Positions 1-64,000 of a stretch of 64,000 nucleotides of DNA are shown piece after piece. The stretch covers positions 124,001 to 188,000 of the forward strand of contig JBBPEB010000002.1 in NCBI GenBank assembly GCA_039096225.1, read 5' to 3'. Below the pieces are notes generated by a model. It saw only the letters and a program-made list of their open reading frames with translations. It had not been told where the DNA came from and made no database searches. Numbering within the stretch: position 1 is the first letter of the stretch; each line of letters begins with the position of its first letter. A program made the position numbers and the translations under genes. This DNA is from Blastocystis sp. Blastoise. Taxonomy: Eukaryota; Sar; Bigyra; Opalinata; Blastocystidae.

Positions 1-372
1 GTTAATGCTGAAATCTTTCAATCCTATTTAAGTGGATTGTTGAACTCCCTCAATGGTACTGGTAGTCACGTGATTTATTTGGATAATGCATCCATTCATC
101 ACGATCCTGGTGTTGCTGCTAAGGTTAGTGAAGCTGGTCATCAACTAGTTTTTGGAGCTCCTTATAGTCCTGAACTTAATCCAATAGAAAAAGTCTTTGG
201 ATTCTGGAAAACTCGTGCTGAAAATGATTTGAAGATCTTTACAAATCTTGAAGATTTGGTTAATAAGATTGGAAATCATTTTCGTTCGATTAATCCAATG
301 GAAGTTCGTGCAACTATCCAAGGAACTATCCGAAACGTTTGGCCTAAGGTTATGAACAGAGATGATATATAA
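1..372 (+). CDS. DDE transposase C-terminal part (Tc1/mariner/IS630 type), truncated by window edge
   Basis: The reading frame is open from base 1 to the TAA at 370-372, so the N-terminal part lies outside the window. The motif VIYLDNASIHH carries the second catalytic Asp of a DDE-type transposase, and APYSPELNPIEKVFGFWK carries the third acidic residue in the typical SPxLNPIE context. In this family the enzyme cuts and pastes DNA at TA sites. The 123 codons visible correspond to the last third of a normal ~340-residue transposase. No frameshift or stop is seen in this part. A 33-bp inverted repeat lies 180 bp downstream and may be connected with element ends. Family assignment is firm from the motifs; whether the full gene is intact cannot be seen. 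Confidence 0.85.
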   Translation, partial: VNAEIFQSYLSGLLNSLNGTGSHVIYLDNASIHHDPGVAAKVSEAGHQLVFGAPYSPELNPIEKVFGFWKTRAENDLKIFTNLEDLVNKIGNHFRSINPMEVRATIQGTIRNVWPKVMNRDDI

Positions 373-548
373 ACAGTTATTTATATATACTTTATATATA
401 TTATATATAAATTTGTTCAGTTTTTAAAATTTTGTTTTGTTTATTGTAACATAAAAAACACAAATAATGTTCTTTTAGAACACGAATCTTATTAAAAACG
501 TCATTTAAAAGTAAAATAAAAAAATAAAAAAAAATATTCCCAAAGTCA

Positions 549-640
549 TATAAGGTCAACCAAAATTGCCCTAAAAGCCGACTATAAAAAATCAAAGAAA
601 AATTGAATCGGCTTTTAGGGCAATTTTGGTTGACCTTATA
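549..640. repeat. 33-bp perfect inverted repeat (hairpin)
   Basis: Arms 549-581 and 608-640 are perfect reverse complements separated by 26 nt. Both outer ends read TATAAGGTCAACC outward to inward. TA-bounded arms downstream of a Tc1-like transposase suggest abutting terminal inverted repeats or a very short MITE, but no second element is visible. Confidence 0.8.
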
Positions 641-1501
641 GTAGTCTCCCAATAAAAATTTTTATTAATATATATATATGTAAATCCATTGTTATTTGCA
701 AAATTATCCATTGTTTTTTGAAAAAAATCCATTGTTTTTTGCAAATAGTCAAAGCCAAAGTATTTTGCAATAGTATATTTCAGGTAGTTTCTTGAAAATT
801 GTGTAATTTTCAGTGTTTTATATTTTGGTTGTATTTCCCGTAGGGAAATCAATCAAAATTAAGACACTGAAATATTACACATTCTTTAAGAACTTCTGAA
901 AGATGTTTTTTCAATTGGTTTTATATTGTTTTATTCATTTTTATATATTATATATATACAACTATAAATATATCCTAATTATATGTAATAATTGAAATTA
1001 TTAATTATATTAATTAATGATATAAATATTGCATTAATTATTGAAACATTTGTTTTAAATCTTTTATTAAAATTCATTTTTAACCATACTCTGGAAAAAT
1101 AACTCATTCTAGACTGTCTCTACACGTTTCGTTTTAAACTATAAATACTAATACAATTTACTAGTCATATCAGGTGAATGTTAGAAATATTTTATGAGTA
1201 TTCATCTATTCAATACTTGAGTTTGACCATTTTTGATATAATAACGATTTGTTCTAATTTATATTGAATATATATATATTTTTGTAATATATATATAATA
1301 TATATTAGTATTTCTATATTTATCATAATATTTCATTAAATAACTACACATTTTTTTAATGATATTATTAGTAACTGTCTTTAATAACTGTACTGTTGTG
1401 TATAAATATAATAATAAAACAAAACAAATTAAATAACTAAACATAAATAATAATATACTTTAAAAGACCGCCATTTTTTATTTATCCATCATAATCATCA
1501 A
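641..1501. other. non-coding A+T-rich spacer
   Basis: I see no gene here. At 690-775 there are degenerate repeats of a motif like CCATTGTTTTTTGCAAA and one copy of GCCAAAGTATTTTGCAA, which recurs at 2752-2850 on the other side of the tyrosine-recombinase gene. The rest is simple A+T-rich sequence. Confidence 0.5.
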
Positions 1502-2641
1502 ATGGCTGAAATGAAACCTTTAGTTAGTGTTATACCACTTAAAAGTGGTCATCGATATGAGATATGGTACAATGAGTTCCAGAATTACCGATCATTACAT
1601 GATCCTAAACATGAATTAGATATAGATAAGGTATTAGAATCATATATACAGTATCTTATAGATCTACCAATGAGGGCCAATACCATTACGTCCAAGCTTA
1701 CTGGCCTATATAAGATGATTACATTCAAGGAAAACCACTACGTTAACAAGGTAACTGCTGAAAGAATAAAAGGATCACTTAGGAACCATGTCAAGAATCT
1801 TCCACCACCAAAGAAGAGTGCTGTCCTGTCAGATGATAACTGCCGCCAATTCTTGAATGCTCCTTATGATGAAGACCTATCTCTCCTTCAACTCAAGGTG
1901 TGCCTAATCATTACCATTTACAGTGGTTTGAGACATATAGAAATATATAGGTTAAAAAAGAAGAACATAACAGAATGATTATATTATATATATATACCTT
2001 TTATATAGATTTTTGATGACCATGTTGCTATTAACGTTGAAAGAAGTAAGACTGACCAGAATGGAGTTGGATTTGATGGAATAGTACCTATAGAAGAAGG
2101 GAATGTAAAGATGGGAAATATACTAAAAGAATACTATAGCAAGCTGGATACTAATGAAGAAGGACCCTTGTTTCCGTTGATAGTTGAGAACCACTTCTGC
2201 TGCAAATCTACTGGAGAGAAGACAATTGGCAATTGGCCAAGAAGAATAGCTACTTACCTTAACCTACCTAATGCTGATAGCTTCACTGGTCACTGCTTTC
2301 GTAGAACAATGGCCAGCCTAGCTGCTGAGAATGGAGCCACGACAGAAGAACTAATGGTACAGGGAAGATGGAAGTCGGCCTCTGTAGCTAACCAGTATGT
2401 TCATAATTCGTTGTCACGTAGGTTAGAAATCTCCAAGAAGACCTTTGTGTGCTCGCCGAAGAAGAATGTATCTGCTGATGCCTATGCTATAAAGAAAAAA
2501 GAAGCTAATAGTATAAGTGATGAATTAAAATACGTCTTTAATGATTGCCATTTTGAAAATAGTACTATTACTATTCAAATAAGCTCCCAGGTCGACGTCA
2601 AAAAAAGCAGTTCTTTTTCTCAAGAATTTTCAAAGCCTTGA
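1502..2641 (+). pseudogene. tyrosine recombinase of a mobile element (Crypton/DIRS-like), frame broken at 1976
   Basis: Two open stretches in the same frame (1502-1975 and 2009-2641) encode one tyrosine recombinase. Box I appears as YSGLRHIEIYRL, with the catalytic Arg. The second stretch gives GHCFRR (HxxR), QGRWKS (the Trp position) and NQYVH (the Tyr nucleophile). All catalytic residues are thus present. The stretches are separated by 33 nt starting with TGA at 1976 and ending TTATATAG at 2008. It looks like a short intron, but no GT donor is present, so either splicing uses a non-canonical donor or the gene has decayed. Length, about 369 residues after removal, is normal for element-borne recombinases. 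No reverse transcriptase accompanies it, which favours a Crypton-like unit, but this is inference. Copies of a 17-mer lie on both sides. Confidence 0.75.
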
Positions 2642-2751
2642 AAATTTTAAATTTTCAGGCTTCTGTTTTTGAAAACTTAAAAATTTTCAGTTGTCTTAGT
2701 TTTGTTGTAAATACTAAAAATCAATAGAAAACCTTGAAAAAAGTCAAATCC

Positions 2752-2850
2752 AAAGTATTTTGCAAAAATTTTTCATAATGCCAAAGTATTTTGCAAAAAA
2801 AAATTTTCACGATTTTTTTAAAAATTTGAAGCCAAAGTATTTTGCAAACA
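2752..2850. repeat. three copies of a 16-17-bp motif near CCAAAGTATTTTGCAA
   Basis: Copies begin near 2753, 2781 and 2832, and a fourth lies at about 753, upstream of the recombinase gene. They are direct repeats, so they could be terminal or subterminal repeats of the recombinase element. The last copy overlaps the end of the neighbouring hAT reading frame on the other strand. Confidence 0.6.
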
Positions 2851-5800
2851 GTGCAATTGTAAATTGCAAAGCACTGTAGAGTCTTTCACGGTAAGTGTAT
2901 CAGATTGTAATAATAAAGAAGCGCGATTAATCACAGATAATATACGAAACCAGCATTCTAGATATATATGAAATGATATTTCACCTAGTACCTTAAGCAT
3001 GCTTTCAGCTTTACTATAACATACATTTTTTTTATTATATGAATAGAAATATAATAAAAAGACTTTGCAAAGAGTCTGCTTTGGGTGAGCTACATATGGA
3101 AGGATTGAAAAGTATCTGGCAACAAATCGAGTCTGAGATACTTGTGGTAAAGTGTATAAACTAAAGTTATTATTCTTTATCATCACTCGTAGACGGGAAC
3201 ATCTAGACCATGAAACAGTTATGTCATTAATTAATGATATATATTTTATTGAATCAGTAATACTATTCTGTAGGTCAAGAAGAGCTAAGTTGAGAAGATG
3301 AGCACGACATCCATAGCCAATGATAGCACCAGAATCAAGCTTTAATCCAGGAACAATACCATATGTAGTACTTGTATTACAAATGCAATTATCAAAAGAA
3401 ACAGAGCAAAGATTATTTATTTCCAATTCTTTTTTGTTTAAACAAGATTTTATATTTTCAGCTATTTTTATGCCAGAAGGAGAAGTCTCCTCAATAATAC
3501 AAAGGAAATATTGATGGATTGCAAATGATTCATCACAAACTCGAACAGTTATAACCATTTCTTCTAGATTCTGACATGAAGTACCATCAGTTGTAATACT
3601 AAAGATTCTACTCCCTATTTTACTTTTAAGAACAGAGAAAAGATTTTTTGATATTATTTTGATCCATCTTTGTGTAGATCTTATAGATTGATAAATACAA
3701 CGATTTTCTTCTAAAAACTGTCTAAATAAATTATCATTCTTAGCAGTAAGAATAAGCAACTTTAAAAAGACCCCACAATGAGGAGAAGAAAGTATTGTTG
3801 TATCTCCATATATTGAATGGATACTAGACAGACATACACACACACAATTGAATATTTTAGTAAAGAAGAACTTCCATAATTTCTTATTGTTTGTTGATAA
3901 TAAGTGATCATTATTAATTAGAAGTGTCTGATTATTTTGAATATTGGCTAATAACGCCTTGAACTTCTTCATCGATTCTTTATGGCACTTCATATTCTTA
4001 TGAGATGAAATAGTAGAAGCTAAATATTCTTCACCATATACCATTGGCTCCTTAGAAAATAATAAACAGGAGATACAGTACCATTTCTGATTATCATTAT
4101 TATACAAAATAAACTTATTATAGACCTCATTATGTTTGAGGACACTTTTAAGATTTGGACACTTATATAACTCAACATCTAGGAAAAGAAGATCATCTAT
4201 TACATATGAAATAAGTTGAATCAATTCATGTAAATGACTATCAACATATAGAACCCACATCTCTGATACTGTTTTCATACATATTTCATCATTTACATCT
4301 TGTTTAATAACATCTGTAAGAGTAATAAATAATTCTTTGTTTTTCTCCAGTATTCTTTTGATAGTAGATATAGGATAGTTATATATAGTTGAAGAAGGAG
4401 TTTCAATAGTAGAAATTGTTGAATCACTCAATTGTCTATTAGATGATGAGGTGGAGGTTTGGTTATGAATATTGCTATATTGACCAGATATTTGATATTG
4501 TACTGGAAGAATATGATACAATTTATCAATAATAGTAGAAGATGATGTAGGAGACAATAATAAAGATGAAAATTCATCTGAAACAAAGCAAGACAAACAA
4601 TGAAGTTTTTGAACAGTTTGTAATGAAGCATTTGAAGATTTAGAATTATTAGACTTACATATATCATGATCTACATAAAATCTTATATATAAAGGCAATA
4701 GAAGTTGGATATTTGTGTCTCAAGTTCACGGACCGTTTATTCTATGATGGTTAAGGCTATGATAATATCCTTTCAGTATGTTATATATTATGTTCCAAAT
4801 TTTATTTTAGTTTTTTTAATTTTTCAAAAATTCCATATCTAAGGCCTCAAAATAGTCCGAGAAGTTTTGCCGACCGTTAGCAAGTTGGCCGTCCTATGAA
4901 ATCGATTAAAAATTTTTGAAAACTCATTCTTATTGGATAAAAAGAACACAAATATCTTTGTCTATTTTCGCGCCAAAAATTTATTGACATGGTCAAAGTT
5001 TATACTTCTAATCATTTTGTCTTCATTTTTTCAAAAAAAATTCAATTATATTTCTTTTTCTTTTGCAAAACTTTATTTTGTAAATTTGTTATCCATTTTT
5101 TTTTTATCTTTTATTTTAAAAATTTCTTTTTCTTTTTTAATTTCTTCTTTTTATATATTTTATTTATTTTTTTATATTTATTATTTATAATTCTATTTTA
5201 TAATTTATAACATTTTTCGCCACACATAAAAACAACTTTTAAAATATTAGAAACAATTTAGACCAGTAATCAGTTATCAAAGTGACTTAATAGGCTTAAT
5301 TTTAACCTATATACATAAAATAACCTAAATAATGATAATATATAAATCTTTGAAAAAATTTGATCCACAAAGTTTTGAGATATCGGACACATTCTCTTTT
5401 GACCCTTTTAAATTTTAATGAAAACTATCTGGATCATCATGATAACTCATGAAACCATGCTAAAAGTCATTAAAACCTGTTTTTAGCATGTTGAAAAATT
5501 AACAAAAAAATTCAATTGCGTGTTCTGTCAACATTTTTTATTTTATTAATTATTAAACGTTACAGGGTTTATTTTAGATGTTTATATTTATGAATTATTT
5601 GAACACATTTTTAAAATAAAAAGGTAGAAGAGATATCGAAATCATTTTACTCTTAATAAAAATTTTTGGACTTAATATTTGTAGTTTAGATAAAATTCGC
5701 CACTCATTGAACCCATCAGGTTTCTTTCAAGACAAGAATGAGTGGATATCTGTTTGGTTGACCCTCATAAAATCAATTTATGACTTCATATATGAATACA

Positions 5801-7840
5801 GTGACCTTAATCATTCTCAAATATGTCATTATTGCATATTTATGACAACAAAGTTGGTGTATCGGCAGATTTCGACCTCTCTAATTTCGACTTATGACTT
5901 CATATTTGGTGTAAGGATGCCTTATATGTTACATTATGATATTTCATATCTTTAAATGCTTTTTAAAAAAGGTCAAAAATAGTTAATTGCGACTTTGTAC
6001 CAAAAAAAGTCGTCCTAACACACTTTTTAAAAGTCATATTAATAGGTAATATAATATTACATATATATATAAAGTCAAAATATAAAATATCGTTGAATCT
6101 CCGGTTCAAAAATGAAAAAGAAATTTTGATATTTTTCAAAAATTTTATTTTTATTGTTTTAACTAAGGTCAATTTCAGCCATCATTTTTCTATCAATAAA
6201 GTCAATATTTATATAATATATAATATGTTTTATTCTGATTATAAATTTGTAAAAATTAGTTCTTAAAAATAAAAATTGACTGAGAAATAAAATTTCAAAG
6301 TGGTACGTCTATCAAAATATTATTTTTTTTTAATACTGTTTCTTTAATATTGTATTCCTATAAACACTATTAATAGGTTGAAAAAAAAAATGCTTTTTAA
6401 TTACAACGATTTTATATATTTATTTATATTAGTGAAAAATTATATTAGTCAAACTACTATTTATTTTTAGTATATATCAAATATAAGTATGATATATATT
6501 TTCATATAATAAGAATTCATTTGAAAAAATCAATAACATATATATTTTTTTATTCATTTTTGTTCTCTTTATAATGTCTTTAAATAAGTGCTTACATATT
6601 TATACTATATATGAAAATAAAAGAATTTAATGACTTAATTTATAAATTTTTAAAAATATAAACAGACATAATTTTGGTTCCATTACTTTTAGACATCTTT
6701 ATTATTAAATGAGTTTTTTAGAATACAAATTTTTATTCATAAACAATAATGTATTTTTATTATATATATATAAGTAGATATTAGTGATATGAAATAGTAG
6801 TAGTTGAACTTTTGAATTTTTAAAATTTTAATTTTTTTTTTTTTCTATAAAATACAACGCGTTGTTTTTTATAGTTAAAAAAAAAGAATTGAAATTTTAA
6901 AAATTCAAAAGTTTAACTACTACTATTTCATATCACGAAACATATATATTCATTTAAAAAATTGTATATAATCTAAATAAGATCTATTTAGATAGAATAT
7001 ATGCATGATACCATAAAATCAATTTGATAAATGAATAAATAGAGTAAAGAATATATATAAACATTTTGATTTAGTCACTGATAACATAAATATTTTAAAT
7101 TATTTCTTTTATATAAAGCAAATAAAACAAAAATATGAATTAATAAAGAAACATTCCCGAAAAAATAATTTAAGAAGAATAACTTGAAAAAATAAATAGA
7201 ATTATTGTTTATTTTCATATCATAATATCTTTCTTAGATAAATGTAATTTATATTAGAGAACTATTAAGAAATGTTTTATTTAATGAAACTATTATTAGC
7301 CATAAAAATCTTTTAAAAAGTATGTTTACTTATTTATATGATAGTATATATTTAAAAATTATTTATATAAATTATAAAACTCTAAAGGATACGAAGCATC
7401 GGCGAAGCCGATGCCACCCGCTAGTTAATTATAAAATATTTATATATCAATTATTATAGTAAACTAATGTACCAAAATAATTTGTTATTGATTCAGTAAT
7501 TGGTTGTGATACTATACTTCTCATATTAGATACATCATTATCTATAAAAAAGAAAATGAAATATTTTATGTATAATATAATATATTAAATAAGTATTACT
7601 AATACCTGATAATACATCTTCAATGCTATCGTTATTATTAATTTGAGATATTTCTTCCACTGTGTTACCATTAGTACTAATTTGTATATTATTGGTATCT
7701 ATATATAATAATCAAACTATAGAAATATATATATACTGTTACATGGTTCGATTACATTATTTGATAAAAACGAATCAATTGTCGACTTCTCCTTTTTTAA
7801 TGATACTAATTAATAAAAAAGAAAAATCATAAGTTTGTAC

Positions 7841-7939
<99 letters not shown>

Positions 7940-8435
7940 ATATATATCTCCAGTTTGATTACAATATATAATAATGTCACTTGTCGGAATCACGTTTTTA
8001 TTTGTCTTCATTTCATTAATCCTATTTTCTAAAGAAGAATTACCTATATAATAACTTACAATATATTTATAAAACATACATAAACATAATTCTGATAAAC
8101 ATTTAGCATGTTTAACATTGAGAGCTTCTTGTTGCTTTTCAATACCTATAAAAATTAATATAGTAATTGTATCTACTTACTTTCTATAACGTAAGGAACA
8201 TTATGCTTCAATAGTTTAAGAGAATCAATGAAATGTTTATACTCCTTGCACTTCATTGTTCGACCGTTCTATAAGTTTATAATCATATTAAAATAAAATA
8301 TACTTTAAATCCTGGAATAAGATCACATAGTGAATGTTTATTGTTTGTATCTTCATTATATTCTTTTTCTGCCTGACCAATATATTGTCTAACATATATT
8401 GGTAGAGAAAAAATATTAAAAGACGCTGTTATCAT
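2818..8435 (-). CDS. hAT-type transposase-like protein with TTF zinc finger; seven exons, Helitron in intron 6
   Basis: Proposed exons (plus coordinates): 8304-8435, 8181-8268, 7939-8145, 7737-7805, 7606-7698, 7473-7541, 2818-4670. All junctions are GT-AG and all phases agree, giving 836 codons plus a stop. Intron 6 (4671-7472) is 2802 bp because Helitron A1 sits in it; without A1 it would be 58 nt. The large last exon shows a TTF-type zinc finger (CxxC near residue 417, HxxxxxH near 445), TTDGTSC (first catalytic Asp, near 580), the CRAHLLNL signature (near 674) and QTRF (near 734). These are hallmarks of ZMYM/TTF-type hAT transposases. The C-terminal dimerisation domain is missing: the frame ends at a TAA inside the 17-mer repeats that border the recombinase element. 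The N-terminal exons are unrecognised; STIDSFL and ITNYF resemble PIP-box-like sites, which is only a suggestion. A domesticated gene or a 3'-truncated transposon gene are both possible. Confidence 0.7.
4681..7424 (+). mobile_element. non-autonomous Helitron, family A, copy A1
   Basis: The element starts TCTTATATATAAAGG after an A (4680). It ends with a hairpin GCATCGGC-GAA-GCCGATGC, then CACCCGCTAG, followed by T. This is the Helitron signature: 5'-TC, 3' stem-loop plus CTRR, insertion between A and T. Copies A2 (16230-19170) and A3 (39403-42342, reversed) share both ends and almost the whole body. No Rep-helicase gene is inside; the short reading frames look like chance. A1 lacks the hAT-type MITE present in A2 and A3. 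It lies within intron 6 of the hAT-like gene. It contains a ~150-bp palindrome. Confidence 0.9.
6784..6936. repeat. long palindrome inside Helitron A1
   Basis: Outer arms GTGATATGAAATAGTAGTAG and its complement, then A+T-rich arms, centre ACAACGCGTTGT. The same structure recurs in A2 (18345-18496) and A3 (40077-40228), so it is a fixed part of the family. Its role is unknown. Confidence 0.85.
7839..7938. repeat. (TA)n microsatellite in an intron
   Basis: About 95 bp of alternating TA fills most of intron 3 of the hAT-like gene. Confidence 0.95.
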
Positions 8436-8879
8436 CTTTATAATAAAGAAATATACAAAAATTTAAAAATATACTCTTAAAATAATTTTAAAATTCACGG
8501 TAATACTTATATTTTTACGGAAAAAATAAAAGTGTAAAAAAACTTTTAAAAAAATTAAAACAATCTTATTTCAATGACCGTTTTTTGTTTTAAAACGGCG
8601 TTTGAACTGCTTAATTCCTCTTTAATAGGTCTCATTTGTCCAGCTAGGGTGTAAAACATGCGCTCTATCGATTGGTGATACTTTCATTTTTTTGAAGGTA
8701 ATGGATGAGCGATGAATGGCAATTAACTTCAAAATTTTAAAATCGTCCCTTATTTTAATAATGAAATGAATACATATTGGTTCATATGTCTAACATACTT
8801 TTATGTCTAGAAAGTCAAATATAAAACGAAAGAAATGAAAAAATTAAAATCCACAAAAATGACTAAAAGAATAAAAATG

Positions 8880-8960
8880 CCTTGAATGAGACTCGAACCG
8901 TGGATATCCAACTTTACGTTTACAGCGCTGGTCAACAATACCAACATGTTACTCAATCTT
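8880..8960 (-). ncRNA. tRNA-derived relic (B box)
   Basis: Read on the minus strand, GGTTCGAGTCT matches the Pol III internal B box (GGTTCGANNCC) well, and upstream sequence resembles a D arm. The T and acceptor stems do not pair properly, so it is at best a decayed tRNA or SINE-like remnant. Confidence 0.3.
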
Positions 8961-9239
8961 TGAATATTAACTATTCTATATAATAAGTTTGAATTTATTT
9001 AAAATCTTCAAATATTATATTTATCATCTTTTATTATATTTGTAGCATTTTAGGCATTCTAAGAATCTCTTATAAACATAATTTACTAATTTTTGAAAAG
9101 AAATTATCTACTAATGTGTTGATTCTAAACCAAAAACACATATCAATGATGCAGATAATGTTTGTAAACTATGAAAAATGAAACAAAGCTGTTTTTTTAT
9201 TGAATCATTAGTAAATTAGCAGTTCTAAAAAATTTAAAA

Positions 9240-9325
9240 AAAAATAGTTCCTTGTTAGAATCGATCCGTCGACCAAGTAAAAATTTTATGCGCACTGACC
9301 ACTTGACCAAACAACCTCTTTATTC
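9240..9325 (-). ncRNA. tRNA-derived relic (A and B boxes)
   Basis: On the minus strand TGGTCAAGTGG fits the A-box pattern and GGATCGATTCT resembles a B box about 30 nt further on. Acceptor pairing is only partial (five pairs), so a working tRNA is unlikely. Confidence 0.3.
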
Positions 9326-10164
9326 AATTTACCATTTGGTGATATAATAATTATAAAACAAGTGACTACTAATCGTTTTCTTATTTTTCTCTTTTTTAAC
9401 ATAAAAACAATATATTTTATAATATAAATATTATAACTGTGTTGTGTGACTTATTCTTCATATAAAATACATTTTAAAAGCATTTTATGAGGCTAGTAAA
9501 AATCATTTTGTTGGAGGTATTGTTTTTTCAAATCCGACTTTTGTTCATATTGTTGTTTTTTGTATGGTTTTTGAAAAAAAATATTTTAATATGTTTTTTT
9601 TTTATTTATTTTTTATTACTAGTCACGGTGTATCTGTAGAGTCCCTACAAGACTATTTCATAATATTTAACAAAAATAAAAACTTTTTAATTACATTATT
9701 ATATTATATATTATTATTTTAGAGTTTATTGACATTATTCTTCATTATAACACATAAATAAAACTCTTAAACATAACTTTCAAAAAAATATATTAAGCAA
9801 TTGACTTTTGTCACAAAATATTTTTTTTGTCACCCAACTTAACACAAATAATCATACATTAAACTCATACTTGTTGTTATTTAATGAGTTATAACCTTTT
9901 CAGTCATGTATCTGTCACAACATGTGTCTCAAAAAGCGTTTTATTTGACTTATTTCAAAATAATTATGCATTATATACTAGAATAATATGTTTTTTTGTC
10001 AAAAACTGTCATGTCATAATATAATAGTCAATGAATGAATTGTCTTTTTATGTCACCAGGTCCGTTTTTCACAAAAAGTGTGTAAATCGACGTGTCTTAA
10101 TGAGCTGAGTTTGGAAATATTTTTTTTTATATTTTTTAAATAAAAAACAAAAAAGTTATAAGCA

Positions 10165-10241
10165 ATCGTCACTTTTTTGTCAGAAAATTTTGGTGACAAT
10201 TGCCACGTGGCAATTCCGTCCAGTGACAAGGGAAGGCACTG
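10165..10241. mobile_element. end of an hAT-type MITE related to the 181-bp MITE
   Basis: The sequence GACAATTGCCACGTGGCAA and the terminal GGGAAGGCACTG match one end of the MITE at 18940-19120 in reverse orientation. The other end is not evident, so this copy is truncated or diverged. Confidence 0.6.
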
Positions 10242-10321
10242 AATCATAGATAATAAATGATAAATAATAAATAACAATAGATATTATATGATAAAAGATA
10301 CAAAAAGCCAAACATATATGA

Positions 10322-10377
10322 TTTTATGCAGCCGCCGTCCGGGGCCGTTAGGCACTGGACCTGCGGCCTGACACTAG
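10322..10377 (+). mobile_element. 3' terminus of a Helitron (family B type)
   Basis: It carries the same G+C-rich terminal hairpin as B1 and B2 (GCCGC...GGTCC/GGACC...GCGGC) and ends CTAG followed by T. The upstream body differs from B1 and B2, so it is either a diverged member or an element that shares only the terminus. It lies 98 bp before the end of element C-1. Confidence 0.75.
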
Positions 10378-10475
10378 TTTTTATATAATGAAAAGATAAT
10401 TCTTTAATAAACTGTTTTATTTTCTTTTTATTTAGATTCAAGCTTAGGCTGGCGTAGCCAGTCGTGAAACGCTTG
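10378..10475 (+). mobile_element. 3' end of element family C, copy C-1
   Basis: The terminus CTGGC-GTA-GCCAG followed by TCGTGAAACGCTTG is shared with C-2, C-3 and C-4. The preceding ~80 bp match C-4. A Helitron end of B type interrupts it at 10377, so more of C-1 may lie further left. Confidence 0.7.
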
Positions 10476-11021
10476 TATTATTAAATCCGTAACGGTAGTG
10501 TAAGAAAAAATAAAGAGAGTTTTAATTCTTTCAAACATTGCTTCTGACAGAAGTTTTAGCTTAATCTATTCAGATATTATAAATATTTGTTTTCTTATAG
10601 ATATTGCCATTGAATTTACAACTGATATAGCAGGTAAAGTAGCAACGAAATGATAAACCTTTTTAGAGTTATTTTAATGTTGTTTGAAGAACATTTTCGA
10701 TTAGACTGTTCTAATACTGAGTTTTTCTATATTTATGGTTATCATAATATTTTAAGCATAATATATGTAGTTTTAGTACTAAAAACTATAATAAGATAAA
10801 CATTTATAGTATGGTATGCTTTAATAAAAATAATGTATAGAAAAATGTTAATAATACAATAAAAAATATATATACAGTTAAATAATTGATAACAGAGTCA
10901 TTTAAGATTATTTTGAAGCATTCAGGACGCTTTATTTGAAATTTCTCACCTTATCAAAGCAGAATGAATTGCATTCATTGTTTCAAAAGGTGTATCTATT
11001 GTTAAACACACATTACAGTTA
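10476..11021. other. A+T-rich spacer
   Basis: No gene, repeat or RNA that I can support. It ends at the TA target site of the pogo-like element. Confidence 0.5.
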
Positions 11022-12661
11022 AAGTCCCTTTATAAATCCGGGGCACTGCACAAAACCAGGACAAATTTTATTTAAATTTTTTTGGAAAATTATAAATGTA
11101 ATATACCGAATATATGATTAATTAGTTTTTGTAAGAAAACAAAACAAATAATATTTTTTTAAAATTATTAAACACTCTTATTTTATATAGAAATTGACAA
11201 AGTTTATTAAAATAATATATAAAGAAAAATGAATTATTAAAAAAATATATATTTAATATAGTTTATATGTAAATAAAAGCAAACAATAAAGAATATAAAT
11301 ATAGTTACATGTTTCTAAACAGGGGAGGTAGAGGAATAACTTCTTCATTATCATTATTATATGGAGTAGTATTATCTTCATCTTCACCATACTCTCTTAA
11401 TGGACCAACAAGAATTCTATTTGATGCTTTTGATGATTAAGACGTTCTTCTTTCATTAGGTCTTTCTTCGAATCTATTAACAAATTCATCTTCAGCTTCA
11501 GTTAATAATCGAGATCTTATCCAAGCCTGTTTTATATTGCTTCTAGTAAAAGATTCAGATACAGCATCCTCAGATGCTTCTAATAATTCATATCTACCAC
11601 TGGTTTTAAAGAATTTCTTTAATGTGTTTTTATAAGATCCATAAACTACAAGATCTAATGGTTGAAACTGACTAGTCGTACCTTTTGGTAGTACTAGAAG
11701 ATCTATATGATTTTCTTCTAAGAGAGAAAGGACAGAAGAATCATTTCTTGTTGGATGAGAATCAAGAATAAGTAAAGCATATTGATCAATATTATTATCT
11801 CTCATTCTATTTACATGTGGTAGGAAGATATCATTTATCCATCCAATAAATATTTCAGAGTTAATCCATCCTGAAGGTGCAAAAAAAGTCTTTAAACCAT
11901 GAATATTATGTTTATCTAATTCTTTAGGATCATATGTTTGTTGTTCACAAACATAAGAAGACTCAACATGAGAACCATCAGCAGAAATACAAACAATAAG
12001 AGTAAGATGACCATGAGAAGTTCCTTGACCAGTCATTGGAATAAAACCATCAGGAACAGCAACTACTTGAAATGATTTAACAGAAGGAGTTGACCAACTT
12101 TCATCCATATTAAATATTAAATGATTAGGATAATTACGTTCCTTACGAAGAAATGAAATATTTCTGAATAATGTTCTAGCACATCTTTTACTAGGAATAG
12201 CATTAAATAAATAAACAGTTATAGGTTTCTTCAAAGATATATTATTCTTTATAAGGAGTTTTCTAACAAACGAATCAGATACATCATTAATATTATTAGT
12301 ATTAGTACATCTTTCATGAAGTATAGAATAAATATAATTAATAATATCCTTTTTGGTGACACATTTCTTTTCAACAGCCTTCTGTGTAATCCAATCAATA
12401 ATCTTTCTTTCATCTTCATCAGTAAGAATTGATGGACGTCCTGAGGATAGAACAGAACCTCTTTCTTGAACAGACACTTTAGCACGATGAAGAGTACTCT
12501 TCGTTGTACAAGATAAATAAGCAGCCTTTCTAAATGATAATCTTCTTCTTCCATCTTTTCCATCAAATATTTCAGTCATCTTCAGTGCTTTTCTTCTAGG
12601 ACTAGTAATACTCATAATTTCAGGATGTTTTAGGATCTCAGCATCTTCTTTCGATGCATTA

Positions 12662-13177
12662 AAGTCCCTGGAAAAAACCGGTCCTCTGGAAAAAACCGGT
12701 CCATTTTTTTTTAATGTTATTTTCATGTAAATACGGGTTTTTTTAACCACAAAAACAAAATAACCACGATTTTTCATTTTGTTTTATAAACATTTTTGTT
12801 TATATAATCATTACTATATATGTCATTCACTTCCCATATCACTTGACAGAATTGTTATGTGGTAATTATCACCAAAATCTGCGATATAATATTATATTTT
12901 GACAGTGTAATCTTATTTATTCTCGATAAGTCAATTTAAGTCAGGTTGAAGTGACAATCAACTATTATCATGGTATGTGCTGCAAAAGTGATGGAAGGAA
13001 ATATAGATGACTCGCATATTAATGATGTTGCTGATAAAACTGTGTATAAAACAAAAAAAATTTAAAAATCGTGGTTATATATTTTTTTGCCGTAAAAAAA
13101 TTATTATTTACATGAAAATAACATTAAAAAAAAAATGGACCGGTTTTTTCCAGAGGACCGGTTTTTTCCAGGGACTT
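12662..13177. mobile_element. 516-bp MITE nested in the pogo transposase gene
   Basis: Ends AAGTCCCTGGAAAAAACCGG and its complement, extended inverted repeats of >100 bp, TA duplicated at 12660-12661 and 13178-13179. The terminal AAGTCCC equals that of the host pogo element, so it was probably moved by a related transposase. Its interior contains an old hAT-type MITE. Confidence 0.9.
12824..13003. mobile_element. degenerate hAT-type MITE inside the nested MITE
   Basis: About 180 bp align by eye with the 181-bp MITE of Helitrons A2 and A3: an ACTTCCC end, CACCAAAATCTGCG, TTTTGACAGTGTAATC and GATAAGTCAATTTAAGTCAG. Many substitutions show it is older. Confidence 0.65.
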
Positions 13178-13422
13178 TAACTGGATCTAGACTAGGTAAA
13201 CTCATCTTTAATACCTAATTTTTAAATAAATTAAAATAGTAATGTAAAATAAAATATAAAAACTTTTAGTTTACACATTCAATTTGATAATAATAAACAA
13301 TAATTGAGAATCCCGTGTTTATCTCATAATTCTGAGTCGTCTTTAGTCAATATTCATGGGTTTTGTAAAAAAACACATTTTGTCCCGGTTTTGTGCTGTG
13401 TCCCGGATTTATACAGTGACTT

Positions 13423-13454
<32 letters not shown>

Positions 13455-13495
13455 GACTTCTAGAAACTCGCTTTATATATTTAAGGTAATAGAAA

Positions 13496-16184
13496 TCATT
13501 ACTATATATATGAGAATAGGCAAAAAAATTCCCATTGGTCAGTTTTTGGAAAAACCATTTGATTGGCTAATGTATACTATAGTTTGTCGCCGCAACTCCT
13601 CTAAACTTATGGGGAGTTAACTTTTGGTTGAAACACAGTTCAATAGGATATAAGCTGTAGTTGTGCACCGTATATTTGGTTAAGCGATATTATTTATAAT
13701 TAAAAAGATATTAATAAAAGAACAGAAAACATGATTTTTGAGTCGTTTTTGATTGGCTCTTTGGGATGACCCCGATAAAAATTGTTGACCAGACAATTGG
13801 AAAATAAACATGGGGTAAACTTGATTTTTTCTCAATCCCACAATATACGTTATCCGTGTTTATTCTTTATATTTATCTATTTTTTAATACTTTTTCATAT
13901 TGAACACGTGAGGCCTTAACGGTCAAATTTAGATTCTCAATTTGACATGATATTCTGATTCAGGAGGTCAAAAAACCTAGGTGTAGCGATTTTCAGCTCC
14001 TAAGGACGATTTTTGAGTGATCGATATTTTCATCGATCTTCTTATAATTGACTAATATTGTATCATAGTAATCAATAGGTCCTCAAACTACTATAGTTAA
14101 AACAAAGTCTTAAAATAACGAGTTTAAAAGTGACAATTTTGAAAAATGTGAATTAAGTGGTCTTAGAGTGAGAGATTCAATATAATGACTTTTATTTAAT
14201 AAACTAGAGGTAATACTCTATACTATGTCAAAAGGAGATTAAAAATTATGAAGGTCAAAGTGTATGACCAAATGACAAAATGTGTCTTAAAAAGTAAAAG
14301 GGTTTCTATATGTGTTCAAAATATTGAATCACGTCTATTCTTTGAATAAGAGCTTTAAATAAATAGTTTAAGGTTGTCAAATTCAAAAGAATGTGTAAAA
14401 CATAGTCTTAAACTTTGAATAAAAAATTTATAGATATTAATTAGTGTACAGCTGTAGTAGCTCTACAACATATCAAAAGTTCAAAGAAAATAATTTTTAG
14501 AGAGTGGATGTGTGAGGTGTTGTGACTATTATTTAAAATTTATTTTTACTTCAGTTTGAGCAAAATCGTGAATTTCGTGCACTGTAGAAAAATTGAGTCA
14601 GAAGGTCAACTCTAAGGGTCTTAAATTTAAAAAAATGTAAAAATGACTAACTTAGAGGACGAGATTCAAAATAAGAGTGTTTAGTCATTAAACTAGACTG
14701 TATGACCTATATTATGTTAAAAGGAGGGACAAAAATATTTTGATCAAAGTGTATGAGCAAATGGTAAAGTGTCCTTAAAAAGTCTAAAGTGTTGACTAAT
14801 GTGCTTATAGAGTCATATAAAGTCTACTATGTAAATATTAGCTTTTAAAAATATGTTTAAGCCTTTCAATTAGTAAAAATATGTTCAAAGAGACTCATAA
14901 AATGAGAGTTTTAAGAAACGAGATATTGTTCAGTATACACTAAGAGACACTCTACAACATATCAAAAATATAGCAAAATCTATTTTTAGAGACTGCATGT
15001 GTAAAGGGTTGTGAGAGTTATCGAATAAATATTTTTCACTCAGTTTGTGCAAAATCGTGTTTTTGGAACACTGTAGAAAAATTAACTTCAAAAATCAACT
15101 CTAAGGGTCTTAATTTTTAAAAATGTGAAAATGTTTGACTTAGAGGACGAGATTCAAAATTCCCCCTCACTTTCATATAATTAGACCACACACTCTATAT
15201 TATGTCAAAAGAAGGGACGAAAATATTTTGGTCGAAGTAAATGAGCAAATGCAAAAGGTTTATAAAATGTTTTAAAGTGATGACCAATGTGTAGCTATGG
15301 TATTATTAAGTATAGTGTGTAAATATTAGCATTTAAAAATGAGTTTAAGTGTGTCAACTTTTCATAATGTGTCAAAAAGGGTCTTTAAGACAGAGATTCA
15401 AAACATTTACTTTTATTTAATAAATAGTATGATAAACTCTATACTATATCAAAAGACTGACGGAAACTGTTTTGATACAGTGGATCTTGAATGTGTAAAG
15501 TCTCTTTAAAAGTTACTATTTTGAGTTATTTATAATTAAAATCATTATTTGAGACGAATATAAAAATATTAACTTTTTAAATAATGTTTTAGTTGTCAAA
15601 GTGAAAATGAATGTTGACTTTGTTATACTTAAAACTTCAAAATTCTTTTAAGAAGTATTAAAATGAGTTAAAATTATTTTATTACGTTTATTTAAATGAA
15701 TTTTATGAATTAAAAATACTTTACACTACTTCACATTGGTACTCATTTCTAAAGTTATTGACTTTAAAAACTCAAAGAATGTTTTAAACAGTTGTTTAAT
15801 TATTACTAAATACAAAATATATTTTAAAAATAAATTGTTGTGAAAAAATTGACTTAGAAAGTGATTTTAATTAAAAAATAATTTTTTCTCTTTTTTAATT
15901 TCTTATTTAAAAAGTCTAAAATAATCTTATATCAGGAATTGAACCTGATTACAATCATAAAATAATTGTAACTCTCCATATAGAGTATAAGAAATTAATA
16001 TTTAATAAATAATAAATAATATATATAATATATAATATATAATATATAATATATAATAAATGACTCATATTAAAAACTATATATATATAATATATAAGAT
16101 AAAAGATAATAAATATTTTTTATATACTCTTTATGCAGCCGCGGTCCGGGGCCGTTAGGCACTGGACCTGCGGCGTGACCCTAG
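13496..16184 (+). mobile_element. non-autonomous Helitron, family B, copy B1
   Basis: Begins TCATTACTATATATATGAG after an A. Ends with a G+C-rich hairpin (GCCGC/GCGGC and GGTCC/GGACC stems), GTGACC and CTAG, followed by T. B2 and B4 repeat almost the same body, B3 part of it. The body has no long reading frame; it is a series of related ~400-bp segments with recurring phrases such as GAGGACGAGATTCAA, suggesting internal duplication. A tRNA-like structure lies near the 3' end. Confidence 0.85.
15925..15992 (-). ncRNA. tRNA-like structure in Helitron B1
   Basis: On the minus strand: acceptor TCTTATA/TATAAGA (7 bp), short D-like arm CTC/GAG, stem CAATT/GATTG with a 7-nt loop ATTTTAT (UUU at the anticodon position), and T arm TCAGG-TTCAATT-CCTGA. 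The D arm is smaller than normal. B2 has the same copy (29897-29964), and B3 a changed copy in which the acceptor stem covaries. Confidence 0.6.
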
Positions 16185-16229
16185 TTATACATATGTATAT
16201 ATATATAATATAATACTATAATATATATA

Positions 16230-19170
16230 TCTTATATATAAAGGCAATAGAAGTTGGATATTTGTGTCCCAAGTTCACGGACCGTTTATTCTATGATGGT
16301 TAAGGCTATGATAATATCCTTTTAGTATGTTATATATTATGTTCCAAATTTTATTTTAGTTTTTTTAATTTTTCAGAAATTCCATATCTAAGGCCTCAAA
16401 ATAGTCCGAGAAGTTTTGCCGACCGTTAGCAAGTTGGCCGTCCTATGAAATCGATTAAAAATTTTTGAAAACTCATTCTTATTGGATAAAAAGAACACAA
16501 ATATCTTTGTCTATTTTCGCGCCAAAAATTTATTGACATGGTCAAAGTTTATACTTCTAATCATTTTGTCTTCATTTTTTCAAAAAAAATTCAATTATAT
16601 TTCTTTTTCTTTTGCAAAACTTTATTTTGTAAATTTGTTATCCATTTTTTTTTTATCTTTTATTTTAAAAATTTCTTTTTCTTTTTTAATTTCTTCTTTT
16701 TATATATTTTATTTATTTTTTTATATTTATTATTTATAAATTTATTTTTTAATTTATAACATTTTTCGCCACACATAAAAACAACTTTTAAAATAGAAGA
16801 AACAATTTAGACAAATAATCAGTTATCAAAGTGACTTAATAGACTTAACTTTAACCTATATGCATAAAATAACCTAAATAATGATAATGTATGAAGCTTT
16901 GAAAAAATTTGATCCACAAAGTTTTGAGATATCGGACACATTCTCTTTTGACCCTTTTAAAATTTAATGAAAACTATCTGGATCATCATGATAACTCATG
17001 AAACCATGCTAAAAGTCATTAAAACCTGTTTTTAGCATGTTGAAAAATTAACAAAAAAATTCAATTGCGTGTTCTGTCAACATTTTTTATTTTATTAATT
17101 ATTAAACGTTACAGGGTTTATTTTAGATGTTTATATTTATGAATTATTTGAACACATTTTTAAAATAAAAAGGTAGAAGAGATATCGAAATCATTTTACT
17201 CTTAATAAAAATTTTTATACTTAATATTTGTAGTTTAGATAAAATTCGCCACTCATTGAACCCATCAGGTTTCTTTAAAGACAAGAATGAGTGGATATCT
17301 GTTTGGTTGACCCTCATAAAATCAATTTATGACTACATTTATGAATACAGTGACCTATATTATACACAAATCTGTCATTATTGCATATTTATGACAACAA
17401 AGTTGGTGTATCGGCAGATTTCGACCTCTTTAATTTCGAGTTTTGACTTCATATTTGGTGTAAGGATGCCTTATATGTTACATTATGATATTTCATATCT
17501 TTAAATGCTTTTTAAAAAAGGTTAAAAAAGTTAATTGCGACTTTGTACCAAGAAAAGTCGTCCTAACACACTTTTTAAAAGTCATATTAATAGTTATTAT
17601 AATATTACATACATATATAAAGTCAAAATATAAAATATCGTTGAATCTCGGGGTCAAAAATGAAAAAGAAATTTTGATATTTTTCAAAAATTTAATTTTT
17701 ATTGTTTTAACTAAGGTCAATGTCAACCATCATTTTTCTATCAATAAAGTCAATATTTATATAATATATAATATGTTTTATTCTAATTATAAATTTGTAA
17801 AAATTAGTTTTTAAAAATAAAAATTGACTGAGAAATAAAATTTCAAAGTGGCACGTCTCTCAAAAAAAGAATAATTTCTTAATACTGTTTATTGATTATT
17901 GTATCCCTATAAACACTATTAATTGACTGAAAAATTATTCTATAACTACAAGGATTATATATATTTATTTATATTAATGAAAAATTATATTAGTCAAACT
18001 AAAAATTATTTTTAGTATATATCATATATAAGTATGACATATATTTTCATATCATAAGAATTCATTTTAAAAAATCAATAATTATTTTTTTATTTATACT
18101 TTTGTGTTCTTTTAAAAGTAGCTTTATATATAAATATGGAATAACTTAATCATTTAATTTATAAATTTTTAAAATATAAGCAAACATAATTTTGGTTCCA
18201 TTACTTTTAGACATATTTATTATGAAATGGATTCTTTATGAATATAAAAACAAAATTATCTATTATTAAAAAAGAAAATATGAATACAAATTCTTATTCA
18301 TAAACTATCATGCATTTTTATTATATATAGATAAGTAGATATTAGTGATATGAAATAGTAGTAGTTAAACTTTTGAATTTTTAAAATTTTAATTCTTTTT
18401 TTTTCTATAAAATACAACGCGTTGTTTTTTATAGGAAAAAAAAAAGAATTAAAATTTTAAAAATTCAAAAGTTTAACTACTACTATTTCATATCACGAAA
18501 CATATATATTCATTTAAAAAACTATATAATCTAAATAAGATCTATTTAGATAGAATATATGCATGATACCATAAAATCAATTTGATAAATGAATAAATAG
18601 AGTAAAGAATATATATAAACATTTTGATTTAGTCACTGATAGCATAAAATTATAAAATTATTTTTTTTATATAAAACGAATAAAATAAAAATATGTATTA
18701 ATAAATAAACATTCCAGAATGAATAATTTAAGCAGAATAACTTGAAATAATAAATAGAATTATTGTTTATTTTCATATCATAATAGCTTTCATAGATAAA
18801 TGTAACTTATATTAAGAAACTATTATGATATGTGTCATTAATGAAACTATTATAAACTATAAACTACTTTAAAAAGTATTTTTATGTATCTATATGATAG
18901 TATACATTTAAAAAAATATTTATATAAATTATAAAGCTCCAGTGTCTTCCCTGTCACTGGACGAAATTGCCACGTGGCAATTGTCACCAAAATTTGTGAC
19001 AAAATATTTATTTTTGACAGTGTAATTTTATATTTTTATGACTAAGTCAATTTAAGTCTGGCTGAAAGTGACAGTCAGCTATTGTCATGGCAATTGTCAC
19101 AAAAGTCAGGGAAGACATTGTAAAGCTCTAAAGGTTACGAAGCATCGGCGAAGCCGATGCCACCCGCTAG
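16230..19170 (+). mobile_element. non-autonomous Helitron, family A, copy A2
   Basis: Same ends as A1 (TC... and hairpin plus CTAG), flanked by A and T. Body nearly identical to A1, apart from a 181-bp MITE with 8-bp duplication near the 3' end. The palindrome lies at 18345-18496. It begins 46 bp after B1 ends. Confidence 0.9.
18940..19120. mobile_element. 181-bp hAT-type MITE in Helitron A2
   Basis: Termini CAGTGTCTTCCCTG and the complement of CAGGGAAGACATTG. The 8-bp target duplication TAAAGCTC stands on both sides (18932-18939, 19121-19128). CARTG ends with 8-bp duplication are typical of hAT elements. Copy A1 shows the empty site. Confidence 0.92.
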
Positions 19171-20285
19171 TTTATTTTAATTTACATAGTTTTATCATGT
19201 ATATATAGGATAGGAAAGATGTTCCACATATTTACATATTATAGATATTATAATGATTAGTTTCATACTTTATATATATTATCTTGCTATTTATTTTTTA
19301 TTATGTTATATTTAATTGTATAGTATTCCTTTTGTTTTATAATTTTTTAGGAATGAAATTAGTGCAGAGAATTCTTATCGAATAGCAGAGAAATGCAATA
19401 CAAATTATTCAACATTACATTTCTATTAGATTACATTCTTTAATATGTTTATGGAAACTTATAGACCTTTCAAACATTTTCAATTTACTTATACATTTAT
19501 AAAATCAATAATTCGTTAAAATAAGATATGTTTTAAACAATAGTTTGTGTATTGTGAATTTTATCTTTATAAATAACTATACTAAATATATATTTTGATT
19601 CTCTATGGCCTTCATATTATAGATCAAATACTGTTCTATCAATATGTCTCACAAGAATGTTTAATTGTAAATAAGGTTTTTAAAATAACAAGTTTTTTGC
19701 TCTTTCTAAGTCTAAAAGCGTGTTTGCAATGAAATGATTTAGCTTAATACAAACATGATCATTTATAAATCAATTTTATAATCAAACAGACATTTTAGTA
19801 AAAAAGAGTAGAATTCTAGAATGTTAATACACCCCCTGAAAACAAAGAATTTTATATAGACATTTTCTATGAAAAAAAGATTTTATTTAAGGGCTTGGTT
19901 GTGTTTTTTAAAAAGCAGATGTTTAACATAATTATTTTTTTTTGCTTATTTGAAACTATTTTTTATATAAAGTACCTGAAACAGACTGACCTCCTGCACC
20001 AAAGTGACACTTTTTCTGAAAAACGTAATTCTCATGGGAATTTATTTTATTACAGTTAAAAATATAAAAAAACATGGAAATCAGTTTTTTTTTTAATTGT
20101 TAAACAAAACAATATGTGATAACAAATATATATAATAAATAAAAGAAATTATAATAAAAAAATGAAAAAAATATATAGAAATTATAATAATTAGCATGAA
20201 TATTAGTAGTATAGTATAAATTAGAAATTAATAAATTAAAAAATAAATATATATATAATTATTAAGAAGAATATATTATAAAGCA
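19171..20285. other. A+T-rich spacer
   Basis: No gene or clear repeat that I can support. Confidence 0.5.
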
Positions 20286-20510
20286 TCATCAATTTAAGAG
20301 GAAACACTGATTTCATCATTATTAACAGGTCTAGAAGTATATGTTAATATTCTATTAGATATTCTTGATGATCTATTATTTTGTTTTCTCTAGAACAATC
20401 TTCAAAGTCATGAATAAACTCTTTTTCAGTATCAATAAGTAGTTTTGAAGCATCCCAAGCACTCATAATGCTTCTCCTACTAGCGATTGTCAGACTTTTG
20501 CATGATTCTT
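20286..20510 (-). pseudogene. relic of a pogo-type transposase C-terminus
   Basis: Minus-strand translation shows SIMSAWDASKLLIDTEKEF followed, after a frameshift, by SSRISNRILTYTSRPV and a stop. This parallels the C-terminus of the transposase at 11.3-13.2 kb (IKQAWIRSRLLTEAEDEF and SSKASNRIL). Nothing of the catalytic core remains. Confidence 0.6.
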
Positions 20511-21408
20511 TTGGGGTTTTTTTTGTATTTTTTTTTTGATTATTTGGGATTATTTTGTAATGACCACAAATTTTGCGTTTTTATATATATATGACTATTC
20601 AATTAAAAATATAAATGGCTAGTTTTTCCAAAATCAGGGGTGGCCCTTCCTTAAGAGAATAGATTAAAAGTAAGTTTATGTTCCGATTTTAATATGTATT
20701 CACAATTAGGCAAGAAAACTTGCGGTTTTATTATAATGTTACAACTCAACATTGGTAAATGATGTATAAAAACGGATAAAAAGGTATATATATGAAAATA
20801 GATAAATACATATTTACTTTTATTTTATTATTCTCTCATACTAGTTCTTCACTACTTCCAGCTGACACATGTCTCTGAACTGGATACTTTTGCTTATCAT
20901 TTATGAGGTTATAATTTAGTTTTAGAAATAGATGTTTTTGAATTTTTTCAAATGAAAGATTTGCGCGCTGAGTCTTTTCCAGTTCATTTAGGTAACTGAA
21001 GAGTTTTTCTACATAACAGTTTGAAAGTTTAATTGAAGCATACTGTTGCCCAATGATTTGAAATTTCTTTTGGTTTTCTGGTATTTCGAGGATGAAACTT
21101 TCTACTTCGTTCTTTGAAAGTTAAATATTATCTAAATCTTTATTTATAATATATTCTGATTTACATTTTACATAATAATTATATATTTCTTTTATATCAT
21201 CCATTAAAAGGCTATTTCTATATATAGGAAAACTCAATATGTACTCTATAAACGATTCGCAACTATTTAAGGGGATATGTAAATAGTCAAACACAACAAT
21301 TCTCTTATAGAATTCGTAAAGACTCTTATCTTCATTGAAATACTTCTTCATTTTGATAATACTGGAGTTTATATCTAAAGTATATATTATTTTATATATA
21401 TATATTAT

Positions 21409-21409
21409 A

Positions 21410-21454
<45 letters not shown>
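21409..21454. repeat. (ATT)n microsatellite in the hAT intron
   Basis: About 15 ATT units. The poly-Asn tail read from it is intronic. Confidence 0.9.
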
Positions 21455-21457
<3 letters not shown>

Positions 21458-22129
21458 GATGTATACTCTCTTTTAGTTTTTTCACTAATCTATTTACTTC
21501 CATGACCCCAAGGTTACTAACATTATCTGATACTATTATATCAATTTGATTATATGATTTATCCAGTTTATTTGAAAACCTGTTCATAATATAGAAACCA
21601 TTAACTGATGATATAGTATTTTCACAAATGGCGTTAGTAAACAGAACGAAGTCCTCACTTACTTCTTTTTTAGCGTCTAGTTCTACTTTTAACTGTATAT
21701 AATTATCATCATTCTCACATGTTGATATAATATCTTTTCCATATTCTGATTTAATTATTTCTTTCTTATTATCAATCATATATGCTCTTATAATATCTAA
21801 ATATTTTATATAGAAAAGAAGACACTCAAAATATGATTGCCATCTTGTAGAAGAGTATCTAGGAATAGTAGCTGCTAGTGAGTCATGTTGCTTTATAAAC
21901 AAATGGAGTTTCCCTCTTTTTATCTCTGCTTTGCTGAAATATTTATTTATGTTTGAAGAGAACTTATTAGCGTATATAGTTTTATCTCTTAGTTCTCTAC
22001 ATACTATATCTAGAATATGGCAAATACAAGGTACACGTTCATGATTATAGAAGTATCCAAGTTGCTCGTTACAGTATCTTATCATGGTACTATCATTATC
22101 TGTATGTATATATAAATATTTTCATTATC

Positions 22130-25100
22130 TATATTATTAATATCCTTAATTTAGCAGCCCAAAAGTACGGTGTCTCACACACTTTCACCTTTATTGACTT
22201 TGTTATTAACTTTTATAAAATAAAAATAACATCATAAAAACCGGAACACAATTCTGAAAATGACTGTTAAAGAAATTTTTCGAAAACTCTAAATTTCTGG
22301 CTAAAAAACGCAAAAAACCATTTTCGCACAAAATTTTAACCAAAATTATTGGATTATTTTTATTTTAGCCAATATTCTTCATTTTTATAAAAACACTTAT
22401 TTTTCCATTTTCATTTTTTATTGTTTTCTTATTTTTGCTATATCACTTCACATACTCTATATTTATTTTTATAAAATTGACTTTTATTGACGGGTTGGTC
22501 TTATAAATAGTTTTGACGGGTAAATTTGTTTATATTAAGAACTTGACAACATATCAATACACACATCACTAACTTTAAACTCTAAAATGGTTTCAGTTGT
22601 CATGATAATGACCTCAACTACTCTGTAACAACAATAATTCCTTTAAATAACAACAAAAGACAAACTGATATCCAACACATTTCTTCTTTATAAACTTATT
22701 TGAGTTTATTTAAGTTATTTAGAATCAATACATGTCATTAGTATGTCTTTTAGTTGTTTAAAATGTTTTAATAAGAAAATATTTGATAATAGAAATTTTG
22801 ATGTTTTGATAGTATAGTTTGTTATTCGTCTTTCTTCTTGAGTTTTGGGTATTTTTTAAAAATAAAAGCATAATCATAATTAGGATAAGCTATTGCAGAT
22901 ACATATTTTTTATTTTATCTAAATATTTAATATTGACTGAGAAACATTCATTTATATGAAAAACATAAAAATGAAAATTTTCAAAAAAGGGTATAGTTTG
23001 TTATTGTGATTTCTCAATCAATTCTTGATAAAATAAAAAAGTTAAAACATATTTAGAAACTAGACATGTCATAGCAGATACATGTTTTTTATTTTTTTAA
23101 TTAATAAAAAACTCAGGTCACAAGAGTCAATAGTTGAACTCAATAAATAAATGACTTTTGAAATTTTTGTCAAAAATTTTTCATTTGTTTTTTGTTAATA
23201 TTCTCATCAATAATTAATATATTTGACATTTGACACTATATTGAATCACTACATATCAAAATAAACATATTTTACAATTTTATTTTGTTTTTAAAAGACT
23301 TTGACAACAGATCACCAGACAATGTTAACTTAATAAACTCTTAAAACGTTTTAATTAGTGCTGAGAATCACGCATGGACACTATATGTCACTTTTTTACA
23401 AAAGTTAAGACAACATGTTAGACTGATACTGACAATGTTTGTCTTAAGAAGTCAGTTATGAGTCATTATGAGTTGTAAATGTTATAAATAGTGTTTTAAT
23501 AAATAAATATGCTCTTATTAGTCTTTAATTAGTGAAATAAATCGTTTAAAAGAAGAAAACATTTTTGACACTATAGTTTATTTTGACAATTTTTCCATCA
23601 ATATTAATTTTTAAAAAATAAATAAAACCTATTTATAAACTAGACAACCTATAGTTTATAAATTTATAAAAATATTATCAAAATATAAAATAACTTTTGA
23701 GATAAAAAATTATATATGCAAAACATAAAAAAATTAATTTTTGAAAAAAGGGTATACTTTATAACATTAATTTCTCAGTCAATATTTAATTATTTTATAT
23801 AATTATAACAAATAAATATAGAGAATAAAACATATTAATTATATTATTTTTAATATTTAAAATTAATTAAGAAATGAGTTTAGTAGAGTCAATAGTATAA
23901 CATGTTAAAAAACTGAAAATTGAAAAATCATTTTTCTAAAAATTTTCTGAAAGTTGACAAATCAAATTCATATTTGACAATTAATTTTTACATTTTTGAA
24001 AAATAGAGTATGTATCTATTACATATGTAAAAAGAATGGTCAAAAATAAGTTAGACGAGTGTATGAGTATATGCACATGTTGACTCATAATTTTGAAAAA
24101 AGTAGTTAAATATGTCCTAAACCACATATCAAAGCAATTCTATAAATATTATCACTTTATAATGAGTTTAAAGGATAAAATAATTTTGAATTGTCTGTTT
24201 GACTGTCTTAAGTGAAGAGATTCAATACACTTTTTATAAAAATGAGTATTAGAGTGTTTAATGTTTATAATAATAAAAGAATTGTTTGAAATAAAGGTGG
24301 TTGTGTGTTTGACCAAAATGTTAAAATGAGTCTATTTTTTAAAAATGGTTGTAATAAGTATGTATAGAGTGTTTTTAGAGTGTTTCATATTAAAATCTAC
24401 AATAAATAAACATTTTAAGTTGTTCAAAAAATTATTTTTTTAGAATTACAATAGTTAAGTCAAGAGATTCAAGTCACTTTTTATAATAATAATAAATAGA
24501 CTTATTATAGAATATAAAATATTAAAAATTAGTTTAATTAAACATGGTTGACTGTTTGATAGGAGTGTTAAAATGGGTAAAAAGATTTTAATTGTTTCTA
24601 AAACTGTATAATACGTTTTTATGTCACTAAATACAAAATTATTATTGTTTAAAGAATGTTTTTTGTCTTTCAAAAGAACTCATTCTTTGTAATTGTGACT
24701 TTAAACAAAAGAGATTCAAGTTATTTTTTACAAATTAAAATAACAAATTCAATACATGTGTATATTAGCATAAAATTAGTTAAAATAAAAGTGAGTATAT
24801 GTATTTAAAAACGTTCAGTCTTTTAGAGTTTTTTTATGATAACTTATTTGTTTTAGAAGCTATATTGTATGTACAATAATAAAAGTTTCCAAAGTATTTA
24901 AATCTATTTAGTTATGAAATGAAATGTAATTTTTGTTTTATATTTTAGTTTTTATTTCTTATTTCTAGAATGATTTTGATAACACTATAAAAATTGAATT
25001 AAATTTGAATTAATTAATTTTAAATAATGAAAAGATAATTTCTCTATAAATATTCTCTTTTACTTAAAACGAATAGATTCTATTAATGATAAATATTAAA

Positions 25101-26184
25101 ATAAGACTCTAATTTTTTTGTTTATTATATAAAGTAATAAATATCTTTTAATTATTAAGAGTACTTTTGTATTAATAATTCAAACTAAAATAAGTATAAT
25201 AAAAGAAAAATTATAATATTTATCAAATAATATCAAGATATGATTACTATTTATATAATTAAACATTTATTAATTGAGAAAAGCTGTATAATAAAATTTC
25301 TAAAATATTTATATAATAGTATATATAAAAGGAAAGGATAAAATATAAAAAAACAAATAGATATCAAAATTATAATATTTTAAAAATAAAACAAAACAAT
25401 ATATGAAAAGAATAAAAAAGAATATATAATATTTTTTTAGACAAGAGAATAAGCTATTTCTCACAATAATAATTATATAGACTAATTCAAATAAAACATA
25501 AATATTTAAAGGTAGGGTATAAGTGATAATAATATGTTTTAAAAGAAAAAGTATTTTATAATCATATTGATATTATTTAAAATACTAAATATTTATAAAA
25601 CTAAATGAATTGATAAAATACATAGAAAGTTATAAATGAAATAACAAAGAAAAGTGAATTAATATTGAAAACTAAAAACTAAATAGAAATAGAAATAGAA
25701 ATAGAAATAGAAATAGAAATAGAAATAGAAATAGAAATAGAAATAGAAATAGAAATAGAAATAGAAATAGAAATAGAAATAAGATCAAAAATAAAACACA
25801 AGAGTTAATTAATTATCATTGATAAACAATAAATATATATAGTCAATAATAAAAATGGCTAAAAAGAATATTAAAAAAAAAAAGGAAATAATACTCAAGA
25901 ACATATAGAATGTTAAGTAAGAATTATCAATATGTATGAATTAAATTATTTAAAATACTAAATTGAAAATTAAGATTAGAAGATAACAATTAAAAGCAAT
26001 TGAAATAATATTTTATAAAATATGAAATAGTTTTAATCCTAAAAAAAAATAAAAACAGAAATGAATAACAAAAACATAAGAATAAATATTCATTTTTTAA
26101 AATTCAATGTAAGATATAACAATTGAGAGATAATAATTATCTAAACTCAAGCGTAGGCTGGCGTAGCCAGTCGTGAAACGCTTG
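22130..26184 (+). mobile_element. element family C, copy C-2 (~4 kb, non-coding)
   Basis: It interrupts the hAT gene. The right end is the family C terminus: CTGGC-GTA-GCCAG hairpin, TCGTGAAACG, CTTG, followed by T. The left end is somewhere around 22115-22150 and cannot be fixed. Large parts recur in C-4 (42673-44515, reversed) and C-3 (37647-39402, reversed). The architecture (3' hairpin, short spacer, CT(T)G, following T) resembles Helitrons with a variant CTRR end. No reading frame for a transposase is present. Confidence 0.7.
25681..25784. repeat. (AGAAAT)n hexanucleotide array
   Basis: About 17 units inside C-2. C-3 carries the complementary array at 38056-38245. Confidence 0.95.
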
Positions 26185-27091
26185 TATTCTTTAAAACATT
26201 TTGTAATTATTTTTTGATAATCTATATGAGTAAAGCCACTCATTTCATATACACCTAGAAGGAACACATTCTTTGAATCAAGAGGCTTTACAAGGATGCC
26301 AAATACTTCTCTTCCTCCTTCATCAGTGGTACCATCAATAAACATCTCAATTTTTCTATTAAAAAGTATTATTTTTAGCTTTTCTTTTTCTATATTATAT
26401 AGTTTAGGAATAGTAGTATTGGATAGTGTTCTTAATGTAGGGATATCATTACAATTGATTATATGTCTAACAGCGAAATATTTATATTCCTCTGAATCTA
26501 GGAATCATAAAGGACTATATATTTATATAAGAAGTATAGCCATATCTTCACCAATATTTGTATTTTTACATTTATTTTTTATTTCATTATTTTCTTTTTT
26601 TCTAGTTTCAAAATGTTGCCTATTTATTATATGTTTTTTTGTTTTAGATGAGAGATTATGTTTGAAGAATTATTGTATAGATATGATTGTTTACAGCACT
26701 CACAAAGGATCTTATTATCAACTGGCTTTAAGCAGCATCTATCTTGGTGAAAACGGTTTTCTGGATCATCAAAAGTCTGTAATCACCTTTCAAGCGTCAT
26801 CTTATTGTTATGTCTTTGATTTATAGAAGTTTTCCTTTCTTTATTTTTTTCTCTAATTGCTTCTGACATTTTCATTACGGTTTCCTAAATATGAATATTA
26901 CTATTATTTTCTTCCACGAGTTGTTGCGTCTCCTGTTGGTTATTCTGCTGCTATTCATCATTTATATTATTATCTTTTTCACCATTAATGTTCTGATTTG
27001 TCGATGTTTTTCTTGTATTGTTTTCAGAAATGTTTTTCTTCTGTTTTCGATGTATTATATTAATTTTTTCTGTGTTTCTGTTGCATTCCAT

Positions 27092-27471
27092 TCTTTTCTT
27101 TTTGGATGCTATAATTAATTATGTTAAGTTTAAAAAATTTAAGTGTAAAAATAGTATACATTGTTTTTGTTGTTTATTCATAATAAAAAATCTTATTTAA
27201 AAGTTTAATTCGTTATAAAAATGGTAAAAGAAAAATAAGTTAAAATTATTTCTTAAATCTAAATAGATATGGCTATTTTTCTTTATTATTCATGAAATAT
27301 TCCGTCTAATAATGGGTTTTTTATTTCAAGATAATTTTGGCTTTTTTTTGCATAATATTATAGAAAACTAGAAACGTTGTATCTTCATAAAAACTGTGAA
27401 TACCAAATATTTTTTTATAAAAATACCATATTTAGTACTTCATATATACATAACTGCTATTAATATATTAG
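27092..27471. other. short spacer
   Basis: No gene is supported between the hAT relic and Helitron B2. Confidence 0.5.
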
Positions 27472-30149
27472 AATATATATATATGAGAATAGGCAAAAAA
27501 ATTCCCATTGGTCAGTTTTTGGAAAATGCATTTGATTGGCTACTATATACTATAGTTTGTCGCCGCAACTCCTCTAAACTTACGGGGAGTTAACTTTTGA
27601 GTGAAACACAGTTCAATAGGATATAACATGTAGTTGTGCACCATATATTTGGTTAAGCGATATAATTAATAATTAAAAAGATATTAATAAAAGAACAGAA
27701 AACATGATTTTTGAGTCGTTTTTGATTGGCTCTTTGGGGTGACCCCGATAAAAATTGTTGACCAGACAATTGGAAAATAAACATGGGGTAAACTTGATTT
27801 TTTCTCAATCCCACAATATACGTTATCCGTGTTTATTCTTTATATTTATCTATTTTTTAATACTTTTTCATATTGAACACGTGAGGCCTTAACGGTCAAA
27901 TTTAGATTCTTATTTTGACATGATATTCTGATTCAGGAGGTCGAAAAACCTAGGTGTACCAATTTTGAGTTCCTGAGGACGATTTTTGAGTGATCGATAT
28001 TTTCTTCGATCTTCTTATAATGGACTAATATTGTATAATGGTAATCAATAGGTCCTCAAACTACTATAGTTAAAACAAGGTCTTAAAATAATGAGTTTGA
28101 GTGTCACAATTTTGAAAAATGTGAATTAAGTGGTCTTAGAGGATAAGATTCAATATAATGACTTTTGTTTAGTAAACTAGAGATAATACTCTATTCTATG
28201 TTAAAAGGAGAGTCAAAATTATGATGGTCAAAGTGTATCACCAAATGACAAAATGTGTCTTAAAAAGTAAAAGTGTTTGCATATGTGTATAGAATCATGT
28301 ATTAAGTATATTCTATGAATAAGAACTTTAAATAAATAGTTTAAGGTTGCCAAATTTAAATAAATGTGTAAAACATAGTCTTAAACTATGAATAAAAAAT
28401 TTATAGATTTTAATTAGTGTACAGCTGTAGTAGCTCTACAACATATCAAAAGTGCAAAGAAAATAATTTTTAGAGAGTGGATGTGTGAGGTGTTGTGAGA
28501 GTTATTAAAAATTTATTTTTACTTCAGTTTATTTAAAATCGTGAATTTCGTGCACTGTAGAAAAATTGAGTCAAAAAATCAACTCTAAGGGTCTTAAATT
28601 TAAAAAAATGTAAAAATGAGTGACTTAGAGGACGAGATTCAAAATAAGAGTGTTTATTCATTAAACTAGAGTGTATGAGCTATATTATGTTAAAAGAAGG
28701 GACGAAAATGTTTTGATCAAAGTGTATGACCAAATGGTAAAGTGTCCTTAAAAAGTCTAAAGTGTTGACTAATGTGCTTATAGAGTCATATAAAGTCTAC
28801 TATGTAAATATTAGCTTTTAAAAATATGTTTAAGCCTTTCAATTAGTAAAAATATGTTCAAAGAGAGTCATAAAATGAGAGTTTTAAGAAACGAGATATT
28901 GTTCAGTATACACTAAGAGACACTCTACAACATATCAAAAATATAGCAAAAACTATTTTTAGAGACTGGATGTGTGAAGGGTTGTGAGAGTTATTGAAAA
29001 AATATTTTTACTTCAGTTTATCCAAAATCGTGTTTTTGGAACACTGTAGAAAAATTAACTTCAAAAATCAACTCTAAGGGTCTTAATTTTAAAAAATGTG
29101 AAAATGATTGACTTAGAGGACGAGATTCAAAATTCCCCATCGCTTTCATATAATTAGACAACACACTCTATATTATGTCAAAAGGAGGGATGAAAATATT
29201 TTGGTCGAAGTAAATGAGCAAATGCAAAAGGTTTACAAAATGTTTTAAAGTGATCACCAATGTGTAGCTATGGTCATATTAAGTAAAGTGTGTAAATATT
29301 AGCATTTAAAAATGAGTTTAAGTGTGTCAACTTTTCATAATGTGTCAAAAAGGGTCTTTAAGAAAGAGATTCAAAACATTTACTTTTATTTAATAAATAG
29401 TATGATAAACTCTATATTATATCAAAAGACTGACGGAAACTGTTTTGATACAGTGGATCTTGAATGGGTAAAGTCTATTTAAAAGTTACTATTTTGAGTT
29501 ATTTATGTTAAAATCATTATTTGAGACGAATATAAAAATATTAACTTTTTAAATAATGTTTTAGTTGTCAAAGTTAGAATGAATGCTGACTTTGTTATGA
29601 TTAAAGCTTTCTAATTCTTTTAAAAAGTATTAAAATGAGTTAAAATTATTATATTATGCTTATTTAAATGAATTTTATGAATTAAAAATACTTTACACTA
29701 CTTCACATTGGTACTCATTTCTAAAGTTATTGACTTTAAAAACTCAAAGAATGTTTTAAACAGTTGTTTAATTATTACTAAATACAAAATATATTTTAAA
29801 AATAAATTGTTGTGAAAAAATTGACTTAGAAAGTGATTTTAATTAAACAATAATTTTTTCTCTTTTTTAATTTCTTATTTAAAAAGTCTAAAATAATCTT
29901 ATATCAGGAATTGAACCTGATTACAATCATAAAATAATTGTAACTCTCCATATAGAGTATAAGAAATTAATATTTAATAAATAATAAATAATATATATAA
30001 TATATAATATATAATATATAATAAATGACTCATATTAAAAACTATATATATATAATATATAAGATAAAAGATAATAAATATTTTTTATATACTCTTTATG
30101 CAGCCGCGGTCCGGGGCCGTTAGGCACTGGACCTGCGGCGTGACCCTAG
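27472..30149 (+). mobile_element. non-autonomous Helitron, family B, copy B2
   Basis: Body and 3' end as in B1 (hairpin, GTGACC, CTAG, then T). The first few bases differ: GAATATATATATATGAG replaces TCATTACTATATATATGAG, so the extreme 5' end is truncated or changed. The tRNA-like structure is at 29897-29964. Confidence 0.85.
29897..29964 (-). ncRNA. tRNA-like structure in Helitron B2
   Basis: Identical in plan and sequence to the copy at 15925-15992. Confidence 0.6.
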
Positions 30150-30560
30150 TTAGAATATATATAAATAATCATTATAATCAACATAAATAAAAAGAGATAA
30201 ATAATCCATATTTTATAAACATTTTTATAAATATACTTAAATAATTATAAATATAAACAAAAGAATCAGTCAAATTTCATTTTTTCATTATTTTTTGCAT
30301 ATTTTTGTATATGCAAAATCCAAAACTGGAAGACGAAATCCAAAAATTTGACAATCCCTACAACAACGTCAAATACAGAATAATTAATATAAACAAAGAA
30401 TTGTGTATTTTTTTCCACTTAATTATTTTCTCAATAATTTACAACAATAAAAACATAAGCATTTTGCCAAGTTTATCGCGGTATTAATAGTACTGAAAAA
30501 TAGACTGTCCTGAGTCAAGTTTTACAATTTAAGGCGTCCTGAGTCAATTATCTCAAATGG
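30150..30560. other. spacer with a weak 60-codon frame
   Basis: A frame at 30305-30487 (plus) has mixed codons at its start and an A+T-driven tail. I do not call it a gene. Confidence 0.4.
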
Positions 30561-31001
30561 AAAACTCTGGTCTGACTGTCCATGATACAAATAGGCTCGG
30601 CTCAATTTTTCAGTGTAAAAAGAAATAAATTTTTGATTTTTTGACTGAATTTTGGTTCTAAGTCATAGAGACAAGCTTATTCACTTTTAATTACATTTAT
30701 GACTATAAGAGGGTCTAAACTTCAAACACTACTATAAAATTTAAAAAATTTGGACACCATGAATTCACAAAATTAACACTTTAAAATAAAGAAAAACGTT
30801 TTGGGTATTATGTGACCCTCTGTAAATAAACAATAATGTCAATTCTTTATTAAAATTTGTCTAATAGGGTTTTAAAGTCTAAATCAAAAGTCGACTGAAA
30901 AAAGTGTCAAAATTTTGTCAAAATCCACGATTTTTGCCTAAGTCTATGAAACTACTCAATTTTTAGTGGCTGAACAAATTTTGAACTGAAATAAGCCAAT
31001 C
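30561..31001. repeat. dispersed repeat D, copy 1
   Basis: About 440 bp align with 53451-53886 (shared phrases such as GGCTCAATTTTTCAGTGTAAA and GAGAGGGTCT in near-identical order). Non-coding. It ends 33 bp before the origin-like hairpin of the viral locus. Confidence 0.75.
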
Positions 31002-31033
31002 ATATGATTTAAAATGATGAAACCAGAATAACA

Positions 31034-31053
31034 GTGATATATTATTACATCAC
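31034..31053 (+). promoter_or_regulatory. CRESS-type replication origin hairpin
   Basis: Perfect 5-bp stem GTGAT/ATCAC closes the loop ATATTATTAC, which contains TATTATTAC (31040-31048). This fits the NANTATTAC nonamer that Rep proteins of circular ssDNA viruses nick. It lies ~650 bp upstream of the Rep1 start. Assignment as an origin is by motif and context. Confidence 0.7.
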
Positions 31054-31362
31054 AATTTGCTCTCAGCTCTCACTCACAAAGATATTCACGGGGCGGCTAA
31101 ATATAAAGAACGGTATATACGGGTAAAAGCCGCGAATGTAAAAAAACTTTCCCGTGAATACACATGAACATGTGCATTGAGTTGAATTTCTCAAGTAGTA
31201 ATATATTAGAAAGGTGGTTCGAAAGAATAGAAAACAAAGACAATATAGATATAAAAAATCAAGATCAACTAATTGTAAGATTTACTTCTGACTTTCGAGT
31301 CAAATACTCTTATGATGATCTTTGTTTCGTGTTTCGCTGAGAGCAAATTGTGATGTAATAAT
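31041..31362. repeat. 322-bp module bounded by a perfect 27-bp inverted repeat
   Basis: 31041-31067 and 31336-31362 are exact reverse complements, each including the ATTATTAC core. The module encloses a 58-codon reading frame. In the second locus copy only the right arm and the inner 14 bp of the left arm are kept. Confidence 0.85.
31164..31340 (+). CDS. small 58-aa frame in the common region, unknown function
   Basis: ATG to TGA, beginning MNMCIELNFSSSN and ending DDLCFVFR, with a mixed composition unlike the A+T-driven chance frames nearby (Trp, Cys and several charged residues). The copy at 36209-36385 is identical, but the whole block is identical, so this says nothing about selection. 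The stop codon overlaps the inverted-repeat arm. I recognise no family. Confidence 0.35.
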   Translation: MNMCIELNFSSSNILERWFERIENKDNIDIKNQDQLIVRFTSDFRVKYSYDDLCFVFR

Positions 31363-31380
31363 GCGTCATCGCTCAATTTG
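31344..31380 (-). promoter_or_regulatory. second origin-like hairpin, inverted orientation
   Basis: CAAATTG/CAATTTG outer stem and GTGATG/CATCGC inner stem enclose a loop which, on the minus strand, reads ACGCATTATTA followed by C, giving CATTATTAC (NANTATTAC). Copy 2 is at 36389-36425. It may be a relic of the first hairpin moved with the inverted repeat. Confidence 0.5.
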
Positions 31381-31697
31381 ATTGGAGGAATCTTGAGTTT
31401 CTCCGATCGGATTGGATAAGTTGTGTTTGGTTGTAAGTGTAATTCTTAATATTTATAATTAGGGTCCCAAACCTTTAAATTGAAATAACTTTTTATCCAG
31501 AAGGAATTAGACCCTAAAAATAGCAAAAAAAGAGTTTTGGGAATGGGTACAATTTAATTTTTATTGACTGGTGATTAGGTCCTGACAAGATATAAGGGCA
31601 TATTCTGTATTTTTAATTATGCTGACGTGGTTTATATTTATTTTATTTTATAATTTATTTTATAATTTATTTTATAATTTTTAGTAAAAAAAAAAAA

Positions 31698-33423
31698 ATG
31701 CAAAATAATAATACTAACCCTGTATATTAATAAATATATTTAAGTTATTGTTATATAGAACCGTCAGTCTCAATATTGGACTCTTACTTTATTTGGTGAA
31801 GACCTTTTACATTTTAATGAAGTAATCCAACCCAGTTGGAATAGTAATGGTCTTCCATTTGAAATAGTATATAAATATATTATATATATATATATATAGA
31901 ACTATGTTGCTTTATCAAGAGAAGTATCTCCGACTACAAACAACACTCATGTACATTTATATATGGAAATGAAAAAAAGGTTAAGAAGAAATCAGATAAT
32001 AAGATTACTATCCTTAGAGCATACTGATGTAAGACCAAGGGAGTGGTCACGAGAGGCAACTTTAATTTATTTAAGTGAAGTATATATTTATATATATTAA
32101 TTTAATTATTTAATTATAAATATTAGATAAATGAAATAGATGAATATTACAATACAAGCAATACACTTGGATATGGAGCAAACTTTCAAAATGGAATGCA
32201 TCGCGATTTAATAAATGCTTCTACTTATAATGGTGTTCTTTATAATATGAATAATAATAATAGCTTTGCTAGAATAGACCCAATATCTACAGCTCCTATG
32301 AATTTTACTCATAATAAAGTCAAATATTCTAAAAACAAAAAACGTATATACATTATAATTTATATTATATATATAGATCCAAAAAAAATATCTGAAGAAG
32401 TTGCTTCAATGATAAAAAATGGTTGTACTTATGAAGATATATGGGAAGAATATGCTTCCTTTGCCCTATTACATTCAAATAACATAAAAAAAGCAATCTA
32501 TGACTTTAATACCAAAAAAAGAAATACTGCACCTATAGTTTTATATTTATATGGGAAAACTGGAGTAGGTAAAACTTATACAGCTAAAAAAATATGTGAA
32601 CTAGGCGAAAATGAAGATGGTAAAGGATCTTACTACATGAAGAATGGAGATATTAAATGGTATATATTATATTATATTCTATATTTATAGGTGGGATGGA
32701 TACAAAGGTCAGTTTGGCATCATTATTGATGATTTTAGAAAAATCTATAATGATAAAGACCTTCTTCGTATTTTAGATTATTATGATGTAGGAGTGGAAA
32801 CAAAAGGTTCAACAGTAAAAATCACCTCACCTCTAATTATATTTACGTCTGATAGAAGCTTAAAAGAAAATTTCAAAGAACTTTCAAATGATGAATTAGA
32901 ACAACTACTCAGAAGATTCTACAATGAATATGAATTACTTGAAGATAATACTATTGATTTCAAATATAGCAAAGCTAAAGATGATTACATCAAAGGTATC
33001 AGACGTAATCTACTATATAAAGATGATGAAACCAAATATATACAAGCCGCTGATATTATGATGAAAATTAATAATCAATACAAACCAACAGTCAATATAC
33101 CCATACAAATAGAACTAGATAATGAACTTACCCTTAGCTCACCTCCAACAACTCCTCGTATATCTCTTCCTACTATTGAAATAACTACTCCTAAAAAAAC
33201 AAATTTCTGTCACAAAAGACCTAATACTCCTATACCTATTCTAGATTTATCATCTTCAGATAACGAATATAGTAATGAACTCATTGATCTCACTTTCACT
33301 GATAATGAAGAAGACGATGAAGAATATTCTGATCATAATAAACCTATAAGTCTTTCATGGGATAGTAGCGAAGATGATTATTGTATACTCCCAGACTCTC
33401 AAAACATTAAACAAGAATTCTAA
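31698..33423 (+). CDS. rep: Rep1: replication initiator of a CRESS DNA virus-like element, six exons
   Basis: Proposed exons 31698-31721, 31759-31866, 31900-32079, 32127-32343, 32377-32659, 32691-33423. All introns (31-47 nt) are GTATAT...AG and phases agree, giving 514 residues. The HUH endonuclease domain shows a TLTLFG stretch (residues ~16-21, motif I position), HVH (61-63, metal-binding motif II) and a Tyr at ~101 in YLSE (motif III position). The superfamily 3 helicase domain shows Walker A GKTGVGKT (~236), Walker B GIIIDDF (~281-285), LIIFTSD (motif C position) and an LLRRF arginine region. The C-terminal ~120 residues are acidic and Ser-rich. In known viruses this protein nicks the origin and unwinds the genome. 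Odd points: spliceosomal introns throughout, and Glu where motif III normally has Lys. It may be expressed by the host or be a still-mobile element; I cannot tell. Confidence 0.88.
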
Positions 33424-33529
33424 ATTCTATATATTTATTATCTATTGAGTTTTTCTGATTTCATATCTTTTCTCAGTTATATCTTTGTTTTAAAAACTTA
33501 TTTGTTTTGTTATATAATTCATATGCAAC

Positions 33530-33610
33530 TCAACACATTGTGCAATTGTGAAATTGTGTATCTGTGAAAATGTGAAATTGTGATTTTGTGAAATTGTGAA
33601 ATTGTGAAAT
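33530..33610. repeat. short tandem repeats of a GTGAAATT-like unit
   Basis: About eight imperfect 8-10-bp units (GTGAAATTGT) lie between the converging ends of Rep1 and the 412-aa gene. They could be iterons or a transcription-end signal. Confidence 0.6.
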
Positions 33611-33708
33611 AATATTTGTGTTGAAGTGCAGTGAGTGTGAGTAGTAATAATAAAAATTGAACAAAACAAAATTAATTTAAGACAAATAAAAATATATATA
33701 CACATAAA

Positions 33709-34947
33709 TTAAAATTTAGTTAAAGTATTTATTCCTTGAACCCATGGAGAAACACCAGGTATAGCACTAGCAGCTGTAGCTATATTTTGAACAGTTTCAC
33801 TATTCCAAGACCTTTTAAATTTATTCCAGAAATCAACTACACCATTCCACATAGTTTGAAAATCATTATAAGAAGAAGGATAACAAAAATCTAATGATTG
33901 AGTTAAAATAGCACAAGCATAAAGAGCTTGTTCATCTAATAAAGGAGGATTCTTTAATAATGGGAAATACTCACTATTATAAGAAGGAACTAACTCATAA
34001 CCATTACATATTTTTAAAGTAAATGGATTGTTAAAATTTGAACCTTCAACTCTAATAATACCAAAATTAAATCCAGTATGTAAGAAAGAAGGAACATATT
34101 CAGTTACTTCTATAGGTAGCATAACCTTAGTAAATATTCTTTTAGACATCCAAGTATCATAATCAAATATATTCATTTGAGCACTAGCACTTCCTAATAA
34201 TCCATTAATAAAATATTCATAACTATCTCCTGTATCAAGTTGTTTCTTTTGAAATATAGGTGGCCTATAATAATTCTTATAACCATAAGATAAATGTTGA
34301 GGCATATAACAACCATCAGGGACATTAAATACTTTATATTTTGGAGAATAAGAAGTAATAGCATTAGAATCTAAAGGAATATAAGGATTCATATAACTAT
34401 TAAAAGCTTGATAAGATAAATCTTGAGATTCTACACTACCACTAGTAGTATACATAGTATCTACACAATACGGTACTTGAATACCATATATAAGACCTTG
34501 CATATTATTAGTATTACCAGCCCATTTTAATGTACAACCACGAAATAATCCACGACCTAAATTAAAATCTTCTTGATTTTGCTGCCAATTAGGATCTTTA
34601 ACACCCATAATACATGTTTGAGATGATGATGTTTTATCCACAGTATTATACCAAGTAAATGTACCATAAATCAAAATAGGATAAGTAGACCATGGTGTTG
34701 CAATTATAGTAAAATTATTATATAAATCTGGGACAACAGCTCTAGGATCTACAAATGTATCTTGATCTATAGATATATTAAACTTATTATTTAAAGTATA
34801 AATCATGTGGGTTTGGCCATCAGGTACACCGTCAACAGGTATAGAAGTATCATCACAAGGATTAACGTAACGCTTAAGATAAAGGGCTCCCGCAGAGGAA
34901 CTAGCCATTGACAACTTGTCATTTATTATAGTACCTAAACTAGACAT
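33709..34947 (-). CDS. 412-aa putative capsid protein of the CRESS-like element
   Basis: Single uninterrupted frame from ATG at 34947 to TAA at 33709. Composition is that of a beta-rich structural protein: many Tyr, Asn, Pro and Gly, few charges. The segment RGCTLKWAGNTNNMQG...YGIQVPYC resembles the strand-loop-strand pattern of jelly-roll capsids of noda/tombus type, the type also found in bacilladnaviruses; this is a motif impression only. The last ~45 residues contain three Trp and a likely amphipathic helix, then an Ala/Gly-rich tail. It converges with Rep1 and diverges from the 248-aa gene across a 198-bp promoter region with three 35-bp repeats. No introns, unlike Rep1. Confidence 0.55.
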   Translation of the reverse strand: MSSLGTIINDKLSMASSSAGALYLKRYVNPCDDTSIPVDGVPDGQTHMIYTLNNKFNISIDQDTFVDPRAVVPDLYNNFTIIATPWSTYPILIYGTFTWYNTVDKTSSSQTCIMGVKDPNWQQNQEDFNLGRGLFRGCTLKWAGNTNNMQGLIYGIQVPYCVDTMYTTSGSVESQDLSYQAFNSYMNPYIPLDSNAITSYSPKYKVFNVPDGCYMPQHLSYGYKNYYRPPIFQKKQLDTGDSYEYFINGLLGSASAQMNIFDYDTWMSKRIFTKVMLPIEVTEYVPSFLHTGFNFGIIRVEGSNFNNPFTLKICNGYELVPSYNSEYFPLLKNPPLLDEQALYACAILTQSLDFCYPSSYNDFQTMWNGVVDFWNKFKRSWNSETVQNIATAASAIPGVSPWVQGINTLTKF

Positions 34948-34990
34948 TTAAAATAATTTATGCAAAATAACAAAACATATTTATAAGAAA

Positions 34991-35095
34991 ACGAATTTAT
35001 ATATACAGATAAACTGTCTCCTAATACGAATTTATATATTCAGATAAACCGTCTCTAAAAACAAATTTATATATTCAGATAAACTGACTCCATTA
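34991..35095. promoter_or_regulatory. three 35-bp direct repeats in a divergent promoter
   Basis: Units 34991-35025, 35026-35060 and 35061-35095, each like ACGAATTTATATATTCAG...AAACYGTCTC. They occupy the intergenic space between the 412-aa and 248-aa genes and so could be shared activator or iteron sites. Confidence 0.85.
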
Positions 35096-35145
35096 ATAAT
35101 TATTAATCAAATCATATCATATTTTATTTATTTTATTTACAATAA

Positions 35146-35892
35146 ATGCCTTATAGATACTCATCCAGATATAGAGGTACTCAACGTACCTATTATAGAA
35201 GAAGAAGATATAATAGAAATTCAAACGCTGTAACCACTTATAACAATGCAGTTAATTCTTTTAGAACAAATTGGGCAACTATCGCCGAAGATACTACCGT
35301 AGGTGGAATCGCAAATAAACACAAACTTAGGCACCAATTAATGCTTGTAGCCAAAAAATGTGGAAGAATGTACGTAGCTCAAGCTAGAACACTATTAACA
35401 TCAACAGATTATACTATACCAATTCAAATATTTATACCAAGCGCTACAGGTGACGACGAAAATGCAAAGAACATTAAAAAACTCTGCAACTCTACTATCA
35501 AACAAATTATAAACACAGTCTACACAATTAACAAAAACGGAATCAAAAAAGAATATATATATAGACTAAACGGTTTACTCTATACCTATCCATTCACTGC
35601 AGAACCACTCGCCTATGATTTCACACTACCCATCTACTATGCATCCGATGATTTTACAAAAGCAGAAACAATACTAGTTTTTATATACCAAATGGGAGGA
35701 ATCAACACATTTCCTATTATGTATAATATTTCAGAAGGAGGACAAATGACTTTCAGAACAGAACCACAATATAATACCGTTATCACTGCATTGTTCGACG
35801 AAGCTACAAGATACGTTGCCGCTGCACAAACAGCAGGAACATCACCTATGGTATACTATGCTCAAAATCTACCAGATAGATTACGACACTAA
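35146..35892 (+). CDS. 248-aa protein with Arg/Tyr-rich N-terminus, putative second structural protein
   Basis: ATG at 35146 to TAA at 35890-35892, no introns. The first ~30 residues are packed with Arg and Tyr (RTYYRRRRYNRN), the usual nucleic-acid-binding and nuclear-import arm of small ssDNA-virus capsid proteins. The rest is mixed, with no catalytic motif I recognise. Two basic/structural candidates in one element leave open which is the capsid: this one by its Arg arm, the 412-aa protein by size and jelly-roll-like composition. It lies between the shared 35-bp repeats and the second common region. Confidence 0.55.
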   Translation: MPYRYSSRYRGTQRTYYRRRRYNRNSNAVTTYNNAVNSFRTNWATIAEDTTVGGIANKHKLRHQLMLVAKKCGRMYVAQARTLLTSTDYTIPIQIFIPSATGDDENAKNIKKLCNSTIKQIINTVYTINKNGIKKEYIYRLNGLLYTYPFTAEPLAYDFTLPIYYASDDFTKAETILVFIYQMGGINTFPIMYNISEGGQMTFRTEPQYNTVITALFDEATRYVAAAQTAGTSPMVYYAQNLPDRLRH

Positions 35893-36099
35893 ACATACTA
35901 ACACTACAAACATTAATTCTTGTCTAATATAATAATATATAATTAAAAACACTGTTTTGTTAATTCTTTTTAAAAAAAAACATTAAAAAAAAAAAAAAAA
36001 ATCGAACACCAAACTCGACTGCGCGACCATACTCTTTGTGAACTTCTACAATAAAACAAGATAAGGATCCGAGAGTACTATACAACCACAAAACTGAGC
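35893..36099. other. short spacer with A runs
   Basis: Downstream of the 248-aa gene: A runs (35975-36000), then unique sequence that ends sharply where the second common region begins (36100). No origin hairpin equal to 31034-31053 precedes this copy. Confidence 0.6.
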
Positions 36100-36720
36100 A
36101 TTTGCTCTCAGCTCTCACTCACAAAGATATTCACGGGGCGGCTAAATATAAAGAACGGTATATACGGGTAAAAGCCGCGAATGTAAAAAAACTTTCCCGT
36201 GAATACACATGAACATGTGCATTGAGTTGAATTTCTCAAGTAGTAATATATTAGAAAGGTGGTTCGAAAGAATAGAAAACAAAGACAATATAGATATAAA
36301 AAATCAAGATCAACTAATTGTAAGATTTACTTCTGACTTTCGAGTCAAATACTCTTATGATGATCTTTGTTTCGTGTTTCGCTGAGAGCAAATTGTGATG
36401 TAATAATGCGTCATCGCTCAATTTGATTGGAGGAATCTTGAGTTTCTCCGATCGGATTGGATAAGTTGTGTTTGGTTGTAAGTGTAATTCTTAATATTTA
36501 TAATTAGGGTCCCAAACCTTTAAATTGAAATAACTTTTTATCCAGAAGGAATTAGACCCTAAAAATAGCAAAAAAAGAGTTTTGGGAATGGGTACAATTT
36601 AATTTTTATTGACTGGTGATTAGGTCCTGACAAGATATAAGGGCATATTCTGTATTTTTTAATTATGCTGACGTGGTTTATATTTATTTTATTTTATAAT
36701 TTATTTTATAATTTATTTTA
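36100..36720 (+). repeat. common region, copy 2 (621 bp upstream of Rep2)
   Basis: Near-identical to 31055-31674, at a spacing of 5045 bp. The 58-codon frame recurs at 36209-36385 and the inverted hairpin at 36389-36425. Confidence 0.95.
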
Positions 36721-36744
36721 ATATTTATTTGATATTTTATAAAT

Positions 36745-37623
36745 ATGAGTGATAATAATAATGTTGTATTTATATAATTATTATATATATATGTATATAG
36801 TCACCACAAAGTCAATATTGGTTTTGTACACTATTCGGTGATGACCGAGATTTCTTTTTTCAAGAGACTCTACCTAATTGGGAGGAAAATGGTTTACCAC
36901 AGGAAATTATGTATGTGGCGTATGTAACTGAACCTAATAACGAAACACATAATACGCATACACATTTATACATTGAATTAACAACAAGAAGAAGAAGAAA
37001 TAAGGTCCGAAGAATGCTTCAGTTGGAACATACAGATGTTAGACCTCGTGATGGAACTCGTGAAAACGTACTATATTATTTATCAGAGGTATATACATAT
37101 ATATATGTATATATATATATATATAGATAAATAATTTACATGAAATATATCGTAACCAAAATACTAGAGGCTATGGAGCTATAACAAGTGGTACTCATCG
37201 TGATTTATTTGCAAGTCAAACTTTCAATGGAAGACTGTATAACTTAGAATCAAGAAACATAAGTAGTGAACCTTCTCCGTTATCACCTGGTCCTATTAGA
37301 TTTATTAAAACAGATGTTAAATATTATAAAAATAAAAAACATCCGAAAAAAAATTCCGAAGAAGTAGCTACAGCAATAAGGAATGGTAATACTTACGATG
37401 CTATATGGCACGAATTTCCGGGATTTACACTCTTACATTCACAAGCAATTAAGAGATTAATCTATGATTTTAATGAAAAGAAAAGAGTAGAATCTCCAGT
37501 AGTTATATATATATGGGGCGAAACTGGTTTGGGAAAAACCTATACAGCAAAAAAACTTTGCGAATTAGGTCCAAACAAATTAGGTGATGGTTCATATTAT
37601 TTAAAGAATAGCGATATAAAATG
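36745..37623 (+). pseudogene. rep: Rep2: diverged CRESS Rep, 3' part lost at an element insertion
   Basis: Visible exons 36745-36765, 36801-37088 and 37127-37623. Introns 1 and 2 sit at the positions of Rep1 introns 1 and 3; Rep1 introns 2 and 4 are absent. Motifs: CTLFGDD (motif I position), THTHLYIE (HxH), YLSE (Tyr ~100) and Walker A GETGLGKTYTAKK. Identity to Rep1 near Walker A is about two thirds by eye, far lower than in the common region upstream. The donor of the next intron is present at 37624, but element C-3 begins at 37647. The rest of the helicase domain is not found next to it, so this copy is broken unless a very long intron spans the insertions. Confidence 0.85.
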
Positions 37624-37646
37624 GTATATTAATATATTTATATATA

Positions 37647-39402
37647 CAAGCGTTTCACGACTGGCTACGCCACCTACGCTTGAGTTTTGATAGTTGTCAT
37701 CTCTTAATTGTTATATTTTATGTTTTTTTTTAATATTATGTTTATTTTTATGTTTTTGTTATTCATTTCTATTTTTTTTATTTTTAGGATGAAGACTATT
37801 TCATATTTTATAAATTATTATTTCAATTGTTTTAGTTGTTATCTTCTATTGTTTAGTTATTAGTTTAGTATATTCTAAATAATTCAATTCATACTTTATT
37901 GATAATTCCTATTTAACATTTTATATTACATTTTTTTGAGTATTATTTCCTTTTTTATTTAGTATCATTTTAGCTATTTTTATTATTGATTATATATATT
38001 TATTGTTTATTAATAATAATTGATTAGCTCTTGTGTTTTATTTTTGATCTTATTCATATTTCTATTTCTATTTCTATTTCTATTTCTATTTCTATTTCTA
38101 TTTATATTTCTATTTAGATTTCTATTTAGATTTCTATTTAGATTTAGATTTAAGTTTAGATTTATATTTATATTTATATTTATATTTACATTTATATTTA
38201 TATTTATATTTATATTTATATTTATATTTATATTTATATTTCTATATTAATTCACTTTTCTTTGTTAATTTATTTATAACTGTATTTGTAATTATAAATT
38301 CATTTAGTTTTATAAATATTTTATACTTTAAACAATATTATTATGATTATAAAAAATTTTTTATTTTAAAACTTAATATTATCAGTTATATCTTATCTCT
38401 AAGTATTTATTTTTTATTTTTAATTATTCTATATAATTATTATTATGAGAAACAACTTACTCTTTTGTCTAAAAAATATTATTTATTCTTTTATGAATTT
38501 TCTCATATATTATTTTATTTCATTTTAAATTATTATCATTTTTATCTCTATTTGATTTTTTATATTCTATCATTTCTTTTTATATATACTATTATAAATA
38601 TATATATTTAATATTTTATTATACCCCTTTTTCGTATTAATAAATGTTTAATTATATGTAATAGTTGCTATAGTTTAATACTATCAGATTCAAATGTTCA
38701 TAATATTATTCTTTTTTTATTACTCCTATTTCAATTTGGATTTTTAAAAACAAAAAATATTTTTAATAATTAAAAAATATATATTATTCTATATAATCGA
38801 TAATAACTCATAGAGTTCTTTTATAAATATTTATCATATATAGAATTTTTTTTATAAAAGAAAAAAGAATTATTTTTAAAAATTATCTATTCATTTTTTA
38901 TAATGTTTTCAAAATCATTTCATTAAATGAAACGAAAAACTAAATATAAACCAAAAATTACATTCTATATCATAAATAGATTTAGTACTTTAAAATACTT
39001 TACCTATTGTACATGAAATAAAGTTTATAAAACAAATAAGTTATTTTTAAAAAACTCTAAAAAACTTTTAACATTTTTTTCAAACACATTCACTTTTATT
39101 AAAACGAATTTTATATTCATATACATATATATTGAATTTATTATTTAATTTGTAAAGAATAACTTGAATCTCTTTTGTTTAAAGCCACAATTACAAAAAA
39201 TGAGTTCTTTTGAAAGACAAAAAACATTCTTTAAGCTATAATATTTTTATATTTAGTGACATAAAAACGTATTATACTGTTTTAGAAGCAATTAAAATCA
39301 TTTTACCCATTCTAACATTCCTATCAAACAGTCAACCATATTTAATTAGACTAATTTTTAATATTTTATATTCTATTATGACTCTATTTATTATTATTAT
39401 AA
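37647..39402 (-). mobile_element. element family C, copy C-3 (partial)
   Basis: The family C terminus (CAAG at 37647 on the plus strand) faces left; the body matches the right 1.7 kb of C-2, including the hexanucleotide array. It stops at Helitron A3. The sequence beyond A3 does not continue C-2, so this copy was truncated or rearranged. It lies in the Rep2 intron. Confidence 0.7.
38056..38245. repeat. (TTTCTA)n / (TTTATA)n array
   Basis: Hexanucleotide array within C-3. Long frames read from it are not genes. Confidence 0.95.
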
Positions 39403-42342
39403 CTAGCGGGTGGCATCGGCTTCGCCGATGCTTCGTAACCTTTAGAGCTTTACAATGTCTTCCCTGACTTTTGTGACAATTGCCATGACAATAGCTGACT
39501 GTCACTTTCAGCCAGACTTAAATTGACTTAGTCATAAAAATATAAAATTACACTGTCAAAAATAAATATTTTGTCACAAATTTTGGTGACAATTGCCACG
39601 TGGCAATTTCGTCCAGTGACAGGGAAGACACTGGAGCTTTATAATTTATATAAATATTTTTTTAAATGTATACTATCATATAGATACATAAAAATACTTT
39701 TTAAAGTAGTTTATAGTTTATAATAGTTTCATTAATGACACATATCATAATAGTTTCTTAATATAAGTTACATTTATCTATGAAAGCTATTATGATATGA
39801 AAATAAACAATAATTCTATTTATTATTTCAAGTTATTCTGCTTAAATTATTCATTCTGGAATGTTTATTTATTAATACATATTTTTATTTTATTCGTTTT
39901 ATATAAAAAAAATAATTTTATAATTTTATGCTATCAGTGACTAAATCAAAATGTTTATATATATTCTTTACTCTATTTATTCATTTATCAAATTGATTTT
40001 ATGGTATCATGCATATATTCTATCTAAATAGATCTTATTTAGATTATATAGTTTTTTAAATGAATATATATGTTTCGTGATATGAAATAGTAGTAGTTAA
40101 ACTTTTGAATTTTTAAAATTTTAATTTTTTTTTTTTTCCTATAAAAAACAACGCGTTGTATTTTATAGATAAAAAAAGAATTAAAATTTTAAAAATTCAA
40201 AAGTTTAACTACTACTATTTCATATCACTAATATCTACTTATCTATATATAATAAAAATGCATGATAGTTTATGAATAAGAATTTGTATTCATATTTTCT
40301 TTTTTAATAATAGATAATTTTGTTTTTATATTCATAAAGAATCCATTTCATAATAAATATGTCTAAAAGTAATGGAACCAAAATTATGTTTGCTTATATT
40401 TTAAAAATTTATAAATTAAATGATTAAGTTATTCCATATTTATATATAAAGCTACTTTTAAAAGAACACAAAAGTATAAATAAAAAAATAATTATTGATT
40501 TTTTAAAATGAATTCTTATGATATGAAAATATATGTCATACTTATATATGATATATACTAAAAATAATTTTTAGTTTGACTAATATAATTTTTCATTAAT
40601 ATAAATAAATATATATAATCCTTGTAGTTATAGAATAATTTTTCAGTCAATTAATAGTGTTTATAGGGATACAATAATCAATAAACAGTATTAAGAAATT
40701 ATTCTTTTTTTGAGAGACGTGCCACTTTGAAATTTTATTTCTCAGTCAATTTTTATTTTTAAAAACTAATTTTTACAAATTTATAATTAGAATAAAACAT
40801 ATTATATATTATATAAATATTGACTTTATTGATAGAAAAATGATGGTTGACATTGACCTTAGTTAAAACAATAAAAATTAAATTTTTGAAAAATATCAAA
40901 ATTTCTTTTTCATTTTTGACCCCGAGATTCAACGATATTTTATATTTTGACTTTATATATGTATGTAATATTATAATAACTATTAATATGACTTTTAAAA
41001 AGTGTGTTAGGACGACTTTTCTTGGTACAAAGTCGCAATTAACTTTTTTAACCTTTTTTAAAAAGCATTTAAAGATATGAAATATCATAATGTAACATAT
41101 AAGGCATCCTTACACCAAATATGAAGTCAAAACTCGAAATTAAAGAGGTCGAAATCTGCCGATACACCAACTTTGTTGTCATAAATATGCAATAATGACA
41201 GATTTGTGTATAATATAGGTCACTGTATTCATAAATGTAGTCATAAATTGATTTTATGAGGGTCAACCAAACAGATATCCACTCATTCTTGTCTTTAAAG
41301 AAACCTGATGGGTTCAATGAGTGGCGAATTTTATCTAAACTACAAATATTAAGTATAAAAATTTTTATTAAGAGTAAAATGATTTCGATATCTCTTCTAC
41401 CTTTTTATTTTAAAAATGTGTTCAAATAATTCATAAATATAAACATCTAAAATAAACCCTGTAACGTTTAATAATTAATAAAATAAAAAATGTTGACAGA
41501 ACACGCAATTGAATTTTTTTGTTAATTTTTCAACATGCTAAAAACAGGTTTTAATGACTTTTAGCATGGTTTCATGAGTTATCATGATGATCCAGATAGT
41601 TTTCATTAAATTTTAAAAGGGTCAAAAGAGAATGTGTCCGATATCTCAAAACTTTGTGGATCAAATTTTTTCAAAGCTTCATACATTATCATTATTTAGG
41701 TTATTTTATGCATATAGGTTAAAGTTAAGTCTATTAAGTCACTTTGATAACTGATTATTTGTCTAAATTGTTTCTTCTATTTTAAAAGTTGTTTTTATGT
41801 GTGGCGAAAAATGTTATAAATTAAAAAATAAATTTATAAATAATAAATATAAAAAAATAAATAAAATATATAAAAAGAAGAAATTAAAAAAGAAAAAGAA
41901 ATTTTTAAAATAAAAGATAAAAAAAAATGGATAACAAATTTACAAAATAAAGTTTTGCAAAAGAAAAAGAAATATAATTGAATTTTTTTTGAAAAAATGA
42001 AGACAAAATGATTAGAAGTATAAACTTTGACCATGTCAATAAATTTTTGGCGCGAAAATAGACAAAGATATTTGTGTTCTTTTTATCCAATAAGAATGAG
42101 TTTTCAAAAATTTTTAATCGATTTCATAGGACGGCCAACTTGCTAACGGTCGGCAAAACTTCTCGGACTATTTTGAGGCCTTAGATATGGAATTTCTGAA
42201 AAATTAAAAAAACTAAAATAAAATTTGGAACATAATATATAACATACTAAAAGGATATTATCATAGCCTTAACCATCATAGAATAAACGGTCCGTGAACT
42301 TGAGACACAAATATCCAACTTCTATTGCCTTTATATATAAGA
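39403..42342 (-). mobile_element. non-autonomous Helitron, family A, copy A3
   Basis: Reverse orientation: CTAG and hairpin on the left, TC end on the right (42341-42342), flanked as in A1 and A2. Nearly identical to A2, including the MITE at 39453-39633 with the same 8-bp duplication. Confidence 0.9.
39453..39633. mobile_element. 181-bp hAT-type MITE in Helitron A3
   Basis: Same MITE at the same site as in A2; duplication GAGCTTTA on both sides (39445-39452, 39634-39641). Confidence 0.92.
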
Positions 42343-42347
42343 TATAG

Positions 42348-42672
42348 AAATGTTGTGGATATACTACAGACTTTATAGAGTTACTAGATAATAATCAAAT
42401 AAGAGAATCTACCTTTAACTATTACAAGTCCAAACAAGGTGATACTAGTAATGAAAATGTAACAATCAACGATCAACATTAATTACTTACAAGCTCAAAT
42501 AATGAAGTTACTGCTAAGTCTTCTAAAAATAATAGTCAAAAGAAAACATATAAAGAATTTTTTGAAAGAACAAATATCGATGAAGAAAATGTAAATAATA
42601 TCAATGATGATTATGAAGAAGAAGTTGAAGAACATGATATAGCTCCTGAAGAAATTGAATTATTTAATCATA
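42348..42672 (+). pseudogene. coding-like fragment between Helitron A3 and element C-4
   Basis: One frame is open from 42348 into the C-4 terminus except for a TAA at 42480-42482. It reads TDFIELLDNNQIRESTFNYY and, after the stop, KKTYKEFFERTNIDEEN followed by an acidic stretch. Composition is protein-like. I cannot assign it; it may be the tail of a transposase or of a host gene cut on both sides. Confidence 0.45.
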
Positions 42673-44515
42673 CAAGCGTTTCACGACTGGCTACGCCAGC
42701 CTACGCTTGAATCTAAATAAACATAAAAAAATAATTTGTAAAAAGACTATCTTTTCATTATATAAAAATTATTTATTTCAAATTTTGTTTTGTTTTATTA
42801 ATATTATCAATAATGGTTTCATATTTTATTAATATTATCAATAATCGTTTCATAAAAAGAAAATTAAAAAATAAAAATTAACAATATATAAAATAAAGAT
42901 TACATTCTATTTCATTAGTAAATATATTTAAATACTTAAAAAACTATAGCTATTGTTTATAAAATATAGTTTATACAACAAATAAGTTATCATAAAAAAA
43001 CTCTAAAAAACTATAACATTTTGAAATACATATACTCACTTTTATTAAAACGAATTTTATATTAATATACATATATATTTAATTTATTATTTTAATTTAT
43101 AAAAAATAACTTGAATCTCTTTTGTTTTAAGTCACAATTACAAAAAATGAGTTCTTTTGAAAGACAAAAAACATTCTTTAAACAATAATAATTTTGTATT
43201 TAGTAAAGAATAAATGTATTATACTGTTTTAGAAACAATTAAAATCTTTTTACCCATTTTAACATTCCTATCAAACAGTCAACCACATTTAATTAGACTA
43301 ATTTTTAATATTTTATATTCTATAATACGTCTATTTATTATTTTTATAAAAAGTGACTTGAATCTCTTGACTTAACTATTGTAATTCTAAAGAATCAAAT
43401 TTTTAAACAACTTAAAATGTTTATTTATTGTAGATTTTAATATAAAATACTCCAAAAACACTCAATACTTTCTTATTCTAACCATTTTGGAAAAATAGAC
43501 TCATTTTAACATTTTGGTCAAACACACAACCACCTTTATTTCAAACAATTCTTTCATTATTATAAACATTAAACACTCTAATACTCATTTTTACAAAAAG
43601 TGTATTGAATCTCTTCACTTAAGACAGTCAAACAGACAATTCAAAATTATTTTACACTTTAAACTCATTATAAAGTAATAATATTTTCAGAATTGTCATG
43701 ATATGTGATTTAGGACACATTGAACTACTTTTTATAAAATTATGAGTCAACATTTCCAGTTTGTCATTCACTCGTCAACTCCACTTTTGACCATTTTTTT
43801 GAGAAACGCAATACATATAATGTCTAGTTTTCAAATATGTAAAAATTAATTGTCAAATATGAATTTGATTTGTCAACTTTCGGAAAATTTTTTAGAAAAA
43901 CGATTTTTCAATTTTCAGTTTTTTAACATGTTATACTATTGACTCTACTGAACTCATTTCTTAATTAATTTTAAATATTAAAAAATATATTATTAATATG
44001 TTTTATTCTATGTATTAATTTGTTATAATTATATAAAATAATTAAATATTGACTGAGAAATTAATGTTATAAAGTATACCCTTTTTTCAAAAATTAATTT
44101 TTTTATGTTTTGCATATATAATTTTTTATCTCAAAAGTTATTTTATATTTTGATAATATTTTTATAAATTTATAAACTATAGGTTGTCTAGTTTATAAAT
44201 AAGTTTTATTTATTTTTTAAAAATTAATATTGATGGAGAAATTGTCAAAATAAACTATAGTATCCAAAATGCTTTCTTCTTTTTAAACGACTTATTTCAC
44301 TAATTAAAGACAATTAAAAACAAATTTATTTATTTTAAGCTTATTTATGACATTTAACACTTATTAAGACTGATAACTGACTTTTTAAAACAAACATTGT
44401 CAGTATCAGTTCAACATGTTGTCTTAACTTTTGTGAATGAGTGATGTATAGTGTTTATGAATGTTTATATATAGTAATTGAAACATTTTAAAGTTTATTG
44501 AGTTGACATTATTTG
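42673..44515 (-). mobile_element. element family C, copy C-4
   Basis: CAAG at 42673 begins the reversed family C terminus. Sequence matches C-2 in reverse as far as about 44515 and then diverges, so the 5' end is truncated or different. Confidence 0.7.
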
Positions 44516-45029
44516 GTGTTTTTTCACATTATAAAAAATAATATCACTATTTAATACCAATACTTTATATCTGAGTATTACATGATCATATACACAGAAA
44601 TAATACAAAATCAAATTGTTTAAATAGACTTTAACATTTCGAGATACACTCGACCCACTGGTAGGCATTTTCACGGATATCAAAAAAGCGACAAATGAGA
44701 AAAAGTAAACAAAAAATTTTAAGACACTTTTCAGTCATAGCGAATAGAGTGGCCAAAAAATAGGCTAATTTTGTCGGGTATGTTGTTTGTTTTCATTCGT
44801 TCAGAATTCTTTTAGAAACGTCATTTTTTATTTATTTATCGTTGTGTGAATGATAATAAAAATATATATAACAAAAGACAATAGATAATAATAAAATAAT
44901 TATAACAATAAAAAGAAAAGAAAATAGCAATTATTTGAGTTTGTTTTGAGTTGATTGTGAACCATTTTGAGGACTATACATATAAAAATAATAGAACTAA
45001 TAATAATATAGATAATATATAATATATAC
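44516..45029. other. spacer, possible 3' exon of the next gene
   Basis: Mostly non-coding. A short open stretch near 44900-44965 on the minus strand could continue the cassette gene, without firm support. Confidence 0.4.
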
Positions 45030-45439
45030 CTTCTAGTAGCACCTGTAGACAACCCAGTTAATAGAAACTACAACTATAAAAATAAATGTATAAATAAATA
45101 TATAATATAGCAATATACCTTCAACAATCAAGCAGCTTTTGGCCAACGAGAAACACTGAGAACACCTAGAACCTATATAAAAATTAAAATAGTTAATTGC
45201 AAAAATAATAATAATAATATATACCTTTGAAACCAGATAGTGAAGGACCAAGGAGACCTGAGACAGAAGTTGAACCTATAGAAAATGATAAATTATAAAA
45301 AAATAAGATAATGTAAAAATAAATACCTTCAACAACCCGGGATTCCTTCTAGTCCATACTCTGCAACTCATAGGCTAACTAAATAGAATAAAATAAAAGA
45401 AGAAGAAACATACCTTTAAAAAAGAAGACCAATTAGGAC
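45030..45439 (-). pseudogene. small cassette-exon gene, probably degenerate
   Basis: Five exon-like blocks bounded on the minus strand by TATAG/TTTAG acceptors and GTATAT-type donors: 45414-45439, 45327-45378, 45225-45275 (51 nt), 45119-45172 (54 nt), 45030-45073. Most begin GTTC or GTCC and end AAG, like the exons of the gene at 58.9 kb. In phase 1 the two central blocks read GSTSVSGLLGPSLSGFK and GSRCSQCFSLAKSCLIVE. The flanking blocks meet TAG codons in the phases tried, so the gene is decayed or my boundaries are off. No function known. Confidence 0.45.
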
Positions 45440-46350
45440 CTATTTAAATCTATCTGACACACCAAAAAGCCTATATAGTATAAGACAAATAAAAATATAT
45501 TATATACATTTTATAATATATAAAAAATAGTTATAAATTAAATAAAAATAAAAATAAATATGTGAAAATATTAAATCTTAAAAATAAAGAGAAATTCCCC
45601 CTTATAAAATCTTTTATTCTATAATAAAAGTCTGTATAAATTTTGGGTTTCCAGGGGTAAAAATTTTTTTAAATTTTCCCTTTTTCTCTACTAAAAAGTC
45701 TATTTAAATATAAAATTGATTTATAAATATATTATGCGTTTATGAACCTAAATTATTTTATTTCAATATGTTTAAGACTTAATAAAACCAGAAAATCGTT
45801 ATTTTAACAAACTTTAATTCAAATTAAATATATTTGTCAGTTGTATTCATATAATAATATTTAATTTATAATGTGAAGAGTATGTAGAATCAAAAATATA
45901 TATTTAGTATAGTTAATTATAAAGATGTAATTAAAATTTACAGACTTTTATCTTAAAATATGTTTTCTTTTAATGAATTACAATTCTTATCACTGAATTC
46001 ATAAATAGATATTGTCTATCAGCTTTATAAGTTTTCATACACATAATAAAGAAAAAACTAATAAAAATATAAAGTAGACTTTTATTTATTCCATTTTTCA
46101 ATTGTTCGAAAAGAATACTCAACAATAATTCTATTTCTAAATATCTACAAAACAAAATGAATAAAATATAATAAATAGAACGTATAGAAGATACTCAGCA
46201 AGAATAATAGAAAATATGTATAATAAGCATATATATAACTTTTTATTATAATATACATATTATATATGTTTTGAACTTTTATTTTATCCTGTATATACAT
46301 AACTATAAAAGTTAGTATACTTTAAATAAATGTTTATTTATATTTAAAAA

Positions 46351-46386
<36 letters not shown>

Positions 46387-46389
<3 letters not shown>

Positions 46390-47193
46390 ATAATACTCTT
46401 CAGAGCATTCTATACAATATATAGATCCATAACCATAAGAACAAGGAGCTAAAGATGACCAAATAGTACCAAAAGTACCATTATCCCGTGGTAGTTTGGG
46501 TCATCATTCATACCTCCTGCATCTCCTCGTGTACTATACATAATAGAAGGAATAGAAGAATATTCGTGGTTATTCTGATTTTCAGAAGATCCTTTATATA
46601 TAGAGATAGAAGAATCGCGGTTATTTTCAATAAATAGAGTTCCATGACCTATGTGAAGTGTTGTATTTCCATGATTATATGTATCATTAAATAAACACGG
46701 GAATGCTTCATTATAGAAGAATATAATGTATCATAAGCATAAGGATTGACAAGAGATATCTTTTGGATACTAAAGAATATTCTCCCGTCAGATCCATCAC
46801 CACCGCCACTTCCACTTTATATAATTATATATATCTTATGTTAATATAAATATAAATATATATATATACGTTGACACCGTTAGCTCGTACAATCCCTATT
46901 CCCTCCATACTATTAGCATTAATATATATAGTCCTTCAGATCCCCTCACTGGTTAAAACGACTGGTTCACCTCAATCTGAAGAGATTTCTATATATATAT
47001 ATGAATATAGAGGAAGTATTATACATATTATAATAATAATACCTAAAATAATGTATATAATAAGTAATATATATATATATATATATACAAGAACCAGAAA
47101 AACTTCCTAAAACACGTGTATCTGTATTTATATATATAAGCCCGCCACCTTGTCCCCCAGCAAGGGAAAAAGAACCACTTCACTAACTATACA

Positions 47194-47244
<51 letters not shown>

Positions 47245-49071
47245 ATATAGAAAGTTACGTCATAATTACTATATGAAATCTCTCCAAGACTCCCATATCC
47301 CGAGCTTCCATCTCCTCCTCTTCCACCATATCCCGCGCCCTCACCACCCGGTTTCACGCCAATAGACACAGATACATCCCTATATATATATGTAATAGTA
47401 TAATATAATAGTGAATAATATAATAATAATAAAATATAATAGTATATAATATATGTATATTATATAATAGTGAATAATAATAATACAATATAATAATAAT
47501 AAACGTATATAATAGTAGATAGAATACTAATTGTGTAGCTGAAATAACTCCAGAATTTTTCAGTTCTTTTTCATATATATAATATAGTAGATCTACTTAC
47601 ACATGGTAGTAATGATAATAAAATAGAAGTATTTTTCTATATGTATATATATATAGTTGTATATATATATATAGTTATATATATACAAAACAACAGCGAA
47701 ATCTCCAAGTTTTGAAATATCCTGAAGTGACGATAAACAAACAGATATCTATAAATATACATATACAGTCATATATATATATATATAGTTATATATGTAT
47801 TACATTATAATTAGTAACTGGTTTAGTTGCTAATTCATAGCCATAACTACTAATAGTACCTATACATATATACAGTTATATATATATATACCTGCTACAG
47901 AGAGTGTATTATTCGCGATTATATCTACATATCGCGCTTATACAATATTCCTACAGAAACAGTAAGAGATTGAAGATTAATAGAATGACAATATTTAACA
48001 ATAATAATTATTATTATCATAGCAAAAAATATTACATATATATATGGAGAATAATCATATATATATGCATACTTGAAAAGTGATTCACCTTCATTAATAT
48101 TTCCCTCCAATTGAATTGAATTTGCCACATAAATAGAGAGTTGCATACTATAAGATAAACTGCTTTGTATATCAATATAGAAGGAATAACAAGAAACATC
48201 CAAATACTAATCATGATATAAGTTACTTGACTATATATATTATTTAGTATAATAATTAGTATAATAATTAGGATAATAATTAGGATAATAATTAGGATAA
48301 TATGAATATTATAAGAATAAAAATATGTATACATATATACTTGAGATATAGTAATTGATCGAACATTTGTTTCTATTTTGGTCATTTAAGGGATAATAAA
48401 TAAATGGATTCCGTTATAAGTAAATCACCTGATGATAATTGCGTTTCAGATGAAGCACATGCCATAAGAAGAAGAATAGTATTCCTAGTATATCGTTTTG
48501 ATTAGGTACTATTTGTATCAAAAATTAACTGTGATCCCATAACAACTAAAATATATAAATAGTTATATAGTTATATAAATTGTTCTATAAATATAAATAG
48601 TGACAAAAATATAAATAGCGATAGATATACAATATATATAAATATATATAAATATATCACTATTGCCACTTATAGATACATAACTGGCTTCTCCTTAATT
48701 ATAATAAAAATATATAATAATTACACAATACAATAATAATTTATATATATATACATATACAATATTAGTTTTATTTCCAATAATATGAGTAATAGTACCG
48801 TTACTACCAACGTAGTTATAACTACTACTAGCAATATGGCCAACACAACTATATATAACCGTGGGAATCAACAAAATATAAAATAATGAATTATATTATT
48901 ATGTTAATTAATAATAAAATATAAAAAAAAAAGAAATATGAAAGAATTATAATAATATATATATATATATATATATACGCTCTGAGATACAATAGAAACT
49001 AGATTAAGTGCTGTATATATAAGAAATATTCTTCCACCACCTCCTCCTCCTATCTCATCAGGCTCATTATA
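46387..49071 (-). pseudogene. Gly-rich, Cys-containing extracellular-type gene with many introns, partly decayed
   Basis: Blocks between GTATAT/TATAG signals encode Gly-rich segments: 48979-49071 reads EIGGGGGGRIFLIYTALN; a block near 48770-48850 reads CVGHIASSSYNYVGSNGTI; 47243-47379 reads GEGAGYGGRGGDGSSGYGS; near 47089-47180, LAGGQGGGLIYINTD; and 46387-46814 has GSGGGDGSDGRIFFSIQK and later APCSYGYGSIYCIECSEEYY. The alternation of GGGGRIF and NGT(I/F) units, ending in a Cys pair motif, resembles large surface or secreted proteins of protists. The last block carries at least two frame shifts, so the copy is likely a pseudogene. I see no signal peptide because the 5' end is uncertain. Confidence 0.45.
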
Positions 49072-49123
49072 CTATATATATAAATATCAGCCTTTTTCTT
49101 TGTTCATTGTGAGTAGATCCTAC

Positions 49124-49407
<284 letters not shown>

Positions 49408-49434
49408 TATATATATATATATATATATATATAC

Positions 49435-51060
49435 TTGTTTTGAGTATAAGGAGAGAGATATCTTCAAAGTTCATTGTGTTTACTATTTCTTTCAAATCAT
49501 GATATTCCTCTGATAATAATGGAGAATTAATATAAAGCTCAATATAACTATATAGATATATATAAATATAGAAAATAATAATAAATATAGAAAATAATAA
49601 ATAAATATAGAAAATAATATATATTAAAGATAATATATATTAATACAATTGAATTGTTTGCGCGGTTTGTTGTTCATTGGCGGGTAAATTGATCCAACAT
49701 GAGCAAAGAAGCGTGGGGAATGTTTTAGCGATACTATAGAGAGCAATAGGAGTATGAGAAGTCTCTGTGAAAGATAAAGACTTGAAAAGATCCAATAAAG
49801 ATAAAGTAGGACATTTTGGCTATATATATATATAAGCCAAATAATGTTAAGTATAATAATAATAAAGATGAGGAATTATATATATATATACTTTAACTTT
49901 AGCAGAATGATGAATAAATGGAATATGAGGCATAATAGAGGAAATAAACATGGGAATAGGAGATGAGAGAGAGGAATATTTACTATAGTTTTATGAATAT
50001 ATATAAAGATGATATGTATTTATATACTTAAATAGATTAATTTTATCTTCAGATGCTAGTAAGACCAAAAAGAGACGAGAAAATAATATTATTCCATATA
50101 ATTGAATAATATAAGGATATTCTATATATTCTATATATTCTATATATTCTATATATCCTATATATAAAATATATAAAATATATAAAATATATAGAATATA
50201 TATGCCATTATATTGAGTAAGGAAAAGAGAGAATGGTTTCGTGAGACTGTCTGCTACAGAAATATCTTCAACAGGAGATGCTATATATATATATATTTTT
50301 CATAATAATAAATATTATAATATATATATATATATATGTACGTTCTAATTGTAATATCCAGTCAACAAAACAGAATAAATGAGGATGTAGAGAAGACGTA
50401 GGAGAATAGAGAGGATTAAATAATATAGATATGTATGTGATCAAGAATTTGGAGACATCAAAAGCAGGAGTTCTATATATATAATAGAATATCAAATAAT
50501 ATATATATATATATATATTATATATATACTCCTTAATATATTTATAGAATTTAGTAGCTTGCATTAAATCTTGTAAATACACGTGCTTTTCAATTGTGTT
50601 CTGAGGGTTTTCAAGTAAATCATCAAGAATAGTTGATTCCCGTAATTCTTGTTCAAGTGATTGAATAGAGCTAAAAAGAGAAGAGCATATATTTATATAT
50701 AATGAAGTAGCTATCTCATTATAAGAAACAAAAAGAGAAGATGATTTCATAAAACGATATAATTTCACACAATAATTAATTCCTAAAGGTAAGGATTTAG
50801 CGGCTAGAGGAAGAATATAATTATATATTTGTTGAGAGATTGGCGGGCAATTCTTTATTTTAAAAATCGAAAGAAGAAGACGAGTTGTACATTGAGCACA
50901 AAGAGGAGAATTGAGTTGAAGGATATTTGATATATATCCATCAATAGCATTAATATGAATAATTTCATTATTGGTGATAGTAACTCCGTTAGAAAAGAGA
51001 GAAAGAAGAATATAAAGATAGGATAATACCATATATTCATTATTCTGTAAATCAGTTATA

Positions 51061-51101
<41 letters not shown>

Positions 51102-51473
51102 GTTGTTCTATGAATGTATTGAATGCTCCGAAATAATCATCACGAATCGTTTGAATTGGTTCTTGAGAAGCGCACGTGCTATTGAGGGTCTTAGAAACAA
51201 TATAAAGGAATCTTGAAAGCCATCTAAAAAATATAATATAAATATAAATAAGACAAACCATATATTTAAATATACACATATAAATAGATGAGGAACAATA
51301 TAAGTATATATATATACTGTTGTTGAGAAATAGTGGTATTTGTAAGAATTGACTGACAAAGATCTATTGTTATACTAGATACATAAGCATTCTTTTCTCC
51401 CGCGGGAATGGAGGATTGACAAAAACGATAGAAGATTGTTCGATACATAGAAATAAACGTATTCAATACTTCT

Positions 51474-51507
<34 letters not shown>

Positions 51508-51565
51508 GAGAATAATTAAAGAGATAAAATCGTAGTGATATATAAATAATACAAAAATATTGATT

Positions 51566-51598
<33 letters not shown>

Positions 51599-52159
51599 CT
51601 ATGATTATTACTACTAATGGTTTGTACATAGAGTTCATATATGGTGGCCAGAATTTCAATATAATCAGGATTAATCGATTGAATAGCCTCCATGATATTT
51701 GGATACCCTGACACAAGACTATGGAAGGAATGAAAGATATAGTGATATATAGATATATAATAGTGAATAGCTATATAATAAGATATATTGCAAACAATTA
51801 TTATATATATGTATATACTCTTTAAGATCATAAGCAGTTGAATAAACATATGTAATTATTTGTGTTTCGAGGGATATAGATACGGGAGGGATCATAAAAT
51901 GATAGAGAGATAGAATATTCGAAAGACTAAAAGATATATATATATATATATTTGTATAAAGCATAATATTATAAATATATACATAAGTTGTTGATGTGTT
52001 TTGACTTGAAGTGTTGAAATGAGATACTGAAAATTGATGAAATGGTCTGAAATCTCATGTCTCTCTTCATCATCATATATAGTCATACAGTAACCAAACA
52101 TAAGGATCTATATATAATAATAAATTATAAAAATAATATTAATCAATAGATATGAATAA

Positions 52160-52190
<31 letters not shown>

Positions 52191-52376
52191 TATATATATA
52201 TATATATATATACATCTTTATCCTGTAATACAATTTCTTTCTTTGGTGCTTCTTCAACTGTAGTTATATATGTATATATAAGATGATATAGATCTTGATG
52301 GTATGTCTTATGAGATGTATATATATAATATTCATGGAGGAGAGAAGGAAGAGAACAATGAGGCTTAGTTCTATAT

Positions 52377-52421
<45 letters not shown>

Positions 52422-52501
52422 TTTTATCTATATACAGTTTTAAGTTTAAAAGAAGATAACTAACAAGAAGATTCATGAATGGCAACAAGAAACCTATGAT
52501 T
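49435..52501 (-). CDS. large intron-rich alpha-helical protein, function unknown
   Basis: At least fourteen exons between GTATAT donors and TATAG acceptors, in plus coordinates: 52436-52501, 52214-52370, 51983-52107, 51819-51926, 51600-51718, 51318-51471, 51102-51223, 50530-51061, 50342-50472, 50206-50280, 50028-50121, 49892-49982, 49647-49819, 49435-49547. The largest encodes ~175 residues rich in Leu, Ile and Ser without stops (LQNNEYMVLSYLYILLSLF; ICSSLFSSIQSLEQELRES). The product looks like stacked amphipathic helices (HEAT/ARM type). The segment FPTLLCSCWINLPANEQQ recalls the region before the RWD domain of listerin-type E3 ligases, but no RING is found; a karyopherin is another option. 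Exon 50206-50280 appears to use a GC donor. Start and end of the gene are not fixed. Many introns are TA microsatellites. Confidence 0.6.
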
Positions 52502-52642
52502 CTATAGAATATATAATTTAATAAGAATAAATTAAATATAGATTAAAACGAATTAATAATATATATATATATTTTAATAAAATAAAAGTAAAAAAAAAAA
52601 ATGTGTTAATGCAAAAGTAAAAATCAAAATATATTTATATAC

Positions 52643-52960
52643 CGTGAATAGCACGGTCATCTGTTGATCAAAAGAGCTATAGACGAGAATAAATAAGTAT
52701 TCTAAAAGAATAAAACAGTAAATGTAAATAAATACCTTATTTAATAAATAGACAGCCAGTCTGTGAAACGAACCCTTTTATTGCAAACCACAGAGAATAT
52801 CCGAGGGAAAGAGGAAAGCCAGAATGAAGAACCTAAAAGAATCAGATAAAAAAATAGGAAATATTCAATAAATAAATTATGATATAATATATACCTGTAT
52901 AGAAAACACCTGAGATATGCATAGCAGTCACTAAATCTGCTTGTATGCAACAAATTAAAA
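52643..52960 (-). other. exon-like blocks upstream of the helical gene
   Basis: Blocks 52643-52676, 52736-52832 and from 52895 are bounded by intron signals. The 97-nt block begins GTTCTTC and reads GSSFWLSSFPRIFSVVC before a TAA, resembling the cassette exons elsewhere. They may be the 5' end of the helical gene or a decayed cassette gene. Confidence 0.35.
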
Positions 52961-53450
52961 ATAAAGATAAATTCATATTTAAAGTCAATTTTTTAGTCAA
53001 ATACTAAAAATTTTCATGAAAATACCTTTTTAAATTTTTTTTAAATTTTTATGACTTATTACTAAAGTAACAAGTCTTAGTAATTATATATTACACTATT
53101 GACGCAACATTATTGTATCCCACTACTTCCAGTTTTTTAAAAATTACTCATTTTTGTCGACTCTCTGATCTGTTGACTAACTCGTCTAAAGACTATTAAT
53201 TTTAACATAAAACGTTTTTATATTACATAATTAACACTAGAAACAACTTTTTAAAAGACTTTTATTTGATTCTGAGGAAAAGTAGTTTTTTTATAAGTTT
53301 TGACATACTTTATGTATGCGGAACTTTAAGTCATGATAGAATAAAATAAAAAAAAGTCTTTTAAAACTCTTGTGTCGTCTGATATATAATAAAATATAAA
53401 TAGACTCAGTTTTAAACGACAAAAATATTCCCGTAAATATTTTAAAAATT

Positions 53451-53886
53451 CAAAACTCTGGTCTGATTGCCCATGAAACAAATAGGCTTGGCTCAATTTT
53501 TCAGTGTAAAAAAAATACAAAATTTTGACTTTTTGGCTGAATTTTGATTCTGACCCATAGAGGTCAGCTTATTCACTTTTAATCATATATGTGACTCTGA
53601 GAGGGTCTTCACTTTAAACACAACTATAAAATATTTTAAAATATTGACCTCCATTTTCTTCAGAATTGCGACTTTAAAATAAATAAAAACGGTTTGGATA
53701 TCGTGTGACCCACTGATATAAGAAAAAATTGTCAATTTTTTAATAAAATATGTTTAATAGGGTATTTGAGTCTAAATCAAAAGTCGACTTTAAAATTTTG
53801 TGAAAATTTTCATTTTTTTGCCTAAGTCTTTTTTTTTCTTGAGTTTTCATTGGCTGAATAAGTCTTGAACGAAAATTAGCCAATCA
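53451..53886. repeat. dispersed repeat D, copy 2
   Basis: Matches 30561-31001 in the same orientation with many small differences. Confidence 0.75.
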
Positions 53887-54860
53887 AAAACCTTCAAAAA
53901 CTCAAAAGTGCCTACCAGTGACCTTTTTTATTTCTTCTGTTGTTTTGATATATTATACTATTGTGTCAGTAGTGTAATAAAATGTACTTAATATATTGAA
54001 TCCCTTATTTTAAATAAATGAAAAAAAGGAATTATTTGTAAAGTGGGTTTAAAAAGATTTAATAATTAACAAATACAACTATTATGACTATATTAAGGTT
54101 CAATACATTCAAGTATCATGCTATTAAACAAAATAAAAAACAAATCTGTAACAACATACAGTGAACTTGAATTTATATTAAGAAATTCTTGTTCTAATCT
54201 AGATATTATACTTATATAATACTCATAAATACCGTTTTAAAAGAAAATAAGAACAAAAGTTACACATCCAATTATTAAAAGTGTGAGTTTTGACAAAATA
54301 AAAAAAATGAATTTAGTTTAACATCATATTAATACAAAAATAAATTTATTTTAATTTAAAAGTTATTAATGAGTGAGAACGACGAATCACAAAAATAAAT
54401 ATGTTGATTTTTTCATTTTATTTTTATGTTTTTTACTTTTATTTTAATAACTTCGTCAAAATTTATTATTTTTGCAAAAAAAAAATTATGAATCGAGTTT
54501 AACTAATATAGATGAGTAATAAATAAATATAAAAAAGACTCTTTTATCAATATAAATTATGAATCACAAAAGTAAGTATAATGAATAAAAAAGTAAGATA
54601 AATATAATTGGATGCACCAAAACATAATTTTTAATGGCTCCACAAAACTGTTTATGTCGAATATTCTTTTTTCTTAAAAGTCGATTTTCTCCTTGGATTT
54701 TCAAAATTGACCAATCATATTTTGAGTATCGATTTTTGTCATAAGTATCTTGTAAATTACAAAAAATCTTGCTGTTACAATAAAATGCGCCAAAGTTACA
54801 GCCATTTGAAATTTTTGAAACGGCTCAGTTAGGCTGCTAAATTAATATATATAATATACC
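53887..54860. other. A+T-rich spacer
   Basis: No gene or RNA supported. Confidence 0.5.
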
Positions 54861-55398
54861 CAGTTAGAGATTCTAATAATATGTTATTAATAAGATCCGA
54901 ATTTGTTTTAGAAAGAAGACATATTATTGAAAGAATATCTTTATCATTTAATTGAGGAACTGATCGTGTTGTTTCACCTTGAAATGATATCTTACCATAA
55001 GTAGTTATAAATGATATCTCTTTATTTTCTAGTGATGTATATCTTTTATCGTTTTTGGTACTACTAAGTGTATTAAATGAATCTGATGATGTATAGTAAA
55101 CTCCTGATGATTCTTTATCTTGAATTTTAATGATTGTAGATTCATTATAGTTTACTGTTCCTTTAGTTATTCTTTTGATCTTTCGATAAGATCTTTCAGC
55201 TTCCCATGTTGAAGAATAGTAAAGAGAACCAGAATGTTGGATACATAATCCTAGATGCTTTATTGAATGGATTTGAACTGTTATAAGAGGTGCAGGTAGT
55301 ATAGATTCTATAAGAGAAACAAATAATATACATCTTCTTTCGAAGGTATATAATTCTTCTTTTTGAGTTATAGGATTAATTGTTATTGAATCACATAA
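54861..55398 (-). pseudogene. CACTA-type transposase-associated fragment (DUF4218-like), cut by Helitron B3
   Basis: About 179 codons open on the minus strand without a start codon, ending at a GTATAT donor-like site near 54861. The N-terminal side stops where Helitron B3 begins. The segment LPAPLITVQIHSIKHLG...YYSSTWEAERSYRKIKR...KGTVNYNEST follows the pattern of the DUF4218 domain that lies C-terminal in TNP2/En-Spm-type transposase proteins (a W-x-x-E-R core and a K-x-x-x-G linker). Assignment is from pattern memory. The catalytic domain is not in the window. Confidence 0.45.
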
Positions 55399-57397
55399 TT
55401 ACTATATATATGAGAATAGGCAAAAAAATTCCCATTGGTCAGTTTTTAGAAAATGCATTTGATTGGCTACTATATACTCAAGTTTGTGTACACCTCTACT
55501 CTAAACTTACGGGGAGTTAACTTTTGGTTGAAACACAGTTCAATACGATATAACATGTAGATTTGCACCGTCTACTTTGTTAAGCTATATTGTTTATAAT
55601 TAAAAAGATATTAATAAAAGAACAGAAAACATGATTTTTGAGTCGTTTCTGATTGGCTCTTTGGGATCATAAAGATAAAAATTGTTGACCAGACAATTGA
55701 AAAATAAACATGGGGTAAACTTGATTTTTTCTCAATCCCACGATATACGCCATCCGTGTTTATTCTTTATATTTATCTATTTCTTAATACTTTTTCATAT
55801 TGAACACGTGAGGCCTTAACGGTCAAATTTAGATTGTCAATTTGACATGATATTCTGATTCAGGAGGTCTAAAAACCTAGGTGTACCAATTTTGAGCTCC
55901 TGAGGACGATTTTTGAGTGATCGATATTTTCTTTGATCTTCTTATAATGGACTAATATTGTAGTATTGTAATTAATAGGTCATCAAACTACTATAGTTAA
56001 AACAAAGTCTTAAAATAATGAGTTTGAGTGTCACAATTTTGAAAAATGTGAATTAAGTGGTCTTAGAGTGACAAATTCAATATGATGACTTTTATTTAGT
56101 AAACTAGAGATAATACTCTATACTATATCAAAACAAGAGTCAAAATTAATAGGGTCAAAGTATATGACCAAATGACAAAATGTGTCTTAAAAAGTAAAAG
56201 GGTTTCTATATGTGTTTAGAATCATATATCAAGTCTATTTTATGAATAAGAGCTTTAAATAAATAGTTTAAGGTTGTCAAATTTAAAAGAATGTGTAAAA
56301 CATAGTCTTAGACTTTGAATAAAAAATTTAGAGATATTAATTAGTATACAGCTGTAGTAGCTCTACAACATATCAAAAGTACAAAGAAAATAATTTTTAA
56401 AGAGTGGATGTGTGAGGTGTTGTGACTATTATTTAAAATTTATTTTTACTTCAGTTTGAGCAAAATCGTGAATTTCGTGCACTGTAGAAAAATTGAGCCA
56501 AAAAATCAACTCTAAGGGTCTTAATTTTGAAAAATGTAAAAATGAGTGACTTAGAGGACGAGATTCAATATTTGAGTGGTTATTCATTAAACTAGAGTGT
56601 ATGATCTATATTATATTAAAAGGAGGGACAAAACTATTTTGATCAAAGTGTATGAGCAAATGGTAAAGTGTCTTTAAAAGTGTTATGGTGATGCCAGTTG
56701 TGTTTAAGGGTCTAAATCAAGTTTACTCTTAAAATATTAGCTTTAAATAACCTGTTAAAGGTTGTCAATTTACCAAAATGTTTTAAAGCGTGTCTTAAAC
56801 AAAGAGATTCAAAGAGTTGACTTTCATTTTATACATATTATGTGTATATAAACACTTTATGAAAAGATATTTTAGAAAGTATTGTGGATGAGTGTTTTGT
56901 CAAATGGTAAAGTTGTATCAAGAGTTGATTGTTTTCATTGCTTTTTGTTTAAATCAATGTTGTATGTCTACTCTATAAAACTAACCATTTAACACTGAGT
57001 TTAACGTTTTAAAGTCAACATGTGTGTTTGGTTTGTTTACTTTTGAGAGTTGAAAATCAATTTAAATTGATAAATTATGTCATATACGTCTATATTGATT
57101 GATTCAAACAGTTTTGAGATTACTTAGTTGTTTAAGTATAAATGGATTTGTACTCATTGTGACTGTTGTTAAGAAGAGGAAGTCTCAAAAAGTTATAAAC
57201 AGTTAGATATATATATGTAAGGTCAAAATTGAAAAGTATAATTTAAAACAAATAAAAGTAAGGTTAAAAAAAGAGAATATATATATATATAATATATAAA
57301 TAAAATATTAATAAAAAGAGAAAAATAAGACTTCATGTCAGGAATTGAACCTGAAAACAATCTATAATGATTGCTTCTCTCCTTCCAGAGCATAAAG
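55399..57397 (+). mobile_element. Helitron family B, copy B3 (diverged, both ends altered)
   Basis: Starts ATTACTATATATATGAG, missing the leading TC. It follows B1 to about 56650 and then diverges, but still carries the tRNA-like structure. The terminal CTAG hairpin is not found; microsatellites follow. Confidence 0.75.
57331..57397 (-). ncRNA. tRNA-like structure in Helitron B3
   Basis: Acceptor CTTTATG/CATGAAG (7 pairs including one G-U), D-like CTC/GAG, stem CAATC/GATTG with a 6-nt loop, T arm TCAGG-TTCAATT-CCTGA. Compared with B1, both strands of the acceptor stem changed in step, so pairing is kept. Confidence 0.55.
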
Positions 57398-57419
57398 GGA
57401 GTTTAAAGAGTAATAATAA

Positions 57420-57426
57420 TAATAAT

Positions 57427-57487
<61 letters not shown>
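57420..57487. repeat. (AAT)n then (TA)n microsatellite
   Basis: Pure TA alternation from about 57432 to 57486. Confidence 0.95.
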
Positions 57488-57489
<2 letters not shown>

Positions 57490-57490
<1 letters not shown>

Positions 57491-57840
57491 GGAATGAAGG
57501 AAGTAGGAAGAATGTGGAAGTAGGAAGTAGGAAGAAAGAAGAAGGAAGGATGAAGGAAGAAGGAAGAAGTAGGAAGAAGGATGAAGGAAGAAGAAGGAAG
57601 AAGGAAGAAGTAGGATGAAGAAAGAAGGATGAGGAAGTAGGAAGAAGAAGGAAGAAGAAGGAAGAAGGAAGAATGACGGATGAGGAAGTAGGAAGTAGGA
57701 AGTAGGAATGAAGAATGAAGAATGAAGAATGAAGAATGAGGAAGTAGAAGGAAGAATGAAGAATGAGGAAGAAGGTAGTAGGAAGGATAAGGAAGAAGTA
57801 AAATGAAGTAGAAAGAAGGAAGAAAGAAGAAAAAGGAACA
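57490..57840. repeat. polypurine tract (GGAAGAA/GTAGGAA units)
   Basis: About 350 bp with almost only purines on the plus strand; the long frames read from the other strand are Phe/Ser/Leu artefacts. Confidence 0.95.
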
Positions 57841-57884
57841 AGAAGACTATTAAACCTATATACAATAGAAAAAATATAAAAAGA

Positions 57885-57894
57885 TAACATAAAA

Positions 57895-57929
<35 letters not shown>

Positions 57930-57931
57930 AA

Positions 57932-57966
<35 letters not shown>

Positions 57967-58172
57967 AATAAATAAATAAATATAATAAATATAATAAATA
58001 TAATAAATATAACAAATAAATAAAAACATAAATATAATAAATAAATAAATAAATATAATAAATAAATAAATATAATAAATAAATAAATAAATATAATAAA
58101 TAAATATATATAAATATAATAAATATAATAAATAAATAAATAAATATAATAAATAAATATATATAAATATAA

Positions 58173-58203
<31 letters not shown>

Positions 58204-58212
58204 AAAACATAA
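57885..58212. repeat. (AAAT)n array
   Basis: Tetranucleotide array with TATAA variants. Reading frames within are artefacts. Confidence 0.95.
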
Positions 58213-58253
58213 ATAATAAAAATGAAAACAATAAATAAAATATAAATATATAC

Positions 58254-58565
58254 CTAATAGATTAATCTGAAACCACAGACTAAAGAAGAACGACATGAAA
58301 AAGCGAAGACCACAACACATCAACAACATTTTCTTTCCTATAGAATAAAAATAATTAAAAACTATTGAATAAATGATATATAAAGACAAAATAAACAAAA
58401 TAAATAATAAAAATAATAATAACAAAAAGCAATTAGTAAAACAAAAACAGATGTTAAGAAATAAATAATATATTTATATACCTTACACTAGAAAAACCAT
58501 ATAGCACAACCAGGACCACTTCAAGAAGCTTCTGTCACCACAACCAAGACAAATACAAGAGAATC
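58254..58565 (-). other. two 84-nt exon-like blocks on the minus strand
   Basis: 58482-58565 and 58254-58337 are each exactly 84 nt between TATAG and GTATAT signals. In phase 1 the first reads FSCICLGCGDRSFLKW and the second KKMLLMCCGLRFFMSF. The first has a TAA near its end. They look like a decayed relative of the cassette-exon genes. No function known. Confidence 0.4.
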
Positions 58566-58922
58566 CTATAAAAAAGTGTATTATTTTAAATAAATAAATT
58601 TATATATAAATAGATATATATAATACTAAACAAAATAATATAAAATTAATTAATCAAACATACTTAGTCAATCAATATAAACAAATATTTAAAAAATGTA
58701 AAAAACTATAGTTTTTGGGTACCCAAAATGTTTTTAATAAAAAATGTCCCTATTATCAGCTTAGCATAAGATAATAATAAAAATTCGAGGTTATTTATGA
58801 TTCCTATTAATTTTTAAATATGCATATTTTAAATATTGTCCCTATTTTACAAAAATTGAAATCAAAATAAGATTTTGTTTTCTTCATAAAAATACTTATT
58901 TTATAATTAGTTATTAAATAGG

Positions 58923-60977
58923 ATGCCTAAGAAGACTCGGATGTCGTCCAGGCGGAGGTCTGAAAATAGGAAAAGCTATATTTCTCAAAGACGGTCAAGT
59001 ATGTTATACCATTCTTTATTATTATTCATATATAGGTTCTTCTACTCAACAGGATACAAGTATGGATGTCATTGATGGTGATGGTTCTTATCAATATGGT
59101 CTTGAAGGTATATATTTATACATTTCTTTTTGTTTTATTATTTTATATCATCTTAGGCTCTTCTATGTCCATGGTGTCCTATTCTGATGATGGTGTAAGG
59201 TTATCAAGTGGTCTTGAAGGTATGTTGGCATTCATTTGTTTTTATTTTTATATTTTATTTTCTATAGGTTCTTCTATTGTTGTGGACTCTGTTGCTGGAG
59301 CTATTGATGGTGATGTTAACTCTACTCACGGTCTTGAAGGTATGTTGTCAATCATTTATTTTATTTTTTTTATTTTTATTTATCTATAGGTTCTTATACT
59401 CATGATGATGTTGTTGCTGATGCTATTGATGGTGGTGTTAACTCTACTCATGGTCTTCAAGGTATATAATCATTCATTTATTTATTTATTTTTAATTATT
59501 TCTTTTATTTCCTATTTATATTTTATTATAGGTTCTTCTGTTGCTATGAATGTTAGTGCTGATGTTATTCATAAAGAAGGTATATATAATCTATTTTCTT
59601 TTTCTTCTTTTTGATTTATACTTTTATTTTATAAATATATATAGGTCCTTCTGTTCTGACAGTGTCTTCTGTTCATGGTACTGTATCTGATGGTGATCAT
59701 CCTTCTGAGGCTAAAGGTATATAGATATATCATATATATATATTAATTATTTTTCTTTTAATTCTTTCTTATTTGTTTTTATATAGGTCCTTCAACTCAG
59801 TTAGTACATGGTCATTCCTCTATTCCTTCTTCAGAAGGTATATATATATAGGGTTAAATCCCGATAGTCAAGTTTTCAGAAATTTATTTACGAGTTGACA
59901 TTTGTGTCCTAATTTTTTACGAGTTGACATTTGTGCCTTAATTATTTACAAGTTGACATTTGTGTCCTAATTTTTTACGAGTTGACATTTGTGCCTTAAT
60001 TATTTACGAGTTGACATTTGTGCCTTAATTATTTACAAGTTGACATTTGTGTCCTATTTTTTTACGAGTTGACATTTGTGCCTTAATTATTTACGAGTTG
60101 ACAATTATAATTTAATTTTTTACGAGTTGACAACTATGATTTAATTATTTATAAGTTAAAAATAGTAATTTAATTATTTCAGATTTTTTAAAGAAAAATA
60201 TTTTTTTTTCAGGTTTCTTTGTTAAAAATAGTCATGAAAATATTAAAAATAAAAATACAAATAAATTATTCATAATTGTCAACTCGTAGATAATTAAATC
60301 ATAGTTGTCAACTCGTAAAAAATTAAGACACAAATGTCAACTCGTAAAAAATTAAATTATAATTGTCAACTCGTAAAAAATTAAGACACAAATGTCAACT
60401 CGTAAAAAATTAAGGCACAAATGTCAACTCGTAAATAATTAAGGCACAAATGTCAACTCGTAAAAAATTAGGACACAAATGTCAACTCGTAAATAATTAA
60501 GGCACAAATGTCAACTGGTAAAATGAATGTCTGAAAACTTGACTATCGGGATTTAACCCATATATATATGTATCTATGTTTATTCTATTTTATGATTCTA
60601 TATAGGTGTGTCTTTTAATTTGGGATCGTGTGACTCTGATGTTGGTCTTGATATGGTTACTACTAATATATATAAAGGTATATATATATATATATAATAT
60701 TATTTATTTATTTATACTTATACTATTGTATATATATATATAGGTGATGGTGTTAATAATTCTTCAGTCGTTGATGGTGTCAATGGTTCTTCAATTATTC
60801 AAGGTATATTTATACTTATATTATATTCTATACTTATATAGGTTCAAATAAAGTTGTGGGTAAGTATTATTTATTATTTTAGTTTCTTTTTCTTTTGTTT
60901 TATTATTTTTTTTCACAGATAATAGCTTTCTGTTATCTGCTTTCTTTTTATTATCTATTTATATATTTATTTACTAA
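58923..60977 (+). CDS. cassette-exon gene: Ser/Asp/Gly-rich repeats with a C-terminal hydrophobic segment
   Basis: Proposed exons: 58923-58998, 59036-59107, 59157-59219, 59268-59339, 59390-59461, 59532-59579, 59645-59716, 59787-59837, 60606-60677, 60744-60803, 60842-60859, 60919-60977. Every intron is GT-AG and in phase 1. Every internal exon is a multiple of three (72, 63, 72, 72, 72, 48, 72, 51, 72, 60, 18 nt), and most start GTTCTTCT and end CTTGAAG or similar. The 268-residue product starts with a basic MPKKTRMSSRRRSENRK. It then repeats units of the type SS...VxDAIDGDV...GLEG and ends in a hydrophobic stretch (FLLSAFFLLSIYIFIY), probably a membrane anchor. No family recognised. A 709-bp foldback element sits in the intron after exon 8. 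The regular structure implies repeated exon duplication. No stop codon occurs in any exon, so it may be active. Confidence 0.75.
59851..60559. mobile_element. 709-bp foldback element with 29-bp repeats in both arms
   Basis: Termini GGGTTAAATCCCGATAGTC and its complement. The left arm has about ten copies of a 29-bp unit containing ACGAGTTGACATTTGTG; the right arm has the same unit inverted. It has no coding capacity and sits cleanly inside an intron. Confidence 0.92.
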
Positions 60978-62681
60978 GCTTAGCTTTAGCTACTTAGTAT
61001 TTAAATATTTAATAGAATCCTTTCTTTTTTCCTTTTTTGTTTTTTTTTTTTTTTTTTTATTTTACTTAACTTTAATCGTGTCGATATATACGGGAAGGTG
61101 TCGGATATTAAGATAATTTTTGAATTACTTAATATTAAATAGTGTTGAGTATTTTAATATTTGTATTTAATTTAATTAATACAACTATTGATTACCTATA
61201 TGACTCATACTATTGCTGACTATTGTTCGCTTCTAACTCTATATAGTCTAACCGATGTAATACTATCAATGATTGAGATATCTAAGTGTTAAGATTCTTC
61301 ACTTACTCACATTGTATATGATATTAACTGGTAGTTAGCTATATGTTTATAGAATGTTGTAACAAAGCACAATAGCTATAGATGTCCTCTATGAGGTTGA
61401 ATCATATAGATTGTTTAATAAATTATACAGTATTAATTACCTATACTTATTTAATATTAGTTTTCATTAATTATAATATTATCTTTCATTACATTATAGT
61501 ATTGAAGATAATTGTTAATTAATAAAGTTTTTACTTTATATTAATAAATATATCATAGTATATCTATGTATTATTATATTAATAAAGGTTATATACTTTA
61601 TATTAATAAATATATCATAGTATATCTATTTATTATTATATTAATAAAGGTTATATACTTTATATTAATAAATATATCATAGTATATCTATGTATTATCA
61701 CTGTCAGGCAGGGTGGCCTATTTAAGAGTTTTGATTGGCTAATTTTAAAAATAGTCCAATAATTTTTCTTTAAAAATTTGACCTTCTAAAAAAGTGGTTT
61801 AGAGAAGGAATTTTTCTGAAAAACAAAAAAAAATAATTCTAAGTCGATATTTTTTTTCTATTTTGCTTTGTTCTTCTCATATAGAGTTTATATGAGGTTT
61901 TTGACATTATATTCAATCAATAGGGTCTTTATTTGACAAACAGAGCTAGTTTTTATATTTGTTTTCTTAACATTAGTGGTTTGGAAATGTTGACTTATTT
62001 TCAATAAAAAGTTGTCAATATGTATTCAATAGACCATCTAGACTCATAATATTAAAAAAAACTTGTTTTATGATGTTTATGAAAAATACTCAAAAACGAA
62101 AATTCAGACAGTCAAATTTTGAAATATAGGGTAATTTTTTCATTTCAAAAATGAAAGCAAAAATTGAAACTGGGTCTTTTATTTCTTTTTTTATTGAACT
62201 TGATGCATGAGTTTATATTTGATTAAATTACTATATGTTCTATTTAGGTATAATGTCCATGTTTCAAATTTGTTGTATTTTTTTTATATTCTATTTTACT
62301 TAATTCATTTGTTATTTAGGAATCAGGTCTTTTTAAGATGAGAAAACTCCCTTCGTGGTGAAATCGTGTTCTATGTAATTCCAAATGGTCAAACTGGATA
62401 GAAAATACTTTCTGTATATAATTATATTTTTAAATTAGTTTTACATATTTAATCTATCTTTATTCTATAGTGTAGAATGATTGCTGGCTTCTCAATATGT
62501 TTCTTGTGTCTCTTATGTCAGTTTGGTAAGTATTTTATTTTAATTACATTATAATTACTTATAAATTTTTATTATTATTATTTTATTTATTTATTTTTAT
62601 ATTTATTTATTATATTAATTGGTATTTTCTTATTTCTGTCTTTTGGAACTATTATTTTTTTTATATTTTTATCATAATATA
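60978..62681. other. A+T-rich region without a supported gene
   Basis: Contains a 62-bp tandem repeat (61533-61700). Some short mixed-composition stretches (62320-62530) could be exons, but no consistent frame was found. Confidence 0.4.
61533..61700. repeat. 62-bp tandem repeat, 2.7 copies
   Basis: Units start at 61533, 61595 and 61657 with ACTTTATATTAATAAATATA, nearly identical. Confidence 0.9.
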
Positions 62682-64000
62682 TCATTACTATATATATGAG
62701 AATAGGCAAAAAAATTCCCATTGGTCAGTTTTTGGAAAATGCATTTGATTGGCTAAGGTATACTATAGTTTGTGGACACAACTCCTCTAAACTTACGGGG
62801 AGTTAATGTTTGGTTGAAACACAGTTCAATAGGATATAACATGTAGTTTTGCACCGTATATTTGGTTAAGCGATATTATTAATAATTAAAAAGTTATTAA
62901 TAAAAAAACAGAAAACATGATTTTTGAGTCGTTTTTGATTGGCTCTTTGGGGTGACCCCGATAAAAATTGTTGACCAGACAATTGAAAAATAAACATGGG
63001 GTAAACTTGATTTTTTCTCAATCCCACAATATACGTTATCCGTGTTTATTCTTTATATTTATCTACTTTTTAATACTTTTTCATATTGAACACGTGAGGC
63101 CTTAACGGTCAAATTTAGATTCTTATTTTGACATCATATTCTGATTCAGGAGGTCAAAAAACCTAGGTGTACCAATTTTGAGCTCCTGAGGACGATTTTT
63201 GAGTGATCGATATTTTCTTCGATCTTCTTATAATCGACTAATATTACAGTATTGTAATTGATAGGTCCTCAAACTACTATAGTTAAAACAAAGTCTTAAA
63301 ATAATGAGTTTGAGTGTCACAATTTTGAAAAATGTGAATTAAGTGGTCTTAGAGTGAGAGATTCAATATAATGACTTTTATTTAATAAACTAGAGATAAT
63401 ACTCTATACTATGTCAAAAGGAGATTAAAAATTATGAAGGTCAAAGTGTATGACCAAATGACAAAATGTGTCTTAAAAAGTAAAAGGGTTTCTATATGTG
63501 TTCAAAATATTGAATCACGTCTATTCTTTGAATAAGAGCTTTAAATAAATAGTTTAAGGTTGTCAAATTTAAAAGAATGTGTAAAACATAGTCTTAAACT
63601 TTGAATAAAAAATTTAGAGATATTAATTAGTGTGCAGCTGTAGTAGCTCTACAACATATCAAAAGTTCAAAGAAAATAATTTTTAGAGAGTGGATGTGTG
63701 AAGGGTTGTGACTATTATTTAAAATTTATTTTTACTTCAGTTTGAGCAAAATCGTGAATTTCGTGCACTGTAGAAAAATTGAGTCAGAAGGTCAACTCTA
63801 AGGGTCTTAAATTTAAAAAAATGTAAAAATGACTAACTTAGAGGACGAGATTCAAAATAAGAGTGTTTAGTCATTAAACTAGACTGTATGACCTATATTA
63901 TGTTAAAAGGAGGGACAAAAATATTTTGATCAAAGTGTATGAGCAAATGGTAAAGTGTCCTTAAAAAGTCTAAAGTGTTGACTAATGTGTTTATATTGTC
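62682..64000 (+). mobile_element. Helitron family B, copy B4 (runs off the window)
   Basis: Begins TCATTACTATATATATGAG after an A, exactly as B1, and follows the B1 body to the window end. The 3' end is outside. Confidence 0.85.

What the first reader, a model, noticed from the sequence alone, without database searches (positions are those of the whole stretch)
31034..37623. Two diverged CRESS Rep genes share a near-identical 620-bp upstream block
31055-31674 and 36100-36720 differ by about one base, yet the Rep genes that follow are only about two-thirds identical in protein around Walker A and differ in intron content. Non-coding DNA is thus far better conserved than coding DNA. This recalls the common region kept identical between components of multipartite geminiviruses and suggests two co-replicating components, or a Rep-coding module exchanged behind a fixed control region. 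A simple tandem integration of one genome would give identical Rep genes.
Basis: partly seen in the sequence, partly recalled or inferred. Interest (0 to 1): 0.92.

Follow-up and report, generated by a model that had tools for sequence, protein, structure and literature searches.

The report
Blastocystis provirus: two Reps, one origin
In the genome of a gut protist, copies of a small circular DNA virus lie head to tail, and the last copy carries a different, long-diverged replication gene behind the same control region, most likely a trace of recombination between two related viruses.

Summary
The 620-bp block at 31055-31674 recurs at 36100-36720 with no substitution and one indel, while the Reps behind it share 144 of 255 residues and are saturated at synonymous sites. 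The host is Blastocystis sp. Blastoise. The genome search found five full block copies, all in two arrays on contig 15: block-U1-block-Rep2 in the window and block-U1-block-U1-block-Rep2 elsewhere, with Rep2 cut at the same point. U1 is a 5,045-bp unit: block, intron-bearing CRESS Rep, a gene weakly matching 'capsid protein alpha' structures, and an arginine-rich 248-aa gene. Best reading: two related viruses recombined in an AT-rich repeat about 24 bases before the Rep start; exchange between blocks then kept them alike (one informative site). Two components sharing a common region are not excluded, but no second complete unit was found. Endogenous CRESS Reps in Blastocystis are known; a near-complete unit with a five-intron Rep, a capsid-type gene and a Rep replacement is a new variant.

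The parts
30555..31035 (+). dispersed host repeat on the left of the array, ending in CAGTG
   Evidence: 39 other genome matches among the 41 listed (a lower bound); 7 of 7 paralogues aligned with it keep CAGTG and diverge after it. The left limit is approximate.
31041..31067 (+). left arm of a 27-bp perfect inverted repeat (other arm 31336-31362) at the array's left junction; only 13 bp of it (31055-31067) is present in the inner block copy
   Evidence: I1; 27-bp reverse matches in both loci; inner left context read
31055..31674 (+). block copy 1: intergenic region of U1 in front of Rep1
   Evidence: single-strand DNA fold z = -3.8, none of 20 shuffles folds as well
31355..31363 (-). nonanucleotide-like CATTATTAC, candidate nick site; flanking GCGATG and CATCAC could pair as a weak short stem (read by eye)
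   Evidence: core ATTATTAC. The motif is at chance level in the window (34 found, 39.9 expected), and the local fold is not significant and does not show this stem (z -0.93); candidate only
31698..33423 (+). Rep1: six predicted exons 31698-31721, 31759-31866, 31900-32079, 32127-32343, 32377-32659, 32691-33423 (lengths sum to 1,545, divisible by 3)
   Evidence: last exon matches CRESS Rep structures 8xms E 1e-8, 7lar E 3e-8, 9pqj E 5e-7, 9pqq E 1e-6 and PF00910 E 8e-4, just below its curated cut-off; introns; lengths
33709..34947 (-). 412-aa capsid-type protein gene, open in all three U1 copies
   Evidence: whole-protein E 4e-6 to 'Capsid protein alpha' 7xgz and 7xpg, from two collinear stretches (about residues 14-61 and 292-365) of about 13 bits each, neither significant alone; open in 3 of 3 copies
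34988..35092 (.). 3 x 35-bp tandem repeat between the two divergent genes
35146..35892 (+). 248-aa protein with an arginine-rich N-terminus, no relative found; function unproven, possibly structural or DNA-binding
   Evidence: structure model too poor to use (pLDDT 38.5)
36100..36720 (+). block copy 2, in front of Rep2
36745..37623 (+). Rep2, first half only: exons 36745-36765, 36801-37088, 37127-37623; cut inside intron 5
   Evidence: NCBI gene model WA158_003545 (290 aa, P0009) of the same gene uses the same two introns; 9pqq Rep E 0.002
37646..39402 (+). hairpin-ended dispersed repeat abutting the cut Rep2
   Evidence: same terminus at three other places in the window; 38 other genome matches among the 40 listed (a lower bound); right limit

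Best explanation
The feature is an integrated head-to-tail array of a roughly 5-kb CRESS DNA virus of Blastocystis. The block is that virus's intergenic region (Rep leader and promoter, and probably the origin). In a cell holding this virus and a related one (Rep2), the Rep2 gene was joined behind the U1 intergenic region by recombination in the AT-rich 12-bp repeat just before the Rep start codon, during rolling-circle or recombination-dependent replication or at integration. The chimeric concatemer entered a repeat-rich region once. A segment with its flanks was then duplicated elsewhere on contig 15, and the block copies have since been kept alike by exchange between direct repeats. Shown: the arrays, identities, divergences, gene content and shared flanks. 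Inferred: the time and place of recombination, the replication mode, the origin, the continuing exchange.
For: Block 0 substitutions in 620 against saturated Rep synonymous sites, so block and Rep cannot share one history. The identity ends inside a (TTTATTTTATAA)n repeat, about 24 bases before both start codons. U1 recurs whole at 5,045-5,047-bp spacing. Both loci have U1 first and Rep2 last with the same cut, and share both flanks. No further Rep2 sequence was found. At alignment column 578 both window blocks carry T and all three blocks of the other locus carry C, so likeness follows the locus, not the gene behind.
Against: The edge lies very near the gene edge, which a fixed common region would also predict. 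The within-locus exchange rests on one site, and block C keeps one private substitution and one private indel. The rest of U2 is missing, so its own intergenic region cannot be seen. The origin motif and hairpin are at chance level.
Confidence: 0.6

Rival explanations
1. Two genome components of one virus, each with its own Rep, share a common region kept identical by recombination, as in bipartite begomoviruses or nanoviruses; the array is a mixed concatemer of both.
For: The shared region covers the candidate origin and nearly the whole Rep leader and ends at the gene edge. Rep1 and Rep2 share intron positions 1 and 3 and the start of intron 5, so both come from one lineage.
Against: Only half of one gene of the supposed second component was found in the genome. 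In the models named, one component or segment carries the replication Rep (recalled); two Reps 56% alike on one origin would be unusual. The left edge of sharing is unknown.
Confidence: 0.2
2. Two related viruses integrated side by side with diverged intergenic regions, and gene conversion in the host chromosome made the blocks identical afterwards.
For: Column 578 groups blocks by locus; the two U1 bodies of the second locus and their blocks A and B are identical, so the array is dynamic.
Against: Conversion needs well-matched templates over about 620 bp, and the intergenic regions of viruses with Reps this far apart are unlikely to be alike (inference). Block C keeps private differences.
Confidence: 0.13
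3. Assembly error: two loci or free viral DNA wrongly joined.
For: Near-identical 5-kb repeats are hard to assemble; the two loci differ in copy number (1 and 2 units).
Against: The same junctions and flanks stand in two loci with private differences.
Confidence: 0.04

Closest known systems
Endogenous CRESS elements of protists (Entamoeba, Giardia, Blastocystis)
   Same: CRESS sequences in protist chromosomes, including a 10-kb tandemly repeated element in a parasite genome (PMC7493932, passages). Endogenous Reps are marked for Blastocystis hominis (PMC6186406, figure-legend passage).
   Different: Here a unit with an open capsid-type gene, five predicted introns in Rep, and a second Rep behind the same control region.
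CRESSV1 / pecovirus-like viruses predicted to infect Blastocystis
   Same: Host prediction (PMC11281440, passages; the primary paper was not held).
   Different: Membership was not tested against those Reps. The separate intronless Rep3 at C15:604 kb may be nearer to them (a guess).
Bacilladnaviridae
   Same: Circular genomes of about 3.5-6.5 kb with Rep and a capsid protein thought to come from a noda-like ancestor; diatom hosts (PMC12667125, start of abstract and passages). U1 is 5.0 kb with a capsid-type protein weakly matching 'capsid protein alpha', in another stramenopile.
   Different: No bacilladnavirus match was found by sequence; the 412-aa protein has no arginine-rich arm (such a stretch starts the 248-aa protein instead); intron-rich Rep.
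Common regions of bipartite begomoviruses and nanoviruses
   Same: A non-coding region kept alike on molecules with different genes (PMC10653810, passages).
   Different: Here two different Reps follow it, and a second complete molecule was not found.

Membership tests
CRESS DNA virus (Cressdnaviricota) | Rep with HUH nuclease and superfamily 3 helicase | tested here: met
   Helicase part: Rep1 last exon to Rep structures E 1e-8 to 1e-6. HUH part by eye only (motif definitions recalled): motif II HVHLY/HTHLY; motif III keeps Tyr but has Glu where Lys is usual in both Rep1 and Rep2. Against: PF02407 (Viral_Rep) was not hit by the Rep1 and Rep2 pieces or the Rep2 model tested (the short Rep1 exon pieces P0007 and P0008 were not run).
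CRESS DNA virus (Cressdnaviricota) | circular genome with stem-loop origin and nonanucleotide | tested here: inconclusive
   Head-to-tail units of 5,045-5,047 bp suggest a circular source; CATTATTAC is present, but motif and fold are at chance level.
Endogenous viral element | viral DNA joined to host DNA on both sides | tested here: met
   Both flanks are dispersed genomic repeats, in both loci.
Bacilladnaviridae | capsid protein homologous to bacilladnavirus capsid proteins | tested here: inconclusive
Bacilladnaviridae | Rep groups with bacilladnavirus Reps | not tested
   No reference Reps fetched; no relatives confirmed in viral contigs.
Multipartite CRESS virus with common region | two or more separate circles that share the region | not testable with these tools
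   No second complete unit found in the assembly; free circles need reads.

The most novel reading that the evidence does not exclude
A two-component CRESS virus of Blastocystis in which both components encode a full, deeply diverged, intron-rich Rep but share one identical origin region, so that two Reps serve one origin.
Probability: 0.17. Interest if true: 0.85.

Novelty: new variant of a known kind. Interest (0 to 1): 0.6.

Why it matters
It ties a near-complete CRESS virus, with a capsid-type gene, to Blastocystis. It shows a Rep gene with several tiny host-like introns, some at positions shared by Rep1 and Rep2 and so probably older than their split. And it fixes in a chromosome a swap of the replication gene behind a kept control region, a step that could drive the evolution of small DNA viruses. 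It also gives a concrete sequence to look for in reads, to decide between recombination and multipartite genomes.

Tried and rejected
Dispersed-repeat reading: rejected (5 full copies plus 2 short inverted-repeat matches; the tool scores only its best candidates). The DNA search with Rep2 listed many further matches (156 counted, list cut); the other listed rows lie within query bases 328-432, the AT-rich intron 3 region and its surroundings, and were not counted as Rep2; likewise the short matches beyond the three unit copies. Relatives in IMG/VR: 8 of 8 scans used, 7 by protein (P0005, P0001, A1, A2, Rep3, A4, P0002) and 1 by a 40-base pattern, 0 confirmed; these need short exact words, so distant relatives could be missed. 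Protein database: three searches, each with only the genome's own protein. Structure of the 248-aa protein: pLDDT 38.5, not used. PHROGs and NCBIfam: nothing convincing. Rfam: one weak U7-like match in the flank, below gathering. An apparent lower divergence of the viral part than of the flanks between the loci was dropped: p = 0.0003 against the left flank and 0.02 against the first 2.5 kb of the right flank, but p = 0.75 with the three windows around the microsatellite left out; the counts first used were wrong and were corrected. A fold-back origin of the 27-bp left inverted repeat at a nick site is possible but untested.

Papers: passages only for PMC7493932, PMC6186406, PMC11281440, PMC5608401, PMC12667125 and PMC10653810; abstract and outline only for PMC2974675; listing with start of abstract for the others. 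Ten paper searches: in the rows listed (lists capped) I saw no report of this array; subscription papers are mostly not held.

Full report
What is there. The window is C15:124001-188000 of a 33.3-Mb, 34-contig genome. Two of its proteins are database records of Blastocystis sp. Blastoise on a contig of the same length, 1,322,594 bases (lineage). The block at 31055-31674 recurs at 36100-36720 with 0 substitutions and 1 indel. A genome search gives 7 matches: 5 full copies and 2 matches of 27 bases that are arms of an inverted repeat. All lie on contig 15: two full copies in the window and three at 790045-800757 on the other strand.

Anatomy. Between the two window blocks lies one complete unit, U1: block, Rep1 (+), a 412-aa gene (-), a 248-aa gene (+), then the next block; 5,045 bases start to start. 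The second locus reads block-U1-block-U1-block-Rep2. Its two U1 bodies are identical to each other (0 differences in 4,427) and differ from the window's by 7 substitutions in 4,425 plus 2 indels. In both loci Rep2 stops at the same place inside what would be its fifth intron and meets a hairpin-ended dispersed repeat. The left side meets the end of another dispersed repeat. Both flanks are shared by the two loci, so one integration was most likely duplicated.

Genes. The last exon of Rep1 matches CRESS Rep structures (8xms E 1e-8, 7lar E 3e-8), and NCBI's Rep2 model matches 9pqq at E 0.002. The Viral_Rep family PF02407 was not hit by the pieces tested. Rep1 has five predicted GT-AG introns of 31-47 bp; the six exon lengths sum to 1,545, divisible by 3. 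Published Blastocystis introns have a modal length of 30 bp (PMC5608401, passage). Rep2 shares introns 1 and 3 and the start of intron 5, and lacks 2 and 4; NCBI's model of Rep2 uses introns 1 and 3. The 412-aa protein matches 'capsid protein alpha' structures at a whole-protein E of 4e-6, from one stretch near each end, neither significant alone. The 248-aa protein has an arginine-rich N-terminus and no known relative.

Test of the contrast. Over 255 aligned residues Rep1 and Rep2 share 144 (56%); 33 of 48 fourfold sites differ and dS is about 1.5, so it is saturated. The block in front of them is identical apart from one indel. Common descent at an ordinary rate cannot do this; the block in front of Rep2 was acquired or homogenised recently. 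The identity runs to about 24 bases before both start codons and ends inside a 12-base AT-rich tandem repeat.

How it most likely arose. The block is the intergenic region of the U1 virus. Because both Rep2 blocks directly follow U1 units, the simplest origin is one recombination that put a related virus's Rep behind the U1 intergenic region within a replicating or integrating concatemer. Exchange between blocks probably continued in the chromosome: at column 578 both window blocks have T and all three others have C, although by position the Rep2 blocks should match each other. This is a single site. Against it, block C has one private substitution and one private indel.

Components or recombination. 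A common region on two components would look the same at this junction. What is missing is any second unit: Rep1's C-terminal exon finds the three U1 copies and a distant third Rep, the capsid-type gene three copies, and Rep2 its two truncated copies, the three Rep1 copies and Rep3. The 248-aa gene was searched in the window and the second locus only, where it occurs once per U1. I therefore favour recombination, and leave two components at about one in five.

Limits. Origin motif and hairpin are at chance level, although the whole block folds better than each of 20 shuffles (z -3.8). No relative was confirmed in viral contigs (8 scans) or found in the protein database beyond the genome's own proteins (3 searches), so family placement rests on matches to the structure library.

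Noticed in passing
L083 4801-5880, - strand (C15:603801-604880): A third, intronless Rep-like reading frame (7lar E 6.6e-17, PF00910 E 5e-7); the block search gave no match there; an independent CRESS insertion.
   Followed up: partly
37646, 42672, 26185 (-), 10476 (-): Dispersed repeats share a hairpin terminus (ACAAGCGTTTCACGACTGGCTACGCC...), preceded by AT-rich DNA; a possible uncharacterised mobile element family.
   Followed up: partly
30555-31035: A dispersed repeat of about 480 bp ending in CAGTG, with 39 other matches listed in the genome.
   Followed up: partly
31041-31067 and 31336-31362: A 27-bp perfect inverted repeat at the array's left junction; the inner copy keeps 13 bp. It copies the origin-like stretch, as if the end had been formed by fold-back at a nick site.
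   Followed up: partly
31903-32079 and 36801-37088; 32691-33423: Rep motif III has Glu in place of the usual Lys in both Rep1 and Rep2, and motif C has Asp for Asn in Rep1 and Rep3 (motif definitions recalled).
   Followed up: no
39401-42346 and 16226-19172: An inverted repeat of 2.9 kb, 99.86% identical.
   Followed up: no
34988-35092: 3 x 35-bp tandem repeat between the two divergent viral genes.
   Followed up: no
34119-35866: Between the loci, 4 of the 5 substitutions inside the 412-aa and 248-aa genes change the protein (1 of 2 and 3 of 3), giving no sign of strong constraint since the duplication.
   Followed up: no
11437-12777, - strand: Reading frame with a DDE_1 transposase domain (E 4.6e-15).
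   Followed up: no
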